Of a stretch of 64,000 bases of DNA, positions 1 through 64,000 are shown in pieces; positions within the stretch are counted from its first letter, which is position 1; every line of letters starts with the position of its first letter. The notes beneath the pieces were generated by a model. The model saw only the letters and a program-made list of their open reading frames with translations, was not told the origin of the DNA and did not search any database. The DNA comes from a virus, in IMG/VR virus record IMGVR_UViG_3300037278_000142, positions 1 to 64,000 of that record, one strand, 5' to 3'. The position numbers were made by a program, and so were the translations under genes.

Positions 1-493
1 AACGCTTCAAATTGTGGAGAAAACCCTGCACGTCGGGGACATGTTCCAGCACGTGGGAAACGGTAATGAGGTCATACGTATTCGGGAGCCATGCTTCCAC
101 ACCGCAGCACCGAGCCTTCAATCCTTTGGCTGTGCAGCAATCGACTTCGGCCTGAGAGAGGCTGATACCTTCCACGTTGGTAAATCCGGCTGCGATGAAC
201 GCCTCCATAAGCCCACCAGTCGCACACCCCACGTCCAGTACCGACGTGTTTACGGTAGCTCCGGCTCTCATAGTGTTGGCTACGATGGCACGGTAGTGAG
301 CCTTCTGGGCATTGTAGGTGCCGGAAGCATAGATGGATTCCTTGCCATAGTCGATTACAGGGGTGTGGGTGGCGTACACCATCTGGCACTTCTCACAGCT
401 AACAATCTGCTGGCCGGTGGGAGTGGTGTACAGCAATTCATTCAAGGAGTAATCGCAGCAGGGACAATGTCGTTCAGGCTTACTTGGGTTCAT
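1..493 (-). CDS. Class I SAM-dependent methyltransferase (3' end cut by window edge)
   Basis: The frame is open from an ATG at 493 to the left edge. It begins with a zinc-ribbon-like pair of cysteine knuckles (HCPCCDY, then CEKC), followed by the SAM-binding motif I VLDVGCATGG and a later HVLEHVPD segment typical of motif IV. This is the architecture of small methyltransferases with an N-terminal zinc ribbon; the substrate cannot be told. The start overlaps the upstream ATPase stop by 14 bp, so the two are probably co-translated. The C-terminal part lies outside the window. Confidence 0.85.
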   Translation of the reverse strand, partial: MNPSKPERHCPCCDYSLNELLYTTPTGQQIVSCEKCQMVYATHTPVIDYGKESIYASGTYNAQKAHYRAIVANTMRAGATVNTSVLDVGCATGGLMEAFIAAGFTNVEGISLSQAEVDCCTAKGLKARCCGVEAWLPNTYDLITVSHVLEHVPDVQGFLHNLKR

Positions 494-1034
494 ACTTATC
501 CTTCAGTACCTTCATCCGGTATGCTTCCTGAGCCAGACCTAGATGTTCGAGGATGGGCATCACGTAATCGTTCGACCGCTCAAGGCGGATGGCATGGGGC
601 GGGAGTACGGCTTCAATCTTGGGGGCGAAGGAGTCCGACGCTTCTCTGTCCTGCTGCACCCTGCCGGTGCCGTGGAACTTGAAGTCGTCGTTGCGGGGAA
701 GGTAGAAGACGATGTTGTCGTACTCGTTGAAGTAGGCGTGGACTACATCCACCAGTTCAGGCTTGGGGTCGGTCGCGTAGACGATGCCGAGAAGAAGGGA
801 CGTGTCAGTGACCGCGTAGTCGATGTTCTCCAGACGGGATAGCTTGCGGTTCTGCTTTGCCAGAATGTAAAGCTGGTCGGCAAGGATGTTTCCTCTGTGC
901 TCATACACCATATCCTTTGCATACTCGCTGGCGTACTCCACGCTCAAACCCATACGCTTCATGTAGTACAGGAGCCCGTAGACGGTGGTGGATTTGCCGG
1001 TGTTCGATGCTCCGATGAGATTGATGACCTTCAT
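480..1034 (-). CDS. P-loop ATPase/kinase, NadR-like (AAA_28) family
   Basis: 184 residues starting MKVINLIGASNTGKST, a clear Walker A at the extreme N-terminus. A VTDTS segment fits Walker B, and YDNIVFYLPRN is followed by GRVQQDRE. This spacing resembles the kinase half of NadR (ribosylnicotinamide kinase) and related phage nucleotide kinases. The phosphorylated substrate is inferred only. A NADAR gene lies 2.7 kb away in the same block, which makes an NAD-related role attractive. It overlaps the upstream small gene by 4 bp (ATGA) and the methyltransferase by 14 bp. Confidence 0.82.
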   Translation of the reverse strand: MKVINLIGASNTGKSTTVYGLLYYMKRMGLSVEYASEYAKDMVYEHRGNILADQLYILAKQNRKLSRLENIDYAVTDTSLLLGIVYATDPKPELVDVVHAYFNEYDNIVFYLPRNDDFKFHGTGRVQQDREASDSFAPKIEAVLPPHAIRLERSNDYVMPILEHLGLAQEAYRMKVLKDKYEPK

Positions 1035-1291
1035 TTTTTGCCCTCGGCCACATTACCCGGCCAGAGTTTGTGTTTGTTTCCACGGGCATGGTCAGCAGGG
1101 CAAGGCAACTCCACCCCTTCTGGTTCCCAGCCAGTGAAAGCGATACCCCAAGCAGCGCGGAGAGCTTGCCAGTCCTTCTGCTTGTCGCAGTGTTCACACT
1201 CACCGGGAGCGTGAAGGATTCTCTGGTCACAGTGGGGGAATTGCTCGATGGAGTCGAGGATATTGATTTCGGTTTTGATTTTCTTGAACAT
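1031..1291 (-). CDS. Small hypothetical protein (86 aa) with cysteine pairs
   Basis: 86 residues with HCDQ, CEHCDKQ and CPADHARG segments that could bind a metal ion. No family recognised. The ATG touches the stop of the upstream gene and its stop overlaps the ATPase start by 4 bp, so it is part of a tightly packed operon, which is the main support for it being real. Confidence 0.72.
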   Translation of the reverse strand: MFKKIKTEINILDSIEQFPHCDQRILHAPGECEHCDKQKDWQALRAAWGIAFTGWEPEGVELPCPADHARGNKHKLWPGNVAEGKK

Positions 1292-1479
1292 TAGCTCTCC
1301 AGACTACATACAACGTAACTTACCCTTGGTTCCATCATGTCAGTAAGATGGTTGCTGCAAACTACAAACTCCTCATAGTCGCTATCATCCTCGGCCTGAT
1401 TGTTGAACCGCCACTCAGCCGCTTCATTACACGGAAGGCCCAGACAAGTGCCATCGTCTTTAACATAGTCACACTTCAT
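1291..1479 (-). CDS. Small hypothetical protein (62 aa)
   Basis: 62 residues, acidic centre, cysteines near the N-terminus (MKCDY, TCLGLPC) and C-terminus (VVCSNHL, VVCSLES). No family recognised. End-to-end contact with both neighbours supports it as an operon member. Confidence 0.62.
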   Translation of the reverse strand: MKCDYVKDDGTCLGLPCNEAAEWRFNNQAEDDSDYEEFVVCSNHLTDMMEPRVSYVVCSLES

Positions 1480-1709
1480 AGTGAAGCTCCGAACCCTATG
1501 ACCGCAGCTTCAATCTTGCGAAGACGTTCAATCTCGTCTCGAATGGAACAACCAAGGTTCCGGCTAAAGGTAATGGCGTCTTCCTCATCGGCGTTGACCC
1601 ACGAGATGAAGGCATCAAGAAGTAACCGACCCCTCTCCCTCTCCTGTACTGCGTATGGTGCTGTCCCCGTCGTCAGTGTCGGTGGTTGTAGCTTGTATGG
1701 TGTCATCAT
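1476..1709 (-). CDS. Small hypothetical protein (77 aa), start uncertain
   Basis: 77 residues; the C-terminal half (EERDEIERLRKIEAA-like) is helical. The only ATG in frame lies inside the helicase gene, giving an unusually long overlap of about 95 bp with its 3' end. A rarer start nearer the helicase stop is possible. The 4-bp overlap with the next gene supports the reading frame. Confidence 0.5.
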   Translation of the reverse strand: MMTPYKLQPPTLTTGTAPYAVQERERGRLLLDAFISWVNADEEDAITFSRNLGCSIRDEIERLRKIEAAVIGFGASL

Positions 1710-3402
1710 GCTTAGGTATCTCGATTCCGTGGTCTGTTAGGAACTTGGTTGCCATCTTTTTGATGTAGTCGTCATCCGTTTGAAGCTCTTCTACTATAGT
1801 TTGGTGAGGGTTTATAATCCCTTCTAACTGTTGTTTCTTAATACCCAACCGATCTGACATCACTGGGTCAGAACCGTGCTCTGAGAGAAGATAGTAGGCA
1901 GTCACAGGGTCGTCTTGACCGTCACGATGTACACGACCTATGAATTGCTTTAGGGCTGACGGTGACCAATCCAACTCAGCAAATACAACTAGGTGACAAA
2001 TATCTTGAAGTCCATCCATTCCGGCACCTGAACGAAGGGACAGAAGCATCACCTTAGACTCTCCACTGATGAATTTCTGCTTGGAAACTTCCTTTTGAAC
2101 GGAGGACTCTGACCCCGAGAACATAACAGGGTTCAAGTCTTTCAACTCTTCCATGAGGACAGAATAAACCTCCCTATGCCATAACCCAACGAGCACAGGC
2201 TCCCCCGAGGTTTCTATCAACATTCGAATGAACTCAGCGGCGTAAGGGCTCTTCGCCACCCCTGTATACTGACGCAACTTAAGGTCAAACTGACCCGCAG
2301 CTTGCATCTTCTGCCCCTTGAAATCCTGTCCTCCCTGTTTCAGGATTAGTTTAGCCAGTTCAACCGCTTGACCCTTCATCGAGTCAAGCACCTTTAGATC
2401 AGCTTCGATAAAGTGGGGAACTGAGGTGACCTCAGGAAGCTCTCGCTTCACATCTTTACGAGTGCGACGTAGCATAAGACCGGTGGCGGCGGCGTAACTG
2501 CCAAACGCCGAGGGGTCTTTGATCCTTGGCTTTTGATCCTGATAGGTACACCACTCCCGTTCAAATTCGGCCCAAGTACCCAAGGCACCGGGGCTAAGGA
2601 TGTCGATGACGTTGTAGATTTCTCCGCCGAAGTTAAAAATGGGGGTTGCTGAGAGACCCAACCTATACTCTACATTTTCTGAAATGTGTCTGGCCGCTTT
2701 GTACTTCTGAGAGTCTCGATGACGTAATTCGTGGCACTCATCAACCACTAACCCTTTTAATACAGGGGCCAGCGTCTCGGCCCATCCTGCCAGTTTGTGA
2801 TAGTTGGTGATGAACACATCTGGCAATTTACCGTTGGTGTACTTTAGGATGTCGTACGGAGTACCCTTCTTCAGGATGTGGGTGGTCAGGTCGGAGAACT
2901 TGTGAATCTCAGCCTCCCATTGCTTGGGGAGATGAGATAAGGTGACTACAAGAGCCGGACGGGTGCGAGGGTCGGTGAGCCCCGCGATTGATATTAGGGT
3001 TTTTCCTAAACCAACGTCGTCAGCCAACAGCAGACCATTATTCGCTAACCAGAGCGAAGTTCCAGTCACCTGATAGGGTCTAGGTGGGAGTTTTAGAGTG
3101 AAGGTAGACAGGAGTTCCTGACCTGAAAGTAGCCGGTCTACCAATGCTACTTTTTCCTTGTACTTACCAGCCTCCCCCAGCATCCTTACTTCAGCTTCGG
3201 GGGATAGTAGGAGTGGGTGGCGTTCGATAAACCACTGTAGGTCTAGGCAGTTTTCGGGTGTGGCTGAAAGTGACTGGGTGCCATACTGCCACGTGTCTAT
3301 CTTCGCGAACACCCGCTTGAGGCGGATGGCGATGTGTGGTTCACAGGTGATATCAAACCTGTTCTTCTTCTTGTTATAAGTTACCGAACCATATATTTTC
3401 AA
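1615..3402 (-). CDS. SNF2/superfamily 2 DNA helicase
   Basis: 595 residues. Motif order is clear: motif I LADDVGLGKT (about residues 126-135), motif II VVDECHEL (DECH box, about 217-224), motif III GLSATPI (about 250), motif V SLRSGAGMDGLQ, and motif VI FIGRVHRDGQ (about 490). This is an SNF2-like ATP-dependent translocase of the small phage type, without extra chromatin domains. The C-terminus is a threonine/serine-rich tail. It probably remodels or unwinds DNA during replication or recombination; no partner is encoded next to it. Confidence 0.94.
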   Translation of the reverse strand: MKIYGSVTYNKKKNRFDITCEPHIAIRLKRVFAKIDTWQYGTQSLSATPENCLDLQWFIERHPLLLSPEAEVRMLGEAGKYKEKVALVDRLLSGQELLSTFTLKLPPRPYQVTGTSLWLANNGLLLADDVGLGKTLISIAGLTDPRTRPALVVTLSHLPKQWEAEIHKFSDLTTHILKKGTPYDILKYTNGKLPDVFITNYHKLAGWAETLAPVLKGLVVDECHELRHRDSQKYKAARHISENVEYRLGLSATPIFNFGGEIYNVIDILSPGALGTWAEFEREWCTYQDQKPRIKDPSAFGSYAAATGLMLRRTRKDVKRELPEVTSVPHFIEADLKVLDSMKGQAVELAKLILKQGGQDFKGQKMQAAGQFDLKLRQYTGVAKSPYAAEFIRMLIETSGEPVLVGLWHREVYSVLMEELKDLNPVMFSGSESSVQKEVSKQKFISGESKVMLLSLRSGAGMDGLQDICHLVVFAELDWSPSALKQFIGRVHRDGQDDPVTAYYLLSEHGSDPVMSDRLGIKKQQLEGIINPHQTIVEELQTDDDYIKKMATKFLTDHGIEIPKHDDTIQATTTDTDDGDSTIRSTGEGEGSVTS

Positions 3403-3428
3403 GTTAGCTACCTTGCTTTTCTAAGCAC

Positions 3429-3698
3429 TCACGAATTCGGTACTTTAGTGCAGGGACACATGGGGTTCACACACGGAATCTCTTCCGGCTTATCCCGCAT
3501 CTTCCGGTTGTATTCTGCCTTCTCCTTCGCATGGTTGCGTAGCCTCTGGATGGGTTCGGCAAGGGCTTGAACGAAGCTACCCCACTGCGACACTGACTCC
3601 AAGCAGGGGTCGCCGTCAGTCTCCCGGATGAACTTGAGTGCCTTGGTCGCCAGTGTGTCGGCAAACTCGAATATGTCAACGTCAATCTTTAGACCCAT
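3429..3698 (-). CDS. Hypothetical protein (89 aa) ending in a CxxxCxC cluster
   Basis: 89 residues, mostly helical and charged, ending in PCVNPMCPCTKVPNS, a possible metal-binding tail. Not recognised. Start overlaps the end of the NADAR gene by 10 bp. Confidence 0.68.
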   Translation of the reverse strand: MGLKIDVDIFEFADTLATKALKFIRETDGDPCLESVSQWGSFVQALAEPIQRLRNHAKEKAEYNRKMRDKPEEIPCVNPMCPCTKVPNS

Positions 3699-4309
3699 GC
3701 TGGCAACTCGCTCCTCGTCTTGCTACAGGTTTTGCACTTGTGGGCGTTCTGCCGACAATCGGCATCACACTGCTGTGCGTCATCATTGCCGGGAGCGATG
3801 AATTCGTGGATGTGGAAGTCCGGGCTCTTTACTTCTTCACGGACTATCATCCAAAGCTTGCCCAGCATGTTGTGGCCGTTGCCGTCCTCTCCCCAGCCCC
3901 AAAATGAATCCCGATAGGAGTCTTCAATCAACTCACGGGTACCGGTTTCCATGAGCTTACGACGCACGTACTCATGCTGATACGCCTTAGCCCTGAGCAA
4001 GTCCTGCATGATGCCAGTCCTTACATCTTCCCAATCGGGACGACGGTACTCTGTGTACTGAGCGGCAGTCTTGAAGGCTTCGTGAGCAGAGGGAGCCTTG
4101 ATGATGCTCTGTTGAATGCCGAACACGGTCAGTCTATCCAGAGCCCCCTCGGGTCTGTAGTTGAACTTCTCCCAGTGGTACGCTGCTTCAGACGTGTCGA
4201 AGCGGATACCCTTCCACTGAAGGGTGAAGGACGAGAAGTTGGACAGGACGTAGAAGTCCTGCTCGTAGAAGAATACCTGCTGGTCGGTGTCGAGTTTATG
4301 GTTCGCCAT
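3689..4309 (-). CDS. NADAR domain protein (YbiA-like)
   Basis: 206 residues. Characteristic family blocks are visible: FYVLSNFSSFTL near residue 20, EAAYHWEKF near 45, and the C-terminal RDSFWGWGEDGNGHNMLGKL near 145. NADAR proteins act on riboflavin intermediates or remove ADP-ribose from modified nucleic acids and NAD-derived products, and recur in phages as counter-defence or nucleotide-repair enzymes. The last 40 residues carry extra cysteines (CDADC, CKTC). Lies 6 bp from a DUF4326 gene. Confidence 0.92.
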   Translation of the reverse strand: MANHKLDTDQQVFFYEQDFYVLSNFSSFTLQWKGIRFDTSEAAYHWEKFNYRPEGALDRLTVFGIQQSIIKAPSAHEAFKTAAQYTEYRRPDWEDVRTGIMQDLLRAKAYQHEYVRRKLMETGTRELIEDSYRDSFWGWGEDGNGHNMLGKLWMIVREEVKSPDFHIHEFIAPGNDDAQQCDADCRQNAHKCKTCSKTRSELPAWV

Positions 4310-4315
4310 ACTAAC

Positions 4316-4663
4316 CTAATACCCCGGAACGGGGGAAGGTCGGCCCAGATAGCTAAACTTTGCCTCCCCGGAGCGTTCATCCACATGGTCTAATTCGGCT
4401 AAGAAAGCCAGCACATCCCCATGGCACAGATACTTCGGCTTACACCAGCAGCCCAAGGTCTTCCCGCGTAACTCTGGGAGACGGACAACTAAGTTGGGCA
4501 TGGATAGGACGTACCTACGGTACTTCTCAAGCACGACCTTGCGGTTGCCGTCGTAGCCAAGGCGGAAGGGATTGTGCCAGTCGGACTGGGAGAACTCCAA
4601 GAACGACCGGCCAATGTAGATGTCAAACTGAGGGCTCTTCCTTACATGCACAACTGTTGTCAA
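4316..4663 (-). CDS. DUF4326 family protein
   Basis: About 115 residues from a TTG at 4663 preceded by an AGAGG ribosome-binding sequence; a GTG at 4753 would add an AT-rich, poorly coding extension. Family signatures: TTVVHVRKSPQFDIYIGR at the N-terminus, WHNPF, and GKTLGCWCKPKYLCHGDVL at the C-terminus. DUF4326 proteins are small phage and plasmid proteins with a CWC…CH metal-like site. They often sit near NADAR genes, as here, but the biochemical role is unknown. Confidence 0.8.
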   Translation of the reverse strand: MTTVVHVRKSPQFDIYIGRSFLEFSQSDWHNPFRLGYDGNRKVVLEKYRRYVLSMPNLVVRLPELRGKTLGCWCKPKYLCHGDVLAFLAELDHVDERSGEAKFSYLGRPSPVPGY

Positions 4664-4773
4664 TTCGTTGTCCTCTAAATGAAAAATCTTCCATGCTATC
4701 CGCCGTACATAGGGTTCTAATACTGGTGATTTTTGATTTTTGACAGTTGGCACTTTATACTATCGTATATCAA

Positions 4774-4947
4774 CTATTTACCCATTCCTCCGAGCAAAAG
4801 CACAACCATGGTAGCCGCGATGAGACCGCTGACGATGGCTGGGTGGCAGTTAGGGCAGATGGCACACACACCGAGGTTCAGCACCGTGGCGAGGAAGAAC
4901 GCGACGGCGAAGACCATGACGGTGATGGCAAACTTACGTAGGCGCAT
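4774..4947 (-). CDS. Small membrane protein (57 aa)
   Basis: Open frame from ATG 4947 to TAG 4774. Two hydrophobic stretches (about residues 7-30 and 37-55) flank a CAICPNCH loop that could hold a metal or form disulfides. No family recognised; packed between two real genes on the same strand. Confidence 0.68.
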   Translation of the reverse strand: MRLRKFAITVMVFAVAFFLATVLNLGVCAICPNCHPAIVSGLIAATMVVLLLGGMGK

Positions 4948-4969
4948 AGCGGCCTCATTCTAAACTTTC

Positions 4970-5338
4970 TTAGAGGAAGCTCAGCAAGAGATGGACTATG
5001 TATAGCGGTTTGTTATTCAGTGTTTCTGGTAGATTCTTGTGCTTGCTCATGGTCGTGAGAAGGACGAGTTCCTTGACCTTATCGGACTGAGCGTACCGCA
5101 TGAGTTGACGGGTGACGGCGGCGAGGCTGGTACCCCCGCTGGAGTCGTCTGCTTTGCATTCTATACCGAGCGTCCCGGCAAGGAAGTCGATGCGGTCGCG
5201 GGGAGTCAAGCTGACCTCTGGTTCGAACTCCAATCCGAGGCCAGTGAGAACGAGGTTGACGCCCTGCTGCAAGTCCTTCTCGTTTTTGTACCGATACCGA
5301 CAAGAATAGAGAGCTTCACATATTTCCCGTGGGTTCAC
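4970..5338 (-). CDS. PD-(D/E)XK-type nuclease-like protein
   Basis: 122 residues. RIDFLAGTLGIECK (D51, E60, K62) is the D-Xn-E-X-K signature of the restriction-endonuclease fold, preceded by an N-terminal helix with KNEKDLQQGV and followed by helices and LVLLTT. Small VRR-NUC-like or Holliday-resolvase-like nucleases look similar. The target is unknown. Overlaps the HNH-like gene upstream by 4 bp. Confidence 0.75.
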   Translation of the reverse strand: MNPREICEALYSCRYRYKNEKDLQQGVNLVLTGLGLEFEPEVSLTPRDRIDFLAGTLGIECKADDSSGGTSLAAVTRQLMRYAQSDKVKELVLLTTMSKHKNLPETLNNKPLYIVHLLLSFL

Positions 5339-5637
5339 ATTAGCCCCTCTTTTTGAATATGACGAGCGGCTCGAATAATGTACGAGATAAATTCAGCATA
5401 GGGAGTATCGTTCTTAGCGTATTGACACTCAGAACAACATGAGACCACGTTTAGTTCGGTGTAACCAAGACTGCTATCTTTCCTGTCCACTCCATTGCAT
5501 GTGGTTTTTATTTCCCGGTTCCCTTTCCATGATTTCTTAACTCGTTCACGAGGAGGACGCGAGGTTGGTTTTGGTCTTGGCACGGTGGCGGCTGTGGATG
5601 AATTTCTTCGCACCAGCAACATCCCTGCGTTCTCCAC
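5335..5637 (-). CDS. HNH-like endonuclease remnant, start uncertain
   Basis: The C-terminal 55 residues match the phage HNH/zinc module: NGVDRKDSSLGYT, NVVSCCSECQYAK, then a helical EFISYIIRAARHI tail. Full-length relatives have an additional N-terminal zinc half that is absent here. The first 30 residues overlap another gene and are low-complexity basic, so the true start is unclear and the gene may be truncated. Confidence 0.5.
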   Translation of the reverse strand: MENAGMLLVRRNSSTAATVPRPKPTSRPPRERVKKSWKGNREIKTTCNGVDRKDSSLGYTELNVVSCCSECQYAKNDTPYAEFISYIIRAARHIQKEGLM

Positions 5638-5731
5638 GCTTCCCGTTGCAGTAGTCCTTACCGGGAGGCGGGAACTTGATGTCAGCCTTGCCGTCTGTGC
5701 GGTGGTTAGTCTTGCTCATGTGGCCACGCAT
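5546..5731 (-). CDS. Small basic hypothetical protein (61 aa)
   Basis: Basic protein (FPPPGKDYCNGKRGERRDV then KKFIHSRHRAKTK), possibly nucleic-acid binding. Overlaps the HNH-like frame by about 90 bp and the upstream gene by 26 bp. A second ATG at 5719 is an alternative start. Not recognised. Confidence 0.55.
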   Translation of the reverse strand: MRGHMSKTNHRTDGKADIKFPPPGKDYCNGKRGERRDVAGAKKFIHSRHRAKTKTNLASSS

Positions 5732-5894
5732 CCTCGGACTTGAGAAGGTCGATGAGTTCTTTGGCTAACTCAATCTGTCCGTCATGGTATCCATCATCGT
5801 ACACGTCCTCAATATCGGACGAGGTCTCATTGATGTTGCAGGGCGTCTTCTCAGCCCAATACTTCAGCATCGTTACCAGCTTTGCATTCGTCAT
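5706..5894 (-). CDS. Small acidic hypothetical protein (62 aa)
   Basis: 62 residues, acidic and helical (SSDIEDVYDDGYHDGQIELAKEL). No family recognised. Spaced 3 bp from the upstream gene. Confidence 0.62.
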   Translation of the reverse strand: MTNAKLVTMLKYWAEKTPCNINETSSDIEDVYDDGYHDGQIELAKELIDLLKSEDAWPHEQD

Positions 5895-5897
5895 AAG

Positions 5898-6194
5898 TTA
5901 GTCCGTATCCAGATTGTGTTCGCCGCACTTGGGGCACGCTGGCCACTTGCCTCCGTTAGCCGCGATAGCTTTCTTCCAGCTTGCGTGCGTCCACCACTTC
6001 TGAGTGAATGGAGCCGAGAGCCGCCAGTAGATGCACCTAGCCAACACGACCCAACTGAATTCCTTCTTCTCGGTTCGCACCATCTTGGGAAACCAGAGCC
6101 ACTTGATGTCGCTCATCAGGACGGTGAAGGGGTTGTAGCTGGAAGTCCAGAAATCGTCTTGTTCCCACGGGCAGCTATGACAGTGTATGTACAT
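5898..6194 (-). CDS. Zinc-ribbon-like hypothetical protein (98 aa)
   Basis: 98 residues with CHSCPW at the N-terminus and CPKCGEHN at the C-terminus, enclosing a tryptophan-rich region; the four cysteines could form one split zinc site. The upstream DNA reads TTGTGC, 20 nt, TATTAT, then 5 nt to the ATG. That gives the same total spacing as the leaderless promoters at 33.7, 34.6 and 36.6 kb, so this gene may also be translated without a leader. Function unknown. Confidence 0.7.
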   Translation of the reverse strand: MYIHCHSCPWEQDDFWTSSYNPFTVLMSDIKWLWFPKMVRTEKKEFSWVVLARCIYWRLSAPFTQKWWTHASWKKAIAANGGKWPACPKCGEHNLDTD

Positions 6195-6252
6195 ACCCTA
6201 TAATACGCAACCTTGGCTTATAACCGCACAACAGAATATGCTTGTGGTTACG

Positions 6253-6627
6253 TTACTTACTCCAAGTGATGCCTAGTCTAGCGAGGAAGGTACGGTCGTC
6301 CATACTGATGCAGTGCTTCTTGACACATACTTTACACTGGCATTTGAGGTCAAGAGCGTGCCCGGTCTTCTGAGCACGCGGCGTGGCTCTTACTTGACCA
6401 ACGACGCCAATAACAGGGATGGCAAACGGTACCTTCATCTTCAGCGGGAACGCACCGGACTCGACAAAACGCTTATGTGCCACTGCAAGGGGAGCCATAC
6501 GCTGGGCAAACTCTGCGTTAGAAATCATCTTCTTCGAGACATCCGAGTACAACTGGTACACCGCTTTGATGTGCTCGGTCAATTGCTGTTGAGAAGGTAC
6601 CTGTTCCATATCTATCAATACCGCCAT
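6253..6627 (-). CDS. Hypothetical protein (124 aa) with C-terminal cysteine cluster
   Basis: 124 residues; helical N-terminal half (QLTEHIKAVYQLYSDVSKK), a hydrophobic VPFAIPVIGVVGQV stretch, then LKCQCKVCVKKHC, a possible metal-binding knot. Not recognised. A second ATG six codons in is an alternative start. Confidence 0.68.
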   Translation of the reverse strand: MAVLIDMEQVPSQQQLTEHIKAVYQLYSDVSKKMISNAEFAQRMAPLAVAHKRFVESGAFPLKMKVPFAIPVIGVVGQVRATPRAQKTGHALDLKCQCKVCVKKHCISMDDRTFLARLGITWSK

Positions 6628-6750
6628 ATGTTACTTGGTTGTGGTTAGACAGCCGGTGACGCCTGATGTACGAGTAGGATGCGTGGGCTACGAGACCTAT
6701 CCGGCAGCGAGGTCTTTCTCGAAAGCAATGAAGTTTGCAAACATAAATAT

Positions 6751-6770
6751 GTCCCCCTAATTAGGGGGAC
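6751..6770. terminator. Perfect 20-bp palindrome, likely terminator of the sigma-like gene
   Basis: GTCCCCCTAATTAGGGGGAC is perfectly self-complementary and lies 12 bp past the stop of the sigma-like gene, followed on the minus strand by AT-rich DNA but no clean T-run. It could be a terminator or an operator. Confidence 0.5.
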
Positions 6771-6782
6771 GATATCTACGAA

Positions 6783-8099
6783 TTATCGGGTTGTAAGCGT
6801 CACAGCTACCTTAGGCTTTTTCTTCACAAACGCGACGGCAAGCTGCTTCAACCGGTTACGGGCCTTGTTGAATTCCTTCTGGCTCATGCCAATCTCGTGG
6901 CCTTCGTGAAGCCCCTCCCTGACATCCTTAGTGGTTGCAAGCTTCTTGCAGGTCTGGCAGAACTCCTTCACTGTATCCGTCGCACTACCCGCCACATAGA
7001 CAGCTTCAAGAACAGGAAACACATCCGGGTCAGTGTCATGCACATACTCGATGAACTTATGCGCAAAGAAACTGGTCTCAGCCTTCTTTTCCTCTCGGTG
7101 GGTAGCTTCAGTTAGGTAGCTCGACTTAGAGTAAGCGTACTCGTCAGTTACTTCACCGCGACTATCCGGGTTAGTCTCAGCTACCAAGGATACGTTACCA
7201 ACCAGACAGACAGGGTTTTTTTGCCGCTTACCAAAGATGGTATTGAACTTGTTGGTGAGACAATAGTTGACATAACTCCGCCAGCGGCGTTCGCTGGCTC
7301 CGTACTGAGCGAAGGGGTCGAAGGTCTGGATGACATCCTCCTTACCTGCCAAACGGTGCTTGGAGGTCTGAGGCAGATACTTCATGTGAATAATGAGTTC
7401 CTGCACCCAGTCTTCAATGTCTTCCTCAATACCCTTACCGCCCAGCCGCCGTCGCACCCAGTTTTCAAGATAACGGGGGTAGCGTTCAAAAAACTCGCTG
7501 AAGTTCTTCGGCACAACAAACCCGTCGTCACCAATGAATTGACCGCCTTCACTGATGTAGAAGTTGTCCCCCCTGTAGCCTTCACGCGCTGCCAGAGTAG
7601 CTTCCTTGGGAGTCTCGACTTCTACTACGACTGGATTGTTGGGCTGGCTTTGACTATCAGCCTCCGTAGCGGTCGAAGACTCGCAGGGAGTAGACTGGGT
7701 GATACCCTTCTTAGCTGACCATCGGGTCTTTTGTGCTTTCGAAATGCGCTCCTTGACCTCAGGACTCAGGTTACGAGTACGAGTCAACCAACGAGCCTTC
7801 TGAGAGTCGGAAATGCGCTTCCGAGCCTCAGGGCTAAGCTGACGCTTCTGTACCTTAGGCTCCGACGAAACTAAAGTAGAAGGTACAGCCCCGATACGAG
7901 CCAGTACCTGACTGGTGATGGGCTCCAAAAGCTGAGCAGTGATAGTCTCAGCGAGGTAATTGAGGACGACCTTAAAAGCCGTATCAACTGATTCATTAGG
8001 AACAATATTTGGTGTCTCTTTGGAGCCGACTGTCGAAGTTTCGACTTTGATTTCCGGCAACAGGTCAGGTACGCTATTCGAAACTGTAGACTGATGCAT
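6783..8099 (-). CDS. Sigma-70-like transcription factor candidate
   Basis: 438 residues from the ATG at 8099, chosen because GTGGAGG precedes it; an upstream in-frame start at 8177 lacks this. The central segment YLENWVRRRLGG…IEEDIEDWVQELIIHM (about 210-239) matches sigma-70 region 2 (the eDlvQE helix). The C-terminal GMSQKEFNKARNRLKQLAVAF resembles a region 4 helix-turn-helix. The N-terminal third carries two near-identical LSPExxxRISxxQKxRW motifs (about 88-104 and 111-127), like NUMOD3 DNA-binding repeats. It may direct host polymerase to the phage late promoters. The family call is inference from short motifs. Confidence 0.65.
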   Translation of the reverse strand: MHQSTVSNSVPDLLPEIKVETSTVGSKETPNIVPNESVDTAFKVVLNYLAETITAQLLEPITSQVLARIGAVPSTLVSSEPKVQKRQLSPEARKRISDSQKARWLTRTRNLSPEVKERISKAQKTRWSAKKGITQSTPCESSTATEADSQSQPNNPVVVEVETPKEATLAAREGYRGDNFYISEGGQFIGDDGFVVPKNFSEFFERYPRYLENWVRRRLGGKGIEEDIEDWVQELIIHMKYLPQTSKHRLAGKEDVIQTFDPFAQYGASERRWRSYVNYCLTNKFNTIFGKRQKNPVCLVGNVSLVAETNPDSRGEVTDEYAYSKSSYLTEATHREEKKAETSFFAHKFIEYVHDTDPDVFPVLEAVYVAGSATDTVKEFCQTCKKLATTKDVREGLHEGHEIGMSQKEFNKARNRLKQLAVAFVKKKPKVAVTLTTR

Positions 8100-8193
8100 C
8101 CTGCCTCCACGGCAAAACAAAACCCACGGGTTGGTGGGACTAAGGGTTTCAACACTTCCACTACAATACCGCCGCAATCGTCATTGGACAAAC

Positions 8194-8240
8194 AAAAAAC
8201 GGTTTACCGAAGCTTAAATTAGAGCTTCAGTAACCGTTTT
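8194..8240 (-). terminator. Rho-independent terminator
   Basis: On the minus strand an 18-bp imperfect stem (AAAACGGTTACTGAAGCT pairing across an 8-nt loop) ends in CCGTTTTTTGTTTG. It lies downstream of the 8417-8605 gene and insulates the sigma-like gene. Confidence 0.78.
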
Positions 8241-8416
8241 AGACCGCACTCAGTTGTTGACTCAACCAATACTTCACCCTCTACCCAAGACGATTACAAC
8301 GTAGACTGAAATTCTTCCCGGCTGAAAGGGGGAGCATCATCCACGTGTAGATTGGTTGTACTCTTATCTAAGACTGAAGTCAAGGGGGAGGTGGAAAGAA
8401 AAATTAGGGGTGAAAC

Positions 8417-8605
8417 TCAGTCGTCTTCGCAGCCATTAATGTTGACTTGTACATCGGCTAGACCCCGCTTCAGGCGGGACCTGAAAACTTCGGGAGGGAG
8501 TCTGGATACCTGCTGATCGAAACGAGCGAGTGTGTCCTCAAGTGTAACACGACTCGTGAGGATAGCGAGAATCGGGGTGTTTCCTGAGAACTTATCTACT
8601 GCCAT
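8417..8605 (-). CDS. Small hypothetical protein (62 aa)
   Basis: 62 residues, helical, with no family recognised. A CAATAT-N5-CCCTTATT sequence upstream (about 8640-8622) is a weak match to the late-promoter motif. After the TGA the same frame stays open for a further 45 codons; see findings. Confidence 0.6.
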   Translation of the reverse strand: MAVDKFSGNTPILAILTSRVTLEDTLARFDQQVSRLPPEVFRSRLKRGLADVQVNINGCEDD

Positions 8606-8645
8606 AGATTTTCATCCTTTAATAAGGGCATTCATATTGGAATTT

Positions 8646-9047
8646 TTATTCACGTAGAGCCCCGATCAACTGTTCCACGACACGTTGGAACCCATTCATA
8701 ATAGTCAACTGGTTGGCTGAAAGCACCCTCTGCTCCACCGCCATCTCCCGAATTAGGTTAAACTGTTCATGATGAACGTCTGCTTGTGTCTTGACGCTTT
8801 CCGCCAGTTGATGAACTGACTCCACGAGTTTATCCTGAGCAGCAGATTGTGCCTGTATGAGCCTTTTTAGGTCTTGGTTGCTCTCTGCGATGACCTTGGT
8901 GTTAGCATCGACCGTCGTTTTGAAAGTCATAATTTGTACTTGTGACCAAATGAAAAGTCCCACACAAATGAAGGCCGAACCAGTTGCGGCACCGTATTGC
9001 CAGATGGGCGTAAGAGGATTTGTGGCTTGAAGCAGCATCATAAGCAT
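8646..9047 (-). CDS. Membrane-anchored coiled-coil protein (133 aa)
   Basis: One transmembrane segment (about residues 18-38, AATGSAFICVGLFIWSQV) followed by a long heptad-rich helix to the C-terminus. The layout resembles some phage membrane or lysis accessory proteins (class III holins, inner spanins), but no specific family can be named. It sits directly downstream of terl in the same orientation. Confidence 0.72.
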   Translation of the reverse strand: MLMMLLQATNPLTPIWQYGAATGSAFICVGLFIWSQVQIMTFKTTVDANTKVIAESNQDLKRLIQAQSAAQDKLVESVHQLAESVKTQADVHHEQFNLIREMAVEQRVLSANQLTIMNGFQRVVEQLIGALRE

Positions 9048-9109
9048 GTGACATTGACCCTCGGAAGAAATACACGACTACACTTATGAGTTGGGTATTG
9101 AGTATTTTC

Positions 9110-12100
9110 CTAACGGCCTCTCCTATGGAAGGGGTTTCGGACTACATCACCCATAGAACTTTCCGTAATTCTTTGAATTTTTCGCATCCGCTCAAGAATC
9201 TGGAGGTCCCGCAAGATAACACCGTCCATATTAATGATAGCCCCTGAAGGGAGGTTCATTTGCTGTGCGATGAGTAGTGACTGACCGGAGGGGTCAATTT
9301 TCAAACCACCTTCTTCCATGAGCCACTTTTGAGCCTTCCATGCACAGAGTTGAGCCGCGTCCACCATGTCATCATGGCTACCCTTTTCAAGCGGAGCCGC
9401 GACCCGAATCTGGTACTTGTTAACGTACTCAGCTTCGACCAACCGCAGTTCCTTGAGGAACTTTGGAACGTAGGGGAACCGGCAGCGGGTATCGCGGACA
9501 TAACCTTGGAGCACGAAAGCCATCTGTGAGTTCAATGTCGCCGTGAGGTTCACGAGTTCAATGTTGTGAATCTTGTTGAGTTCGAGCAACTGCACAAGCT
9601 GCTGTCCCCCGTGTTGGTCGGTTGCACCACGCCAGCAGGGCATCAGTACATTCAGAGCCTTGAGCCACGCTAGGATGTCTTCCAGCGGGAGAGCCTTGAA
9701 TCCGACGTACTTCTCCAATCCCTGTATGTGTCCCACACCGGGGCCTTCAAACTTCTCCCCGACCATCATACGGTCGATGTAGTCATAGACCAAGTGAATC
9801 GGCTGTGAACCCCCGACATACTCCAAGTGGCCGATTGCGACCGCCGTAGCGTCATGACTCATACCCAAGTCGATTGCCCAGAAATACTGGCGACCGATGT
9901 CCTTGGGATGGAAGTGAGACAGGTTGAACCGAGCAGAAGTTTCGTCGGGCTCTTCAAAACCACCATTCGTCTTGACATACTTCACATCAGTGCAAGCCTG
10001 AATTTGTGCTTCAGTCAAGTACGATTCAGAAGACTCAAGGAAGTTACCCCCGTATTCAGCCTTGAACGTGAGTGGGTTCTTGGTATACTCCGAACGCAGG
10101 GTTTCGGACAGGATGGTAGGGTTCATCTCCGCTGTGGATAGCCGGATGGTGAATACCTTAGTCTCCTTCGCACCACGCTCCATGGCGTCCTTGTGAATGT
10201 CGAACATCTTACCGACCTTCGTCCAAGGGCTGGAGATGGAAAGCACAAGAGAGTCTTGGAAGGATTTGTATTCCTCCGGCTTCATAGTGGCCGCAGCGAC
10301 GAGTTGGTCTACCCAGCCGCCCTTGAGGTCTTCCGCGTGCTTGAAGTTGACTGTAGACGGCGTGGCGGCTCCGTAGACCTCATCTGAGGATGAGCCCTTG
10401 GAGGAACGGAAGTGAGCGAACTCGTCCAGAGCGAGGAAGATATTCGAAGGGCCACGGACGGCATTGGTTGTGCTGGCGTAGCTTTTGACGTTAATGGACG
10501 GAGTAACGTCACGCTTGTGACGGTCAGCTTCAGACACGAAGCCCATCCATGATGAACTGGAAGCCTTCAGATACGGGTTGAAGAAAGGAGCCCGGTTGAT
10601 GTCTTCGCGGAGCTTGTCGTAGAGACGGTTGGCACCCTCTTCGTCCTGAGCCATGAATGTGAAGTCGATGTGCGACCCGGCGATGAGGCCGAAGTATTCC
10701 TGAGGCGACCGGATGTTTAGCAGTTTGTAGAGCTTGTAGGCACCGATGGCGGACACTACCTGAGAGTTGTGGGTGACATTGAAGTTCTTGCCGAACAAAT
10801 ACAGACTGGTAGGGTTGGTAGTGGTAATACACCGCATGGGCATCCTACCGACAGGTTGAATGTCAGTGATGAACCTCCATTTTTGAGTGGAGTTTACTGT
10901 ACTAGGGAGTTCTGCCAATTTCCTTGGAAGACGGAAGACCGGTAGGGTGCCTGTCCATGTTACCCTGTATTTCTCGCCGCAATCCCGGTCATTTAGGATA
11001 GCTCTGCCCTCCCCCCAATAGGGTTTCAGTCCGAGTGAAGCAGCGAGGTGGTATACCCCCTCCGCCAAACTACGATTTGTGTTTGTGAAGTCACATCGGC
11101 TGCGGCTGCAACTCCCATCTGTGTCCATCAGCCCCTGCAACAGAGATAACCTTTGCGGCTCGGACGCCCATAGATATTGATGAGGGATGTGCTTGTTCTT
11201 CAAGACTCCAAGTTGACGCAAGGGAGAGAACAACCCCAGTACGTGCCACCGAGTGGGTGCTTTCTCGTTTTGGTAGAAAGTCATACCCGCCGATTCAAAG
11301 TAGGGTAGTATCTTGTCTGCATCTTCTGGGGCAGCGGTGATAATCCCGCAATCGCTATTTCCATCCCCCAGCCATACCCCCAAACAGTAAGGGTCGAGAA
11401 GCAGGTCAATGTCAGGACAGGTTACTGCCTTTGCAAGTGGGATGCAGTGGTTTGTTTCCTGTTTCTTACCCACCCTTAGAGTAGCTAGGAGTTCTTCGGT
11501 AGTGCGCGTAGTGCCCCCAATGGCGTGCTTAGAACACTTGGCGGCTTTCCGGTCAACCTTGGTTAGGGTGTTCCACAGGTGACCGCCATGGGCGAATACG
11601 TGTGTACCATCATCAAAGGAGACCTTGAACGCCTCTAACTCTTCAACTGGATGAGCGTACTTTACTTTGTAAACCTGTCCATCCTCACCGAATACGGCGT
11701 CTCCTTCTTCTAAATCGCCGTTTCGCTTACATCCATCTGGTGTTGGGATAGGCTCATCAACGTGAAGCATCTTCCCGCCACGCCGACCCGCAAAAATCGC
11801 CGCCTCTGTGAAGCCCCTCTCCGGCATGTCCCGCCAGTCATTGACGTTGCAACGTCCTTCTTCATGAAGGATATGCAGGCACTCTTCCTCGCTGCACTCG
11901 CGAACAGGGTTCTCGCGGAACACATCCCACATCTGTACCTTAATAGGAGCGAAGTCAATTGGAACTGCGAAGATACACTTCACAATCAACCGCTGAAGCG
12001 GGTACAGTTTAATGTTCAGACCTTGTGGTGACTCGATAAATTCAATGGCATTGAGAAGTTTACTCGCATCTTCTATGGCTCCATCTATGACTTTTCCAAA

Positions 12101-12145
12101 AACACTACTGTCTGTCGGTTTTGTAAAACGTTGCCCACGGGCCAT
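9110..12145 (-). CDS. terL: Terminase large subunit, interrupted by an intein
   Basis: 1011 residues as translated; removal of the intein (126-460) leaves 676, normal for TerL. The packaging ATPase Walker A GRRGGK|S is split exactly by the intein, and the Walker B is IFLALDEFAHF. The C-terminal RNase-H-fold nuclease shows AIDLGMSHDATAVA and GSHDDMVDAAQLCAWKAQ. The enzyme cuts concatemeric DNA and pumps it into proheads through the portal. Without protein splicing the ATP site cannot form. A late-promoter-like site and a hairpin with AGAGG lie just before the ATG. Confidence 0.97.
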   Translation of the reverse strand: MARGQRFTKPTDSSVFGKVIDGAIEDASKLLNAIEFIESPQGLNIKLYPLQRLIVKCIFAVPIDFAPIKVQMWDVFRENPVRECSEEECLHILHEEGRCNVNDWRDMPERGFTEAAIFAGRRGGKMLHVDEPIPTPDGCKRNGDLEEGDAVFGEDGQVYKVKYAHPVEELEAFKVSFDDGTHVFAHGGHLWNTLTKVDRKAAKCSKHAIGGTTRTTEELLATLRVGKKQETNHCIPLAKAVTCPDIDLLLDPYCLGVWLGDGNSDCGIITAAPEDADKILPYFESAGMTFYQNEKAPTRWHVLGLFSPLRQLGVLKNKHIPHQYLWASEPQRLSLLQGLMDTDGSCSRSRCDFTNTNRSLAEGVYHLAASLGLKPYWGEGRAILNDRDCGEKYRVTWTGTLPVFRLPRKLAELPSTVNSTQKWRFITDIQPVGRMPMRCITTTNPTSLYLFGKNFNVTHNSQVVSAIGAYKLYKLLNIRSPQEYFGLIAGSHIDFTFMAQDEEGANRLYDKLREDINRAPFFNPYLKASSSSWMGFVSEADRHKRDVTPSINVKSYASTTNAVRGPSNIFLALDEFAHFRSSKGSSSDEVYGAATPSTVNFKHAEDLKGGWVDQLVAAATMKPEEYKSFQDSLVLSISSPWTKVGKMFDIHKDAMERGAKETKVFTIRLSTAEMNPTILSETLRSEYTKNPLTFKAEYGGNFLESSESYLTEAQIQACTDVKYVKTNGGFEEPDETSARFNLSHFHPKDIGRQYFWAIDLGMSHDATAVAIGHLEYVGGSQPIHLVYDYIDRMMVGEKFEGPGVGHIQGLEKYVGFKALPLEDILAWLKALNVLMPCWRGATDQHGGQQLVQLLELNKIHNIELVNLTATLNSQMAFVLQGYVRDTRCRFPYVPKFLKELRLVEAEYVNKYQIRVAAPLEKGSHDDMVDAAQLCAWKAQKWLMEEGGLKIDPSGQSLLIAQQMNLPSGAIINMDGVILRDLQILERMRKIQRITESSMGDVVRNPFHRRGR
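10766..11770 (-). mobile_element. Class 3-type intein with LAGLIDADG endonuclease in terL
   Basis: Residues 126-460 of TerL (335 aa). The N-terminal block reads MLHVDEPIPTPDG…GDLEEGD, with Met where class 1 inteins have Cys. The class 3 triad is present: Trp191 after the block B histidine (GGHLW), Cys439 in block F (MRCI) and Thr458 in block G (NVTHN), with Ser461 as the +1 extein residue. Two endonuclease motifs, LGVWLGDGNS and LLQGLMDTDG, indicate a homing endonuclease of the dodecapeptide type. Confidence 0.93.
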
Positions 12146-12160
12146 TCAACATTCCTCTAC

Positions 12161-12178
12161 TAGAAGAGGACAATATTG
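12161..12178 (-). promoter_or_regulatory. Late-promoter-like site upstream of terL
   Basis: CAATAT-N5-TCT in the same register as the RACTAY-N5-TCT sites elsewhere, 19 nt before the terL ATG. It overlaps a hairpin (TCCTCT, 6-nt loop, AGAGGA at 12153-12170) whose 3' arm on the minus strand is the ribosome-binding sequence. Confidence 0.5.
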
Positions 12179-12215
12179 GCGAAATTACTGGAAATTTTTT
12201 AGGAAGAAAATCCCG

Positions 12216-12245
12216 TTGCAATTTGTGTGGAGTCTCTGGTATAAT
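12216..12245 (+). promoter_or_regulatory. Sigma-70 promoter
   Basis: TTGCAA, 18-nt spacer, TATAAT, reading away from terL. The expected start is near 12252, about 150 nt before the next coding region. Confidence 0.75.
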
Positions 12246-12251
12246 TGGAGG

Positions 12252-12390
12252 ATGCGGCTCGACTAGAATTTGCCAAAAAGAAGTAAGGCCACTAACCGCT
12301 CATGGCGGGGTCTGAACGGGAGCCTCAATTCTATGTCGGGCACTTGAGGGAGGGGTGATGGGTGGTATTGCCCCTCCCACTCACCTTTTT
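12252..12390 (+). ncRNA. Structured leader or small RNA, unclassified
   Basis: Between the promoter and the plus-strand gene at 12400. A long-range stem TAGAATT/AATTCTA (about 12266 and 12328) encloses two small hairpins (GCC…GGC and CCGC…GCGG). Beyond it, GGTGA…GGG pairs with CCC…TCACC directly before TTTTT, a terminator shape, and overlaps an alternative 8-bp stem GGGAGGGG/CCCCTCCC. This suggests either a short RNA or an attenuator. It was not matched to a known class. Confidence 0.5.
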
Positions 12391-12399
12391 GGAGGAACT

Positions 12400-12597
12400 A
12401 TGGCGAAGAGAGTATGGCAATGCGATTCATGCAAGAAGGCGAATGAACAGGAACCATGGGAGTGCCCCGGATGTGGGAACGAAACGTGTGACTCCTGCTT
12501 CGACCGTTATGCTCATTGCAGAGCGTGCTCTATGAACAAGCGTGATGAGGACTTACGGCTGGCAGCTAACGCTGCTGGGTACGACTTCGAAGCCTAA
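12400..12597 (+). CDS. Small zinc-finger protein (65 aa)
   Basis: Starts at ATG 12400 after a strong GGAGGAACT sequence. Contains CDSC, CPGCG, CDSC and CRAC, four cysteine pairs compatible with a two-zinc treble-clef or FYVE/RING-like fold, and a short acidic tail. It is the only gene on the plus strand in this part, with its own promoter and possible attenuator. Its 3' end overlaps the convergent gene by 4 bp. Function unknown. Confidence 0.75.
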   Translation: MAKRVWQCDSCKKANEQEPWECPGCGNETCDSCFDRYAHCRACSMNKRDEDLRLAANAAGYDFEA

Positions 12598-12980
12598 CGA
12601 CCGAGTTTCGCCAGAACATCACGGGCGTGAGCTTGAGCGTTCTTGAACTCAGAATCCCAGTTGGTTGCTGCTGCCTTTTTGGCAGGGATAGACCCGCCCC
12701 GCTGGAAGACACCAGAGGTTGTAGGAACACGACGTAGGGACGCGGAGACTGGTAAGGCACGGTGGGAGGTCTCGTCCACATCTTCGCCAGCTTCGATGGC
12801 CATCTCTTTGAGGGCTGATTGCACGGCAGCACGCTCTTCAGGAGAAGCGGTAGGTTCTACCGCCTCCAGAAGGTCATCAAAGCCGTCATCGGCATCAGCT
12901 TCAACGTCGATGAGGCTCAGGTGTTCCTGCCATGAGACCGAAGCTGTATCCGTTTTTACCCCACGACGTAGGTTAGCCAT
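12594..12980 (-). CDS. Hypothetical protein (128 aa)
   Basis: 128 residues: acidic N-terminal half (LSLIDVEADADDGFDDLLEA), Ser/Ala/Pro-rich middle, helical C-terminus. Not recognised; lies between virion-type genes, so possibly structural. Confidence 0.7.
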   Translation of the reverse strand: MANLRRGVKTDTASVSWQEHLSLIDVEADADDGFDDLLEAVEPTASPEERAAVQSALKEMAIEAGEDVDETSHRALPVSASLRRVPTTSGVFQRGGSIPAKKAAATNWDSEFKNAQAHARDVLAKLGR

Positions 12981-12992
12981 TCAGTGGAATCC

Positions 12993-13361
12993 TCAACTCA
13001 GCGGTACTACTTCAATAGCTCCGTTAACAATCTGCAACTCATAGTTCGTTCCAGTAGTCGCATCTGTTATTGGTATGCTGGTATTACCCGTAGATGTCCC
13101 TGAGAACAAGTTCTCCATGTCTGCCATAAACGCCTGAGCCACCGCATCATAAAGTATGTGAGGTTGAGAATTGGTGTTACCCGTGGTGGCGGCGTAGTAT
13201 ATCCAAACCTGATTATGATTCAACAGAGTTTCTATTCTCTGTATAGCATTAATCTCAAGCATCATTTCCAAACCTTGGGGCGAAATGTCCGGGTCTGGTT
13301 TGTACCACCAAAGAGAGGTGGTGAATGTAGGATTAAGTTGAAACCCAGATTGATTCGCCAT
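12993..13361 (-). CDS. Virion-type protein with C-terminal beta motif (122 aa)
   Basis: 122 residues. The C-terminus TGTNYELQIVNGAIEVVPLS matches a motif that ends two other proteins in the window (50811-51707 and 55089-55748). Other parts resemble phage structural proteins (NHNQVWIYYAATT, TSIPITDATTG), but no named family. Probably a minor capsid or tail component. Confidence 0.72.
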   Translation of the reverse strand: MANQSGFQLNPTFTTSLWWYKPDPDISPQGLEMMLEINAIQRIETLLNHNQVWIYYAATTGNTNSQPHILYDAVAQAFMADMENLFSGTSTGNTSIPITDATTGTNYELQIVNGAIEVVPLS

Positions 13362-13449
13362 TTACTCCGCCTTCTCCTTGCGCTTTCCAACTGAATTGAA
13401 TTGATTTGATCTGATTTACCCTTGTTACAACGAGTTGTCTGAAAGGGCG

Positions 13450-16356
13450 TTAGTCGGAGTCCTTGGTTCCAGTCACAAATTTGTATTTTAGGAGCATAGA
13501 TTCGGTGTCAATGGTCTCAGCACGGACAAAAACCTCATACACAAATCCGCCGTCTTTTGCTTCATGCCATACGGCTGCTTGTGCAAAAGCGTCATTAACA
13601 CAATCCTGCACCTGACTATCCGTGAGCTTGTCCATGAGGTACTTGACACGAGAGCCGGTGTTGATGAGATTGTAGGCCGGGTTCATGGTGCTCGGCTGTT
13701 CAATCTGTGCCAACTGAATCTCACCGAGTCCCGGAATCTTGTTCATGGGCATACGAGTGGTGGCCTTGAAGGCACCGATGAAGGCAGCGGCAACTTCGCC
13801 CATGACCTTCTTGAGGAAGAGGCCAAACTGATTCTTCTCGTCACCAGCGGCAACCTTGGCCGTGAGCGATGCGAACGCTGAACCCGGAACCATGTCGGTG
13901 CCAGCGTAGAACTCTTCGGTGAACATCGGCCCCCGGATATCGTTCTCCTTGCGGAGGGGGGCACCTTCAAGAACCTGTGACTTACCGTCGCGACCGATAC
14001 CCATACCACCAGCCGGTGATGTGGAAACGTAGCCGATGCGAGTCATGCCTTCGAAGGCATCCTCAATGGCACCGGGCAGCATCTCTTCGCCGTTCTCATC
14101 GCCGGGAACCGTGTGAGCGTCACCGGACATCTCTGCTGGCATAGGAGCGTTGCTGGCGTTCGGGTAGGAGATAAGCTCGTGCTGGAGTTGAGGGTAGAAC
14201 TGCTCAATCACCTGTCCACCAATCTGCTGGGGGGCAAAGCTGAATCCTGCTGACTTCATAGAACCTTCCTTCTTGGGTGAATCGCCTACATACTCTAAAA
14301 ACCATGGTGGAACACTCGCGGAGCCCCAGTTGCCCTCCACCATTTTGTCTGTTCTGATATCAACAGACTGAATGGTGCTGTCTGGCTGGGCTTCTGCTTC
14401 CCGCTTATGCGTGTAGCCAACGACGGTTGCAAGTTCGCCCGGTTTCATCAACCAACCATCAGTTTGACTGACCCGGACAAGTCGTACACGGTCGCCGGGT
14501 TCCAAACGGGTAGAGCGGGAGCCGTCTCCATGCTCTTTAACGATACGGAAAGCTGTCTTTGCAGGAATAACACGAACTGGATTACCTCCCGACATTGTGC
14601 TCACCTTGATTTCCGCTGCGATTTCCTTGGCATCCTCGGTACCAAATTCACCGTCGAAGCGGGTTGCCTTCTCTTCTTCAGGGACGATACGGTAGGTTTG
14701 GTCAGGTGCAACCATCACGTACTGGTCACCAACCATGATGATGTACACACGCGAGGAAGGCTGAGTTTGGCCTTGATATGGTTCCCGAAAGTCAAGGAAC
14801 TTCGGGCCGGGGCCGTCGATGTCGGACATGCCGGAGGTGACAGGTTGGTCTTCCCCACCGATAGCTGGCGCGGCAGACTTGGGTAGATTGACAAATTTAA
14901 ACGGCCATTGCTTTCCACAATCATCACATTTGTTTATGTCCCATAGGGGCTGACCCTTCTGCCACGGGTCATAGCGACGACCGTCCTTGTAGTATGCTGT
15001 GTTGTCCAACGAGCCGCAGTCAGGGCACTGGTCAGGACGAACCACCTTGAATTTATCCCCAAACTTAGCTGATGCGCCTTTGATGAAGGCATTAGCCGTC
15101 GCCACGTTGGAGAACATTAGGGTCTTCTTTTTACCCGCGATGTTGATGATAAGTTGCGTCCCGCTACTCTTGTCCACGGTGATTTCCTTAACCTCGTTTT
15201 TAACTTCAGCTTGGGTCTGTTCAATCGGTTTGCCCACTTCCATCTCAACTTGGGTCTCAATGACTTCACGCATCGCGTTTACATTAGGACGTTCGGTGTG
15301 ATGTACTGCTCCATCCAACACTTCCACTCCACCCTTGGTCGAAGCCGGAGAAGAGTTGATGCCGATATCATCCTTAGCCCCCCCTGTACCGGTAGGAGCA
15401 GGGGACATCGTTTCGAGTTGTGCATCGCTGGTAATCATACCCTGCTTCTCTTGCTGGGCCTTGTACTTGTTGTACTTCGGATTCGTGCAGACAGCCAACG
15501 GGTCTCCATCATTGAGCCTGTAGTGGTAGTACGTGCCACCGTTGCCCTTCACCGGGGCTTGCTCGGCGTAGGGCATCTTACCCGCACAGTATTCACATCC
15601 TTCAGCCGCTCCCTGCTTGAACGGGGCACGACGTGCCGCCTCATCCTGTGCTGACTCTTCCCTCTTTTTAGCCATAAGGGCTGAAGTGTCAGCCTTACGC
15701 TTATCAAGTTCACACTGAGAGTGGGTGGTGAAAATGTTGGTGTAGTCAGATGGGCTTCCTCCGTGGCGCTCAGCACGTTCCTTCGCCGATGGCGACAGGG
15801 TGATTGGCTTGTGGCAGATGGTGCAAAGCTTTGCTCCGGTCTTGGCAGCAAAGATTTCCGGGTGCCGTGCTCTGTCTTCAGGGGAGGGAACCGTACCACC
15901 AGTGCCGTGACAGATGTTACAAGTCTGCGGGATGCTGGAGTTGGGCTCCGTTGAACGGAACTTACCCTGTCCGTTGCAGTGCTTGCAAGCTCCGCTCGGA
16001 TACATCGTTTGAGGGTTCCATGCACCAGTCTTGGTGCGGGGCGGCGGGAACTGTTTGCCGTTCTTGTCGTAGATAATGTACTCGTCTCCGTGTGCAGCCT
16101 CAGTCAACTCCGCGATGTCCTGAGGAGTGAGGTAGGGCTCATCGGTGGGGTCGGCTTCTACAGTGTTGTACAACAGTTCATGGGAGGCACACCACGGGTC
16201 TTGGCTGAGACTGCTCATGTGGTTACCGCAAGAGTGGCCGTTAGCATTCTTGGCCTCGCACTCCGGCTGCTCTTCACCAAATGACCCAGCCCAATCCTCG
16301 TACTGCTGTGAGGTTGCACCGGGCATGTTGTAGTCGGATTTCTTATCGGTAGCCAT
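13450..16356 (-). CDS. Large multi-zinc-finger virion-type protein (968 aa)
   Basis: 968 residues. The N-terminal half contains many cysteine knuckles: CEAK…CGNH…CASH, a DnaJ-like pair CKHCNGQGKF and CNICHGTGG, then CTICHKP, CEYCAGK, CPDCGSL and CDDCGKQ. The middle contains beta-rich VYIIMVGDQYVMVAPDQT, and the C-terminus is helical with QFGLFLKKVMGEVAAAFIG. No enzyme motif was seen. Position and size suggest a portal-vertex or head-associated protein. The start overlaps the stop of the 1138-aa gene by 1 bp. Confidence 0.85.
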   Translation of the reverse strand: MATDKKSDYNMPGATSQQYEDWAGSFGEEQPECEAKNANGHSCGNHMSSLSQDPWCASHELLYNTVEADPTDEPYLTPQDIAELTEAAHGDEYIIYDKNGKQFPPPRTKTGAWNPQTMYPSGACKHCNGQGKFRSTEPNSSIPQTCNICHGTGGTVPSPEDRARHPEIFAAKTGAKLCTICHKPITLSPSAKERAERHGGSPSDYTNIFTTHSQCELDKRKADTSALMAKKREESAQDEAARRAPFKQGAAEGCEYCAGKMPYAEQAPVKGNGGTYYHYRLNDGDPLAVCTNPKYNKYKAQQEKQGMITSDAQLETMSPAPTGTGGAKDDIGINSSPASTKGGVEVLDGAVHHTERPNVNAMREVIETQVEMEVGKPIEQTQAEVKNEVKEITVDKSSGTQLIINIAGKKKTLMFSNVATANAFIKGASAKFGDKFKVVRPDQCPDCGSLDNTAYYKDGRRYDPWQKGQPLWDINKCDDCGKQWPFKFVNLPKSAAPAIGGEDQPVTSGMSDIDGPGPKFLDFREPYQGQTQPSSRVYIIMVGDQYVMVAPDQTYRIVPEEEKATRFDGEFGTEDAKEIAAEIKVSTMSGGNPVRVIPAKTAFRIVKEHGDGSRSTRLEPGDRVRLVRVSQTDGWLMKPGELATVVGYTHKREAEAQPDSTIQSVDIRTDKMVEGNWGSASVPPWFLEYVGDSPKKEGSMKSAGFSFAPQQIGGQVIEQFYPQLQHELISYPNASNAPMPAEMSGDAHTVPGDENGEEMLPGAIEDAFEGMTRIGYVSTSPAGGMGIGRDGKSQVLEGAPLRKENDIRGPMFTEEFYAGTDMVPGSAFASLTAKVAAGDEKNQFGLFLKKVMGEVAAAFIGAFKATTRMPMNKIPGLGEIQLAQIEQPSTMNPAYNLINTGSRVKYLMDKLTDSQVQDCVNDAFAQAAVWHEAKDGGFVYEVFVRAETIDTESMLLKYKFVTGTKDSD

Positions 16357-19300
16357 TATTTCACCCCTACAACAATTCCGTCCTTAACCATAACTTCCGC
16401 GTACCAGCGATGGGGCTCTGGGTACCAAGGGCCTTCGACTGTTGCCCGACCATTCATTGGGGGTTCACCCATGCCGGGGTTATAGAGAGAAATCTGCTTG
16501 CCAGACAGAACAGCTTCCCTGAAGTCCTTCTTACTCTTGAAATTCTTGCTGGCGTAAGAGCCCGTCTTTGCACCAGCGGTAATCTGTGTCGGAAGATTGT
16601 CGGCGAGGTCGGCCAGTTCGCCAAAGGTGTCGCTCATCTCTACTGCCTCATCGTGCTCGTCACCAGCGGCGGCGAAGTGCTCTGGGTTCACGGTCTTGGT
16701 TGCTTCAGGGCTGTCGGCTAGTTCAGCCTTGGCACCAGCATCCAGTTCAGACTTCGCATCAGCAATGTCACCAGAAATAGCATCCGCCCTCTTACGAGCG
16801 ATGGCAGCAAGTACCTTCACCTTTGCGGCTTCCTCAACCGACTTCACCGGCTGCTTGATGTCAGCATCGACCGATGCAGGGGACTCCACTTCGGCCTTAG
16901 CCTCAGAGATGTCCCCACTTATATCAGCAGCGGACTTGGACGCCTGTGCCTCTTCCTGCTTCTTCAACTGCTCCTGCTGCTTCACACGCTGCATCTCACG
17001 GTACTTGTCGTCTCCCGTGGAGTCCGTTTTAGCAACCTTATCGTCACGCAGACCGTCGTCGCAACCACCAACCTTAGCCGCTTCTTCAACGGTCTTGACC
17101 GGCTGCTTGATGTCGGCGTCAACTGTGGTCGGAGATACAACCTCAGCCTTGGCTTCGGAGATGTCTGCGCTCACGTCGTTGCCCGTCTTCGAGGGAGGGC
17201 AGTCACACTGAGTGCTAATCTTGTTGCAACCACTGCACGAGTAGTAGTTGTCTTCCTCGCCTTCTCCGCCAATCAGCTTACGTCCGCACTTGCAAGGGAA
17301 TAGGGCAGTCGCCTTCTTCGCCGCAGCCACCTTCTTCGAACTGATGACCAATGACGGCATGACCATACCAGCTTTGAGACCGCGACGGGTCATGAACGCC
17401 TTGATAGGTGCCATCGCCTTCTTGACATCTTCAACGGTGACGGGCACCTGACCCGGCATACTGTTGCGGCTGTTGTCCTTAGCCTTCTGTACCAGACCCA
17501 TCAGCGATGACGCAGCGTGAGCCGGAAGCGGCCACGAGTGCCAACCATCGGAGTTGCTGTTGACTTCATCAGCGAACGCGGCGAGGAAGTTGCACACCGG
17601 CCCGATGATTGGGTCTTGAGCGAACCGACGCTGGGCGTCCTGAATCTCGTAGTCGTTCATCCAAGTAGCCATCTTAGCCGAGGCTGACTTGTCAGGGCGG
17701 TGTTCGTCGCAGTACATGCGTCCGTCAATCTTGACCGTCTCAGGCTTCATGCAGACCTGACCCGGACCTTTTGCCCGACCCTGAGTGTCTGTCTCGCCGA
17801 CGTAAGTACGGCAACCGTGTTCACCGGGATACTGGTCAAACGCAGCTTCCTTCGGAGTTTCCTTCTTCTCTTCCTTCGGCTCTTCAGCCTTGGGCTCCGC
17901 TGGCTTCTCGGCCTTGTCCTTGTTGAACATCTTGGACTTGAACCCGTCCTTCTTGGGAGCATCGGTCTTAGGTTCAGATTCGGAAACGCCGCTGTCGCCA
18001 GTCTCATCGCCGCCCTTGGGAGCGGAGCCTTCACCCGGAAGTTCAACCTGCGGAGCCTCACCGAAGTCTTCGGTGATAGCATCCCAGATGCTATCTTCAG
18101 TCAGATTCACGTTGGCCTTCTTGCGACGGATGGCGTACTTGTTCAGGTGGTTCTCGTTCTTCACACGTGCGGCCTTGGCGTTGGTCGAGAGTGCGTCGGT
18201 GTCATCGGTCAAGTCCAAGTCGATGGCGTCAACCACCGCAGCCACGATGTCGAAGCTGGTCTTCTTCGCTGACTTTGCTGACTCCAATGGTCGTTCCCGC
18301 AACACGTGAGCCGGGAGACCCTCAAGCTTCTCCATCATGATGCCGCCCTTGGCTTCCCAGTAGCGGTTGGCATCCTCATAAGAAGTGCAGACTCGTCCAT
18401 TCACGGTGTACTGTGGATATGACGCAGCAACCTTACGCTCTTCCTCAGCACGACGCGGCACACCGGTCTCGTCAATTGCGATACCGATAGGTGCGTCACC
18501 CTTGGTCGAGATGGTGTCAACTGCTACAGCGATAGCCTTGTTCGCATTGTCGTGAGCGGAGGTTCCCGGCCCGACGTTGGTGAACGGGGTCTCGAAAGGA
18601 GCCTCTGAGCCCATCTTCATGGCGTCTTCGTTCATCTCCTGCGTGTAGGAACCCTTCTCGCCGTAGTCAGGGCGATGACGCAGTTCTGTTCCGTCATCAA
18701 GAGCCGAAACCTTTGACAGACTATCTGCGGCCCTCTGGAGCACAGTCTTCTTTGTATTCTCATCAAAGCCCATAAATTCTTTGATGGACATACCCGCTTC
18801 TGCCAATAACGAAGACATAGGGTACCGATTAGGGTTTGCCGCAGCAGTCTTCGGCTCATCCTCTTCCTTGGTGTTTTGGATGGAGTCCTTGATGTCGGCA
18901 ATTTCTGGAATCTCAGCGTTGCCGTGGTTGGAACCGTCAGGCCCCTTGTAGTCGGCCACATCTTCCATCGCATCAACCGGAGGCATGGTGACTTCATTGA
19001 GAACCGCGTCGAGTTCATCGAACACGCTCAACTCCTGAGGCTCAAGCACTTCCTGAGTGATGGCGTCCGCCGTCTTGGCGGTGAGGAAAATCTTGGTCTT
19101 CGTCCAACCACCCTGCTTCGAGAACTCAGGGTACGCAGTGAGCGGATTCTGAGTGAGGAAGGGGTAGGTCAGCTTCGGGGTGATGTCGGTAACGTCCAGC
19201 TTGTTGGTGTCCACCGTGGTCATCAATGCGTCGAACGCGGAGGAGACAGCCGGGTTGAAGTACGCCGAGAACACAAGGTGGCGGAGCAGGTTAGAGAGCT

Positions 19301-19772
19301 TATCGTCTTCGTCCGTGAACTTGAAGCCGATGTACTCGCGGATGTTCGACCAGTGAGGAGCGAAGATAACCAGCGAGGTTAAGTCGCCCTCCTCGTTCGT
19401 GAAGAACTTGTCCTTGATAGCGGCGTAGTCAGCTTGGCTGTATTCATCAAATTCGGTGTCGCCCATTTTGTTGGTGATGAGGTCTGCGGTCTCTTCGCCG
19501 AGATTCAGTTCCTTGACCACAGTGCCGTAGAGCAGGGCAATGGGGAAGTTGTTACGAACGTCGCAGACCTTCGCCGGGACGATGAAGATGCGCCCGATGG
19601 AGATGTTCTGACGGAAACCTGAATAAAAAATCTCAAAAGATTTTACATCGCCAGACGTGCGTGCGTCTTTCTCACCAGCCTTGACGGCCTCTACGACCTT
19701 GGCGAGGAGCCCTTCGTTGACAACGAAGGACTGGAAAGATTTAATTGCGACTGAGTTCCCACTAGCGGCCAT
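16356..19772 (-). CDS. Large virion-type protein (1138 aa) with internal repeats
   Basis: 1138 residues. The N-terminal 250 residues are globular with no recognised family. The rest is acidic, Ala/Lys/Glu-rich and repetitive, with interspersed cysteine clusters (CKCGRKL, CSGCNKISTQCDC). A segment DISEAKAEV…VDADIKQPVK…VEEAAKV occurs twice near residues 870 and 955. Probably a structural or scaffold-like protein co-expressed with the 968-aa protein. An inverted repeat CTTCATAATATGAAG lies upstream. Confidence 0.85.
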   Translation of the reverse strand: MAASGNSVAIKSFQSFVVNEGLLAKVVEAVKAGEKDARTSGDVKSFEIFYSGFRQNISIGRIFIVPAKVCDVRNNFPIALLYGTVVKELNLGEETADLITNKMGDTEFDEYSQADYAAIKDKFFTNEEGDLTSLVIFAPHWSNIREYIGFKFTDEDDKLSNLLRHLVFSAYFNPAVSSAFDALMTTVDTNKLDVTDITPKLTYPFLTQNPLTAYPEFSKQGGWTKTKIFLTAKTADAITQEVLEPQELSVFDELDAVLNEVTMPPVDAMEDVADYKGPDGSNHGNAEIPEIADIKDSIQNTKEEDEPKTAAANPNRYPMSSLLAEAGMSIKEFMGFDENTKKTVLQRAADSLSKVSALDDGTELRHRPDYGEKGSYTQEMNEDAMKMGSEAPFETPFTNVGPGTSAHDNANKAIAVAVDTISTKGDAPIGIAIDETGVPRRAEEERKVAASYPQYTVNGRVCTSYEDANRYWEAKGGIMMEKLEGLPAHVLRERPLESAKSAKKTSFDIVAAVVDAIDLDLTDDTDALSTNAKAARVKNENHLNKYAIRRKKANVNLTEDSIWDAITEDFGEAPQVELPGEGSAPKGGDETGDSGVSESEPKTDAPKKDGFKSKMFNKDKAEKPAEPKAEEPKEEKKETPKEAAFDQYPGEHGCRTYVGETDTQGRAKGPGQVCMKPETVKIDGRMYCDEHRPDKSASAKMATWMNDYEIQDAQRRFAQDPIIGPVCNFLAAFADEVNSNSDGWHSWPLPAHAASSLMGLVQKAKDNSRNSMPGQVPVTVEDVKKAMAPIKAFMTRRGLKAGMVMPSLVISSKKVAAAKKATALFPCKCGRKLIGGEGEEDNYYSCSGCNKISTQCDCPPSKTGNDVSADISEAKAEVVSPTTVDADIKQPVKTVEEAAKVGGCDDGLRDDKVAKTDSTGDDKYREMQRVKQQEQLKKQEEAQASKSAADISGDISEAKAEVESPASVDADIKQPVKSVEEAAKVKVLAAIARKRADAISGDIADAKSELDAGAKAELADSPEATKTVNPEHFAAAGDEHDEAVEMSDTFGELADLADNLPTQITAGAKTGSYASKNFKSKKDFREAVLSGKQISLYNPGMGEPPMNGRATVEGPWYPEPHRWYAEVMVKDGIVVGVK
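16814..17177 (-). repeat. Two-copy coding repeat in the 1138-aa gene
   Basis: Copies of about 110 nt at 17071-17177 and 16814-16926 encode nearly the same segment (ADISEAKAEV…DADIKQPVK…VEEAAKV). A shorter third relative (DISGDIADAKSEL) follows at about 16770. Confidence 0.8.
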
Positions 19773-19931
19773 TTTATGCTCCTACTTTCATACACTTCAT
19801 ATTATGAAGGTGGTTGTAAACTTGTGTTACATGCGCTTCGAACGCCTCAGTAGATAGGGCACTCTTCCAGCTATTGCAGCTACCGATTACGGTCAAGAGA
19901 CCAAACCTGCGATTTGTCAAATCTATGAGTT

Positions 19932-20444
19932 TCATTTCTTACCTATAGCCATAGTTTCCTTACGAATTTTCGCCTCATTTATTTGCATTTCATCACGGTA
20001 GTGCCGCATAATACTTGTTCGCAGGTCTTCTCCCACCCCAGCCTCTTTCAACGCTTTGACAAAGCTATCAACAATAACCCCCAATACATAGGTGAATTTT
20101 GCCCCGTCAAAGTTGAGAACGTCCTTCTTGCTCAAGTAGTCTGCGTCACCCAACTGCTTGCCGAGTTCACGCAACGCTCTCAGTTGCTGCTCGTAGACTT
20201 TCAACCGGGTGGTGTCCATTGGCCCATCGCCAAGGCAGTCGCTCAAGTCTTCGGCTACTCTGGCAATCTCTACGGCAATCATACGGCTGGCTTCAGCGGG
20301 GTCGTAGTTCGGGTTAGTAATGCTCTCCCGAATGTTCTCCACACGTTCCCTGCGGATACGGCGGTCTTTCTCCCGTTCCGATTCAAGCACCGTGATGCTG
20401 CCGTCTTCATTCACTTCTACACCGCTGGTATTCCTACCGCTCAT
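19932..20444 (-). CDS. Helical hypothetical protein (170 aa)
   Basis: 170 residues, almost all helix, with charged heptads (ESEREKDRRIRRERVENI, YEQQLRALRELGKQLG). Not recognised. The gene position next to virion genes and the helical character would fit a small terminase or assembly factor, but no specific motif proves it. Overlaps the GIY-YIG gene by 4 bp (ATGA). Confidence 0.78.
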   Translation of the reverse strand: MSGRNTSGVEVNEDGSITVLESEREKDRRIRRERVENIRESITNPNYDPAEASRMIAVEIARVAEDLSDCLGDGPMDTTRLKVYEQQLRALRELGKQLGDADYLSKKDVLNFDGAKFTYVLGVIVDSFVKALKEAGVGEDLRTSIMRHYRDEMQINEAKIRKETMAIGKK

Positions 20445-20998
20445 ACCTTCACCCTTCGCTTTTTATGAGATTCGGATATTTTTCTCCGCGTTTCATCAGA
20501 CACCTTGTGCCCTAAAAGCTTACTTGAAATTCTTGCTCTCACTTCTTCCGTAACAACTTGCCCCACTAACTTACTTCGGTGGGAGGCACTCAGTTTACGC
20601 CCGGTTAGCTTCTGCGAGATTCTTGCTCTCAGTTGCTCATCCCTTACACCACCCTTATTTGCTATCCCAATCTTCCTTTTCGTTTCTTCTGAATGGCTCC
20701 AACCTGTGATGCCTTCTCCGCCAAGAGTAAGATTGTAGCCATACTCAGACTTTGAAGATTCAAACTGTTTAATAAACTGTTGCTCTAAAATAGACAACTG
20801 TTCATTTGAATCCGCTGATGCTAACTCTTCAACTACAAAAACCTCAGCACCGTACTTTCTTATGGCCTTATGGATGTACGTCCTACTACCGTGTTTTGCG
20901 GCGGACACATGCTTAACCCATCGCGACCCGGTACTCTCAACGGTCTTACCTACATACACTTTGCCGTTGATAGTATTTCTTACGAGGTACACCTTCAT
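20441..20998 (-). CDS. GIY-YIG homing endonuclease with NUMOD3 repeats
   Basis: 185 residues. The catalytic N-terminus reads YLVRNTINGKVYVGKT (GIY-YIG variant) and continues HKAIRKYGAEVF…E…YGYNLTLGGEG. The C-terminal DNA-binding part has three or more SEETKRKI / LRARISQKLTGRK / ETRRKISESHK NUMOD3-type repeats. A free-standing homing endonuclease inserted in an operon, with 4-bp ATGA overlaps on both sides. Confidence 0.95.
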   Translation of the reverse strand: MKVYLVRNTINGKVYVGKTVESTGSRWVKHVSAAKHGSRTYIHKAIRKYGAEVFVVEELASADSNEQLSILEQQFIKQFESSKSEYGYNLTLGGEGITGWSHSEETKRKIGIANKGGVRDEQLRARISQKLTGRKLSASHRSKLVGQVVTEEVRARISSKLLGHKVSDETRRKISESHKKRRVKV

Positions 20999-23196
20999 AA
21001 GTCCCCTGCGTCCATCACGTTGTTCATCTGAATGTCCGCACGAGACGGAGCACTCATGTCAATGTCGCCCTGTGGCTTGCTACCCATCAAGTCGAACTCC
21101 TTCAATATAGAACGTCCGTCTTCCGGGGCACCCGCTGCGACCTTGTGATTCGAGGCCGTCTGGTTCATGCCGGGAAAGTGGATGAGCGTACCACCTGTCA
21201 TTCCGCAATGCATACCATTGCGGAATGAGCAGGAGCCACACTTCTCTGCCCCAACGATGGCGTTCTGGCTACCCAGTTTGACGCCCATCTTGTTCAATAC
21301 TGTGCAATCAATCTGGCTGAGAGCAATCTTTGTGTTGGTGTTCTTAAGGTTGTGTGCCCAGTCGCGGATTGCCTTGGATGCCTGTGCCGAACCGAACTTG
21401 GCAGATGCAGCCTTGAGAATCTTCGGAATGCTGTGACCCGCCTTGTGGTACTTGTCCACGGAGGCAGAGTCAAAGTGAGTGGCAGCAGTGTGACGGGTTC
21501 CACGAACCGAACCCATAGTTGTTTCCACGAACGGGTTAGTTGCACGGGTCACGCCTTCGACCGAAGCAGCCTTGTGAGTTTCCTTGCCGGTGTGAGCCTT
21601 GCAGGAAGCACACTTGGCAGCACCAACGATAGCCTCGTTGTGGATACCCACCTTCTTCAGGTAGTCCGCATCGGCCTTCGCCATGATAATCTTGCCCCGT
21701 TCCTTCTGGAGGCTGGCGACGAACTCACGGATACCGCGTGAAGCTTCGAGCGTGCCGTACTTCTTCTCGGCAGCGGCAGTTATCTGCTTCAGCGTGAAGC
21801 CCTTGACGTGAGCCTTGTGTACAAGGTTGCCGCTGAAATGCTGGCCTTCCTTGAAGCCGTAGTTGCGTTCCTTAGTGAAGGACGACTGATGGACAATTGG
21901 AGCCTTATCGGAAGCAGCCTTGGGGGTGACTTGCTGAGGGAGACGGTTGGCAATCTGCACCAACGCAGCCTTCTTGAGGTCGGAGGGAACGCCAGCGGTT
22001 AACTTATTGACCACTGAGGTCAATTCTGAGGCCGAAGAGACAACAGGTAGTCCATAGAGACCGCAGGACTTGGTGGAGCCGTTCTTCTTGAAGTAGGAGC
22101 AGTCAGCGCAAGCGGTAATCTGCTTGACCGACTTGGCACGTGGGGTGATACCAGCGGACTTCCACGCCTTGTTCTGACGTACGCAGTCGTTGCTCGATGA
22201 CTTCTTCGGAGCCTTCTTGACCTTGACGATATTCTCTGCATCCGCCATGCCCGGTGTACCGTGGGCTCCGCCCATGTTGAGAACCCAAGCGTGATGGTCG
22301 GCATTGAACATAACCGCACGTCCCTTACGCTCCTGACCCTGAGGGGTGAGGATGGTAACGGTGTCGCCGGGTTCAATCTGACCTACGATGTTGCCCTCTT
22401 CCCTAAGCTGCTGCAAGACCTGCAACTCACGGTTGGAGTTGAAGAATGCGGTCTTGTCTTCAGAAGCGGTGCGACCGTACTGCGGGTTGTTGCCGTCCAT
22501 GAATGTGTTCGGTTCGAGAATCTGCATCCCTGTTCCCCCGGCGTCGGAGTTGTTCAGGAACGAGTTGCTCATGTTGTTGCCCTTGTTGTAGAGTTCAATC
22601 TCGGCGGTCTTGTGGTTCGGCTCCAGATAAGCAACGCCAAGGATACCGGCGTTCTTGTGGAGGTACGTCGCAGCAGCCGTCACGTCAAACTTTTCAATCT
22701 TCGCCAGCTTCTTCAACTGTGCTGCAACCTTTGAGGGAGTAACCCCCTGATTCAAAAGCTGATGAACGTAACGCTGAATCTCTCCATCGGAACGGTTCTT
22801 CTTCTCTACCTTGCCGCCCTTGGCAGCTTCTTCGAGAGTCTGAGTGACTTCCGCCATGAGAGAGTCGTCATCGCCCACGGCAGACTTGTAGTCGTCAGAG
22901 TTAGCAGCCTGACGCAGGTTTCCACCACGAGCACCAACGAGACGAGGAGCCGCAGTCTCTTTGTCCAGCAGACGGTTCTGAAGAGTGGCCCCCTTACTTG
23001 TCGGAGGCATGGCGGTATGCTTGCTCGACCCCTCGGCGATGGCATCCATGAAGTCGGTGTCGGCTTCGCCTCGTGTGCGTTCGAGCCAGTCGTCGCCGGA
23101 GTCCTTGGCGTCCTTCATCCCAAGGTCTTTCCAGTTAGGCTCACGGGAGTCTAAAAAGCTGTCGATAATACTAGAATACTTTGGTGTATCTGCCAT
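20995..23196 (-). CDS. Large virion-type protein (733 aa) with three internal repeats
   Basis: 733 residues. Three segments of about 45-70 residues share a pattern: GVTPSKVAAQLKKLA (about 145), GFTLKQITAAAEKKYG (about 465) and GHSIPKILKAASAKFG (about 595). The last two end in VGAAKCASC and VGAEKCGSC. Additional cysteines occur in CADCSYFKKNGSTKSCG. A beta-rich block QIEPGDTVTILTPQGQERKG lies in the middle. No enzyme motif; probably structural. Confidence 0.85.
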   Translation of the reverse strand: MADTPKYSSIIDSFLDSREPNWKDLGMKDAKDSGDDWLERTRGEADTDFMDAIAEGSSKHTAMPPTSKGATLQNRLLDKETAAPRLVGARGGNLRQAANSDDYKSAVGDDDSLMAEVTQTLEEAAKGGKVEKKNRSDGEIQRYVHQLLNQGVTPSKVAAQLKKLAKIEKFDVTAAATYLHKNAGILGVAYLEPNHKTAEIELYNKGNNMSNSFLNNSDAGGTGMQILEPNTFMDGNNPQYGRTASEDKTAFFNSNRELQVLQQLREEGNIVGQIEPGDTVTILTPQGQERKGRAVMFNADHHAWVLNMGGAHGTPGMADAENIVKVKKAPKKSSSNDCVRQNKAWKSAGITPRAKSVKQITACADCSYFKKNGSTKSCGLYGLPVVSSASELTSVVNKLTAGVPSDLKKAALVQIANRLPQQVTPKAASDKAPIVHQSSFTKERNYGFKEGQHFSGNLVHKAHVKGFTLKQITAAAEKKYGTLEASRGIREFVASLQKERGKIIMAKADADYLKKVGIHNEAIVGAAKCASCKAHTGKETHKAASVEGVTRATNPFVETTMGSVRGTRHTAATHFDSASVDKYHKAGHSIPKILKAASAKFGSAQASKAIRDWAHNLKNTNTKIALSQIDCTVLNKMGVKLGSQNAIVGAEKCGSCSFRNGMHCGMTGGTLIHFPGMNQTASNHKVAAGAPEDGRSILKEFDLMGSKPQGDIDMSAPSRADIQMNNVMDAGDL

Positions 23197-23201
23197 AGGG
23201 G

Positions 23202-23498
23202 TTATACCACAGCCGAGGCTGCTTTCTCCTTCTTCAAGAGGGTTGTGAAACTCTTTACCTTATTAGCACAAGCGCGGCTACAATGCTTGCGATTGTATAG
23301 TTTGGTTACCCACCGCTTGCTCTGTTGAGTAGATAATAACTGCACAGGGTTGCAGCAGACCTCGCAACGTGTCGGGTTCTGCCTGTACTCAGCTAGTGCT
23401 TGTTCAAACTCTGTTTTAGTACTGGAACTACCCACATAGGACTTCCCTGTGACAGTATTCAGCCAACGATAGACACCGAGATTGAAGGGGTTAGCCAT
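23202..23498 (-). CDS. Degenerate GIY-YIG protein fused to a zinc motif
   Basis: 98 residues. The first 25 (FNLGVYRWLNTVTGKSYVGSS) match the start of GIY-YIG domains, but the catalytic helix and Glu are missing. Instead CEVCCNPVQ…KHCSRACANK forms a zinc-finger-like pair. Likely an eroded homing endonuclease that may retain DNA binding. Confidence 0.65.
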   Translation of the reverse strand: MANPFNLGVYRWLNTVTGKSYVGSSSTKTEFEQALAEYRQNPTRCEVCCNPVQLLSTQQSKRWVTKLYNRKHCSRACANKVKSFTTLLKKEKAASAVV

Positions 23499-23500
23499 CG

Positions 23501-23818
23501 TCAGAACGAAAGGTCGTCCAGTATCGCAGCTAGGAAACTCGCAGGATTATCCACAGGAGCAGCTTTCAAGCTTTCTCCATTATCTACCTCGTCCCCTGAA
23601 AGTCTCATGACCTTGTTTCCTTGTACTACCCAGAAATCACGTGAAGACTCACAGATAAATTGGTTCCCTGCGACCCTTGTTAAACCAAGCGAGGCAATCT
23701 TTTGGCGAACCTCCGGCGACAGCGTAGTCTCCGAAGAAAAGTGGTTTTTGGAAAAGACGGACTCTGTGGTTTTACTCCCACCTAGTCCGAAAGATGCAGT
23801 AGCACGAAGCTTAGCCAT
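23501..23818 (-). CDS. Hypothetical protein (105 aa)
   Basis: Start taken at ATG 23818, preceded by GTGAGGG; an upstream in-frame start at 23836 lies inside the promoter-like site. TTLSPEVRQKIASLGL suggests a short helical DNA-binding-like segment. No family recognised. First gene of the minus-strand unit running through the virion block. Confidence 0.7.
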   Translation of the reverse strand: MAKLRATASFGLGGSKTTESVFSKNHFSSETTLSPEVRQKIASLGLTRVAGNQFICESSRDFWVVQGNKVMRLSGDEVDNGESLKAAPVDNPASFLAAILDDLSF

Positions 23819-23833
23819 TTTTAGTACCCTCAC

Positions 23834-23851
23834 CAATAGAGGTTCATAGTT
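23834..23851 (-). promoter_or_regulatory. Late-promoter-like site (RACTAY-N5-TCT)
   Basis: AACTAT-N5-TCTATT, 19 nt before the 23818 start. Confidence 0.55.
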
Positions 23852-23892
23852 CTAAAACTTTTCCCAAGAAAAACCCCGAATTATGATTTACA

Positions 23893-23910
23893 AACTATGA
23901 CCCTCTATAT
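23893..23910 (+). promoter_or_regulatory. Late-promoter-like site (RACTAY-N5-TCT)
   Basis: AACTAT-N5-TCTATAT, 17 nt before the 23924 start, divergent from the site at 23834. The hairpin CCCTCT…AGAGGG (23901-23917) places the ribosome-binding AGAGG in its 3' arm. Confidence 0.6.
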
Positions 23911-23923
23911 CAGAGGGATTCTC

Positions 23924-24688
23924 ATGCAAACGGCGAATAATACAATCTTCAGTTCCCAAGCCGCGCTTTCTGGTGCGTGGCGGAACATCAACAACTGGTT
24001 CAATTTCTCCCTACACATCACCGGGCTCGAAGGAAACGTGTGGGTGGAAGCCTCGAATGACCCCACCGTCATGACGGACGGTCCTACCATCAGTGCTCCG
24101 GGAACTCCTGTGTTGACCCAGTACACCCCAACAGCAGACAGCCACAAGCAGGGCATCGCTACCACGACCACCTTCTACGTGAAGAACACCTTCGTGACCG
24201 TGAACGGTGAGACTGTTGCCAGTGCAGAGGCCAACCTGTCCGTGTTAGCGGGTAACCTTCTCGTAGTTGCATCACCGGTTAAAGACGCTGGCGGATACGC
24301 CACCTCGTGGAATACCTATATCAGCACGACCAGCGGTGCTGAAGTCCTCCAGAATCTAGAAGACGGTGCTGTCATCGCACCCCTTGCCTTTGGTAAGACC
24401 TTCATTCTCTTGAACGGGGTTCAAAACAGTGGCATTACGGTACCGGGCTCCAACACTTCAGGCTCCCCCAACTCGGGTGTCAGCATCACCGGCAACTTGG
24501 CCGCTGTCAGCTATACTCCTCCGGCCCCGGCTGCGGAGTTCAACCAGCTTCAGGTCATCATTGACGCCACGAACCACCAAGCCATGATTAACCCATCGGG
24601 TATTATCTGGAATTACATCCGGGTGTGCAAAGACAGCACCGCCAACACGCGGGTGACTACAGGGAATTTGTTTGGTCAGATTGGATGA
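23924..24688 (+). CDS. Virion-type protein (254 aa)
   Basis: Start taken at ATG 23924 after AGAGGG; the earlier in-frame ATG at 23897 lies within the promoter-like site. Beta-rich, Thr/Ala/Gly-rich protein: LHITGLEGNVWVEASNDP resembles phage head-fibre or baseplate proteins that report a mean effect with error, and the middle has PTADSHKQGIATTTTFYVK. No named family. Plus-strand, possibly a virion decoration or fibre protein. Confidence 0.8.
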   Translation: MQTANNTIFSSQAALSGAWRNINNWFNFSLHITGLEGNVWVEASNDPTVMTDGPTISAPGTPVLTQYTPTADSHKQGIATTTTFYVKNTFVTVNGETVASAEANLSVLAGNLLVVASPVKDAGGYATSWNTYISTTSGAEVLQNLEDGAVIAPLAFGKTFILLNGVQNSGITVPGSNTSGSPNSGVSITGNLAAVSYTPPAPAAEFNQLQVIIDATNHQAMINPSGIIWNYIRVCKDSTANTRVTTGNLFGQIG

Positions 24689-24753
24689 TTAAACAAAAGC
24701 TTTTCTGACTTCTCAGTATTATAGAACTACCAAATAAAACCAGTATTATAGCT

Positions 24754-24864
24754 ATGCCGGTTAGCCGGTTAAAGACCATGATGGCTGAGTTGAAAGCAGG
24801 CACGTACAAGCATTGGGTTTCTGATCCTGATGCTGTGGGTAGCCTACAAAAAGAAAAGAAGTAG
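24754..24864 (+). CDS. Small basic protein (36 aa)
   Basis: ATG 24754 to TAG 24864; MPVSRLKTMMAELKAG then KHWVSDPDAVGSLQKEKK. Lies between the 254-aa gene and its terminator. Upstream has two copies of CAGTATTATAG (24717 and 24741) and an AACTACC sequence. Not recognised. Confidence 0.55.
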   Translation: MPVSRLKTMMAELKAGTYKHWVSDPDAVGSLQKEKK

Positions 24865-24883
24865 CTAGGCAAATTTCTAACAC

Positions 24884-24914
24884 AAGGGCAGCAACTTCGG
24901 TTGCTGCCCTTTTT
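24884..24914 (+). terminator. Rho-independent terminator with UUCG loop
   Basis: AAGGGCAGCAAC-TTCG-GTTGCTGCCCTT followed by TTT, a 12-bp perfect stem. Ends the plus-strand unit; its last bases touch the stop of the convergent glycosyltransferase. Confidence 0.92.
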
Positions 24915-26514
24915 ACCTATCCACAATAAATATGATGCGGCTACCCTCTGGTGTCTCCACTACCTCTTCCATGTGCTCAGGGTAAATCTTGCACAGGGAT
25001 TTGTAATGCGAAGAGCCCGGAACCGTAGCTACCACATATCGGAACTTTTGGAAAAGAACTTTTACTTTAGATTCCAAGAACGTGGACTTCCATTGAGTGG
25101 GGGGCTCGTGGTACATCGGGGCATGGGTCTGTGGTGAATTGACGACGGTCGGAGATAGAGGCAGAGCGTTGTTCAACGCTACCGACCCTCCAAACTCAAA
25201 CCCTTCCTCAATCATAGGCATTGTCACGTTAGGGTGGCAGATGCAAGCCGTAACCGCAGTGTTCCATTCCGGCTGATGGTAGATGATGAGGGAGTAACGC
25301 AGGTCGTTATGTACATTAATTCCCTGCTTGTGCAAAGCATGAGAGCACCAGCGGTCCTCCGCCGTGTCCGATGTCAGTGGTGCAGCGGCGACGATCTGCA
25401 TAGCACGCTTGCTCAACCAGTAAGCCGCACCTGAAGCCCACGAGGGATTCCCCCCACGGTTCTCCCTACCTGTATAGTCATGCTGCTGCCAGCCAGCTTG
25501 AACCAGACGCGGGACTTCTACATAAGTATCGTCGTCCACCTTGCACACATACTCATAGCCGTTGTCGAGCACCCACTGATAGATAGCCTTCATTTTTGCC
25601 GGGAGACCAAGGTACCCGTCGTCCACATCGAGGAACACTTCATCCTCCAGCGGTTCACGAGTTGCACCGTTGCCGTAGAATATTTTGTAGTCCACCTTGT
25701 ACATCGACTTAAGCCACGTCTTGCGAATCTCATCTACCCGATGCTGGTACTTATGGCACGCGACCACCGCCACGATGAACTTAGGGAGAGGTAGGGGAGC
25801 CGGAGGCGTGGACTCAGAGCCGAAGAACTCAGAGACCCCGCGCTTACGCAAGAAAATGCGATGACCCAGAGCTTTGGCACGTCCACGGAACGAAGCGTAG
25901 CGAGGGTCTTCCTTATCCCGGTTGTAGGGCAGGGTGGTGATATTCACATCGGAGACGGCGACTACCTTCAACTCATGGTCTTTCAGGGTGAGGAACCAGT
26001 CACCATGTTCCCCCCCAATTTTCATCCGCTCGTCCCATGGGTATGGACGGATAGATTCTGTACGGGCGAGGAAATAGTTCACTACGAGGTCACATTGGGT
26101 GATGTTCCTCGTAATGTTGAGTTTAGTCTGGGCGATATACTGGCCGGGTGCGACAATCAGGTCACCCTCGTACACGTTTCCATCCACGTGTCCGCCAGCC
26201 ACGTCGATGCTCGGGTCAGCGTCAAGTACCGAGAGCAGGCGTTCGATGCCTCGACGTGCCTCGTCGGTAGAGAAGTCGAAGTCGTCGGAGCCCATCAAAA
26301 GGTATTTTGTACGTGTAGCAGCTACCCCGTGGTTTCGTTTCACCGACAGTCCCGAGTCAAACTTTAGGGATATGGTAGCTCCGGCTATGCCGCTGTCGTC
26401 TACAACCACCACCTGACATTCAGGAAGGTTCTTTTTGATACCTGCCAAGCAGTCCGCCAAATATCCCGGACGCAGAAAAGATGTAATGAGAATTGTTACA
26501 TTAGATAGACTCAA
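24913..26514 (-). CDS. Bimodular glycosyltransferase (GT2-like + GT31-like)
   Basis: 533 residues. The N-terminal module starts VTILITSFLRPGYLADCLAGI and has a LMGSDDFDF nucleotide-sugar site near residue 78, typical of GT-A family 2 enzymes. The second module (about 245-430) has EIRKTWLKS, LDVDDGYLGLPAKMKAIY, KVDDDTYV near 325 and WASGAAYWLSKRAMQIV, like beta-1,3-galactosyltransferases (GT31). The roughly 90-residue tail is beta-rich and small. It could glycosylate virion proteins or modify the host surface. Overlaps the second transferase by 4 bp. Confidence 0.9.
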   Translation of the reverse strand: MSLSNVTILITSFLRPGYLADCLAGIKKNLPECQVVVVDDSGIAGATISLKFDSGLSVKRNHGVAATRTKYLLMGSDDFDFSTDEARRGIERLLSVLDADPSIDVAGGHVDGNVYEGDLIVAPGQYIAQTKLNITRNITQCDLVVNYFLARTESIRPYPWDERMKIGGEHGDWFLTLKDHELKVVAVSDVNITTLPYNRDKEDPRYASFRGRAKALGHRIFLRKRGVSEFFGSESTPPAPLPLPKFIVAVVACHKYQHRVDEIRKTWLKSMYKVDYKIFYGNGATREPLEDEVFLDVDDGYLGLPAKMKAIYQWVLDNGYEYVCKVDDDTYVEVPRLVQAGWQQHDYTGRENRGGNPSWASGAAYWLSKRAMQIVAAAPLTSDTAEDRWCSHALHKQGINVHNDLRYSLIIYHQPEWNTAVTACICHPNVTMPMIEEGFEFGGSVALNNALPLSPTVVNSPQTHAPMYHEPPTQWKSTFLESKVKVLFQKFRYVVATVPGSSHYKSLCKIYPEHMEEVVETPEGSRIIFIVDR

Positions 26515-27179
26515 ATCAACAACCCCTTAGTGACCTTCTCTATATCTTCCCACTCAGTCTCAATATAGGACATGCTAGGCAAATATTTCTTTGACGCATT
26601 TTCAGGGTGGATTGTAGCCACCATCAAATCCAATGTGTTAAGGTCTTTCCAGTGCTCTTGCGGGATGCTGCGAAGGAACTTGCAGTCAGCACCGGAGGGT
26701 ATGTCTTCGAACGGTTGCTTCTCCCACACGCTCCTTCGAGTAGCGAAGGCACCTATCCATGGCTGAGAAGTCCAATTCTGGTAGCGGTAGGCCGTCTCCG
26801 TCCCATGGATGTAGTAATACAGGCGGCTGGTTCCGGTTACCCACACATTGGGGTCAGCGAACGGTGCCACTTGTCTAGACACCCTGTCACAACGATAGAT
26901 GTCATCGTCGTCTACCACAATCAGGAACTCACCTTTGGCAAGCGCACAGCCCTCATTCATCAACTGACCGTGGTTCAATTTCACATTCGGCATCGAAACA
27001 TACCGGATGCGAGGGTCCTCAGGTAGGAGGTCTTTAATTTGGTCTGTCCCATTATCAACAATTACCCACTCAAGATTTGGGTAGTCCTGTGACAAAAAAT
27101 ACCCCACACAGCGCGGCCAGAACTCGCGGCGGTTGTAGGTGGGGGTGATACACGAGACGAGGGGTTTAGTACCTTCCAC
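26511..27179 (-). CDS. Family 2 glycosyltransferase
   Basis: 222 residues from a GTG start preceded by GGAGG. GT-A features: VSCITPTYNRREFWPRCVGYF at the N-terminus, LEWVIVDNGT, LNHGQLMNEGCALAKGEFLIV and the metal site VVDDDDIY near residue 92, followed by WIGAFATRRSVWEK. The acceptor is unknown. Forms an operon with the bimodular transferase. Confidence 0.92.
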   Translation of the reverse strand: MEGTKPLVSCITPTYNRREFWPRCVGYFLSQDYPNLEWVIVDNGTDQIKDLLPEDPRIRYVSMPNVKLNHGQLMNEGCALAKGEFLIVVDDDDIYRCDRVSRQVAPFADPNVWVTGTSRLYYYIHGTETAYRYQNWTSQPWIGAFATRRSVWEKQPFEDIPSGADCKFLRSIPQEHWKDLNTLDLMVATIHPENASKKYLPSMSYIETEWEDIEKVTKGLLI

Positions 27180-27255
27180 CTAACCCCTCCATATAAGCCG
27201 CAATAGCCCTACGGTACTCTGCTTGGTACCTATCTGTTTTTTCTTCGTGTGACAT
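27166..27255 (-). CDS. Very small protein (29 aa) leading the glycosyltransferase operon
   Basis: ATG 27255 to TAA 27166: MSHEEKTDRYQAEYRRAIAA then YMEGLGGRY. Overlaps the start of the GT2 gene by 14 bp, so it may act by translational coupling. Not recognised. Confidence 0.45.
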   Translation of the reverse strand: MSHEEKTDRYQAEYRRAIAAYMEGLGGRY

Positions 27256-27278
27256 ATGCAGTAAATACCCAAAATTCT

Positions 27279-27296
27279 AACTACCAAATACTAGGT
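27279..27296 (+). promoter_or_regulatory. Late-promoter-like site
   Basis: AACTAC-N5-ACTAGG, 36 nt before the 27329 start; the third T of the usual TCT is kept, the first differs. Confidence 0.45.
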
Positions 27297-27328
27297 AGAA
27301 ACGAAACTCTCTTTAGGAGACCCCTCAG

Positions 27329-28093
27329 ATGGCAATTTCAGTTGTTCAGAAAGCAAAGAATTTTTCAGCGTATCAGGTAAAGCCGCTGACGGTGACCCTC
27401 CCAGCAGGGACAACCGCAGGTTCGTACCTCGCTGTTGTTGTTGAAGCATCGAAGAGCGGGGCTCCCTTCAACCTTGGCTCCTTTGGTGCCCACATCCCCA
27501 ACCCTATCGTCACCGACGACAAGAGCAACGTCTACACGACTGTTGACAGCATCGTAGGCGTGTCGCAGGAAGCGAACGGTATCAACAACCCTGATGCGTC
27601 GGGCTTCTTCCCTTCGGCCTACATCTATGTCGTTGCCGCCGCGACTGGTACTCAGAACATCTCCATTGGTGCCTTCTACCCGGACGAATACATCTCGCCT
27701 ATTCAGCCGGGTGGCAACCTCGCTTCGCCGCCTAACGTCAACGGTCGCCCGGTGTTCGACGGTGGTCTGCACGCTCAGGTGTTCGAGGTAGCTGGTCTTG
27801 CGACCGGTGTTGACGTTCACGGGCATGGTACCACGTATGGCTCAACTCCGCTTGGTGCTGGGTTATTCACTACTTCTGCCGTCGCTGGTATCATCATCGA
27901 AGCTGGTATCCTGATTGACTCGGCGACCATCTCCCCAGACACCAACGTCAACTCCGTATTGCAGTATTCGCAGCGGCTCAACGCTTCAACCTTCATGGTT
28001 CAGACCCGCATCACGGGTGGAGCCGTGACAAATGCTGGCTTCGGCAACGCGCTGAAGTATGGCGGAGCGGTCGTGGGCGTGGCTCTGAAATAG
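27329..28093 (+). CDS. Virion-type protein (254 aa)
   Basis: 254 residues from an ATG after TTAGGAGACC. Beta-rich, small residues, starting MAISVVQKAKNFSAYQVKPL with VTLPAGTTAGSYLAVVVEAS; this opening resembles that of the 219-aa protein at 55089. No Cys. No named family. Own promoter-like site and a strong terminator, so a single-gene unit. Probably an abundant virion surface protein. Confidence 0.82.
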   Translation: MAISVVQKAKNFSAYQVKPLTVTLPAGTTAGSYLAVVVEASKSGAPFNLGSFGAHIPNPIVTDDKSNVYTTVDSIVGVSQEANGINNPDASGFFPSAYIYVVAAATGTQNISIGAFYPDEYISPIQPGGNLASPPNVNGRPVFDGGLHAQVFEVAGLATGVDVHGHGTTYGSTPLGAGLFTTSAVAGIIIEAGILIDSATISPDTNVNSVLQYSQRLNASTFMVQTRITGGAVTNAGFGNALKYGGAVVGVALK

Positions 28094-28111
28094 CCTGTTA
28101 TAAGTTCTCAC

Positions 28112-28146
28112 AAAATAGCCCCCTATAATAAGGGGGCTATTTTTTC
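28112..28146 (+). terminator. Rho-independent terminator
   Basis: AAAATAGCCCCCT, 7-nt loop, AGGGGGCTATTTTTT; strong stem with a T-run, 18 bp past the stop of the 254-aa gene. Confidence 0.93.
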
Positions 28147-28260
28147 ATGTACATACAAGCTAAAAGTACAGTATTTAGGTAGTGTAGGTGATTACAGGCA
28201 CACTTCGACTTATTACTAATCTACCTGTAATTTTTAGATTTGTCAATAACAAAGGAAAAA

Positions 28261-29001
28261 ATGGCGGGAGTGGCGGGGGTTTACATATGGTTGAACTTGG
28301 TGAACGGTAAAGTATACGTCGGGTCAGCCAAATTTATACCCAGAAGAAAGTCCGCTCACCTTAGAGCCCTGAAGTTGGGGAAGCATCATAGCCCTCATTT
28401 TCAAGCGGCGTGGGATAAGTATGGTGAAGCTGCGTTCCAATTTGGAATCGTGGAAGAAGTCCTTGATGAGCTTTGGCTCCGGGCGAGAGAGACGGTTTGG
28501 ATTAAACAGCTACGGTCAGCCGAGTCTGTCTATGGGTACAACATCGCTCGTGACGGCTGGACTGCGGCTCAGCTTGAGCCCACAGAACGTCGCCGGGAAG
28601 CATGGAAGAAGAATGGTGAGCGTAAGAGGGGTGTTCAGGACCCACCTGAGGTTAGAGCTAGAAAGAAAGCGGCAAGTCAGGGTAGAACGCCCCCAAGTCA
28701 CCTGAACCATAAACACAGCGAAGAAACCAGAGCTAAAATGCGTGCTGCATGGGCGCGAAAGAAAGCTCGTGGGTATACGTCACCTGTAACTTTTACAACA
28801 GCCGGGAGACCCTCTTGGAATAAAGGAATACCCCCTTCCAAGGAATCCCGTCAGAAACTATCCATTTCACTAAGACTAAGCTGGACTCCTGAACGCCGCG
28901 CTGCACAAGCAGAACGGGCACGCAAACAAGGCTTAGCAAATTCAAAAAACCAACACAAAATCGGAGCTACGGAGCCGCGTTGTGTTGTGGAGGTGTCGTG
29001 A
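28261..29001 (+). CDS. GIY-YIG homing endonuclease with NUMOD3 repeats
   Basis: 246 residues from ATG 28261 (AAAGGA before it; an upstream TTG at 28240 is less likely). GVYIWLNLVNGKVYVGSAK is the GIY-YIG core, followed by HFQAAWDKYGEAAFQF, E-rich helix and YGYNIARDG. Three NUMOD-like blocks follow (SEETRAKMRAAWARKK, WNKGIPPSKESRQKLS). Free-standing in the plus-strand segment. Confidence 0.94.
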   Translation: MAGVAGVYIWLNLVNGKVYVGSAKFIPRRKSAHLRALKLGKHHSPHFQAAWDKYGEAAFQFGIVEEVLDELWLRARETVWIKQLRSAESVYGYNIARDGWTAAQLEPTERRREAWKKNGERKRGVQDPPEVRARKKAASQGRTPPSHLNHKHSEETRAKMRAAWARKKARGYTSPVTFTTAGRPSWNKGIPPSKESRQKLSISLRLSWTPERRAAQAERARKQGLANSKNQHKIGATEPRCVVEVS

Positions 29002-29004
29002 TGA

Positions 29005-29766
29005 GTGAAAATACTCCTTACTTTCGATAGCGTGACCAGTGCCAGAGCTATGCTTCTGAGCGAGGATGAGCAACTAGAAGGCGCGACCACCATTAGCTTG
29101 GAGACGCAAGCCGACCTAGCTGAGGAAGACATCCTCAGTTTCATTAGCGAGAACTTTGAACGATTCCTGCGGACGCTCCGCTTCCTGAAGAAAGAAGACC
29201 AAGAACTTCTCCTCAGCTACTATCTGCTGTCGAAGACTCAGTCCACCCTCGCCCTCATCCACAAGTCAACGCAGACCGTTTGCAGCTTCCGTATCCGCAT
29301 GGCGGTGAAAACGCTGGGCACATTCATGATGGTGGGGGAGCCCACCGAAGAACTACTACATGAGGTCTTGGAAAAGGCTGGGCTGGAGAACTCACTGGAG
29401 CCGCTAGGCATCGAATCCCCGTCGCCGAAACCCCGACTCTCCACGGTTGTGATGGAGTATGTCAGGACTCGCAACTTCCAACAGGTAGCAAATCACTTCG
29501 GGCTACACCGACCAGATGTACGTCGGGCTATGAGCAGGGCATCCAAGGCTCTCATGGACTCCAAGGACGGCAAGGAAGCTGCTGTGGCAGCGTGGCTACA
29601 CTCACTCATCGACAAGGTATCACCGGTTGGAACCGGGTTCTCTAAACGCAAGGCACAGAAGATGGGGCACATATACATGAAATCTAGTGCAGTTCTCGGT
29701 CAGTTTAGGGTGAATATCGAGGACCCTGACTTTTCACAATGGTTCGTTTCGAGAGCCAGCAGGTAG
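29005..29766 (+). CDS. Helix-turn-helix protein, possible transcription factor (253 aa)
   Basis: 253 residues from a GTG start; an internal ATG at 29050 is an alternative. Two helix-turn-helix-like blocks: LLLSYYLLSKTQSTLALIHK…RIRMAVKTLG (about 70-110), reminiscent of sigma region 4, and RNFQQVANHFGLHRPDVRRA (about 150-170). No region 2 or enzyme motif. Could regulate phage transcription; family not established. Directly follows the GIY-YIG gene. Confidence 0.75.
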   Translation: MKILLTFDSVTSARAMLLSEDEQLEGATTISLETQADLAEEDILSFISENFERFLRTLRFLKKEDQELLLSYYLLSKTQSTLALIHKSTQTVCSFRIRMAVKTLGTFMMVGEPTEELLHEVLEKAGLENSLEPLGIESPSPKPRLSTVVMEYVRTRNFQQVANHFGLHRPDVRRAMSRASKALMDSKDGKEAAVAAWLHSLIDKVSPVGTGFSKRKAQKMGHIYMKSSAVLGQFRVNIEDPDFSQWFVSRASR

Positions 29767-29814
29767 ACATATTTCCGACTGACCTCGCTCGAACTCCGAG
29801 TCGAGTGTCGGGTT

Positions 29815-29870
29815 TGGTGGACTGGGGCGGAGTCGAACCGCCATCGGGTCCCTGTCATCCCCATAGACAA
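29815..29870 (-). tRNA. 3' half of a tRNA (or tmRNA), 5' half missing
   Basis: On the minus strand: an anticodon-arm-like TTGTC…GACAG hairpin with ATGGGGA loop, then a perfect T-arm GGCGG-TTCGACT-CCGCC, acceptor strand CCAGTCC and encoded ACCA. No matching 5' acceptor strand (GGACTGG) or D-arm is present upstream; a coding gene occupies that place. Either an eroded tRNA or an attachment-site core copied from a host tRNA/tmRNA 3' end. Confidence 0.5.
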
Positions 29871-29875
29871 GCCAT

Positions 29876-30139
29876 CTAGCCGTTCACTTTCCGTTTCTTC
29901 TTGTCGATTCCCGGCCCTGCTTCGGCGGACGGGTTGATCTTCTCTGCCTTGGCTATCTCTTCCACCGCGAAGTATGCTCCGGCCATCGAACCTTCATAGC
30001 AGTTGATGCCGATGGGATTCCGTCTCTTCATCTCCGTCCAGAGGGCTCGGATGCAGCACGCCAGTTCGAACCATGTCATGTCTTGGCACTGGGTGAGGAA
30101 GGCATCGACCTTCTCACCTACTACGATTTCGCTAGGCAT
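29876..30139 (-). CDS. Hypothetical protein (87 aa)
   Basis: 87 residues, helical, ending in a basic KKKRKVNG tail. Preceded by TTTAGGAGGCGCACACC, a leader shared almost exactly with the next upstream gene. Not recognised; codon use and content differ from the virion genes. Confidence 0.65.
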   Translation of the reverse strand: MPSEIVVGEKVDAFLTQCQDMTWFELACCIRALWTEMKRRNPIGINCYEGSMAGAYFAVEEIAKAEKINPSAEAGPGIDKKKRKVNG

Positions 30140-30151
30140 GGTGTGCGCCTC

Positions 30152-30562
30152 CTAAAGACGCGGGAAATCGAATATGTTGTTGTTCGTGCGCGACCATCCA
30201 CAATCGCAGATAGAGTCGTGGAAAGCGATGAGTTTTTCGTCGCGCTGCTTCAACTTCAACAGGTCGTTGCGCTGCTTCCACAGGTCGTTGCGCTGCTTCC
30301 ACAGGTCGTTGCGCTGCTTCAACAGGTCGTCGCGCTGCTTCAACAGGTCGTCGCTCTGCTTCCACAGGTCGGCCAACCAAGTTGGCATATCGGCAGGAAG
30401 AATTTCACGAAACAGTTTCTTCCGCAGTTCGATCTGCCAAGGCTCTTCTACTCTCGCCTTTGTTGTGTTGATGGTTTCGAGCCGTGAAGCATAGGACTCA
30501 CCTAAAAGCTCGATAGGGAGACTCGCTTCGTGATGCGCGTGCAATGCTACGCAGGTTGCCAT
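30152..30562 (-). CDS. Coiled-coil protein with heptad tandem repeats (136 aa)
   Basis: Start taken at ATG 30562 because TAGGAGG precedes it; the longer frame from 30661 runs through that leader. The N-terminal region is globular (MATCVALHAHHEAS). The C-terminal half is DL[WL]KQR[ND] repeated about six times, a short parallel coiled coil encoded by 21-bp tandem repeats. Not recognised; the repeats could expand or contract. Confidence 0.68.
   Translation of the reverse strand: MATCVALHAHHEASLPIELLGESYASRLETINTTKARVEEPWQIELRKKLFREILPADMPTWLADLWKQSDDLLKQRDDLLKQRNDLWKQRNDLWKQRNDLLKLKQRDEKLIAFHDSICDCGWSRTNNNIFDFPRL
30261..30365. repeat. Five tandem 21-bp repeats
   Basis: Unit AGGTCGTTGCGCTGCTTCCA plus C, five copies (30261, 30282, 30303, 30324, 30345) with few changes, and partial units on both sides. 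Encodes one heptad per unit. Confidence 0.93.
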
Positions 30563-30600
30563 TGGTTTGCGCCTCCTAAAGACGCGGGGGTGGTGCGGGG

Positions 30601-30729
30601 CTAGGCGGCGATATTGGAGTAAGTGATGTGGTTGGCCAGGTCGGAGATTTCCTTCTGCCACCCTTCGTCAGCGATGAGTCGGGCCACCAAGAGAAGAATG
30701 CGGATCACAAGTTTTTGGCGGGATGTCAT
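30601..30729 (-). CDS. Small helical protein (42 aa), nested in the frame above
   Basis: ATG 30729 preceded by CTAGGAGGCGTTACAGA, the same kind of leader as the neighbouring genes. Hydrophobic helix then EGWQKEISDLANHI. Alternative reading of the 3' part of the XRE-like frame. Confidence 0.45.
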   Translation of the reverse strand: MTSRQKLVIRILLLVARLIADEGWQKEISDLANHITYSNIAA

Positions 30730-31002
30730 TCTGTAACGCCTCCTAGCGTTGGGGTGATGCTGTTGCTTTTGTATTCCTAGCGGGATTCGAGCCTTCGCTG
30801 CAAATTGTTCTTTACTCAGTCTGAGTTTGAGTCGTGCAAGCTCAACAAAACGTGCAAACGAAACCCGTGCAGCCAGAGCATCCGTCCCGACCAAACTTGT
30901 GTTCTCGATGGCCGGGATGCCCATATGTCCTGCGGCGATGAATGCTCCATCTTCCTCTGCCGCCATCTGGATGATCCATGCATCCTCCTCATCCCTCCTC
31001 AT
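30601..31002 (-). CDS. XRE-like antitoxin-type protein, probably truncated (133 aa frame)
   Basis: The N-terminal 75 residues end in SFARFVELARLKLRLSKEQF, like the first helices of XRE repressors found in antitoxins, but the recognition helix region is replaced by low-complexity HHPNARRRYR. The frame then continues into a second unit that has its own GCTAGGAGG leader and ATG at 30729 (MTSRQKLVIRILLLVARLIA). It may be two genes joined by loss of a stop. Confidence 0.55.
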   Translation of the reverse strand: MRRDEEDAWIIQMAAEEDGAFIAAGHMGIPAIENTSLVGTDALAARVSFARFVELARLKLRLSKEQFAAKARIPLGIQKQQHHPNARRRYRMTSRQKLVIRILLLVARLIADEGWQKEISDLANHITYSNIAA

Positions 31003-31100
31003 GACGTTCCTCCCTTCGTCAAAAACTCGGTTGCTTTCTCTGGGGTCAGCTCGAAATACAGCAATCCTTCACCGTCGCGCTCTGCTTCTATCGGCTGCAT
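30999..31100 (-). CDS. Very small protein (33 aa)
   Basis: ATG 31100 to TGA overlapping the next ATG by 4 bp. Sequence MQPIEAERDGEGLLYFELTP continues EKATEFLTKGG. The frame is open for another 20 codons upstream with coding-like content (GEPEWFYGNT) but has no start there, so it may be the end of a broken gene. Confidence 0.45.
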   Translation of the reverse strand: MQPIEAERDGEGLLYFELTPEKATEFLTKGGTS

Positions 31101-31173
31101 CTTGCAGGTATTTCCATAAAACCATTCCGGCTCACCCTTGTTCTGCCCCTTCGGGATCGAATGTGTGCATCAA

Positions 31174-31386
31174 TCAATCCCACCTCGCGGTTTCGGTATC
31201 TAGCAGGTGGATGTGCATATCCTTGAGATCGCCAGCCAAAAGCAGTAAGCCGTTCTTGACCGCTTCGATGCGCTCGCGCTCCTTCTTGGTTCTCGCTGTG
31301 GCCAGTGCGGAGTTACGTAATTCGGCTTGAAACTCAATGTAGCGGATCACCTCCGCTTTTATGGCTGTTCCCTTGATGAAAATCAT
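31174..31386 (-). CDS. Hypothetical helical protein (70 aa)
   Basis: ATG 31386 overlaps the upstream stop by 4 bp. Helical, basic: ELRNSALATARTKKERERIEAV. Not recognised. Confidence 0.62.
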   Translation of the reverse strand: MIFIKGTAIKAEVIRYIEFQAELRNSALATARTKKERERIEAVKNGLLLLAGDLKDMHIHLLDTETARWD

Positions 31387-31730
31387 TGCGTCTCCATTCG
31401 GTTGGGTGCGTTCTTGATTGTTGGTTGACTCGGTGCTGCGGTGTCGCCTGTCCAGCCCCATGCACGAGCCATAGCTACAAGCTTGGGGAAGGAGGGTGCT
31501 GTTACTCGCTTGGTTGTCGGGTTCCACTTGTGCAGCTTCGCCAGTGGGAGAGCCCTATAGTCCACGAAGACTGTCTCGTTCAGAACTGCATTGTATCCGA
31601 CCCAGCCTGTCAGCAGCCAGAAGCACTGGTTGGCACATACTCCGAATCCGATGGTACGCTTCGAGCCGCAGAGCACGCAATGTGATACTTCGATGTTCCT
31701 GCGACCGACCGGGCGTACTGTAATCCTCAT
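31383..31730 (-). CDS. Hypothetical protein (115 aa)
   Basis: 115 residues with CVLCGSKR and CANQC in the N-terminal third (possible zinc site) and an aromatic-rich middle. Upstream reads GGTATACTGAGAAGTAGGAG: a TATACT -10 like the leaderless promoters, but here with a leader and a ribosome-binding site. Not recognised. Confidence 0.68.
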   Translation of the reverse strand: MRITVRPVGRRNIEVSHCVLCGSKRTIGFGVCANQCFWLLTGWVGYNAVLNETVFVDYRALPLAKLHKWNPTTKRVTAPSFPKLVAMARAWGWTGDTAAPSQPTIKNAPNRMETQ

Positions 31731-31825
31731 AAAAGCATCTCCTACTTCTCAGTATACCAAGCACATCGCTCTTTTGGTTAGTTTTTTTTGAAAACTATTT
31801 TCTCGGTCGTACCGTTAACCTTTCT

Positions 31826-31844
31826 GACTATTGACCTCTTTAGT
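31826..31844 (+). promoter_or_regulatory. Late-promoter-like site (RACTAY-N5-TCT)
   Basis: GACTAT-N5-TCTTTAG, 13 nt before the 31853 start, overlapping a hairpin ACCTCT…AGAGGT (31834-31850) that carries the ribosome-binding AGAGG. Confidence 0.52.
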
Positions 31845-31852
31845 AGAGGTTC

Positions 31853-32503
31853 ATGATGACAATGCGCTATACAGTGTACCGAACACAGAACATCGCTAAT
31901 GGCAGGTACTACTTTGGGGTTCACAAAACGAGAGCCCCCTATGATGGATACTTAGGGTCAGGTACGATATTGATGGGTGCAGTGAAGAAGTATGGCAAAC
32001 AGGCGTTCATCAAGAACGTGTGCTTCGTCTTTGACAACGCAGAGGAAGCTTTTGCAAAAGAGTTCGAACTGATTGAGACGTACAGGGAAGACCCGCTCTG
32101 CTACAACCTGAGACAGGGAGGAAGTGGAGGTTTCGACTACATTAACACCCATGAGTTGAGACAAGGCACCCCTTATCTCGGGAAAACTCACTCTAAGGAA
32201 AGCAAGAAACTCATGAGCGATACTAAGAAAGGAAAACCCAGTCCATTTATCAATAGGTATCATACGGAGGGGGCTAGAGCAAAGAACCGTAAAGCGCATA
32301 CGATTAATCTACAGGGGCAACATTTTGGCGATGTCACCGCTATTTCCATTGTTAGCTACTCATCTACTAGAGCTAATTGGAGGGTTAAATGTGGGGTATG
32401 CGGGGAAGAAGGGATTGTGCGGAGTAGCCGGGTGCTAAATGGAGACTCCAGCTTTATGAAGCAACACAATACTTGCGAAGACCCTCCACTTCAGATGCGA
32501 TAG
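31853..32503 (+). CDS. GIY-YIG (Seg-like) homing endonuclease with zinc finger
   Basis: 216 residues. The GIY-YIG core is YTVYRTQNIANGRYYFGVHK, then AVKKYGKQAF, catalytic-helix Glu in AFAKEFELIET and YNLRQGGSGGF, as in T4 Seg-type enzymes. SKESKKLMSDTKKGK is NUMOD3-like, and the C-terminus has WRVKCGVCGEEG…C, a zinc-binding DNA contact. Transcribed against the surrounding small genes; overlaps the convergent gene by 13 bp. Confidence 0.92.
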   Translation: MMTMRYTVYRTQNIANGRYYFGVHKTRAPYDGYLGSGTILMGAVKKYGKQAFIKNVCFVFDNAEEAFAKEFELIETYREDPLCYNLRQGGSGGFDYINTHELRQGTPYLGKTHSKESKKLMSDTKKGKPSPFINRYHTEGARAKNRKAHTINLQGQHFGDVTAISIVSYSSTRANWRVKCGVCGEEGIVRSSRVLNGDSSFMKQHNTCEDPPLQMR

Positions 32504-32790
32504 CCGTAGGCGTCGTAACGCTCACCGGGGGTGTGGTAGTTGGCGTAGCCATAGTTGGCGATGTGTCCCTCGTGGCCGGGGACAACCTTCCATACGGTGG
32601 CGGTCTCGGGCTTGCCCTTCTCATCCAGCTTGCCGGTCGGGGCGTACCCGGCGTGGTACTCATGGCGGTCACAGGCGAGGCAGTGACGCTCGTCGCGGTA
32701 ATCCCACCCGCGCTCTTTGTTGTAGAGACCATTGTTACTTGCACAGGTGCGTTGACCGGGTAGGTTCACTGCGTCACGACCACACGCCAT
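32491..32790 (-). CDS. Hypothetical protein (99 aa), Tyr/Gly-rich
   Basis: 99 residues with two cysteine-containing segments (MACGRDAV, CLACDRHEYH) and a Tyr-rich tail (ANYGYANYHTPGERYDAYGY). Not recognised. Start overlaps the upstream gene by 17 bp. Confidence 0.68.
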   Translation of the reverse strand: MACGRDAVNLPGQRTCASNNGLYNKERGWDYRDERHCLACDRHEYHAGYAPTGKLDEKGKPETATVWKVVPGHEGHIANYGYANYHTPGERYDAYGYRI

Positions 32791-32926
32791 GGCCTTCGAG
32801 GACGATGCGGGTGTTGGTCACGCGAACGACCTTCTTCACCTTATCGCGGGGCGTGTAGCGGTTGCCCACCCAAATGTCGTCGCCCTCTTTGATTTTGATG
32901 ATGCGGGTTGCGTCCATAACAGCCAT
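32774..32926 (-). CDS. Small hypothetical protein (50 aa)
   Basis: ATG 32926 after TCTAGGAGACC; beta-rich IIKIKEGDDIWVGNRYTP…VVRVTNTRIVL, like a small SH3-type barrel. Not recognised. Confidence 0.62.
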   Translation of the reverse strand: MAVMDATRIIKIKEGDDIWVGNRYTPRDKVKKVVRVTNTRIVLEGHGVWS

Positions 32927-32967
32927 GACAGGTCTCCTAGAAACGAAAGTTCACAGATTGTGAAGCA

Positions 32968-33147
32968 TTACATCTTGATGTCTTCGATGCTGTCGAACAG
33001 GTGGACACCGGGCTCCAGCTTGTTGATGTCAGCGGTGGGCTCTGGCTTGACTCGGTGGTCAATGACCTCAGGGCCTCCCGTGATGACTACTAGGAACTCG
33101 TTGTCGTCTTCAAGTGCAGTTGCTTTGATTACGATTGGGTCTTGCAT
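32968..33147 (-). CDS. Small hypothetical protein (59 aa)
   Basis: ATG 33147 to TAA 32968: MQDPIVIKATALEDDNEFLV then VITGGPEV…DSIEDIKM. Acidic, beta then helix. Not recognised. Confidence 0.62.
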   Translation of the reverse strand: MQDPIVIKATALEDDNEFLVVITGGPEVIDHRVKPEPTADINKLEPGVHLFDSIEDIKM

Positions 33148-33156
33148 GGTTTTACC

Positions 33157-33321
33157 TCACTTCATGGATACAACCGGAAAAGACCACCCGGTCGCCGGAT
33201 TTTCATTCCAACCTACAGCCTTGCCGTTCTCAAGTTCCCACCAGCAGTGGACGTTCATCTGAGGGCCGGGGAACTCTTTCCAGCCGTCTTCCTCGCGAAC
33301 CCGGCTGTATTCTTTCACCAC
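33157..33321 (-). CDS. Small hypothetical protein (54 aa), GTG start
   Basis: GTG 33321 (or 33318) to TGA 33157. Trp-rich: VKEYSRVREEDGWKEFPGP, CWWELENGKAVGW. Starts at the end of the preceding tiny gene, suggesting coupling. Not recognised. Confidence 0.55.
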   Translation of the reverse strand: MVKEYSRVREEDGWKEFPGPQMNVHCWWELENGKAVGWNENPATGWSFPVVSMK

Positions 33322-33395
33322 CGGGACATCCCACGTACTAGCTCGACGTTGCTGATGAGCTTCTTGATGCCGTCGTTGATAGTCTTCAGGCTCAT
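33315..33395 (-). CDS. Very small protein (26 aa)
   Basis: ATG 33395 to TGA 33315: MSLKTINDGIKKLISNVELV plus RGMSRW. Overlaps the 54-aa gene by 7 bp. Could be a short upstream frame. Confidence 0.4.
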   Translation of the reverse strand: MSLKTINDGIKKLISNVELVRGMSRW

Positions 33396-33397
33396 GG

Positions 33398-33658
33398 TTA
33401 GCTCACGTAGGCGGTGATTTCATAGTCGCCCGATACTTCCATTTTGTACCACGACAGGCAGAGCCAAGTGTTGACACCGACCTGCTCGTTTACCCGGCCT
33501 TCACGACCGCAGTAGATTCCCTCTTCCATGCCCTTGAGACCAGCCTGATTCAGGATGGCGTCGATGTCGGCGATGGGGATGAAGCGGTGGTAGGTCGCCA
33601 TCGCGGCGAGAAGCTTGTTCGCAATCTTACGGGCTCGGGTTTCGTTCACGTTTGCCAT
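33398..33658 (-). CDS. Hypothetical protein (86 aa), leaderless start
   Basis: 86 residues: helical N-terminus NETRARKIANKLLAAMATYH, DIDAILNQAGL, then a beta C-terminus. No ribosome-binding site; the ATG is 6 nt after a TATACT -10 box, so the mRNA should begin at the start codon. Not recognised. Confidence 0.72.
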   Translation of the reverse strand: MANVNETRARKIANKLLAAMATYHRFIPIADIDAILNQAGLKGMEEGIYCGREGRVNEQVGVNTWLCLSWYKMEVSGDYEITAYVS

Positions 33659-33664
33659 GTCTGT

Positions 33665-33695
33665 AGTATACGGGACTAACCACGGTTATGAACAA
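33665..33695 (-). promoter_or_regulatory. Leaderless-type promoter (TTGTTC-N19-TATACT)
   Basis: TTGTTC at 33695-33690, 19 nt, TATACT at 33670-33665, then 6 nt to the ATG. Upstream is AATTTCCAAAATAG, shared with the promoters at 34601 and 36620. Confidence 0.82.
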
Positions 33696-33973
33696 CTATT
33701 TTGGAAATTTTTACTGTCCGCCGTTCTTGGCGACCATGATGGGTGGGACTCGCAAAGGACATCAATCTCTTCGAGGCCGTTGCTGCCGTCCAGATATGCC
33801 CAAACCTGCTCAGCGTCATCGTCGGACAGGCCGGTGAGGAACTTGCGGAGGACATCCGGCATGGTGGAGGTCTCAGCGGCTGCGTCGGCGAGGTCGGCAT
33901 CCTTGGCGTCTTTCGCCCACTGCGGGGCTGGTGTCCATCCAAACGGGGCGGGGACTGCGACGGGCTGTTTCAT
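33686..33973 (-). CDS. Hypothetical acidic protein (95 aa)
   Basis: ATG 33973 after CTAGGAGCCACC. Begins MKQPVAVPAPFGWTPAPQWA, then an Asp/Ala-rich helix and LRKFLTGLSDDDAEQVWAYL. Its last codons overlap the promoter of the next gene. Not recognised. Confidence 0.65.
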   Translation of the reverse strand: MKQPVAVPAPFGWTPAPQWAKDAKDADLADAAAETSTMPDVLRKFLTGLSDDDAEQVWAYLDGSNGLEEIDVLCESHPSWSPRTADSKNFQNSCS

Positions 33974-33981
33974 GGTGGCTC

Positions 33982-34113
33982 CTAGCGGGTGTGGCGGGGC
34001 TTCAGGCGGCTGAGGCGGGTTGGGTGGAGGGCTCGGTAGCAAACATCCTCTACAGAGCCCCTACGGGCGACCAGAACGGCGGTAATCGTGAGATAAAGAC
34101 CAAGTATGTGCAT
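33982..34113 (-). CDS. Small membrane protein (43 aa)
   Basis: ATG 34113 to TAG 33982. One N-terminal hydrophobic helix (MHILGLYLTITAVLVA) followed by a basic tail rich in Arg. Not recognised. Confidence 0.5.
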   Translation of the reverse strand: MHILGLYLTITAVLVARRGSVEDVCYRALHPTRLSRLKPRHTR

Positions 34114-34117
34114 GGGA

Positions 34118-34594
34118 TTAGGCGTGCATAATCTGGCTGTTGAGGCTGGCCTTGCGGTCAGCGTTCATGGAAGGGTAGTAGGTGGCCCGGATGCCCTCGA
34201 TGGGGTTGAAGGTCAGCTTGTAATCCGGGTGGAGACGGCTAGTGTCGGTGACCGCAGGGCAGGTCGTGATACTCAGAACTTCCGCACGGGCAGCAGCCTC
34301 AACCTCAGGCGTCACGTCGTATTTGAAGGACTGGAGCGTGTCCGACTTGACCGGGCTGGCATTGAGCAACGCGGCCCAATCCTCAGGCTTGATGTGAGCC
34401 GACCCGTTGTAGCTGTACAGGGCCTTGACCCAAATGTAGCCAGTCATGGCGGTAATGGTGAGAAGCTGAGATTTCCGGCAACCCGGCAGGATGCCCCATA
34501 CCCGGTGGCTGGCGTAGTAACCAGTCTTGGAGTGGCTGTTGGCCGAGACTTCAATCTTGGAGGCGGTAATTTGGAGTGCGGTAGACTTCTTCAT
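34118..34594 (-). CDS. Hypothetical protein (158 aa), leaderless start
   Basis: Start taken at ATG 34594, 6 nt after TATACT; a GTG two codons earlier would fall before the expected transcription start. Mixed alpha/beta protein with TGYYASHRVWGILPGCRKS and YSYNGSAHIKPEDWAALL. Not recognised. Confidence 0.75.
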   Translation of the reverse strand: MKKSTALQITASKIEVSANSHSKTGYYASHRVWGILPGCRKSQLLTITAMTGYIWVKALYSYNGSAHIKPEDWAALLNASPVKSDTLQSFKYDVTPEVEAAARAEVLSITTCPAVTDTSRLHPDYKLTFNPIEGIRATYYPSMNADRKASLNSQIMHA

Positions 34595-34600
34595 ACCCAC

Positions 34601-34631
34601 AGTATACCGGGGCGACAGGTCTTTCGAACAA
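34601..34631 (-). promoter_or_regulatory. Leaderless-type promoter (TTGTTC-N19-TATACT)
   Basis: TTGTTC at 34631-34626, 19 nt, TATACT at 34606-34601, 6 nt to ATG 34594. Upstream AATTCCTAAAATAG matches the sister promoters. Confidence 0.83.
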
Positions 34632-34647
34632 CTATTTTAGGAATTTT

Positions 34648-34863
34648 TTACCTGTCCATCGCTTCCATGGCACGGTCTTGGGCGGCTTCCCGGCGACGGG
34701 CGAGGTAACGGGGGTCGTACTCCCAGTACCGGCCATCGAGGATGCCGAACTCAATACCGGAGTCGATGTAGTTGGCGGTCAGGATGTCCCGGCCATACCC
34801 CATGAGGAACATAGGGCGGCAGTCACCATGGACGGCTAGGGAGCGTGAGGTCTTGAGGGACAT
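34648..34863 (-). CDS. Hypothetical protein (71 aa)
   Basis: 71 residues; ILDGRYWEYDPRYLARRREAA is a charged helix at the C-terminus. The ATG follows the previous stop by 2 bp. Not recognised. Confidence 0.68.
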   Translation of the reverse strand: MSLKTSRSLAVHGDCRPMFLMGYGRDILTANYIDSGIEFGILDGRYWEYDPRYLARRREAAQDRAMEAMDR

Positions 34864-34865
34864 GG

Positions 34866-34970
34866 TTAGCCCACCAGCAGGAAGGCGATGCTGCCAAGGA
34901 TGGCACCCAAGGCTATGCCGTCCGCGATGACGCGAGACATCGAGGGTGTTTCTTTGTAGAAGAGTTTCAT
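34866..34970 (-). CDS. Very small membrane protein (34 aa)
   Basis: ATG 34970 after ATAGGAGACCACC. MKLFYKETPSMSRVIADGIA, then a hydrophobic ALGAILGSIAFLLVG end: a single-span membrane peptide. Confidence 0.6.
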   Translation of the reverse strand: MKLFYKETPSMSRVIADGIALGAILGSIAFLLVG

Positions 34971-34979
34971 GGTGGTCTC

Positions 34980-35153
34980 CTATTTCGGGAATTGAAGTAC
35001 GGTGAGGTACAGGGCGTCGAAGAACACGAAGATGTGTGCGGCGAGTAGCACCATGCTACCAGCGAAAGACTTCAGGCGGAACCGGCTGACCATCAGGTGG
35101 TAGTCGGCGTAGAAGAATGCGGCCCACAGGGCGATGGTGAACCGGATTAGCAT
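34980..35153 (-). CDS. Small membrane protein (57 aa)
   Basis: ATG 35153, overlapping the DUF262 stop by 7 bp; longer in-frame readings run through that gene and are unlikely. Two transmembrane helices (IALWAAFFYADYHLMV and SMVLLAAHIFVFFDALYL). Not recognised. Confidence 0.65.
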   Translation of the reverse strand: MLIRFTIALWAAFFYADYHLMVSRFRLKSFAGSMVLLAAHIFVFFDALYLTVLQFPK

Positions 35154-36013
35154 TTGGTGTTCTCCAGAACGTCGTGAGCCATGGCTTCCACGAGGGCTTC
35201 CTCGTACAGCTTGCGTGCCTTGGCGATGTGCTCTTCGGTCTGAGGTACACCGCCAACGTTGACCGAGAGGAACAGCCAGAGAACGTCCGACCGCTTGACC
35301 CGGCTGGCTTGCAGCTTGGCGTACTGCACACCCAAGTCCGTGAACGAGTGCTTGTCGCCCCGGCTGAACTGGAACCACGTCTTGCCCTTGAACGTGAAGC
35401 GGCCCTCCATGAACTCGATGATGGCGTTCATACGCTGCTTGCCGTCGATGACTTCCAGACGGTAGTCCTCGTCACGTTCGAGGAACACAAACTTGCCGAT
35501 GTCCGTCCTGTCCATGATGGAGTGGATGAGACGCTGCTTGTCTTCGAGCGACCACACGTAGTCACGCTGGTAGTCCGGCGATGTGATGAAGCCCCGGTGA
35601 TACGCCATGTGAACCAGTGAGTCCAGCGAGGTAGAGAGGTAGGAGGTCTGAAGGGACTCCCGGCCAAAGTTGGTGTCTTCTTCGGTGACGAGAGGCTCGA
35701 CATCGTGCCACCAGCGATAGAGCGGGAGACGGCGGTTGTTGTCGAACGGCTTGCCATACTCCTGACCCACGTCTGAGCGGCTGATGTGAATCACCTTGCC
35801 GTCCATGAGAACCTCTTCGACCGTGCAGTCCACGAGGTTGCCGATGCGAACCTTCTCACCAACCTTGAAGTCGTAGTTGGGGGGGTTGACCTGAGCAAGT
35901 TGGTCGCGGATGTCACGCTGGAATGAACCCCACTCGTGGACGCGGAAATCCTCGTAGGTCTCAGGTGCCTTGGGTGCCTTGGGTGCCTTCGGCTTACGTG
36001 TCTTTGTAGTCAT
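35147..36013 (-). CDS. DUF262 (ParB/GmrS-like) protein
   Basis: 288 residues. After a Lys/Ala/Pro-rich N-terminus and a beta-barrel-like region, the DUF262 core is clear: PDYQRDYVWSLEDKQRLIHS (about 148-168), IGKFVFLER, and YRLEVIDGKQRMNAIIEFM with the DGQ/KR catalytic-type loop near 192. In type IV restriction (GmrSD) this domain binds NTP and drives cleavage. The partner DUF1524 nuclease half is absent here, so this stand-alone version may be regulatory or counter-defence. Confidence 0.88.
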   Translation of the reverse strand: MTTKTRKPKAPKAPKAPETYEDFRVHEWGSFQRDIRDQLAQVNPPNYDFKVGEKVRIGNLVDCTVEEVLMDGKVIHISRSDVGQEYGKPFDNNRRLPLYRWWHDVEPLVTEEDTNFGRESLQTSYLSTSLDSLVHMAYHRGFITSPDYQRDYVWSLEDKQRLIHSIMDRTDIGKFVFLERDEDYRLEVIDGKQRMNAIIEFMEGRFTFKGKTWFQFSRGDKHSFTDLGVQYAKLQASRVKRSDVLWLFLSVNVGGVPQTEEHIAKARKLYEEALVEAMAHDVLENTKC

Positions 36014-36016
36014 GAC

Positions 36017-36613
36017 CTAACTCCGGTAGTAATGGTTCTGGCTGATGTAGGCGAAGGCTTCCTTCATGTTCTTGTACGTGCGCGAACTACCGAAGCGGGT
36101 GGAGATGACCCAATACTCCCCCGTGAAGTAGAACTGCTCCACTTCGGTACACTCATCACACGTAAAGACGCCGAAGTGCTTGTGCCCAAAGTCATTCTTG
36201 GTGACATAGAGTAGCAGGGTCTTTATCGCCTGACGCTGCCGCTCGTTGTGCTTGAGACCCTCAGGGCTACGTTGCAAGTCAATCGTAATGACCCGTTGTT
36301 GGGTATCCTTCCAGACGTTGCCACAGAATACCGCCGTCAGACCTAAGTCCGTGAGGGTCTTGACGAAAGCTGTGTACTTAGCGTCCGAGGTAGGGTACGC
36401 TGCCAGCAGGAACTTCCAGTCGAGCTTCTTCTTGGCAAGGGTGAGGCGATGGGCATGTTCGATGAGGTCGTTCATGTTTGCCTGAGTCACAGCAATCTGT
36501 GCCTCAAGGGGCTTGGTCATACGCTTGATTTCCTTGTCGAGAGCCTCGACCTGCTTCTGCTCAGCCATCGCCAGAGCCATCAGGGACTTCGCGGTATGTG
36601 TCTTGATTGCCAT
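36017..36613 (-). CDS. Hypothetical protein (198 aa), leaderless start
   Basis: Start taken at ATG 36613, 6 nt after TATACT. N-terminal coiled coil (MAEQKQVEALDKEIKRMTKP…), then an alpha/beta region with TCDECTEVEQFYF and SSRTYKNMKEAFAYI. Not recognised. First gene of the operon that includes DUF262. Confidence 0.75.
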   Translation of the reverse strand: MAIKTHTAKSLMALAMAEQKQVEALDKEIKRMTKPLEAQIAVTQANMNDLIEHAHRLTLAKKKLDWKFLLAAYPTSDAKYTAFVKTLTDLGLTAVFCGNVWKDTQQRVITIDLQRSPEGLKHNERQRQAIKTLLLYVTKNDFGHKHFGVFTCDECTEVEQFYFTGEYWVISTRFGSSRTYKNMKEAFAYISQNHYYRS

Positions 36614-36619
36614 GGGTAC

Positions 36620-36650
36620 AGTATACCTGACGTGACACGAAGTTGAACAA
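36620..36650 (-). promoter_or_regulatory. Leaderless-type promoter (TTGTTC-N19-TATACT)
   Basis: TTGTTC at 36650-36645, 19 nt, TATACT at 36625-36620, 6 nt to the ATG at 36613; AATTACCGAAATTC upstream. Confidence 0.83.
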
Positions 36651-36680
36651 GAATTTCGGTAATTTTTTACGATGTCGGGA

Positions 36681-36747
36681 AAGCGACACAATGTTACCGG
36701 TTAAGAGCTTTTTAGCGGATAAGCGGCACAACGTTACCGGTTAGAGG
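36681..36747. repeat. Iteron-like direct repeats
   Basis: AAGCGRCACAAYGTTACCGG plus TTA occurs at 36681 and 36721, 40 bp apart, two mismatches. A related inverted copy (GGTAACAATGTG) lies at 36813. They fill the gap between divergent genes. Confidence 0.8.
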
Positions 36748-36862
36748 GTTCTATCCCTATATGCTTTTGGGGGATTGTGAGCGCACACTAAAGTGAAATA
36801 GTTGAACTTTTTGGTAACAATGTGGGGTTCTCGGCTCCTATAGGGTTAAGGAGGCAATTAAT

Positions 36863-37027
36863 ATGGAGAAGTTTTTGGTTGGATTTGAAGACACCGCAGC
36901 ACTGGCCGTTCCCCCTGAGATTTACGAGGTCCGGAAGCAGCGGATGAAGAGGCTCATTGAACTGGGAGCCCCTATGGTAGTCATTCGGAACGAGGCGGTC
37001 ATTCTCTTGACTTGCTTCAAAACGTAA
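36863..37027 (+). CDS. Small hypothetical protein (54 aa)
   Basis: ATG 36863 with a strong AAGGAGG eight nt before it. MEKFLVGFEDTAALAVPPEI, then a basic helix YEVRKQRMKRLIELG and a hydrophobic end. Divergent from the 198-aa gene, downstream of the iteron-like repeats. Not recognised. Confidence 0.68.
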   Translation: MEKFLVGFEDTAALAVPPEIYEVRKQRMKRLIELGAPMVVIRNEAVILLTCFKT

Positions 37028-37030
37028 GGA

Positions 37031-37052
37031 GGGGAGCCTTTACTGGCTCCCC
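37031..37052. terminator. Hairpin terminator candidate
   Basis: GGGGAGCC-TTTACT-GGCTCCCC directly after the plus-strand gene and facing the convergent 270-aa gene. T-run weak on both sides. Confidence 0.6.
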
Positions 37053-37111
37053 TTCTCTAACTCATGAGGGCACACGCCCCCATTATTCACTCGACCACAG
37101 TTGCAGTGTGA

Positions 37112-37924
37112 TTATAGCTCGATGCCGTACCGCTTGGCAATACGGTTGCGGGTACGCTCACGAACGGATGCGGCCTTGTTCTCTTCAGAGCTTCCCTGTG
37201 CTTCGGGAATCTCCAGCTTGGCTGGTGCCTCAGGCTTGGCGTTGTTGTCGCGGTCAGTGATGAACGGGACGGAGCCATCGGCCTTTTTTTCCTTCTTAGT
37301 ATGAATCGGGTCTTTCTCTTTCTTATGGCACTCTTCGCAGAAATCTGTGCTGTGACCTGCCGCAAACGGGGTCATTTTGTAAGCGTGAGGTTTAGTTTTA
37401 ATCTTGGCTTCCTTGTCGAAAGCTTCCTCAGCCGGTTTGGCTTCAGAAGACTCAAGTTCCTTTTCGCCTTCCTCGAACTTCTCCTCGTCAACGGTAATCT
37501 TCTCTTCAGGATGTTCCTTCTCGCCTTCGACAACTTCCTTCTCACCCTCTTCGGCGAAAGCATCTTCGACCGGGGTCAGGTCGAGGTCAATACCCATGTT
37601 CTCGGCGAGAGCTTCAATCGCACCGGCAACATCATCGAGTGAGTGATAAACCTCGCTGATAGCGTCGGCCACAACTTCAGGGGCCTCTTCAGCGATACGC
37701 TTGAACGCGGTCGCGTACTTCTTGGTGGTAGCAAGACGGACTTGGATGGAGGCAGTCTTCGGAGCCTCGATGAGGTCGAGATTGTCACGCAGGTTCGACA
37801 AGGCGTCGGCCATAGTGCCAAGAGCGTCGGCTACTTCCGCGAGAGCCACATCAGCTTCTTTCGGCTCCTCGCCAGCTACCTGACGGAGACGAGCCCACTT
37901 CGATTGTTCATTCTTACTAGCCAT
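37112..37924 (-). CDS. Acidic virion-type/assembly protein (270 aa)
   Basis: 270 residues: a helical N-terminal domain (about 1-110), then a long Glu/Lys-rich tract (EEGEKEVVEGEKEHPEEK), and a basic C-terminus RERTRNRIAKRYGIEL. FCEECHKKEKD is a lone cysteine knuckle. Such acidic, low-complexity proteins are typical of phage assembly factors. A hairpin ACTGC-AAAAA-GTGCAGT precedes its GGAGG. Confidence 0.8.
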   Translation of the reverse strand: MASKNEQSKWARLRQVAGEEPKEADVALAEVADALGTMADALSNLRDNLDLIEAPKTASIQVRLATTKKYATAFKRIAEEAPEVVADAISEVYHSLDDVAGAIEALAENMGIDLDLTPVEDAFAEEGEKEVVEGEKEHPEEKITVDEEKFEEGEKELESSEAKPAEEAFDKEAKIKTKPHAYKMTPFAAGHSTDFCEECHKKEKDPIHTKKEKKADGSVPFITDRDNNAKPEAPAKLEIPEAQGSSEENKAASVRERTRNRIAKRYGIEL

Positions 37925-37968
37925 GATTCCTCCACTGCACTTTTTGCAGTCTACAGATGGTTTCTAAA

Positions 37969-38439
37969 TTACTTTTTCTTCAACAACGGATTCTTGTAAG
38001 AGGCCGCTATAGCTACTGGTGGAGTATAAGTCGGCTGGGTGGGTTCTTCCACTTCTTCCACAGGAGTTACAGGTTCAGTAGTAACTCCCTCCCTGATTTC
38101 CTTAGCCTTCTTCTTAGCCCCACGCATCGTTCGCTCTTCGTAGGACTCACCCGTCTCCAAATCCTTCAACATGAAAGTCTTGATGCGACGGGTAGGGTCA
38201 ATCTGAGTGATGGTGAAACGCTTGTCGTCGCTTTGCACTGTGTTCATCGAGACGCGGTTCCAGCCACCCCAGCCAGCCATGTGGAACAAGGCATTGGGGA
38301 GTTCTGGGACGACTGTGTGCTTCTCCTGCTCTGGCTCCTCATTGACCGCCATGGATTCCCCCATAGGGGTAGGGGCACCCGGTGCAGGAGGTACAGTCGG
38401 GGTAGTTTGCTGACGAACTGGCATGAAAGGTACGGACAT
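37969..38439 (-). CDS. Hypothetical structural-type protein (156 aa)
   Basis: 156 residues; Pro-rich ends flanking a compact core (AGWGGWNRVSMNTVQ…FTITQIDPTRRIKTFML). Not recognised. 3 bp from its neighbour, in the structural unit. Confidence 0.74.
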   Translation of the reverse strand: MSVPFMPVRQQTTPTVPPAPGAPTPMGESMAVNEEPEQEKHTVVPELPNALFHMAGWGGWNRVSMNTVQSDDKRFTITQIDPTRRIKTFMLKDLETGESYEERTMRGAKKKAKEIREGVTTEPVTPVEEVEEPTQPTYTPPVAIAASYKNPLLKKK

Positions 38440-38441
38440 TG

Positions 38442-39872
38442 TTAGTTCCCCACTCGATCATGAGAGGGATTATTAGCATGATGGTTAAGAACGCAATCGC
38501 CGCAGAAGAGACCCTTACATGCGGGGCACTCCGTGGGGTTGTTGCCCTTGCCACAACCCTTGCAGGTCGGGCTCTCCCACATCTTCGCGGTGTGAGCAGA
38601 AGCAGCCAACGCCATACCACCAAGTTCTGCAAGTGTGTCGCCCCCGATAGCACCTATAGCCCCTTCACCTTCGCCACTGATAGGAGCTTGCATGTTGAAG
38701 CTCTTACCCTTATCATCCTGTGAGCCGCTGTCGGGAGGGGGGTTGAGGAAGTCTGCTACCGGACCCGCTACCTTCTTGTCAGGGGTACGATGGCAGCTAC
38801 AGCAGTTGGAGTTACACTTGTGACCCTTATTTGATGTACGGGTCTCGCCGCACAGAGCACACTTGTCTTCAGCCGTCTTAGCCGAAGCTGCTACTGCCAT
38901 GGCTTTCTGCTTTTTGCCAATCTGCCGCATGATTTCGAGGAAGGGGTTCGGACGGTAGCCCTTGCCCTGACGCTTGATGGCGATGTCAATCAGCTTGGGG
39001 AAGTCACGCCAGACCTTCTTGAAGACAACTGGGTCTGCACCAATCTCAGCGTTCCATTCTTCGAAAAGGGTGGACTGCTTGACCGACTCCGATGCCTTGA
39101 ATGCATCGTAAATCAAATCGAACAGCACCACGTAACGAGTAGCCTGAGATTCGCCGATGTTGGTGTTAAGCCAGTTGACGAAGAAGCTGCGGAAGTGGTT
39201 GATGTCGATGTCGGTTTCGACAGCTTCATACTCACCCTCACTCGCGTGCTCTTCCGTGTCCAACACATTAACTTCCTTGCTGTCGTCATTACCCGGCGAC
39301 CACATGGAGTCCGTGTTCTCTTGACGCATGACCTTCTTGATGTAGTTGTTGGCTTCTTCCACACGCCACATAAAAGTCTGAATCAGGAACAACGTGACCT
39401 GACGTTCTAGAGTTTCGGATTGTGTCTTCTCGGGGAAGGAGTGGATGCGTTCTTCGAACCGGCTAAGCACCTTGCGCTTTGCCAGCGCGTTAATGATGAT
39501 ATGGTGGATGGCCTCGTCCTGCTCTTCCTCATCGCGAGACATAAGTTTGGGAGCGATTACTGCCGCGAACCACTTAGCCCAGTTCATGGTTTCGTCAACC
39601 GGCAGACCGGACTCACGTATGTATTCCTTTACATACTGATCGAAGTCTTTGTTGAAAGCAACAATGTAACGCATCCAAGCAGCGTGACGTGCAAGGGCGG
39701 CAGTGACTGGAAAAAAATCAGTTGGTGGTTGGACAGGCTTGCCCTGCAAGTCGGCGAAACAGTAACGTACCGTTCCTTCGGATGCCAATTTAGACGTGCA
39801 GCGAAAGACACTCCCGTCAGCAGAATGGACGATAGCACCAGCACGGATGAGAGGGGAGAATTTGGCGTTCAT
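38442..39872 (-). CDS. Hypothetical protein (476 aa) with zinc cluster
   Basis: 476 residues. The N-terminus has an SH3-like segment (IVHSADGSVFRC). The helical core contains MSRDEEEQDEAIHHIIINAL (about 110-130), superficially like sigma region 2. The C-terminal 130 residues carry zinc knuckles CALCGET, CNSNCCSCH and a treble-clef-like CKGCGKG…CPACKGLFCGDC. Position suggests a virion or assembly role; a transcription role is possible but weakly supported. Confidence 0.78.
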   Translation of the reverse strand: MNAKFSPLIRAGAIVHSADGSVFRCTSKLASEGTVRYCFADLQGKPVQPPTDFFPVTAALARHAAWMRYIVAFNKDFDQYVKEYIRESGLPVDETMNWAKWFAAVIAPKLMSRDEEEQDEAIHHIIINALAKRKVLSRFEERIHSFPEKTQSETLERQVTLFLIQTFMWRVEEANNYIKKVMRQENTDSMWSPGNDDSKEVNVLDTEEHASEGEYEAVETDIDINHFRSFFVNWLNTNIGESQATRYVVLFDLIYDAFKASESVKQSTLFEEWNAEIGADPVVFKKVWRDFPKLIDIAIKRQGKGYRPNPFLEIMRQIGKKQKAMAVAASAKTAEDKCALCGETRTSNKGHKCNSNCCSCHRTPDKKVAGPVADFLNPPPDSGSQDDKGKSFNMQAPISGEGEGAIGAIGGDTLAELGGMALAASAHTAKMWESPTCKGCGKGNNPTECPACKGLFCGDCVLNHHANNPSHDRVGN

Positions 39873-39941
39873 GCTTTTTCACCTACTGTAGGTTTAGAAA
39901 ATATTTACCCGTGACATGGTTGACAATCAAATAAATGAACA

Positions 39942-39976
39942 TACGAATAACCCTCTAGTATAGAGGGTTATTCGTA
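39942..39976. terminator. 16-bp perfect inverted repeat
   Basis: TACGAATAACCCTCTA, 3-nt loop, TAGAGGGTTATTCGTA between the 73-aa and 476-aa genes. It could end the upstream unit. It also overlaps a late-promoter-like AACTAC…TCTATAC sequence (39979-39958) for the 476-aa gene. Confidence 0.65.
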
Positions 39977-39993
39977 GTTGACATTTCGACTGG

Positions 39994-40215
39994 TCAATCC
40001 GTGAGAGGATCGTTAGGTGCTCCGTCAGTCTTCTTATCTTCTGACATCACTGCCTTCAAAGTTTCGAGGTACTCGCTGTGATCCTCGAATGCTTGTGGGT
40101 CGTGGGGAGCACCCTTGTCGTCGGAAGCAGCGTACTTGACGCCCATGCGGTTCAATTCCGAACCGTAAAGTGAGTTCATCGCGTCTGCGTCGGACTTTGC
40201 GATTTTCTTAGCCAT
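39994..40215 (-). CDS. Small hypothetical protein (73 aa)
   Basis: ATG 40215 after CAGGAGAAAAG; an earlier in-frame start at 40242 lies before the ribosome site. MAKKIAKSDADAMNSLYGSE, acidic tail. Not recognised. Confidence 0.72.
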   Translation of the reverse strand: MAKKIAKSDADAMNSLYGSELNRMGVKYAASDDKGAPHDPQAFEDHSEYLETLKAVMSEDKKTDGAPNDPLTD

Positions 40216-40256
40216 GGTAACTTTTCTCCTGTTTGAGGTCAAAATGAAATCCTCTA

Positions 40257-40278
40257 TATAATAGAGGCTTTCATAGTT
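40257..40278 (-). promoter_or_regulatory. Late-promoter-like site (longer spacer)
   Basis: AACTAT-N7-TCTATTAT with a hairpin CCTCTAT-ATA-ATAGAGG, about 40 nt before the 40215 start. Confidence 0.45.
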
Positions 40279-40294
40279 GAAAATTAGAGGTTAT

Positions 40295-40702
40295 TCACTT
40301 CTTTGGCGTTGCTGGTGGTGCTGGTGTTGCCGCGGGTGGTGCTGGTGGTGCAGCCGTTTTGTACCACGCATCCTTGCTCTGGTCATACACATAACTGGTA
40401 TCCCAGCCATTGTCCTTGCGAACACGTTCGACCCATGCGGCCTCCTGCCCTTCAAGGACAGCGTACTGAGCCTTCATTTCGGACATTTTCTCCTTGTACT
40501 CTCCGCTCATGGCAGCGGCGGAGAGAGTCAAAGTCGTTTCCTTCTCGATAGCGAGAAGAACCTGAGCATGGGCAAGGGGGTCAAGCACTTTGGCCGTCAC
40601 TTCAGTAGGAGTGACTGTCGGGGTCGGGGTTGGCGGTGGGGTTGACTGAGCAAGGATGCTGGTGGACACCATTGCTAAAGTAAGTAGACCGATTAGCTTC
40701 AC
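40295..40702 (-). CDS. Secreted helical protein, possible spanin-like (135 aa)
   Basis: 135 residues with a Sec signal peptide (MKLIGLLTLAMVSTSILAQS, cleavage after AQ), a Pro/Thr linker, a central helix (AIEKETTLTLSAAAM…) and a Pro/Ala-rich tail. No lipobox Cys. Directly follows the holin-like gene (4-bp overlap), so it may act in lysis, but no spanin family is recognisable. Confidence 0.76.
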   Translation of the reverse strand: MKLIGLLTLAMVSTSILAQSTPPPTPTPTVTPTEVTAKVLDPLAHAQVLLAIEKETTLTLSAAAMSGEYKEKMSEMKAQYAVLEGQEAAWVERVRKDNGWDTSYVYDQSKDAWYKTAAPPAPPAATPAPPATPKK

Positions 40703-41043
40703 TGTGGGGGTTCTCCTTGGGGGGGTACTGTAGTTGTAGGTACTGTGCTCTGCTGGTTATTCTCTGCCCAGCTAGACACTTTGTTAATACCGTACAAAGC
40801 CCCACAAGTAGTGACAATAAACGTTGCTCCAGAAGTAAGAAATGCATCGAACTGTTCGATGGTAACGTACTTGTGATGAACTGAAACAGCGAAGGAGATA
40901 CCGACGCCGAGAATAAAGGCAATAAGACCAGCCATGTGAACTCGGGTTGAAGAGCCGGAACCATCCGACTCGCTATAGACAGACCTCAGCCAGCTAAACA
41001 AGGAAGAAAGAAACTTAAGTATGTAGGTAAATGCAGTGTTCAT
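40699..41043 (-). CDS. Holin-like membrane protein (114 aa)
   Basis: 114 residues. Two transmembrane helices (about 37-55, VHMAGLIAFILGVGISFAV, and 70-88, ATFIVTTCGALYGINKV), short turn between them, hydrophilic Pro/Thr tail. This matches the topology of class II phage holins, which form pores that release the endolysin. No endolysin is seen next to it. Confidence 0.75.
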   Translation of the reverse strand: MNTAFTYILKFLSSLFSWLRSVYSESDGSGSSTRVHMAGLIAFILGVGISFAVSVHHKYVTIEQFDAFLTSGATFIVTTCGALYGINKVSSWAENNQQSTVPTTTVPPQGEPPQ

Positions 41044-41079
41044 GGAAGCTCTCCTTACTATGGAGTTTAAAGTCCAACT

Positions 41080-44000
41080 TTATTGAATGTAGCCTTTCAG
41101 AGTTCCCCCGTTAAGGGAGCTTCCCTTATGTGCAGTTACCCCCGATGATTCCACCCCGCCTATCGATGGCGGATTTGGCCGTGTGGTGCCATAGTAATCG
41201 GTCGTCAGCCCAGTGTAGATTCCGGTGTATATTGCTGGGCTTATCCCACTGAGGTAGAAACTATTGCCAGAGCCTGCGAACGGGTTGTATACATCAAACG
41301 CTGCTTCTGAAACCCAAGTTTGCGACGGCTCACTCAACATGAGCGGGTCGGCACAGAGGATGTGGTTCGTCCCGCAGGTATCCCCGCTTTGAACGCCGTA
41401 CTCGATGTTGTACGAGGACACCATATCAACCGGATTCGTATCATCGAAGTAGTACATATCGGGCGGGTTGCCGGGGTTGAACGGAGACGCCGTGTATGGC
41501 GAGGTGTAGCCGAGAACGATGTTGTTTGTGAAGTTGTACGGCGTCGTCGTGCAGGCTCCGACCGTGTTGCATCCCGGCTCAAAGAAAATAGGCTGATAGC
41601 TAACGAACGTGTTGTTTGTGAAGTTGACCGTGGCCCCCGCGTCCGCAAAGTAGTCGAACAGCGGACCACCGGCGCGGCAGTAGGTTGAGAGATATGAGCC
41701 GGGAAGCCCAGTCGTGATGTTGAAGTTCTGCGCCGCCCCGGTGAGCTGGACGGACAGCCTCATGCAGTTGCCCATCATCAGGTTGTTGTCGAAGACGAGC
41801 GTAGAGTTTGCGTCCTGCCCCCACTTCCCACTCTGTCCCATGTTGCCAATCCAAACGGAGTCTGTCAGGTTCAGATTGTGGATGAGCGTGTGTGGGCCCA
41901 TGGCGCCGTCCTTCACGTTGTAGCCGATGTAGCAATGGTCGCAGGTAAAGGTATTGAGCAGAGAACCTTGCCCAGACCACGCATCGCCAAACCCGCCACT
42001 TCCTTGGTCCCAGCACGACTTCGCCGGATACGCGGTGTTGACGATTGGATACTGCTCCAGGCATCCGTTTCCGACCATGGTCACGTAGTGCTGCGTCAGT
42101 GTTGAACCAGAAGCGTCTGGAGTCGCGTACCTTTGATAGGTTCCGCTGGTTGTAGCGGAGTCGTTTGCGTGAGTGAGTGGTCCGGTGATGGTTGTTGATG
42201 TCGCGCCCGTGATGATAATGGTCTGAGCGTTGAGGTAGGTGTACGGCGCGGAGAATCCTTCCAGTTGAATGAGGTTTCCTGCAACCAAGGTATTGCTCGC
42301 TGTCAGAGTGATGACGTTACTGGTGATGGAAAATGCAGTGACTGGTTCAGCCCCTCCACCTCCGTCATCGAAGTTCCAGCCAGCGAAGGCATTGAAGTCT
42401 ACGGAGACTCTGTTCAGGGTCGTAGGACCACCCAAGGGTCCACCGATCCCAAGGTTTGTGAAGCCGTGGATGTATAAATCCTGTAGTAGGATATTTGACG
42501 TAGCTTGGTTGATGATGACACCCCAGTTGGCGTAGTCACTTGCTGGTGAGCCGGAGCTACAAGTCGATGGATACTGCTGACCTCCTCCACCAATCGTCGT
42601 ACACGCACCATTGTGTGAGGTAATCTCCAGACCTTCTACATCAACGTATGAGCTACCACTCAAGTACAAGACTGCTCCTACTCCGAATCCTCCGAATAGC
42701 TGAGTTTCGTTACCGGAGAAAGGGTATCCAATCACAGGAGTGCAGTCCCCATCATAGGCACACCCTCCGAAGATTCTAGTAGGTTGCCCCGACGTTCCAT
42801 TTTTGGGTGGAGGAATAGAGCACCCGTAGGAGGTTGTAACTCCATGACACAGGCCGTAGGTATTATTTGGATCGACTTGACCGATTCGGCAGGCCGGTGA
42901 CGCCGGGTTGACTTCATTCGGCTGGTTAGCGCAGCTACGGATGACGTACGTGTCACCGCCGTTTCCAACCCACGCTTGATTGCCATACCCGCCTGTCGTG
43001 TATAGATAGGGGGCTTCATTGAATGCACAGTGCTGATTCGGGGTTGAGCCTATAGGCGCTGTGTCCGCCGTACCATCGCAGGTACCGGTGGGGTTGTCCG
43101 TAGCATCATAGCGAGGTCCACCATTTGATCGTACGAACCATGTCTGGGCTCCGACAAGGGTGTAAACCGCACTCACTACTGAAGAGTTCGTAAGCCCAGA
43201 TTTAGTACCTATAGCCTTCACAGTCTGTGTGGAAGAGACTGTGATCGGAGCAGAGTATGTAGACCCGCTTGAGCAGGTTCCGGGAGTTAATGCTGCGGGG
43301 GTTGAACCATCAGTCGTGTAGCAGATCGTCGCGCCACTGGTAGAATCGCTGATCGTTACTGTCTGAGTGGATGTGTATGTGCCTGTCCCCGGCGAAAAGG
43401 TTGGGTTGGCGACCGGGGTTCCTACGTCGTCGGCCACATAAGGCGACCCAATTGAGTCGCTTGGATAGATAAACATAGCAGGCATAAGCCCAGAGACGGC
43501 GTTGTTTGACCCCGAGGTGCCCGAGCAGATGGTTGTGCTGGTGGTCACATCGGTGACTATATAACTATTTGGGGATGACCCTACCGTACCCGGCGTGAAT
43601 TGAAATTTAATCGTGTGGCCTGACGCCGGTGCGGTCGAGCACCCGCCTAAATCTGCTCTAGAACCGCTACCCGCGACAATGTAGAAGACAGACCCGATAT
43701 TGGGAATGTAAAAATACCCATCGCCGGTTGTGTCGGCTACGCCTAGTCCAGAATATCCGCCCCCAGACCAATTCAAAACTGCCTGACTATAGTAGGGGTT
43801 GGTGAACGTCAGACTATTGAGTGAAACCATGCAATAGCTGCCGCCCGATGTTACAGCGGTGCCAGAAGATGCTATGCAGGTTGACGGAGCAGTGCTGTCC
43901 TGAGTCCAATGGGAGCCAAGTGTTGAGCCTGTAAAGTTGTCCGTGTAAATCGGACCAGTAGCCCATGTGTACGTGGTCATCGAGAACGGGGGGAGCGTGT

Positions 44001-46464
44001 CGCCGGACGGATTGCTCAACGTCGTAGGCGTAGGCTGGACGATGGGGGGCGTTCCGCTGCTGATTACAGTGCTCTCATTGTTGTCCGTGATGTTCGTGCT
44101 GGTAAATACGGTCTTCGTGACTGTCCCGGTTGGAGCCGCCGCGCCTGCAAAGGTCACCGCCTCGCTGCTGGTCAGGTTCAAGTTGTAGACGATGAGCGAG
44201 TAGTTCCCCGCCCCATCCCCGAATCCAAATGCCTGCACATACGGAACAGCGGGGTTAGCCACGATTTGATACGTGAGCGTCGTCCAGCCGGGATTGGGCT
44301 GCGCCGCTGGTGAACTGTAGGTCGGGGTTCCCGTCTGCGTGACGGCAAGCAGATTCGGCAGCATGGCGGCGTTGACCATATTCAGCGCGATTCCAGACGG
44401 CCTGTCCACCACGCTTGCATTCGTCGGCCCCGGCATGATGCGATTAAAACCCCACAAGGGAGACTTGAGCGCACTGGAGGTACCGCAGGCTCCCGCCGTG
44501 TCGCTGGTCGCTGTATAAAAGGCGTTGGCGTCTTCCGGCAACGCAAAGGCGTTCTGTACCAGTACACCAGCATCGCGCACGCCGAGCAACATATTGAGCG
44601 TTGCATCCAAGCCTGAACCAATACCAGCTACCACGCCGTTGATGGTGCCTTGGGTGACTCCAGCCAGTCCGCATTGGGTGCCGAGGTTGGTCTCGTAGAT
44701 CGCTCCCTGCACGCCGAAGTTTGATTGCGAATAGTGCTGGAGGAAGTAGGTATAGCCTGTGCCGGGAATATTAGACGACACCGAATTATAGTTTGAAAGC
44801 TCGGCGAACATCGGTCCAAAAATGTTGGCATTGGAACTGGTGTCGGTCATGATGTTGAAGACATATGGAGCGCCGTCAATGTAATCGGGGGCAGAGCCCG
44901 AACTGGCGGCTTGCGTCAAGACGTTCTGGTTCCAGCCGCCGTTATCGTTCGACTCCAACACGAAGCCGGAACCAACCATCTTCATCTTTGAGTTGTAAAA
45001 GGACGAATCCCTGAAAATCGCCGTATTCTCGCCGAGAAGGGTGCCGTAGACTAAGCCCTGATTCGCATACAGGTTCTGCCCGTTCGGGCCATTCCAAATC
45101 TCATTACCCATCTCCAGATAGATGTGGTTAAAAACCGAAGTCCATGGGGTAATCTGCCCCGAGTTGCAACGGATAGTAGTGTAAGCATTGCCATTGCCGC
45201 ACGTGCCTGACAGATATGCCTCAAGACTCTGCACGTCATAAGGGGTTGCGTAGGCGGAGAATGTTATCCACGGGTCAGCACCAATTGCAGACGCCAGTTG
45301 TAGTTGCTCTGGCCATCCAATGTCGATGATCCCGCCGTACTGACCAAAAGTACTCGCTGCGCACATCGCACGCGACTCGTAGGGAAGCATGACATTCTCG
45401 ACTGTGCATCCCCAGATGCCTCCCGTCATCAGACGTAGAATCCCCGGCTTCAACGCTAGAAGCCGCTGGTAGACGGCGTTGCGGAACGGTGTTGTGTTGC
45501 CACCGGTGGGTGCTTCGGTGAGCGCCACGTCCTGCACAATGACTGTGCCGCTGGCGACCGTGAGTTGGACGTTGATTCCTTCGGTTACTTGAGAGCCTGT
45601 CTCAGACGCTGTGAAGGTCTCGGTGTAGTTCGTCCACCCGGCTCCGGCAGTTGCATTAACTGTGGGAGTCACTGTCCCAGTGGTGAAATATGTACCGCCA
45701 ATTCGGTTTACCTGATACGAAATCGTCGGGGTTCCTGTGGTGCCCTTGGCACGGAAGCTCAGCGTATACGACCCATTCAGGTTGATCCACACGTTACCAA
45801 GGGCAGGCTGATCGGCCTGCATGGTCAGCGTATTTGGCGCGACCATATGGAGAGCCTGCGGGGCGGTAGAAGATGGCGACAGGTCTGTGGTCTCGAAAGA
45901 GCCGTTGGCTGTGCTGCTCAAGCCAAAGTAACCCGCTGAACTCGCCGCCGTCGATGTATACCCACCGGCGCAGGTGCTGAGAGCCGACGTACACCGCACG
46001 ATCATCAAATCGCCGTTCGAGCATCCTGTTCCCCATGTGCCATGGAGAGTCTGCCCGTTGGACCCGGAGGCTGCGTCGCTTGACGTGATCGTTCCTGTCT
46101 CACCCGTGTCTGCGCCGTAAACAACCTGAAAAGTAGCTCCCTGCCAGAAGTTCGCAGGCTGTGGGGAGTACTGGTTCTGGTCAACCCATGTCGATGTGGT
46201 TCCCGAAAGGCAGGTTGTTGCCATGTTCCACATCTGCGGGTTAAAAGAACCACCCGCAGCGGCCAGCAGATTTGCCGACATCTGACCGTTGAGATAGAGC
46301 GCGCCATCGTCAAGATTGACGCCAAAGACGTGCCCATTTGGACCTGTTGGCAGGACGGATTGGATACCGCCGCCCGACGCCACGGGAATCGTGATCGTCG
46401 TCTGGGCAAAAAGAGCCCCTGAAAACAATAAAACCAAAAATAGAACTAGGTTTTTACTTAGCAT
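41080..46464 (-). CDS. Giant secreted tail-spike/depolymerase: glycosidase plus beta-helix (1794 aa)
   Basis: 1794 residues beginning with a signal peptide (LVLFLVLLFSGALFAQ). Residues about 30-330 are beta-rich, carbohydrate-binding-like. About 330-800 form a glycoside-hydrolase domain with YLEMGNEIWNGPNG near 451 (general acid/base Glu context of GH39/GH51-type enzymes). A chitobiase-C-like repeat follows (GATICYTTDGSTP, about 1045). The C-terminal third (about 1150-1780) is a right-handed beta-helix with many G-x-N turns, like pectate-lyase spikes. It probably degrades a host surface polysaccharide. Being secreted-type is unusual for a virion protein. Confidence 0.88.
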   Translation of the reverse strand: MLSKNLVLFLVLLFSGALFAQTTITIPVASGGGIQSVLPTGPNGHVFGVNLDDGALYLNGQMSANLLAAAGGSFNPQMWNMATTCLSGTTSTWVDQNQYSPQPANFWQGATFQVVYGADTGETGTITSSDAASGSNGQTLHGTWGTGCSNGDLMIVRCTSALSTCAGGYTSTAASSAGYFGLSSTANGSFETTDLSPSSTAPQALHMVAPNTLTMQADQPALGNVWINLNGSYTLSFRAKGTTGTPTISYQVNRIGGTYFTTGTVTPTVNATAGAGWTNYTETFTASETGSQVTEGINVQLTVASGTVIVQDVALTEAPTGGNTTPFRNAVYQRLLALKPGILRLMTGGIWGCTVENVMLPYESRAMCAASTFGQYGGIIDIGWPEQLQLASAIGADPWITFSAYATPYDVQSLEAYLSGTCGNGNAYTTIRCNSGQITPWTSVFNHIYLEMGNEIWNGPNGQNLYANQGLVYGTLLGENTAIFRDSSFYNSKMKMVGSGFVLESNDNGGWNQNVLTQAASSGSAPDYIDGAPYVFNIMTDTSSNANIFGPMFAELSNYNSVSSNIPGTGYTYFLQHYSQSNFGVQGAIYETNLGTQCGLAGVTQGTINGVVAGIGSGLDATLNMLLGVRDAGVLVQNAFALPEDANAFYTATSDTAGACGTSSALKSPLWGFNRIMPGPTNASVVDRPSGIALNMVNAAMLPNLLAVTQTGTPTYSSPAAQPNPGWTTLTYQIVANPAVPYVQAFGFGDGAGNYSLIVYNLNLTSSEAVTFAGAAAPTGTVTKTVFTSTNITDNNESTVISSGTPPIVQPTPTTLSNPSGDTLPPFSMTTYTWATGPIYTDNFTGSTLGSHWTQDSTAPSTCIASSGTAVTSGGSYCMVSLNSLTFTNPYYSQAVLNWSGGGYSGLGVADTTGDGYFYIPNIGSVFYIVAGSGSRADLGGCSTAPASGHTIKFQFTPGTVGSSPNSYIVTDVTTSTTICSGTSGSNNAVSGLMPAMFIYPSDSIGSPYVADDVGTPVANPTFSPGTGTYTSTQTVTISDSTSGATICYTTDGSTPAALTPGTCSSGSTYSAPITVSSTQTVKAIGTKSGLTNSSVVSAVYTLVGAQTWFVRSNGGPRYDATDNPTGTCDGTADTAPIGSTPNQHCAFNEAPYLYTTGGYGNQAWVGNGGDTYVIRSCANQPNEVNPASPACRIGQVDPNNTYGLCHGVTTSYGCSIPPPKNGTSGQPTRIFGGCAYDGDCTPVIGYPFSGNETQLFGGFGVGAVLYLSGSSYVDVEGLEITSHNGACTTIGGGGQQYPSTCSSGSPASDYANWGVIINQATSNILLQDLYIHGFTNLGIGGPLGGPTTLNRVSVDFNAFAGWNFDDGGGGAEPVTAFSITSNVITLTASNTLVAGNLIQLEGFSAPYTYLNAQTIIITGATSTTITGPLTHANDSATTSGTYQRYATPDASGSTLTQHYVTMVGNGCLEQYPIVNTAYPAKSCWDQGSGGFGDAWSGQGSLLNTFTCDHCYIGYNVKDGAMGPHTLIHNLNLTDSVWIGNMGQSGKWGQDANSTLVFDNNLMMGNCMRLSVQLTGAAQNFNITTGLPGSYLSTYCRAGGPLFDYFADAGATVNFTNNTFVSYQPIFFEPGCNTVGACTTTPYNFTNNIVLGYTSPYTASPFNPGNPPDMYYFDDTNPVDMVSSYNIEYGVQSGDTCGTNHILCADPLMLSEPSQTWVSEAAFDVYNPFAGSGNSFYLSGISPAIYTGIYTGLTTDYYGTTRPNPPSIGGVESSGVTAHKGSSLNGGTLKGYIQ

Positions 46465-46777
46465 TGGTTACCCGAACTCCTGAAAGACCGTGTTGAACGG
46501 CGGGGATTATTATGGTTTTACCGTCCACTTTTACTCTCTGTTCATTACCAGTTTGCCTAATTTGCACGTAGGTTCCCGTTCCCGTAGCACAGGTTGAAGG
46601 CGACCCTGTGAGCGTTACCGAGTCAGCACAGGTACCAATTTTATGATGTGCCCCGTGTGGTAGAACTATCTTATTCAGCTTCGTGTCCCCTACTATAACG
46701 TAGAGGGGGGTGAATACGATGGTCTGAGCCATCGCGGGGAGGCAGAATAGGAACAGTAGTAATCGAATATTCTTCAC
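46454..46777 (-). CDS. Secreted hypothetical protein (107 aa)
   Basis: GTG 46777 preceded by AAGGAG. Signal peptide (IRLLLFLFCLPAMAQ), then a compact beta domain with GTCADSVTLTGSPSTCATG, a likely disulfide. Not recognised. Overlaps the spike start by 11 bp. Confidence 0.7.
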   Translation of the reverse strand: MKNIRLLLFLFCLPAMAQTIVFTPLYVIVGDTKLNKIVLPHGAHHKIGTCADSVTLTGSPSTCATGTGTYVQIRQTGNEQRVKVDGKTIIIPAVQHGLSGVRVTNAK

Positions 46778-46968
46778 TGGTCGTGCTCCTTCTTCCAATT
46801 AATACCCGCGTCCCAGAATAAGACTGCGAAAGCACGCATCTTTTCTTCCCCTGCAATTACCGGGAGCGAATCGGCGACAGGAGAAATGTGTCGCGACTTC
46901 CACCGCTCCCACTGCTTGTTGAAATGTAACCTGCTGTTGAACTGCAATCTGCTCTGCTGTTCATCCAT
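46774..46968 (-). CDS. Small hypothetical protein (64 aa)
   Basis: 64 residues, basic/aromatic (RLHFNKQWERWKSRHI). 4-bp overlap with the next gene. Not recognised. Confidence 0.6.
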   Translation of the reverse strand: MDEQQSRLQFNSRLHFNKQWERWKSRHISPVADSLPVIAGEEKMRAFAVLFWDAGINWKKEHDQ

Positions 46969-46980
46969 GCCATACCCCTC

Positions 46981-49900
46981 TTAGTTAGCCTGTGTAAGAG
47001 TACAGTCCACCGTGTACCCACCGACAGTACCCGATGTTGATACAGCATAGGTGAAGTTATTAGTCGCGAACGTTGCTACGGTGGATACCTGAATCGGTGA
47101 TCCGTTGAGGTTCGGGTGCCCTGTCGTCGTGTTTAGCGCCGGGTAGGAGTAGGACTGCGCATTTCCGGCTGGGTCTGTATACCCAAGGGTAACTGTCGCT
47201 GTACCAGCCCAAGCTGTGGTAACCCAAAGAGAACAACCGTAATACCATGGCCCACTCTGGTTCTGCGAATCGTTGAACAAGGTAGTTGTGCCTATTGGAC
47301 CTGTAGCAGCTATCTGACCTGTGTCGGCACGGTCTGCTGATGTCCCGACGCCAACCGTTGGGAATCCTTCCAGATTGTTGATTGCGCCCGGTATACCCAA
47401 GTGTCCATATAGGTCGAAGTGGAAGGAATACCCGTTAGGCAGCTTAATGTCGAGAGGGTCACCCAACTGTCCGGGACCAGAAAGAATTCGTACGGCGGTG
47501 TTCCCAGTTCCAGACGTTGTATCCTGTATGTCCAAAGTATCTGTTGGCACAAATGTAGTTGGACCAATTCCAAGGGAGCCTGCGTTAGTGTATAGGTTGC
47601 TTACACTACCGCCTGCCGCAGCGCAAGCCCCGTCGCCGCGTAGGAAGGTTGACGATGAGCAGGAACCAGACCACAACCCGTACACGTCAGCCGCTACCGC
47701 ATCCGAGATTGCTCCGGTCGTAGTCGTGTTCTTGACGATACCTGTAGCCAGAGTAGCCCAATTCTGGTTGCTCGTTCCGAGTGTGAGAGTTGCTGTGTTA
47801 GCTACCCCCGAGCCGCCCTGAGCAGGACTCCATATGCTTGTCTCACCCGCCGCACCCACATCCCACGTTACCTTTCCGGTTGAAATTGGAACATACATAT
47901 AGAACTGACCCACCGTCGGAGTACCTGACCCCGTAGCCTCGTTCAGCCCTAAACACCCGCCCGTGATTGTAGAGCATCCCGTAGGAGGAGAGACCCCTGA
48001 TGAGAGGGAACCGGTGGCCGTGAGAGCTACAAACGTTGCGTCGCCACTGGCATCGATCTGCGCCGGGCATGTCCCAACTACAGTGGTGCTCGACCCGGAG
48101 CATCCGAATCCTGCGATGCCATGCACTGACAGTGGGTACGGAACGGCATTTCCAGCCGTCCAGTTCAGCCCTACGTTGCCAACGTGGGCAGGCCACAGGC
48201 TGTAAGGGTTGTAACTATCAATCCAGACCATTCCGGTATTGGGTCCGTTCTCGCCTCTTAGCGCGACGCCACCGGCAAAGGAATTTACCGAAGGGTAGCC
48301 AAAACCGCTTGCGTACAAGTCGATTCGGTCTGAAGTTGAACCAATGCTGGCGAAAGACTCTCCGCTCATAAGCAGATGTCCGGCTGTGCTGCTATTGCCG
48401 AAAACACCATCCAGCGGCGCAAATGGAGCGTTCGCTGAAATCACACCACCTTGCGTCACTCCATAATCGAGATAGCTACTGTTACAAAATGTTCCACCTG
48501 AGAAGCAAGCCGAGTTACCGTTAAACAACCACTGGCCACTTGTGTTGCTGCTGATTGTATTTCCAGCAGGGTCTTTGAACTCCGTCATACTGGTTTGTCC
48601 GGTAGCCCAGTTGTTCCACTGAAAGGCAATACCATATGGAGATAAATTACTGATGAAGTCGGACCCAAACAGTCCAGATGTCGATCCTCCAAATCCCTCA
48701 GTTCCAGCACTCATAAAGGTTGGAGGAGCGGCTCCTTTTAGCGAACCGTCAGCGTTTAGGTAAAAACTCTCATCGTTTGCATTTTCGATATCAATAGCAC
48801 CACCGTTACTAGCAGTCGCTCCGAGACCAGATTCCTGAAAAAAGAACCCTTGGCATCCGGCTTCACCAGCAGTAAGGCACCGATTTGTCCCTTGTATGAA
48901 TGCGGTGCCTTGTTCATCGAAGTTAGTGTCAGAGACTACCTCTGCTGACCACGTCCCACCGTTAGGTCCTAGCTGAAAAGTAGACGGAGGAGTTCCTGAC
49001 CCAGACTTCACAATTCTTGCGGCAGGATAAAGGGTGACGTTCGATGGCGTTGTTCCCCGGTTGGCAAAGGTACAGGTTCCCCACGTTGTGTGTCCATTCA
49101 GAGAGCTATTCCAAGCTGGGAAAGTGCTGCCAGAGGTGCAAGATGAGGTAGTAATATTTTGCTGATCGTTCACACCATCAAACACGTAGGTGTTTGTGTA
49201 GTTGTACACAAATGACGTAGTAGCAGGTAGAGACACTTGCATTTGTTCAGAGTATTGTTGCGGAAGTTGAAATGGGTTGACCGACGAAGTACCTTCAGTC
49301 ATATAGATAAGGTTTGTCCCATCAAGAGAATCTGTCGCCCAGTACCCCGTACGCAAGTTGTAAGGCGAGGCAAGGTCGGCTGCTGATGTTAGGTTGTGAA
49401 GATGGCTTTTCAGGACGACGACACTGACGTTCGGACGAGTAATTGGCAACGTGATTGTCTGAGTCGGAGCCGAGCCGGATACACCTGTGATTTTGGACTC
49501 TTCAAGAAACTGATTACCAATTACTGCAACGGAGTCTCCTATGCTAAAAGTACCTGACCCTCCTTGCATGGCGATGGATGTGGACACAGGAGCATCTGGC
49601 GTTGTGTTAGGCTCCAGATTCACGTTAATTGCGCATCCACCAACTGAAGTGGTGGGAAGACCACCAGAAGTCGCCATCTGGTACATCCAATAAAGGGCTG
49701 CTGTATTGCATGGTGCAGACCACGCAGTGAATCCCGTCGAATATCCTCGCAACTGAGTAGTAACAATTGGTGCAGTAGTTTCCACAAGCTGTGATCCCGC
49801 CGAAGGCCAGCACTGCTGAGGAATACCGGGTCCACCACAATTATGTGCCGAGAAGGTTATGTTCGGTGCTGAGTAGGTTCCAACGGTAGGTGAGTCGGGG

Positions 49901-50760
49901 ACTGCTTCACCACCCAATTCGTGAAATGCGACATTGCCTTCGTCACTGGAATAAGCCCTTCCAGCTTGCGATGCATTGTAGAGATATATCCCTCCGGTAT
50001 CACCTACACTAGGGGCAAAGTGCCAGATAGTCAAAGCCTGCTTTGTCGAAGCCGCCGACATATTGTCATAAATTTGAACCGTGGTGGCAGACGTTCCTTC
50101 TGCGGCTAATAGCCCATTCGATAAAGAGTAAGGTCCATACGAGGTCATATTAAATGTATGACCTGATGTCCCATTTGTGAGTGGAGGTTGCAAGGTGTAG
50201 TTTTCCTCAAAAGCGGACAGACCTCCGTAGATCGCCCCCGGTTGAGTGAAGAATGACGCATTGGGTGCTGTGAGATTCTGAGTCGAGGTGCCCAGCGTCT
50301 GTGTAACCTGCGTAATACCCGCCGTGCTTTCGTTGATGTGTGAGGGACCACCAATAGTGTTAGCATTAGTTGCCAGACCTACATAATTGGGGGTTTGACC
50401 TACGACCGAGCCACTGCCCCCACTCCCGCTACAGGAGAGCACTCCCGCTGAAACCGTGCAGGAAGTTCCGTCTGGCTTCATAAGTCCAAGGGTTGAGTTA
50501 GTTGCGACTGGAGCATTGGAGGACAGTGCATCCCAATAGGAGGATAGAGATGCCGGAGTGTGCCCCGAGTTATTGGCGACCTTGGAGATGTAAGTCAACC
50601 CACCATAGGTAACCATGTCGTTGACGTTATAGGATATTGAGCCACTCCACGCCCCCAGATATACTACCAGCGTACGTGTAATTTGGGCGGAAAGGGGGGT
50701 GGGGGCGGCTACACCCAGTCCAACAGCCATCGCCAATATTACCAACAAAAGTCGCTTCAT
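46981..50760 (-). CDS. Long tail-fibre-like protein with signal peptide (1259 aa)
   Basis: 1259 residues. A signal-peptide-like start (LLLVILAMAVGLGVAAPTPLSAQ) is followed by YNVNDMVTYGGLTYISKVAN, a short carbohydrate-binding (type 5/12-like) module common on fibres. The body is Gly/Ser/Thr/Asn-rich and beta-repetitive without a catalytic motif. The C-terminus carries TDTLDIQDTTSGTGNTA and a compact domain with paired cysteines. Probably host-binding fibre. Confidence 0.85.
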   Translation of the reverse strand: MKRLLLVILAMAVGLGVAAPTPLSAQITRTLVVYLGAWSGSISYNVNDMVTYGGLTYISKVANNSGHTPASLSSYWDALSSNAPVATNSTLGLMKPDGTSCTVSAGVLSCSGSGGSGSVVGQTPNYVGLATNANTIGGPSHINESTAGITQVTQTLGTSTQNLTAPNASFFTQPGAIYGGLSAFEENYTLQPPLTNGTSGHTFNMTSYGPYSLSNGLLAAEGTSATTVQIYDNMSAASTKQALTIWHFAPSVGDTGGIYLYNASQAGRAYSSDEGNVAFHELGGEAVPDSPTVGTYSAPNITFSAHNCGGPGIPQQCWPSAGSQLVETTAPIVTTQLRGYSTGFTAWSAPCNTAALYWMYQMATSGGLPTTSVGGCAINVNLEPNTTPDAPVSTSIAMQGGSGTFSIGDSVAVIGNQFLEESKITGVSGSAPTQTITLPITRPNVSVVVLKSHLHNLTSAADLASPYNLRTGYWATDSLDGTNLIYMTEGTSSVNPFQLPQQYSEQMQVSLPATTSFVYNYTNTYVFDGVNDQQNITTSSCTSGSTFPAWNSSLNGHTTWGTCTFANRGTTPSNVTLYPAARIVKSGSGTPPSTFQLGPNGGTWSAEVVSDTNFDEQGTAFIQGTNRCLTAGEAGCQGFFFQESGLGATASNGGAIDIENANDESFYLNADGSLKGAAPPTFMSAGTEGFGGSTSGLFGSDFISNLSPYGIAFQWNNWATGQTSMTEFKDPAGNTISSNTSGQWLFNGNSACFSGGTFCNSSYLDYGVTQGGVISANAPFAPLDGVFGNSSTAGHLLMSGESFASIGSTSDRIDLYASGFGYPSVNSFAGGVALRGENGPNTGMVWIDSYNPYSLWPAHVGNVGLNWTAGNAVPYPLSVHGIAGFGCSGSSTTVVGTCPAQIDASGDATFVALTATGSLSSGVSPPTGCSTITGGCLGLNEATGSGTPTVGQFYMYVPISTGKVTWDVGAAGETSIWSPAQGGSGVANTATLTLGTSNQNWATLATGIVKNTTTTGAISDAVAADVYGLWSGSCSSSTFLRGDGACAAAGGSVSNLYTNAGSLGIGPTTFVPTDTLDIQDTTSGTGNTAVRILSGPGQLGDPLDIKLPNGYSFHFDLYGHLGIPGAINNLEGFPTVGVGTSADRADTGQIAATGPIGTTTLFNDSQNQSGPWYYGCSLWVTTAWAGTATVTLGYTDPAGNAQSYSYPALNTTTGHPNLNGSPIQVSTVATFATNNFTYAVSTSGTVGGYTVDCTLTQAN

Positions 50761-50776
50761 TTGTCCTCCATCTTGT

Positions 50777-50795
50777 ATATAAGAATCTCGTAGTC
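50777..50795 (-). promoter_or_regulatory. Late-promoter-like site (RACTAY-N5-TCT)
   Basis: GACTAC-N5-TCTTATATAC, 21 nt before the fibre ATG; TGGAGGAC serves as ribosome site. Confidence 0.62.
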
Positions 50796-50810
50796 TGTTT
50801 TTATCTTTGA

Positions 50811-51707
50811 CTACAAAGAGATGAGGTCAAAGGCACCATTGGTGATATAAAGCTTATAGGGGAGATTGGTTTCAATGTCAGTAAACGGCAGGTAGGGAAC
50901 CCCCACTCCACTCAGCACTGGGATAAACTCCAATGCACCACTCGTGACTTGAAGCTGGTACAAGCTGCTCGTAACCGAGTCAATCAGTATCACCTCACTC
51001 ACGCCTGCTGCCACTACAACAGGGATGACAGTCACTGCTCCATCTGCAACTACAACGTTATAGGCACCCTCTGTAACGGTATCCACAAATGTGAATACAA
51101 GCACCGTAACTTGAGCCGTTGTAGTAAGTGCGAGGTGCCCCACCACGTCATAGGCGTCCAACGTAAAGAGAGTTGTTGTAGACACTCCTTCTGGAAAGAA
51201 CACACTCCCAACGCCCCCTGTATCGATGAGCCCAGAGTCATACCCCGTCGCCGTTATTCTAATTTGAACAATACCCGTGGTCTCCCAGATAAGGGTGAGG
51301 GGGACGTAAAGGGCTGTGACCGAGTTAGGGATAGCTCTAAGGATTGCAGTTGGGGTGGGGTTTGTTCCTACGTCTCCTGCGCTACTGTACCCTGCTATCA
51401 AAGCGAAGCTGGGTAACCCCCTCACCCCTGAGTCTATAAAGAAGGGTCTGGGCATGTGGTGTATGGCTTGAATCACTCCCTGTAGGTTGATTGAAGTGTC
51501 CATATAGAGCAGGTACCTATTATTTTCGACATCGAACGCGAATGTACGTACCGGGGTGAGGTACCCATCCACATACACTTCAAGGTCGCGGCGAGGGTCG
51601 AACTCCCCTAGAGGTCCTTCCTGCACAAATGGACCGAGGTAGTCATTCAGAATCCACTGGATGCGGTCAGGGTAGGGGGTATTGGTTTCAAAACTAAACA
51701 TCGTCAT
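50811..51707 (-). CDS. Virion-type protein with three tandem beta motifs (298 aa)
   Basis: 298 residues. N-terminal domain with DRIQWILNDYLGPFVQEGPL and YVDGYLTPV. The last 95 residues contain three copies of the motif D-x-x-T-x-x-x-Y-x-L/V-x-V-x-x-G-A: TEGAYNVVVADGAVTVIP, SSLYQLQVTSGALEFIP and NLPYKLYITNGAFDLIS. Single copies end two other virion-type proteins in the window. Not a named family; probable tail or capsid surface component. Start overlaps the intein-bearing gene by 14 bp. Confidence 0.82.
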   Translation of the reverse strand: MTMFSFETNTPYPDRIQWILNDYLGPFVQEGPLGEFDPRRDLEVYVDGYLTPVRTFAFDVENNRYLLYMDTSINLQGVIQAIHHMPRPFFIDSGVRGLPSFALIAGYSSAGDVGTNPTPTAILRAIPNSVTALYVPLTLIWETTGIVQIRITATGYDSGLIDTGGVGSVFFPEGVSTTTLFTLDAYDVVGHLALTTTAQVTVLVFTFVDTVTEGAYNVVVADGAVTVIPVVVAAGVSEVILIDSVTSSLYQLQVTSGALEFIPVLSGVGVPYLPFTDIETNLPYKLYITNGAFDLISL

Positions 51708-54165
51708 CCCCCACCAACATAGACAGCAGTTTCATCTCTAGTGAAGTCTGCTTGCGTTTCTTCATCTTCTGTTCAACCTGTTCTTTGGTTTTACGCATGG
51801 TGCTCAACAGGTCGTCGTCCGTTGGAACGTTGTGTCCATGCTCTGCCTTCTCAGCCTCAGTCTCATAGGGGAGCCCCTTATGCAAGTGGGGTTCCTTCTT
51901 TATCTTGTCGTGCTCCTGTTGCTCAAGCTTATGTTCTTCGTTCTCCACCATAGCGTTGAGGTCGTCTTCCCCCTCCGGCTCTTCCTTGGACACATCCTCA
52001 GTCTTCGGCGTGTCCACAACCAAGGGTTCTGTCGCGTTCTCATTACGTTCGACAACACCGGGGACTTCTTCCTCTTCGGGAGCCTTCTTACCTTCTTCCT
52101 GTTCACGCAGGGCATCGATGAGCTTTTGTTGGATGCTCTTGTTTTTCTTCTCGCGGAGCTTCTTTATCTCCTGACGCTTCTTCATCGCGTCCTGTTCCTT
52201 CTTCAGTTTCTCCGACTTCTCCGTGGGCTGTTGTTTGTCCTTGTTCCGTTTAACCGTATTCTCACGGATAATGTTCTGAATGTTGTGCTGCACAGAGGGT
52301 AGGATACGTTCCAGCACAGCCTTTTCGTGCTTGCAATTGTGTACGACCACACCATTAGCTATAAATGATTCATCTTCATCCACGGTCAAATCGTGAAAAT
52401 ATTCCGGGGCATCAACATCATTCGCTGAGTGAAGCACTCTAGTAAACCCATCTTGCCATACATCGGTTTCTTGGTTAGGAAGACCTGTATTCAACTGGTC
52501 GATAACATGAGTACGCAACCTACCCCTCATCAAATCAAGAAGCTGGGGGTACTGTTTGTAATTCCAGTAAAGGCGGAAATACCTGTTTTTCTTTCTAACC
52601 CCCTCCTTTTTACCCCGCCAATCTTGGTGGAGACGCCCATGCCAAATACCCATGCTATACAGCATGGTAGATATTTGGGATACAACATGAGGAGAGATTG
52701 AATACACATATTGTTGCCCCGAAGCATCAAAATGCCCATCCCCCAAAGCGTAAGATGACACAAGGGCTTGAATGGCCTCTGTGTTCCACTTAAACACATC
52801 AGGAGCGAGGCGCTTCGTAAGGGAGCCGCACCCCGCCAATTGAATCATCTTAGCCGCAAACTTACCGTCATTGACAATGACATTGAGCCACTTTTTCCCC
52901 CCATAGTTGCGAAACTTAATTTGAATATCAGCTTCAGCCCCGAGAACCCCAAACAATTTGGACTGGATATCCTGCCCAAGAGTTTCGGCCTCGTCCTGAT
53001 TAATCGTAAAGTTTACCCCCCATACACGAGAGGTTACCCCGTTTATATCGCATACCACTCCTTTTGTGGTGGGTCTGCCTGACTTGACCTTATTCGGGAT
53101 TCCCTTTCTATATATTGGGCTACCTTCTGCCAAATAATACCCCAGCAAAGAAGCAAAGTTGGAATCAACTTCAGTGCCTCCATCCCATTGTATTTTTGGG
53201 AAAAACAGGTACTCGTGAAACTCCAATTTATCCGATTCAACCCACCCCAACTTGCCTTGTGAGCAGTCTTCAATTTCAGGATCGCCCACATGGGCGACCC
53301 GGTTTTGCACTCGGGATATAGTGCCCTGACTAACCCCATACCTCTCAGCCAGAGTGTACTGATTTTCTATACTTGAATGTATCTCAGCTATTGCTTCCTC
53401 AGAGAGTTTTCGAGAAGGACGATTACGGTGGTGACCCGGCAAGAACTTACGCCCCCACTTTACCCCCCTATAACCGAGGGGCAGTGAACCTTTACAGCCA
53501 CAGAAGCAGGTTTCATTTCCTCGCACAACAGCTAGTGGGTGCTCTTTAGATACAATCAGGGGTTCGGATGCCCCTTTAGCTCTAACCTCCCGAGCTATCT
53601 CTCCAACATGTGCAGGTCGTCCAGAAACATGAGTAACTTTACGAGCACGCCCTTTATGAGTGACAACCCAATCCCCCACCTGTACATTTTCAATCAGTTT
53701 TTCAGTACCATCCCCCATCAGGACGCGGGTTCCGGGGGCTACGCATAAAACAAAATTCTTACGTAGGTCAAGCCGCTTCGTAGGAGCAGTAAGTTCCGGG
53801 CGTGGCTCACCCAGCAGGGCATCTCGCTGGTGAAGGTTCCACTGAGCCCCCCAGTAGAGATGGGCAGGGCAGCTACAATTAAGCTTCACATCAAGGTCGT
53901 TGGCGTTCTGAGTATCCTCCACCTTGTCCACGTCAAACTTCACCGTCACGTCGTGACCGGCAGGGTCTGAGTAGGACTCACGGCACTTAACGTTGTAGCG
54001 AAGAAACAACTGCTTCGGGTTCGAGTCGAGCAGGGAGGGAGTACAGCCGGGACGACGCTTGATACTAAAAGAATTCGTCTGGCTCACAAGTTCGGGTACG
54101 CTAATCGCCACTTTAGTTTGCGGGTAGCTGATGTTGCCGAGTGAGATGGTGATAAAGGAAGCCAT
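51694..54165 (-). CDS. Structural-type protein with SWIM-like zinc motif, interrupted by an intein
   Basis: 823 residues as translated, 353 after removal of the intein (141-610). The N-terminal domain (1-140) ends in NCSCPAHLYWG…FVL|CKHEKAVL: with the intein removed this is C-x-C…C-x-H, the SWIM zinc-finger pattern. The C-terminal half is a highly charged coiled coil (KEQDAMKKRQEIKKLREKKN). No enzyme motif. Location in the structural unit suggests a virion assembly protein. Confidence 0.88.
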   Translation of the reverse strand: MASFITISLGNISYPQTKVAISVPELVSQTNSFSIKRRPGCTPSLLDSNPKQLFLRYNVKCRESYSDPAGHDVTVKFDVDKVEDTQNANDLDVKLNCSCPAHLYWGAQWNLHQRDALLGEPRPELTAPTKRLDLRKNFVLCVAPGTRVLMGDGTEKLIENVQVGDWVVTHKGRARKVTHVSGRPAHVGEIAREVRAKGASEPLIVSKEHPLAVVRGNETCFCGCKGSLPLGYRGVKWGRKFLPGHHRNRPSRKLSEEAIAEIHSSIENQYTLAERYGVSQGTISRVQNRVAHVGDPEIEDCSQGKLGWVESDKLEFHEYLFFPKIQWDGGTEVDSNFASLLGYYLAEGSPIYRKGIPNKVKSGRPTTKGVVCDINGVTSRVWGVNFTINQDEAETLGQDIQSKLFGVLGAEADIQIKFRNYGGKKWLNVIVNDGKFAAKMIQLAGCGSLTKRLAPDVFKWNTEAIQALVSSYALGDGHFDASGQQYVYSISPHVVSQISTMLYSMGIWHGRLHQDWRGKKEGVRKKNRYFRLYWNYKQYPQLLDLMRGRLRTHVIDQLNTGLPNQETDVWQDGFTRVLHSANDVDAPEYFHDLTVDEDESFIANGVVVHNCKHEKAVLERILPSVQHNIQNIIRENTVKRNKDKQQPTEKSEKLKKEQDAMKKRQEIKKLREKKNKSIQQKLIDALREQEEGKKAPEEEEVPGVVERNENATEPLVVDTPKTEDVSKEEPEGEDDLNAMVENEEHKLEQQEHDKIKKEPHLHKGLPYETEAEKAEHGHNVPTDDDLLSTMRKTKEQVEQKMKKRKQTSLEMKLLSMLVGDDDV
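52336..53745 (-). mobile_element. Class 1 intein with homing endonuclease and helix-turn-helix
   Basis: Residues 141-610 (470 aa). Canonical Cys1 in CVAPGTRVLMGDG, block G ANGVVVHN followed by Cys+1. Two endonuclease motifs, LLGYYLAEGS (about 341-349) and SYALGDGHFD (about 471-480). Between the splicing block B and the first of these lies RKLSEEAIAEIHSS…TLAERYGVSQGTISRVQNR (about 252-289), a clear helix-turn-helix insertion not usual in minimal inteins. Confidence 0.95.
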
Positions 54166-54183
54166 TGACCTAGTAAGCCCTCA

Positions 54184-54201
54184 TGATAGATTCATGTAGT
54201 T
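54184..54201 (-). promoter_or_regulatory. Late-promoter-like site (RACTAY-N5-TCT)
   Basis: AACTAC-N5-TCTATC, 22 nt before the ATG at 54165. Confidence 0.55.
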
Positions 54202-54545
54202 CAATTGTCAGAGAGACTGCGGAAGTCGAATGGGCTACTGTTGTTCTCACCGTAGAAAACAACTTGAATCCTACTGTGTAGGTTAGGTACCCCAGCGTAC
54301 CCCATAGAAAGGAGGCGACGAACGACGAGGGCTCTCAGGTATTTTCGAAACCCCCTTATATTTTGGTCAGCCTTTGTGTTATTACACCACTCACAGGCGG
54401 GGAGGAGGTTGTCGATGGTGTTCTGTCCACCCATGCAGCGGGGAGTGGCATGGTCTATGGTCTTAGCTTCCCGACCACAGAACCAGCATCTCCCCTCACA
54501 CTTTCTAATAGCTTCAATCCAAAGGGTTCTAGAAATGCGGGACAA
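54201..54545 (-). CDS. HNH endonuclease (114 aa)
   Basis: 114 residues. Full HNH motif: CWFCGREAKTIDHATPRCMG, then NTIDNLLPACEWCNNTKAD, two cysteine pairs bracketing the H-N-H residues. The C-terminal 55 residues are a helical extension. Small free-standing HNH enzymes of this kind nick DNA and behave as homing endonucleases. Sits between two structural genes. Confidence 0.93.
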   Translation of the reverse strand: MSRISRTLWIEAIRKCEGRCWFCGREAKTIDHATPRCMGGQNTIDNLLPACEWCNNTKADQNIRGFRKYLRALVVRRLLSMGYAGVPNLHSRIQVVFYGENNSSPFDFRSLSDN

Positions 54546-54550
54546 GAAAA

Positions 54551-54988
54551 TTACTTCTCAGTTTCTACCGGCTCTTCAACCGGTTTTGGTTTGAGTTCGA
54601 GGAGGACTTGCTTCAAGCGGTAGGGAACCTCATCAGCGGAAAGCTCGATGGGATGAGCCTTACGACGCTTCAGTTCGCGATCCTTGTCCTCTTTGCTGGG
54701 CTCAGACGCGGCTACAGGTGTCTCTGCGACGACAGGGGTAGACTGGGGGGCTGGGGGAGGGACAAGAGCCACAGCGGGGGTATCGAGTACAGGTTCGATG
54801 AACTTGTTCTTAAGAAAGACCCCGATGCCTAGCGGCTCCTGTTTGACCACCTTCACAATCTGACCATTCCGGTATACGGTGAGTCGATTGTGATTACCCG
54901 TGTCATGCACCAGCACATCTCCCGGACGGACGTAGAAGTGGAAGTCCATGAAATCAATGGTGGTAGTTGCGACGTAACTACGCTGCAT
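54551..54988 (-). CDS. Hypothetical protein (145 aa)
   Basis: 145 residues: beta-rich N-terminus (FHFYVRPGDVLVHDTGNHNRL), Pro-rich linker (PPPAPQSTP), charged tail. Resembles small phage structural or head-completion-like proteins, without a named family. Confidence 0.74.
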   Translation of the reverse strand: MQRSYVATTTIDFMDFHFYVRPGDVLVHDTGNHNRLTVYRNGQIVKVVKQEPLGIGVFLKNKFIEPVLDTPAVALVPPPAPQSTPVVAETPVAASEPSKEDKDRELKRRKAHPIELSADEVPYRLKQVLLELKPKPVEEPVETEK

Positions 54989-55088
54989 CTTGTATCCCCT
55001 TATACCTTACTCAAGTAGGCAATTATGATTCAACACCTACAAAAGGGGGGAATATTGGTAAAAGTAGGTTATAACCCCCTACCCCCTA

Positions 55089-55748
55089 TCAGGAGGGGGT
55101 AACATCCACGGCTCCGTTCACTATGCTTAGGACGAAGGGTGCTCCTGTTATGCTGTCTAGCACTGTAATCCCGGTTACTCCTAGTTGATAGAACCCATCT
55201 AGAGAGCACCCCCATAGGTTATTGCCGTTTCCATTACCGTTACTTCCAGTACAGATGAGCCCCGTTTGAAATGTTGGAGCTATGTAGTAACCCACCCTGA
55301 AGTAGTTCTCCCCCGAGCCCAACGTGGTGAAGGGGGAATCTATACCAAGGTTGCCATAACCGTTGGATACCACTGCGATGCATAACTCACTGATGTAGCT
55401 GGTAGTGAGAGGAGGACTCTTCCATATGGCGTCGGGTCCGGCTCCCGATATTAGACTTCCAGTGTCGTAGGCATTGACACCGGAAAACTCCCCTACAGTC
55501 ATGGCCTGTACCCCCTCCGAGCCGCTGATGGTTACAGTGGTGGGTCCGCCTACACATCTTGAGCAGTACCAGAGTCCTGTTCCGGTAGCAACCCATGTGT
55601 TACCCGCAGTGTCAGAGCAGGACGAGCCCCCTCCGCTCATCGAGGCTATTAAAAAGTTACCCAACGTGGTGTTGGTTAGATAGGTCAACGACCGAGAGCC
55701 TCTACCAGCAAACCCCACTGAATTTGATTGTACGTATGCTATGGACAT
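55089..55748 (-). CDS. Virion-type protein with C-terminal beta motif (219 aa)
   Basis: 219 residues. N-terminus SIAYVQSNSVGFAGRGSRSL and a Gly/Ser/Thr-rich beta body with conserved-looking TAGNTWVATGTG. Ends TGAPFVLSIVNGAVDVTPS, the same motif as at 13.0 and 50.8 kb. A probable surface protein of the capsid or tail. Confidence 0.8.
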   Translation of the reverse strand: MSIAYVQSNSVGFAGRGSRSLTYLTNTTLGNFLIASMSGGGSSCSDTAGNTWVATGTGLWYCSRCVGGPTTVTISGSEGVQAMTVGEFSGVNAYDTGSLISGAGPDAIWKSPPLTTSYISELCIAVVSNGYGNLGIDSPFTTLGSGENYFRVGYYIAPTFQTGLICTGSNGNGNGNNLWGCSLDGFYQLGVTGITVLDSITGAPFVLSIVNGAVDVTPS

Positions 55749-55773
55749 CCGAAGCCGCCTAAACTTGAGTTCT

Positions 55774-55792
55774 GTATAAGACCTTGGTAGTC
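55774..55792 (-). promoter_or_regulatory. Late-promoter-like site (RACTAY-N5-TCT)
   Basis: GACTAC-N5-TCTTATAC, 30 nt before the ATG at 55748. Confidence 0.6.
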
Positions 55793-55840
55793 TATAAAAG
55801 GGACTTCATTCCCTTTCTGCAAAATAGTTTGAAATAACTC

Positions 55841-55869
55841 TTGACAAGAGTGCGGGAATCCCTTAGAAA
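55841..55869 (+). promoter_or_regulatory. Sigma-70 promoter
   Basis: TTGACA, 17-nt spacer, TAGAAA; reads into the plus-strand island of small open frames. Confidence 0.6.
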
Positions 55870-55916
55870 CATAGAGGGGCAACAAACCTCAATCTAGAAC
55901 GGCTTCGGAGGCCAGC

Positions 55917-56024
55917 ATGAAATCCACCCCTATTAGCAGGCTTGGGCAGTCGCAAAGCTCTTGTGATTGTGACCGCAGTTGGCAAGCTCCTCATGGATGC
56001 CGGTCGATGCGCTCCAAGAGTTAG
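55917..56024 (+). CDS. Very small protein (35 aa) in plus-strand island
   Basis: ATG 55917 with GGAGG five nt before it. MKSTPISRLGQSQSSCDCDR and a short basic end. Not recognised; an overlapping frame (GSRKALVIVTAVGKLLMDAG) also looks coding, so this stretch may be a decayed gene. Confidence 0.35.
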   Translation: MKSTPISRLGQSQSSCDCDRSWQAPHGCRSMRSKS

Positions 56025-56199
56025 GGTTGCGGACGATAACGCTGTAGGTATGACCGGCTTACCGCATGGCGCGACGGCGCTACTTCGGCCCGCTGGTACA
56101 ACGCTCGAATCGAAGACAGCACGGGCCATGAAATCGCCCCTGATGGTTCCCAACTCCCCACCGATCAGGAATGCCGCTGAATTTGAGGGGATGTAACCC

Positions 56200-56319
56200 A
56201 TGGGCAAATCCACAATCAGCACCTTTCAGCTTTTCGCGATGTTCCCCCGAATACTTGTTCCAAAACACACAAGTGCCCAGTGGAGCTTAGTTTCCACTGG
56301 GCACCTATGCAGGAGGTAA
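56200..56319 (+). pseudogene. Transposase N-terminus remnant (39 aa)
   Basis: Starts MGKSTISTFQLFAMFP, which resembles the start of IS1595-family transposases; the rest (RILVPKHTSAQWSLVSTG) does not, and the frame stops after 39 codons. It follows GAGGGG. Judged a fragment; the family call rests on memory of the family N-terminus. Confidence 0.35.
56273..56304. terminator. 12-bp perfect hairpin
   Basis: GTGCCCAGTGGA, 8-nt loop, TCCACTGGGCAC. No T-run on either side. Lies inside the transposase-like remnant; it could be a terminator or an element end. Confidence 0.45.
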
Positions 56320-56416
56320 CGATGATGCATAGACTAGGGGTCGTCCAAAACCACAGCCTACAGTAACATAATACTCACAAAAAATGAGTTGATGATTTGT
56401 TCTTTCGTCGTCATAC

Positions 56417-57862
56417 CTAATTAATATTCAGTGAGAAGCGTTTCTTCCCGCTATCCCAAATACGATACCATCCCTTGGCTTCCGCTTCGGATTTCTCATC
56501 CATGCCTGCCTTGACCCTTAGAGCGTACTTGCTTTTACGAACTGAACCGTTGGTGTACGAGTAATCCGGCTTTAACTCCTCTTCGAATGTGAACCCCAGC
56601 TTTCCATAGAGCCCACCCGTGTGAAACCGATTATCACTAAAGGTGACCATTCGCTTGAATCCCATAGAGCGTAGCTCAGGAAGAGCTAGATGAAGAGCCT
56701 TTTCATGAGGATTCCATGCTTTATATTCATGATTCCAACTAGCCCGATGCCACAGGATGACACCCTCTTCACGTTTCATAAAAACCCATACACCCACAAG
56801 TTGGGTACCATGGTGGGCAGTCACCGTCAGGCCACCGGATGCGGCTCCGAGGTAATGGTACGCATCTAGAAAGGTTCGAGCTTCAAATGGAGTTTCATGA
56901 TGGATAGCAAAAACCGGCTTGATGCGCTTCCCACTCCGGGGTTGAATCATCGAACGTACGAGTGCCTTAACTACATCAGGTTTCTCATTCCACTCATCCT
57001 GATAAATCTGGAGAAGGCGGGTTGCGCCCTGTTGTAACCACTGAAACTTATCGGCGTCTTTAGACCCTTGAAGGTATCTCTCCGAGTGCCATATCAGTCC
57101 ATGGTACTCAATAGCTAACGAGGCCGAAGGAACGTAGATATCCACTGTATGTCGTCTGGAAAACTGGGGAACCAAAGAGGACAAAGGGACTTCCATCTCT
57201 ACCGGAACGTGGTATTCGTTACGAATGAAATCGGCAATATGGGTGGCTGGAGAGTTCGCCATCATACCCATTCGGTGACATCCACAGGACTTAATCAGTC
57301 CTTGTACGAGGGAGTCGCCGTAAACCACTGACGTGTTCCCGCAATCACAAGTCACATTCCACTGGTACTTCCCCCCCTGACCCACTCCATGTACAGTCGT
57401 TGTCGTAAGAGCGCCGAACCGCTGCCCTTCTATGTCCTTGAAGTTAGCGAGTGTGGCTTGTTCTCTCATGTAACAACCACATGAAGACGTGTGTCCACTA
57501 TTCAAGTGAGCAGTGGATACCAGTGCCATGCCCCCACATTCACAAGAGCACTGCCAGAATGACTGACCGTTATACGACCCCTCGTTACGTTGGTGGTCTA
57601 ATGTTATAACTAGAAGCCGTCCGAATTTCCTGCCCACCATACTGGGGATACGATTCTGGCGACTCTCTTTTACCAGACAACCACATGACTTGGATAACCC
57701 TCGCAGCACAGAAGCCCACGATATTTCTTTTGTTCCACCGCAGGAGCACACGAACCGATACTTCGTATGAGACACCCTAAGATTAAGAGGTAGGTTCTCC
57801 TGCTGAGGGTCAAGACGAAGTCGGTTCCACTGCATACCCAGCATATCCATACTAATACCCAA
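56417..57862 (-). CDS. Vsr-like (EDxHD-type) homing endonuclease with repeated zinc modules
   Basis: 481 residues. The N-terminal 200 carry three or four repeated CxCGG…W…SCGC modules (FVCSCGG…SCGCL, QCSCECGG…SCGCY, VTCDCG…SCGCH). Next comes a nuclease core with RRHTVDIYVPSASLAIEYHGLIWHSE (about 232-257), the arrangement of very-short-patch-repair-like homing endonucleases. The C-terminal 150 residues have a GNAT-like look and a NUMOD-like end (GWYRIWDSGKKRF). Occupies the gap between the capsid gene and the next structural unit. Confidence 0.85.
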   Translation of the reverse strand: MGISMDMLGMQWNRLRLDPQQENLPLNLRVSHTKYRFVCSCGGTKEISWASVLRGLSKSCGCLVKESRQNRIPSMVGRKFGRLLVITLDHQRNEGSYNGQSFWQCSCECGGMALVSTAHLNSGHTSSCGCYMREQATLANFKDIEGQRFGALTTTTVHGVGQGGKYQWNVTCDCGNTSVVYGDSLVQGLIKSCGCHRMGMMANSPATHIADFIRNEYHVPVEMEVPLSSLVPQFSRRHTVDIYVPSASLAIEYHGLIWHSERYLQGSKDADKFQWLQQGATRLLQIYQDEWNEKPDVVKALVRSMIQPRSGKRIKPVFAIHHETPFEARTFLDAYHYLGAASGGLTVTAHHGTQLVGVWVFMKREEGVILWHRASWNHEYKAWNPHEKALHLALPELRSMGFKRMVTFSDNRFHTGGLYGKLGFTFEEELKPDYSYTNGSVRKSKYALRVKAGMDEKSEAEAKGWYRIWDSGKKRFSLNIN

Positions 57863-57896
57863 AAAGCGAAGGGACTGAGATTTCTCTCAGTCCCTT
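57861..57896 (-). terminator. Rho-independent terminator after the capsid gene
   Basis: On the minus strand AAGGGACTGAGA-GAAA-TCTCAGTCCCTT, then CGCTTTTT. 12-bp stem with GNRA loop, 22 bp past the major capsid stop. Confidence 0.93.
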
Positions 57897-57918
57897 TAAC
57901 CTTATCTAGTCACCTAGA

Positions 57919-58875
57919 TTAGTTCTCGCCTACGTTCGGGGAAGCGAAGCGACCACTTACAGTCAGACGCTGTACGCCGGACGGGTTGAAGACCAAGAAG
58001 CCGAGGTTCTCGAAGATGGAGAAACCAATCTGGCGGAGGTCAGGACGGTCTGCACTCATGACGGTTAGCGGGATACGCTCTGGGATGACACCGAGGAACT
58101 CAGCGTCGGCCAGAATGTACACGCAGCCATAACCAACCTTACGGGACTGGAGCAGAGTTGCGCCCCACAGGTAACCCATAACACCGGTCTTCAAGAGCTT
58201 GCGCTGTGTCTCACGGTCGATGTTCTGCTGTGTCCACTTGAGCAAGTCAGTGTAGTCGCGGGGGTTGAAGAAGCAGAAAGCCACCGAGAGGTCGTGACGC
58301 TGAACCTGACCGAAACCATCAGCCATGCTGTTGATGTCGATAGGAGCCGAAATCGCGATGTCCACGTTGTACACGGGGTCGGTCTGCGCCTTGCCTGCTG
58401 CGGCAGTTGCAACCGCGTCAAACAGGGTGAAAACGTAGCCGTCTTCTGCTGCACCGACTTCAGCCTTCGCCAAGTTAAGCGAACGGGCCACGAGGTCGAA
58501 GCGGCGTTCCTTAATCTGGGTGATAGGAATCATCGGGTTGGATACGATTTCGAACGTCGGAACCGTAACACGCTTCGGCTTTGTCACGCGAACGATGTCA
58601 CCACCTTCTTCACCGACGACGAAGGCTTCCACGAAGCTACCACCGGGGGCCGAGCCCACAGTCATAGCAGCAGTGTCAAATTCCTTATCGTAGATGGGCA
58701 GAGCACCATCGGGCAAAGTCTCAACCATCAGCGCCTTACGGGCGATGGACATATAGTCACGACGACGACGAAGTGACGGGCCAAGCGAGGCAGCAAGCTT
58801 CTGACGACCACCGGCAGTCTTAAGCAACTGTCCGAGCATCGCGGTCTGCTGCTGTGTGCGAGAAAGATTAGCCAT
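57919..58875 (-). CDS. Major capsid protein (HK97-like fold)
   Basis: 318 residues. The opening basic helix (LGQLLKTAGGRQKLAASLG) resembles the N-arm of capsid proteins. The body shows typical beta-rich segments (TFEIVSNPMIPITQIKERRF, ALATAAAGKAQTD-like region) and the P-domain-like WGATLLQSRKVGYGCVYILAD. The end is FLVFNPSGVQRLTVSGRF. Context supports the call: a decoration gene 24 bp upstream, scaffold and protease genes beyond, and a strong terminator downstream. Confidence 0.9.
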   Translation of the reverse strand: MANLSRTQQQTAMLGQLLKTAGGRQKLAASLGPSLRRRRDYMSIARKALMVETLPDGALPIYDKEFDTAAMTVGSAPGGSFVEAFVVGEEGGDIVRVTKPKRVTVPTFEIVSNPMIPITQIKERRFDLVARSLNLAKAEVGAAEDGYVFTLFDAVATAAAGKAQTDPVYNVDIAISAPIDINSMADGFGQVQRHDLSVAFCFFNPRDYTDLLKWTQQNIDRETQRKLLKTGVMGYLWGATLLQSRKVGYGCVYILADAEFLGVIPERIPLTVMSADRPDLRQIGFSIFENLGFLVFNPSGVQRLTVSGRFASPNVGEN

Positions 58876-58899
58876 AATATTCCTTTTCCTTTTCTCTCG

Positions 58900-59631
58900 T
58901 TAGAGCAGTGAAGCTACGCCAAGCCAAGGCTCAGCAGCGGAAGGAACATGGGTGCAGATACCGACCGCAGGATTGCCAGAAAGCGTTCCCTTGTTGGTGG
59001 TGTCGGTGTACAGACCAATGTTGCTGTGAGTGGTTCCACCACAGTAGATGTACTTACCGATAACAAACGTCGGCGAGTTCACTGTGTCGTAAGACTCAGA
59101 GTTGACGTTGCCCTGAAACAGGGCGCGGACAATAGGAGCCTTCTTGGAACCGGAGGGACCAATCGCACCAGCGAATTCGCCGGGACCATTGAGCAGGACG
59201 CCAAAGGGCACAAGTGCCGCAGCGGTGTCAGTGTCGGCGGGAACGATGACAGCTTCCAGCGAGGTGTTGACAGCAGGAACCTTGAGGGCAACAATCTTGC
59301 CACCGAGGTACCCAGCCGCAGTCAACGTCTGCTGGTCAGTGCCGGGGTCACCCGTGAGCACAACGTCAGGCGACCACTGAGAGTCGTTCTGTCCGTAATA
59401 CCTATGTGTTATCCACTTTCGTGGAGGTAGGGCATTTCTGCCTACCTCTTATAGTTCACTATTTCCTATAAGAGCGGACTATCGCATCACCGTTTAGGTG
59501 CCCTCTCGCTTAGTCTCTCAGGCTGCACAGTAACTGTTTGTTACTTGCTTGCCCCCTGTTGGCATCTCAGCTTCCAAGTCGATCAGAGTGGGTTTATACT
59601 GGCCTAGCTATTAAGTCAGTTTAAGAGCCAT
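58900..59631 (-). CDS. Capsid decoration-type protein, split by a group I intron
   Basis: Join of exon 1 (59631-59614, MALKLT) and exon 2 (59400-58900); spliced product 172 residues. Read alone, exon 2 has no ATG start, only a GTG at 59361, and begins mid-protein. Joining restores MALKLT-YYGQNDSQWSPDV and puts a GGAG ribosome site before the ATG. The body (GYLGGKIVALKVPA, PFGVLLNGPGEFAG) resembles head-decoration proteins, and the gene precedes the major capsid gene by 24 bp. Confidence 0.82.
59401..59613 (-). ncRNA. Group I intron (213 nt, no internal ORF)
   Basis: P1: exon end ACTGACT pairs with the internal guide AGGCCAGT (59598-59605) and leaves the conserved U-G pair at the 5' splice site. 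P7: AGACTA (59511-59516) with TAGTCC (59476-59481), with an AAACGGTGATGCGA core between them. P9 region: three hairpins, CTCTTATAG/CTATAAGAG (9 bp), GGTAGG/CCTACC, and TCCAC-GAAA-GTGGA. Intron ends in G (…CACATAGG). Splicing restores the decoration reading frame. Confidence 0.88.
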
Positions 59632-59814
59632 TTTGACTTTTTCTCCATGTAGAAGTTTTGAATTAGCCCTCACTCCAATTCTTAGTCGAGGAGACCGACC
59701 GTTGAACTATAGAGCAGTGACTTACTTCACATACCTATGGGGTGGGTATTGGGAGAAAGCTAGACTTACATTAAATTTTAATTTTATGCCCGTTTTTCTG
59801 TCCATAATAAATAA

Positions 59815-60513
59815 GTGAACTACCTATACCTTAGTATGTTCATATACCTAGTTACCAACACGATAAACGGCAAAGCCTACATTGGAAAAACCTCGAAAAC
59901 CGTCAAGGGACGGTGGGAAACCCACCTTCAGAACGCAAAGATGGGGTTGCCCTACCATCTATACCGAGCTATTCGAAAGTATGGGGTTGACGCTTTTCAT
60001 GTACAGACTATCGCAGAATGTAATAACTCAGAACAGTTGAGCGAGTTGGAGAAGATGTGGATTTTGTTACTAGGTACTCACAGCACCAAATATGGGTACA
60101 ATATGACCTATGGAGGTGAGGGGGTTACCGGAACTGAGGAGGTGCGTGAAAAAATTAGACAAAAGGCCATGGGTCGGATTCCGTCTAAAAAACAGAGAGC
60201 AGTTGCGTCAGCCCTCTTCAAGGGTAAGCCAAAGCCTATAATTCAGCGGAAGAAAATGGCTGCTTGGTGGGATGAGACCACACCTATAGGCCAAGCTAGA
60301 CGTAGTAAACAGGCGTTGGTAGCCCGTCGCGTCAATGACATTGAAAACAAGAAACTGAAGGACTACCTATGCCCTGACTGCGGGAATGAGTTTGAGCAAG
60401 TTACCAAAGGCGTATACGGTGGGCACCGTAAGGCGTGCCTACACTGGAAGAGAATGTCTGAGATTGTCGAAGAAGAAATTGGGCTGACCCTAGACGAGGT
60501 ACTAGACTCCTAG
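59815..60513 (+). CDS. GIY-YIG homing endonuclease
   Basis: 232 residues. Core FIYLVTNTINGKAYIGKT, then HLYRAIRKYGVDAFHV, catalytic Glu in LSELEKMWILLLG, and YGYNMTYGGEGV. C-terminal NUMOD3-like helices and a zinc finger YLCPDCGNEFE…HRKAC. Free-standing, opposite strand to the intron-bearing gene and about 200 bp from its exon 1, so it may drive homing of the ORF-less intron. Confidence 0.94.
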   Translation: MNYLYLSMFIYLVTNTINGKAYIGKTSKTVKGRWETHLQNAKMGLPYHLYRAIRKYGVDAFHVQTIAECNNSEQLSELEKMWILLLGTHSTKYGYNMTYGGEGVTGTEEVREKIRQKAMGRIPSKKQRAVASALFKGKPKPIIQRKKMAAWWDETTPIGQARRSKQALVARRVNDIENKKLKDYLCPDCGNEFEQVTKGVYGGHRKACLHWKRMSEIVEEEIGLTLDEVLDS

Positions 60514-60610
60514 CGAAGTTTTTTCTTTATCGAGTTCCCGCAAAGCTTGGTATCTACTACTGTGAGGGCGAAAGCCCAGCTTTACGTCTAGTCTAGTCAA
60601 AAGGAAATAT

Positions 60611-60880
60611 ATGAATCAGCCATCCGATGTGTTCTACACGGTCGTCTACGAGGACAACTCTATCAAGAAGCCACACCGCCGCCAGAAGTTCACTGGCTAT
60701 GTAACCACAAAAGACATGAGGGCACTTTTTGGTGCCCCTTCACCCCAGTTGTTCAGGAATTGGGATGAGGCCAAGGAGCTACTGGACATTGCCAACCGGG
60801 ACTTGGGAGTAAAGGGAGTAAATCCGACGTTCTCCGTCTTCATCATGACCTTCCGGCTCACCGAGCTGGGTGGTCGGTGA
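60611..60880 (+). CDS. Hypothetical protein (89 aa)
   Basis: 89 residues from an ATG after AAAAGGAAAT. VFYTVVYEDNSIKKPHRRQK at the N-terminus, TKDMRALFGAPSPQLFRNWD in the middle. Not recognised. Plus-strand, in the island with the GIY-YIG gene. Confidence 0.7.
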   Translation: MNQPSDVFYTVVYEDNSIKKPHRRQKFTGYVTTKDMRALFGAPSPQLFRNWDEAKELLDIANRDLGVKGVNPTFSVFIMTFRLTELGGR

Positions 60881-60933
60881 CGCGGGGGAGAACCGCATCC
60901 GGGATGCACGCCGCGTAGGCTATCAAGGATTTG

Positions 60934-61044
60934 GTGAAGTCGAGTTTCCGTTCGCAGTTGAGCGACGTTCACCGTGATGCATATGAAGACCCTGACTGTG
61001 AGTCGGCTGAGGGCTCTTATGAGAAAGACATTCTGGACGACTAA
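60934..61044 (+). CDS. Very small acidic protein (36 aa), GTG start
   Basis: GTG 60934 (AAGGA four nt before) to TAA 61044. Sequence VKSSFRSQLSDVHRDAYEDP, then CESAEGSYEKDILDD. Ends 15 bp before the next gene. Not recognised. Confidence 0.5.
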   Translation: MKSSFRSQLSDVHRDAYEDPDCESAEGSYEKDILDD

Positions 61045-61059
61045 GGAGAAACAAACATT

Positions 61060-61350
61060 ATGGGTTTTTGGAAAGACACGCTCAGGGACAGCCTTCGTCC
61101 CGTATCACTTCTCTTCTCAGCACTTGGTATCCTCTTGCCGTACTACCTCCTCGTATTTATCGCACCCCAGCACTGTGTGAGGATTGCTGTCGGGGTTCTC
61201 ATCGCTAACCTTGTGGGCTATGCCGAAGGCCGGAGCAGAAACGATAGGAAGAAGTCGGAGAAGGCAGTATGTTCCCGGTTCCACAGGGAAGATGACGATG
61301 ATACCTATGACGATAACTGCCCTTGCTGTCACGACCGTCCCAGCGTATAA
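61060..61350 (+). CDS. Small membrane protein (96 aa)
   Basis: 96 residues from an ATG after AAGGAGAAAC. Two transmembrane helices (PVSLLFSALGILLPYYLLVF and IAVGVLIANLVGYAEG), acidic C-terminus DDDDTYDDNCPCCHD with a cysteine cluster. Not recognised. Confidence 0.74.
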   Translation: MGFWKDTLRDSLRPVSLLFSALGILLPYYLLVFIAPQHCVRIAVGVLIANLVGYAEGRSRNDRKKSEKAVCSRFHREDDDDTYDDNCPCCHDRPSV

Positions 61351-61360
61351 GGCAAAAGAA

Positions 61361-61385
61361 AACGCCCCGATACTCTCGGGGCGTT
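61361..61385. terminator. Bidirectional rho-independent terminator
   Basis: AACGCCCCGA-TACTC-TCGGGGCGTT between convergent genes, with TTTTCTTTT on the minus side and a T-rich stretch on the plus side. Confidence 0.92.
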
Positions 61386-61407
61386 CCTGTTTCTGTTGTA
61401 CAGAGGG

Positions 61408-63612
61408 TTAGTTGTCGTCGGAGCCGAAAAGTGCCTGACCGATGTCGAACTTAGGGGCACCAACGGTCGGGCCACCAGCGGTACGAATCTTCTTCAGGAT
61501 GGGAGCGGAAGCAGCCTTGGGAAGTTTAAGCTCGTTGGTCGAGTCCTGCTTCACACGCTTGGCACCCTGCTCTTCGGGGGTGATGTCCTCGATGGTCTCT
61601 GCCCACAGGTCGCCCGAGTGGTCGTTCTCATTGTCGCGGCCTTCACCGGTGGCTTCGTCGGACTCAAAGTGGTTGGCAGCTTCCCCGGTTGAGGACGGAA
61701 CAATGTCGAACCCGTCAACACCGGCAGCTTCCTTCAGACCAGCGATGAGAGAGGCAAGCGGATCACCGTCAGAGCCCTGCAAGGAGAACATGTCGTGCAT
61801 GTCGCCCATGCCGTCGTCGTCCATCGAGGCTCCAAGGTTGCCAGAGGGAGCGAAGAAATCGTCCTCACCAGCAGCAGACTTCTCTTCACCCTCGTTCGCC
61901 AAGGAAGCGGCCTTCTCTTCCATCGCGTCGGCGTCGAATACCTTGGAGAAGTCGAGTTCGTCACCCTCTGGGTCACCTTCCACTACTTCGCCGTCGAGAC
62001 CTTCGATTTCGCCTTCGCCTTCGCCTTCCATACCACCAAGTGCCTCTTCCTCACCCTCAAGTTTGGCGAGGTCAAGTTCCTCATCCCCCTCTTCAAGGAT
62101 TTCACTTTCGATAGCCTTGATAGCAGCCTGAGCTTCGTCAATCTTCTCTTCGAGAACCTGCTTCTTCTCGTCGGTCAGAATTTCTGTTGCTTCACCCTCT
62201 GGGTCGCCGGGAACTTCTTCGGGAAACTCAGCCGGAGCTTCGATTTCACCTTCGACAGGTGCAGCAGCTTCCTCTACAGGAGCGGCCTCTGCGGGAGCAG
62301 CGGTCTCTTCAGCAGGAGGGAACTCGCCGTCAGCCTTCTTGGTGGAAGCCTTCTTGCCCTTGCAGTCGGCGTTGGTGCAGCCCTTGCAATCCTTGCCTTC
62401 GCAAGCGGTCTTCTTGGCAGCAGCCTTCTCGGTCTTGCCATCGGACAAATTCTGGGTCTGACCCGGCTTCTCGCCAGCGTCGGGACGCTCAGCAGCCTTG
62501 GATGCGTCAATCTCCTTCGGCTCAGAGCCGTCGCGACCGTCATCATAGGTGCCTTCCTGAGGTCCGTTTTCTTTACGGTCGTCAGCCTTCTTGACGTTGG
62601 CGTTCTTCGCATCACCACTGAGTTCCGAGGACACAGCCGACTTCTCGGACTTGAGAACGGACGGGTCTTCGAGCAAGTCGTTCAACTCGACCTTGTGGAC
62701 TTCCTTGAAAGTCTCAGCAAGCTTCTGATAGTGCGCGTTGATAGCGGTCTGACGGAGCATAGCCTTGATGGCTTTTGTGCTGTTGCCCGAAAGAAGAGAA
62801 GCCGCGAGAGACTTCTGTACAGAAGTCGGTGCCGTGGGAAGCATAGTCTTGGCGATAGCCCAAGCTGAAGCTACACGGGTCTTTGCTTCCTTCGAAATTG
62901 CCTCCCGCTTGTTCTTAACCTCAGCCAGCTTTTCCTTCAGCGAGAGGTTGTTCGTATTTGCCATGTGAGTATCGCCTTTCTTCAAGTGAGAGGAGTCAGC
63001 AGCAGACCCCTTCTTATCAGAAGTTTCATAGTTGTTTTTTTGTTTGGTTTGTGCATTTTTGTTGCTTGCCACAGGTGCTTCGAGTGGTTCAGCCGGTGGA
63101 GCATCCATCGCCGCGTCGGGCATTGGCTCCAAAGCTGTATCACCTTCTGGCGTGGCAACAGATGCATCCGCTGCCGGAACTTCGGGGGTGGGGGGTACTT
63201 CCGGCAAGGCCGGTGCCTCGGGAGCCATCGGAGCAGCGGGAGCCGCGAGGGCATCAGGAGCCATAGGCATGTCGGGGGACATCATGTCCATACCCGCATC
63301 ATCACCATCGGCGATAGTTGCAAACTGTGAGTCGAGAGCGTTTAGCTCAGTCTGTACATCATCAGACCAACCCGAACCTTTGAACTTCTCCCACTCGGAG
63401 ATAAGCTGTACCCGTTCACGCATAGCGCGAATCTCGGTTTCGAGTTCCTCACGTTTATCGGTGAGCAAGCTGAACTGCTCCATACCCTCGCCCTGAGGCA
63501 TAGAGGCATCAAGGTCAGCGAATTCGTTATCGAGCATGTCCAGTTCAGCGAACTTAGCCTTGACGTTCGCGATAACCTTGAGAATTGATTGTGTTGCTTC
63601 TTTGTTTGCCAT
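61408..63612 (-). CDS. Acidic scaffold/assembly-type protein (734 aa)
   Basis: 734 residues, very acidic. Residues 1-95 are a coiled coil (NVKAKFAELDMLDNEFADLD), then a Pro/Ala/Met linker, a helical region from about 217 (MANTNNLSLKEKLAEVKNKR), a cysteine cluster CEGKDCKGCTNADCKG near 415 and a Glu/Gly-rich C-terminus. No enzyme motif. Composition and its place just upstream of decoration and capsid genes fit a scaffolding protein. An internal ATG at 62964 with a weak AAAGG could give a shorter nested product. Confidence 0.82.
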   Translation of the reverse strand: MANKEATQSILKVIANVKAKFAELDMLDNEFADLDASMPQGEGMEQFSLLTDKREELETEIRAMRERVQLISEWEKFKGSGWSDDVQTELNALDSQFATIADGDDAGMDMMSPDMPMAPDALAAPAAPMAPEAPALPEVPPTPEVPAADASVATPEGDTALEPMPDAAMDAPPAEPLEAPVASNKNAQTKQKNNYETSDKKGSAADSSHLKKGDTHMANTNNLSLKEKLAEVKNKREAISKEAKTRVASAWAIAKTMLPTAPTSVQKSLAASLLSGNSTKAIKAMLRQTAINAHYQKLAETFKEVHKVELNDLLEDPSVLKSEKSAVSSELSGDAKNANVKKADDRKENGPQEGTYDDGRDGSEPKEIDASKAAERPDAGEKPGQTQNLSDGKTEKAAAKKTACEGKDCKGCTNADCKGKKASTKKADGEFPPAEETAAPAEAAPVEEAAAPVEGEIEAPAEFPEEVPGDPEGEATEILTDEKKQVLEEKIDEAQAAIKAIESEILEEGDEELDLAKLEGEEEALGGMEGEGEGEIEGLDGEVVEGDPEGDELDFSKVFDADAMEEKAASLANEGEEKSAAGEDDFFAPSGNLGASMDDDGMGDMHDMFSLQGSDGDPLASLIAGLKEAAGVDGFDIVPSSTGEAANHFESDEATGEGRDNENDHSGDLWAETIEDITPEEQGAKRVKQDSTNELKLPKAASAPILKKIRTAGGPTVGAPKFDIGQALFGSDDN

Positions 63613-64000
63613 TAGCGTATGCTTCTCCCACGAAGGTCATCTTCTTGCATTAAAACCTCGCCTAAATTAGGTGTCCGATATTCACTATCTTCTGACGCTG
63701 CTTTCGTAATCCCATCCAAACTGCTTGATTTGCGGGTGTAGGGAGTCTTAGGGCCGACCCATTCATCAGAAACGATTGACCGCTTAACTGCTCCGGGGAA
63801 GGCCGGGGTACCTACCCACGAGGCTTCCACGAACTTGACTCCACCGTTGGGCAAAGTGTGATGACCACAGAGTTCACCTACACGACGAGAGATGCCGTCA
63901 TCATCTAATAGAAATTGGCCCTTCTGGAAGTTTAAATGAACACAATAAGAACTCTGATCGGTTACATGGGCTCCGCAAAAGGAGCAGATAACAAGGTCAG
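63612..64000 (-). CDS. Prohead protease-like protein (5' end beyond window)
   Basis: The frame is open from the right edge to TAA 63612; 129 residues visible. Begins with a zinc knuckle (ICSFCGAHVTDQSSYC). The segment VKFVEASWVGTPAFPGAVKR recalls the EVSLVxxPAxxxA block near the end of S78-type prohead maturation proteases. Overlaps the scaffold start by 1 bp. Gene order protease-scaffold-decoration-capsid supports the call, but catalytic residues are outside the window. Confidence 0.6.
   Translation of the reverse strand, partial: DLVICSFCGAHVTDQSSYCVHLNFQKGQFLLDDDGISRRVGELCGHHTLPNGGVKFVEASWVGTPAFPGAVKRSIVSDEWVGPKTPYTRKSSSLDGITKAASEDSEYRTPNLGEVLMQEDDLRGRSIR

Follow-up and report, generated by a model that had tools for sequence, protein, structure and literature searches.

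We asked whether three genes of a large phage could be transcribed into mRNAs that begin with the start codon itself. In the stretch of 64,000 nucleotides that we analysed (the window), a preliminary description had pointed to three promoters of identical architecture, each ending six bases ahead of an ATG. This was borne out: TTGTTC-N19-TATACT-N6-ATG has three exact matches, at 33656-33695, 34592-34631 and 36611-36650 of the minus strand (Table 1), and 100 dinucleotide shuffles gave 0 matches (0 expected). The search for the 37-nt pattern in the rest of the genome, which had been proposed as a check, turned up five exact matches over the whole 183,684-bp record, each of them on the minus strand (0 for the reversed pattern used as a control). 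At one of the two matches outside the window (108082) the ATG opens an ORF of only 13 codons, so an ATG at N6 need not always be the start of a gene. The A-rich block described ahead of the promoters exists at all three sites (AAATTTCCAAAATAG, AAATTCCTAAAATAG and AAATTACCGAAATTC) but is looser than the AATTNCC-AAAT first given for it. As described, the three genes (86, 158 and 198 aa) lack a Shine-Dalgarno (SD) sequence, whereas genes near them have one, with GGAG 11 nt upstream at 36013 and GGAGG at 37924. The gene at 6194, said to show the same overall distance with variant boxes, does keep the 37 nt in total (TTGTGC-N20-TATTAT-N5-ATG), but it has no A-rich block and is absent among the hits to the promoter family described below. 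The GTATTAT sites of this phage, 6194 included, have no clear consensus. We regard this gene as a weak case, not a clear family member, and set it aside.

Table 1. Features of the window that bear on leaderless transcription
Feature	Position	Strand	Details
Gene A promoter	33656..33715	-	A-rich block 33696-33715, TTGTTC 33690-33695, N19, TATACT 33665-33670, N6, ATG 33656-33658 (predicted +1)
Gene A, 86 aa, predicted leaderless	33398..33658	-	No SD; orthologs 59-66% identical
Gene B promoter	34592..34651	-	A-rich block 34632-34651, TTGTTC 34626-34631, N19, TATACT 34601-34606, N6, ATG 34592-34594 (predicted +1)
Gene B, 158 aa, predicted leaderless	34118..34594	-	No SD; orthologs, alignment
198-aa gene promoter	36611..36670	-	A-rich block 36651-36670, TTGTTC 36645-36650, N19, TATACT 36620-36625, N6, ATG 36611-36613 (predicted +1)
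198-aa gene, predicted leaderless, phrog_7208 (unknown function)	36017..36613	-	No SD; PHROG match E 2.1e-9
GmrSD_N-domain gene, directly downstream of the 198-aa gene, SD GGAG	35147..36013	-	PF03235 E 1.1e-17
Gene C promoter	31728..31781	-	CTAACC 31776-31781, N19, TATACT 31751-31756, SD leader (TAGGAG), ATG 31728-31730; matrix score 25.6
Gene C, 115 aa, SD-leadered in the window phage	31383..31730	-	Leaderless in four relatives
6194 case, TATTAT-N5-ATG	6192..6205	-	Left out of the promoter family
Conserved protein with weak similarity to sigma region 4 or antiterminator Q	29005..29766	+	Weak PF04545 hit

The phage itself is larger than the window. Records G000-G003 derive from a single soil phage (overlaps ~99.98% identical or more), and with G004 added they span 355,946 bp, which makes this a jumbo phage (356 kb or more) whose genome may still be incomplete; coordinates above 64,000 carry the window frame into this wider genome. 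A weight matrix found 21 sites above 20 bits there, compared with a peak of 11.0 in the reversed control. Since the matrix was built from 13 sites picked for TATACT and spacing, the tests of the spacer and of the N6 peak weigh more. YTGTYC was followed by GTATACT with a spacer of 18 (19 to TATACT) in 13 cases and with a spacer one base longer in 1 (reversed control 0). The -35/-10 spacing is thus strict in 13/14 cases, and likewise in 28/28 promoters of phage Tunturi_5. ATG-led ORFs of at least 40 codons are over-represented at a single distance from the 42 GTATACT sites: 12 start at N6 and at most 2 at any other distance (0.23 expected per spacing). The three window sites belong to a family of about 20 promoters with fixed -35/-10 spacing. 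Its -10 box is TATACT, in every case GTATACT, one mismatch away from the TATAAT-like -10 of sigma70; the -35 is YTGTYC at 19 bp and not TTGACA-like at ~17 bp. The family departs from the canonical sigma70 type, and canonical TTGACA-TATAAT promoters are not enriched in the window phage. A scan of viral contigs with the pattern was set aside, as its matches beyond the phage's own contigs look like chance and have no A-rich block.

Where, then, would transcription begin? The base preceding the ATG is a pyrimidine in all 12 GTATACT-N6-ATG sites of the window phage and in 16/16 such sites of further relatives. The next base, N7, is a purine in 70/73 promoters from four phages, and in 47/50 of the members without an ATG there, 37 of which carry an SD-like sequence just downstream. 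As the purine is kept with or without an ATG, the +1 of the family promoters is most likely N7 in either case. Family members are mostly of two kinds, with the start codon at +1 or with a short SD leader from +1 or just after it. At the three genes the -10 box lies ~12 nt upstream of the start codon, the distance by which leaderless genes are recognised. With this layout (A-rich block, -35 box, 19 bp, TATACT, six bases, +1), RNA polymerase would start at the seventh base past the -10 box, a position taken in all three window sites by the first base of the ATG. The mRNA would be leader-free and ribosomes would have to bind its 5'-terminal AUG directly, while other members would produce a short SD-containing leader from the same +1.

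The comparison with four relatives (G033, G034, G035 and G037; 70-73% nucleotide identity where aligned) bears on this reading. Three of them, G034, G035 and G037, share with the window phage a gene B (34594) that is leaderless by its layout. In these three, gene A (33658) has an SD leader of 13-16 nt, whereas in the window phage it is leaderless; in G034 this leader has an in-frame GTG at +1, a possible leaderless GTG start. Gene C (31730) shows the reverse: it is SD-leadered in the window phage but leaderless in all four relatives. Two genes outside the window, leaderless in the window phage, are SD-leadered in G005 and G010 (261952) and in G005 (274928). Judged from these alignments, orthologs switch between leaderless and SD-leadered forms in both directions at one +1, and they gain or lose the leader with start codon and promoter geometry conserved. 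The 198-aa protein matched only the same phage in a contig scan of its own; weak matches occur in relatives G033 and G037.

We weighed three other explanations of these data. If the promoters are real but the RNA begins 1-3 nt ahead of the ATG, the mRNAs would be near-leaderless with a tiny leader. Start sites can indeed shift by a base or two, and two deviating members have their ATG at N7 (301894) and N8 (315469). We nevertheless consider this improbable, because the pyrimidine at N6 and the purine at N7 are kept even where there is no ATG, and the ATG peak falls exactly at N6. The N6 distance could also be incidental if the genes were mainly translated from longer transcripts started upstream. 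Upstream operons often read through into phage genes; but the three genes have no SD, so longer transcripts would be poorly translated, and both the N6 peak and the leader switching would be left unexplained, which makes this very unlikely. It is hardly credible, finally, that the repeated element is no promoter and only the binding site of another protein. An A-rich block with strict spacing could fit a DNA-binding protein, but the sites immediately precede genes encoded on the same strand and combine a -10-like box with a purine at +1, and the members without an ATG mostly precede an SD and a start codon. We favour a rigid, phage-specific promoter family whose +1 at N7 coincides, with high probability, with the first base of the start codon in the window's three cases, giving leaderless mRNAs.

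Does the same arrangement extend to other phages? In G033, G034, G035 and G037 the family promoters are mostly CTAGCC-N19-TATACT with N6 kept, while G005 and G013 have TGGAC or TAGCC at the -35 position. The closest isolate by the major head protein is Tunturi_5 (72.6% identical; next Bacillus phage G, 35.6%), a 309-kb jumbo phage of Tunturiibacter (Acidobacteriota) (PMC11924767). Its whole record (PP885688.1) contains 28 TCATCT-N18-TAGGTT promoters with a single spacing; nine have an ATG at N6 (+1), and in most of the rest an SD lies on or close to +1. Aligned by their boxes, the relatives retain the geometry and alter the -35, and Tunturi_5 alters both boxes. The eight Tunturi_5 leaderless ATGs that we checked are all the depositors' annotated starts (8/8). 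These predicted leaderless genes include DNA ligase gp61, PAPS reductase gp62 and RecT-like gp318, which lies directly ahead of the GmrSD-like gp317; the DNA of the window's GmrSD_N gene matches gp317. A text search of the Tunturi_5 paper (PMC11924767) found no mention of promoters.

Relatives of the window phage are abundant among viral contigs, and its own host is probably a member of the Acidobacteriota. We call this host inferred because it is drawn from relatives of the phage. The family motifs were absent from 400 kb each of Edaphobacter (Tunturiibacter) lichenicola and Occallatibacter savannae. In both Acidobacteriota samples, TANNNT before ATG peaks at N6 (9 versus a background of 2.68, and 15 versus 2.05), and a survey found leaderless genes in 3/3 Acidobacteria genomes (PMC3160421). 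Together these suggest that a leaderless translation route is available in Acidobacteriota, and the likely host phylum appears to use it for some of its own genes. The leaderless reading of the preliminary description thus gains support from the N6 peak of ATGs, the +1 purine kept without an ATG, the leader switching and the -10-to-ATG distance in relatives of the likely host, and leaderless transcription of the three genes is strongly supported by this sequence evidence.

Next comes the question of which factor reads the promoters. We infer that the host core polymerase, directed by a phage-encoded specificity factor, would do so, and such a factor is plausible in the window phage. Sigma factors are encoded by G007, by G005 (a two-domain protein) and, going by the annotation of gp211, by Tunturi_5. 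The G005 gene (G005:128644, minus) stands behind a family promoter (TAGCC-N18-GTATACT), which suggests self-regulation. In the window phage, whose genome may be incomplete, searches with Pfam, tblastn and a custom profile recognised no sigma factor. The protein at 29005-29766 is conserved in Tunturi_5, G005, G010 and G013; its Tunturi_5 homolog has a Phage_antitermQ match below the cut-off, and its structure model is of low confidence (mean pLDDT 57). That this protein is the promoter-specificity factor is speculative. Next to it, at 28240-29001 on the plus strand, lies a gene whose 253-aa product looks, on visual inspection, like a GIY-YIG homing endonuclease. A multisubunit polymerase of the phiKZ/AR9 type was rejected as the reader, as Rpb1 (PF04997) had no match in Tunturi_5 or in G000-G003, which cover the wider genome up to its last 55 kb (in G004), while 14/14 controls matched. 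A search for a single-subunit phage RNA polymerase was uninformative, since its controls gave no match.

Leaderless mRNAs are already known, phages included (PMC5312081, PMC11373665, PMC3160421). Bacterial leaderless (TA-led) genes, known in Acidobacteria among others, resemble the three genes in having the first T of the -10 box 12 nt before the start codon and no SD (PMC3160421); the window family differs in that its promoters belong to a phage, have a strict -35, and share their +1 with SD-leadered members. Mycobacteriophage Adephagia likewise has repeated promoter motifs and a predicted leaderless transcript (gene 90), but its SigA-like hexamers are 17-18 bp apart, only one gene is predicted to be leaderless, and phage and host are unrelated (PMC11373665). 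Promoters of the phiKZ/AR9 type likewise form phage-specific classes in a jumbo phage, with a start six bases beyond the early motif (PMC5312081); AR9 differs in its leaders of 26-491 nt and in its own multisubunit polymerases, compared with no Rpb1 found in G000-G003. Promoters of alternative (ECF-type) sigma factors share the strict spacing and non-canonical boxes, and Tunturi_5 and G005 do encode sigma factors, but the window phage has no recognised one. Within the literature searched, what appears to be new is a jumbo-phage promoter family with one +1 for leaderless and minimally leadered genes; the replaced boxes and the reciprocal leader switching between orthologs appear new as well.

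It is possible, if doubtful, that this lineage carries a fast-evolving, phage-encoded specificity factor, its boxes being exchanged between phages with the +1 kept, and that the gain or loss of a minimal leader tunes each gene between leaderless and SD-dependent translation, perhaps matching changes in host translation during infection. Studies of leaderless mRNAs usually deal with one gene at a time. The family offers natural matched pairs, alike in gene, promoter type and start codon, with the SD leader present or absent, and Tunturi_5 with its culturable Tunturiibacter host makes the system testable in the laboratory. Such pairs could directly reveal the circumstances in which a virus relies on leaderless translation, and the way leaders come and go in evolution. 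The family also supplies a model of the promoters in a large group of uncultured jumbo phages of peat and soil.

Several further features were observed. A near-repeat (GACACAATGTTACCGGTTA / GGCACAACGTTACCGGTTA, ~36680-36745) just upstream of the 36620 promoter is a possible regulatory site. Outside the window, a second promoter-like set, approximately TTGCAN-N16/17-TATTAT behind an A-rich block and nearer to sigma70, occurs at 102745, 228920, 230849, 322241 and elsewhere; the site at 230849 is just ahead of a tRNA-like sequence. The wider genome has 33 tRNA genes, one of which, with anticodon CTA (104424-104497, minus, outside the window), could read amber codons, yet TAG is an ordinary stop in this phage. 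TAG recoding had been considered for the 13-codon ORF at 108078 and was ruled out, as TAG ends 81 called genes and there is no excess of in-frame extension. At 51694-54165 the minus strand encodes an 823-aa protein carrying intein/Hint domains. Two family promoters outside the window, 279308 and 279411, lie 103 bp apart on one reading frame, with a predicted leaderless form of 161 aa nested inside an SD-leadered form of 190 aa.

Follow-up and report, generated by a model that had tools for sequence, protein, structure and literature searches.

The window, meaning the whole 64,000-nucleotide stretch analyzed here, is part of a 183,684-base virus record. In the capsid region it is similar to Tunturiibacter phage Tunturi_5, an Acidobacteriota jumbo phage of 309 kb (PMC11924767). 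On the minus strand, the gene for a 734-amino-acid protein is followed by a capsid decoration gene and then, next downstream, by the major head (capsid) protein gene (57919-58875; phrog_2522, 4.6e-42). After the head gene comes a gene for a 481-amino-acid free-standing HNH-type homing endonuclease (56417-57862, minus strand). With a GIY-YIG homing endonuclease gene on the far side, the decoration and head genes thus have an endonuclease gene at either end, an arrangement that can be likened to the "HEG islands" (PMC10448857). Farther along the minus strand, an HNH endonuclease gene (54201-54545; 5e-8) lies directly before the gene of an 823-amino-acid protein with an intein-like insertion (51694-54165; Hint domains, E 4.5e-9).

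The decoration gene is in two pieces, all on the minus strand. A GGAG ribosome-binding site (59643-59646) lies in the leader (ctacatGGAGaa) and is conserved in intron-free relatives. It is followed by exon 1 (ATGGCTCTTAAACTGACT, 59614-59631), which begins with an ATG at 59631 and encodes MALKLT. An intron of 213 nucleotides without an ORF comes next (59613-59401); it begins TAATAG and finishes CATAGG, so that its last nucleotide is G59401. Exon 2 (58900-59400, including the stop codon) opens with TATTACGGACAG and supplies 166 codons, starting YYGQNDSQ. These coordinates are as the initial annotation had placed them, and splicing in silico yields MALKLT-YYGQNDSQ. The first nucleotides of the intron form in-frame TAA TAG stop codons, which that annotation did not mention; translation of unspliced RNA thus stops after six codons.

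The gene had been described as a capsid decoration gene, and this is supported both by its position before the major head gene and by the predicted fold of its product. By sequence, Pfam and PHROGs give no family for the decoration protein. The AlphaFold model of an intron-free homologue (L010) has a pLDDT of 89.5, and the 21 PDB chains that match it best all come from capsid entries of tailed viruses (T1, FCWL1, BB1, Pam3, XM1, TW1, HFTV1 and phiCD508) and are mostly of decoration-protein size. The best match has an E value of 1.3e-3 and a probability of 1.0, while TM-scores are moderate (about 0.36-0.52). The homologue in Tunturi_5 is annotated "tail fiber protein", which is probably a misannotation.

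Relatives of the gene were collected by scanning IMG/VR with exon 2, which gave 72 loci (L numbers below denote these loci or contigs). In 54 of the 72, the gene is intron-free and the frame runs from the ATG through a few codons directly into (Y)YGQ. For example, L012 reads ATGGCATTGAAATTGACT|TACTATGGACAA (MALKLT|YYGQ) and L010 reads MALKLQ|YYGQ. These relatives read through the same junction, which bears out an intron after codon 6 and the predicted MALKLT-YYGQ joint. The remaining 18 loci are interrupted, and 5 of them carry the same allele as the window. They represent six lineages, from which 8 distinct sequences with introns of 213-261 nucleotides were examined. All eight splice in silico, after a U, to MxLKLx-Y(Y/M)GQND (MLKLD-YYGQND in the L062 type), and all have an in-frame stop within 29 nucleotides of the splice site. 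Seven end in G and the L062 type ends in A. In that type (L062:3739-3999, also L063, L064 and L067), P1 sets the 5′ splice site after GAU, identically in four assemblies; since the frame is kept, the intron must end in A rather than G.

The interval has the helices of a group I intron. P1 (59598-59620) pairs 59620-59614 (ACUGACU) with 59604-59598 (GGCCAGU) at six of seven positions, with one A-C mismatch, and places a U-G at the 5′ splice site, a feature met in all decoration-gene introns. The 5′ strand of P3 (59586-59592) pairs with 59507-59501, with one A-A mismatch in the window copy. P4 (59578-59575 with 59558-59555) and P5 (59571-59570 with 59563-59562) span 59555-59578, and P6 with its extension (59553-59551 with 59523-59521) spans 59521-59553. 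Within 59477-59515 lie P7 (59515-59511, GACUA, with 59481-59477, UAGUC), the 3′ strand of P3, P8 (59500-59497 with 59491-59488) and J8/7 (59487-59482). Three hairpins at the 3′ end occupy 59412-59474: P9 (59474-59466 with 59454-59446), P9.1 (59445-59441 with 59430-59426) and P9.2 (59425-59421 with 59416-59412), the last two with GAAA loops. The P1 with its splice-site U-G, the P7 pair and the three 3′ hairpins that the initial annotation had recognized were thus all located. In structure prediction the region folds with z = -3.0, and none of 200 shuffles folded as low.

Comparative evidence for this structure comes from some 90 distinct intron cores in phage contigs, gathered from seeds at the decoration locus and two motif scans. 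A group I model of P3, P4, P5, P6, P7 and P8 was written by hand on an alignment of 40 sequences. In this core, 98.1% of cells are paired, and 162 cells show double changes, compared with 48 in shuffled alignments and at most 24 when the partners are slid. P9 and P9.1 are 97.5% paired, with 64 compensatory changes compared with 16.6 shuffled and at most 8 slid. Compensatory change is massive in P3, P4, P6, P8, P9 and P9.1. P7 is invariant, and the search pattern included its 5′ strand; it therefore agrees with the model without being independent evidence. Group I introns form a base triple between J8/7 and P4, which makes covariation between these elements expected. One P4 pair behaves in this way: U-A is accompanied by G in J8/7 in 24 sequences and C-G by A in 15, with one exception (39 of 40 fit). 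On these comparative grounds, positions 59613-59401 are almost certainly a group I intron.

The initial annotation had suggested checking the interval against the Rfam group I model, and this check came back empty. No group I match appeared in scans of the intron, whether at gathering or at relaxed thresholds, and the gathering cut-off of RF00028 was not reached. The reason is that RF00028 misses this intron class: it passes over class members even on L147 and L126, where it finds other introns. RF00028 Intron_gpI shares the core helices and the P7 and J8/7 motif with this class, yet it does not match it, and it is known to lack group I subgroups (PMC11878797). Model R1, on the other hand, finds the window copy (105 bits); it had no match in the intron-free homologues searched and found no second intron of the class elsewhere in the 184-kb record. 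In Roseobacter phage CRP-118 this core separates two annotated RNR ORFs, and in ctn9Y15 it separates two coat-protein ORFs, which is how an intron would be expected to lie. With E ≤ 1e-3, a consensus query hit no more than four named phage records, and most of the core was matched in just two, so the class is known mostly from metagenomes; a pattern scan of genome contigs gave 12 contigs, three of which match model R1. Annotation that relies on RF00028 therefore overlooks widespread small phage introns, and gene starts are missed or miscalled as a result.

Introns occur at three positions in the decoration gene, all within its first 19 nucleotides. The window and the L062 type are interrupted just before YYGQ. 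In L031, L045/46 and L055/57 the intron follows base 1 of the codon for the first tyrosine, and in L041/42/47/49 it follows base 8 of the gene. The gene tree requires at least six changes of intron state.

The initial annotation reasoned that an intron without an ORF would need a helper enzyme for mobility. The likely helper, which it missed, is the free-standing GIY-YIG homing endonuclease gene (59836-60513, plus strand; ORF open from a GTG at 59815) that lies divergently about 204 nucleotides upstream of the decoration gene (Pfam 1.6e-10; PHROG homing endonuclease 3.2e-33), and we propose it as the mobility partner. A divergent endonuclease gene is present upstream in all six intron-bearing lineages, compared with about 13 of 31 intron-free lineages (Fisher p = 0.02, on lineage counts made by hand). 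This means that the endonuclease gene can exist without the intron. The enzyme is of GIY-YIG type in the window and L031 and of HNH type in the other intron-bearing lineages, and L012 and L074 have an Endo VII type enzyme (Pfam 1e-17 or better). The codon before YYGQ showed no clear change in intron-free alleles that bear an endonuclease gene, with T, Q, I, V, D and others found in both sets.

The three enzyme types have a feature in common. The window's GIY-YIG enzyme has a C-terminal Cys/His tail (QALVARRVN...CPDCGNEFEQVTKGVYGGHRKACLHWK, approximately 60295-60450, plus strand) that also occurs in HNH- and Endo VII-type enzymes of this locus and contains invariant C-C-H-C residues. Between the window's enzyme and the Endo VII-type enzyme of L074, the tails are 68% identical; the L031 enzyme, a GIY-YIG with NUMOD3, is without this tail. 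Position and zinc-finger-like residues suggest that the tail may bind DNA. A profile scan of 2.9 million IMG/VR contigs found the tail at 43 loci, beside the decoration gene in all 42 that could be judged, with patterns that were strict and built from the decoration locus and could miss distant tails elsewhere. Among the 33 loci whose neighborhood was checked, the decoration gene adjoins in every case except L294, where the contig breaks off before that point; the contigs of the remaining ten had already been found to carry the gene.

One pair of near-identical phages shows what has been exchanged at this locus. L062/63 have the intron and an HNH-type gene, and L065/70 have no intron and a GIY-YIG gene. 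The two agree at 99.5% of positions in the 2.6 kb upstream and at 99.7% in the 4.5 kb downstream, and between these flanks L062:2637-4000 is unrelated to its counterpart in L065. The exchanged block consists of the endonuclease gene, leader, exon 1 and intron. To the left, the block stops where the endonuclease gene ends, next to a terminator-like hairpin; to the right, it stops within 3 nucleotides of the 3′ splice site. The same cassette is found in a second background, L064/67 (~98% identical). Endonuclease and intron were thus inherited together in this one natural exchange, which concerns the L062/L065 pair and not the allele of the window.

Taken as a whole, a spliced intron in the decoration gene that spreads by collaborative homing with a neighboring endonuclease very probably explains the locus. 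Ribosomes would start at the exon-1 ATG and, on unspliced RNA, run into the stop codons at the beginning of the intron. These stop codons mean that the decoration protein can be made only after splicing has joined codon 6 to YYGQ, as presumably happens in vivo. The free-standing endonuclease, here of GIY-YIG type, would be directed to the start of the gene by its putative DNA-binding tail and would cut alleles without the intron at the insertion site or close to it. With an intron-bearing phage as the repair template, endonuclease gene, leader, exon 1 and intron would be copied as a unit, and the donor would be protected by its intron. The locus has the components of collaborative homing, namely an ORF-less intron with an adjacent free-standing endonuclease gene, and intron-free alleles in related phages. 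The homing step taken separately is likely, and intron and endonuclease gene seem to work as a swappable homing unit. With somewhat less assurance, we favor the broader view of a cassette dedicated to one capsid gene, in which a locus-specific DNA-binding tail carries interchangeable GIY-YIG, HNH or Endo VII domains, is accompanied by tiny Rfam-missed introns at several adjacent positions, and is exchanged whole between near-identical phages.

It is also conceivable, though unlikely, that the group I intron is real and the endonuclease independent of it, spreading by intronless homing with the intron as a stationary passenger. Endonuclease genes of the same tail family do occur at this spot in many intron-free lineages, and the intron class is also found in other genes. 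However, a stationary passenger would not be expected to show three insertion positions within 11 nucleotides at one gene start, nor so many changes of state on the gene tree, and the L062/L065 exchange moved intron and endonuclease together with an edge at the 3′ splice site. That exchange might instead reflect ordinary homologous recombination, with breakpoints set by chance or by the conserved capsid gene and the upstream terminator, because phage genomes recombine freely and the left edge adjoins a shared terminator-like hairpin. This is quite improbable given how closely the right edge approaches the splice site, the presence of both alleles in more than one assembly (L062/63 and L064/67; L065/70), and the 99.7% identity that extends downstream from the first codons on. 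A splicing-dead relic, or the absence of any intron, with translation starting at GTG 59361 or ribosomes bypassing the gap, is highly implausible: an ORF with that GTG start exists and Rfam gives no match, but this start would delete the family-invariant YY, P17 and other residues, covariation is strong over tens of sequences, and exon 1 and the ribosome site are conserved with relatives.

Collaborative homing is a kind of mobility that is already known (PMC3984707, PMC6083498, PMC10448857). The psbA intron of cyanophage S-PM2 likewise belongs to group I, interrupts a phage gene and has the gene of a free-standing endonuclease beside it, F-CphI, which is of Endo VII type like the enzymes of L012 and L074 (PMC6083498, PMC3984707). 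In S-PM2, measurements have established that the intron site is cut and that the intron blocks this cut, whereas the decoration locus is known from sequence; it differs from S-PM2 in having several unrelated nuclease domains on one tail and insertions at the gene start in three slightly different positions. In the terL gene of ICP1, an N-terminal exon was also overlooked by annotation, and the T5orf172 endonuclease gene lies beside exon 1 rather than in the intron; gene and enzyme differ from those here, and splicing was shown by RNA-seq and RT-PCR (PMC10448857). The capsid intron of mycobacteriophage LittleE and the tail intron of BAKA are also of group I type and in virion genes (PMC3706429). 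The BAKA intron (265 bp) has no endonuclease, like the ORF-less window intron, and the passages on it describe no adjacent partner, unlike at the decoration locus. The LittleE endonuclease is on the opposite strand, as here, but inside the intron.

How ORF-less introns become joined with free-standing endonucleases is an open question with few worked cases. Three things at the decoration gene appear to be new: an intron class that Rfam misses, insertions clustered at the start of a single gene, and nuclease domains that are interchanged on a locus-bound tail; a literature search found no description of these three, which is not proof of novelty. The gene offers many natural alleles: with and without introns, with introns at three positions, and with three kinds of nuclease sharing a tail. 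In one near-isogenic pair, the cassette is the only difference at this locus. These alleles make the order of events testable.

The class also has members in other settings. In a relative, L088:250-480 (same contig as L023) is an intron of this class in a different gene, where it follows codon 5 (MAQGG); here too the first exon is tiny and P1 contains a U-G. Several group I introns crowd L126 (1027, 1308, 2153, 2467, 3273 and 4802) and L147 (752, 1862 and 2768), some of them seen by RF00028 and others only by model R1. L080, L096, L099, L125, L134 and L157, which belong to the same class, seem to have an ORF that starts within the P8 loop, and the class thus appears to have both ORF-bearing and ORF-less forms.
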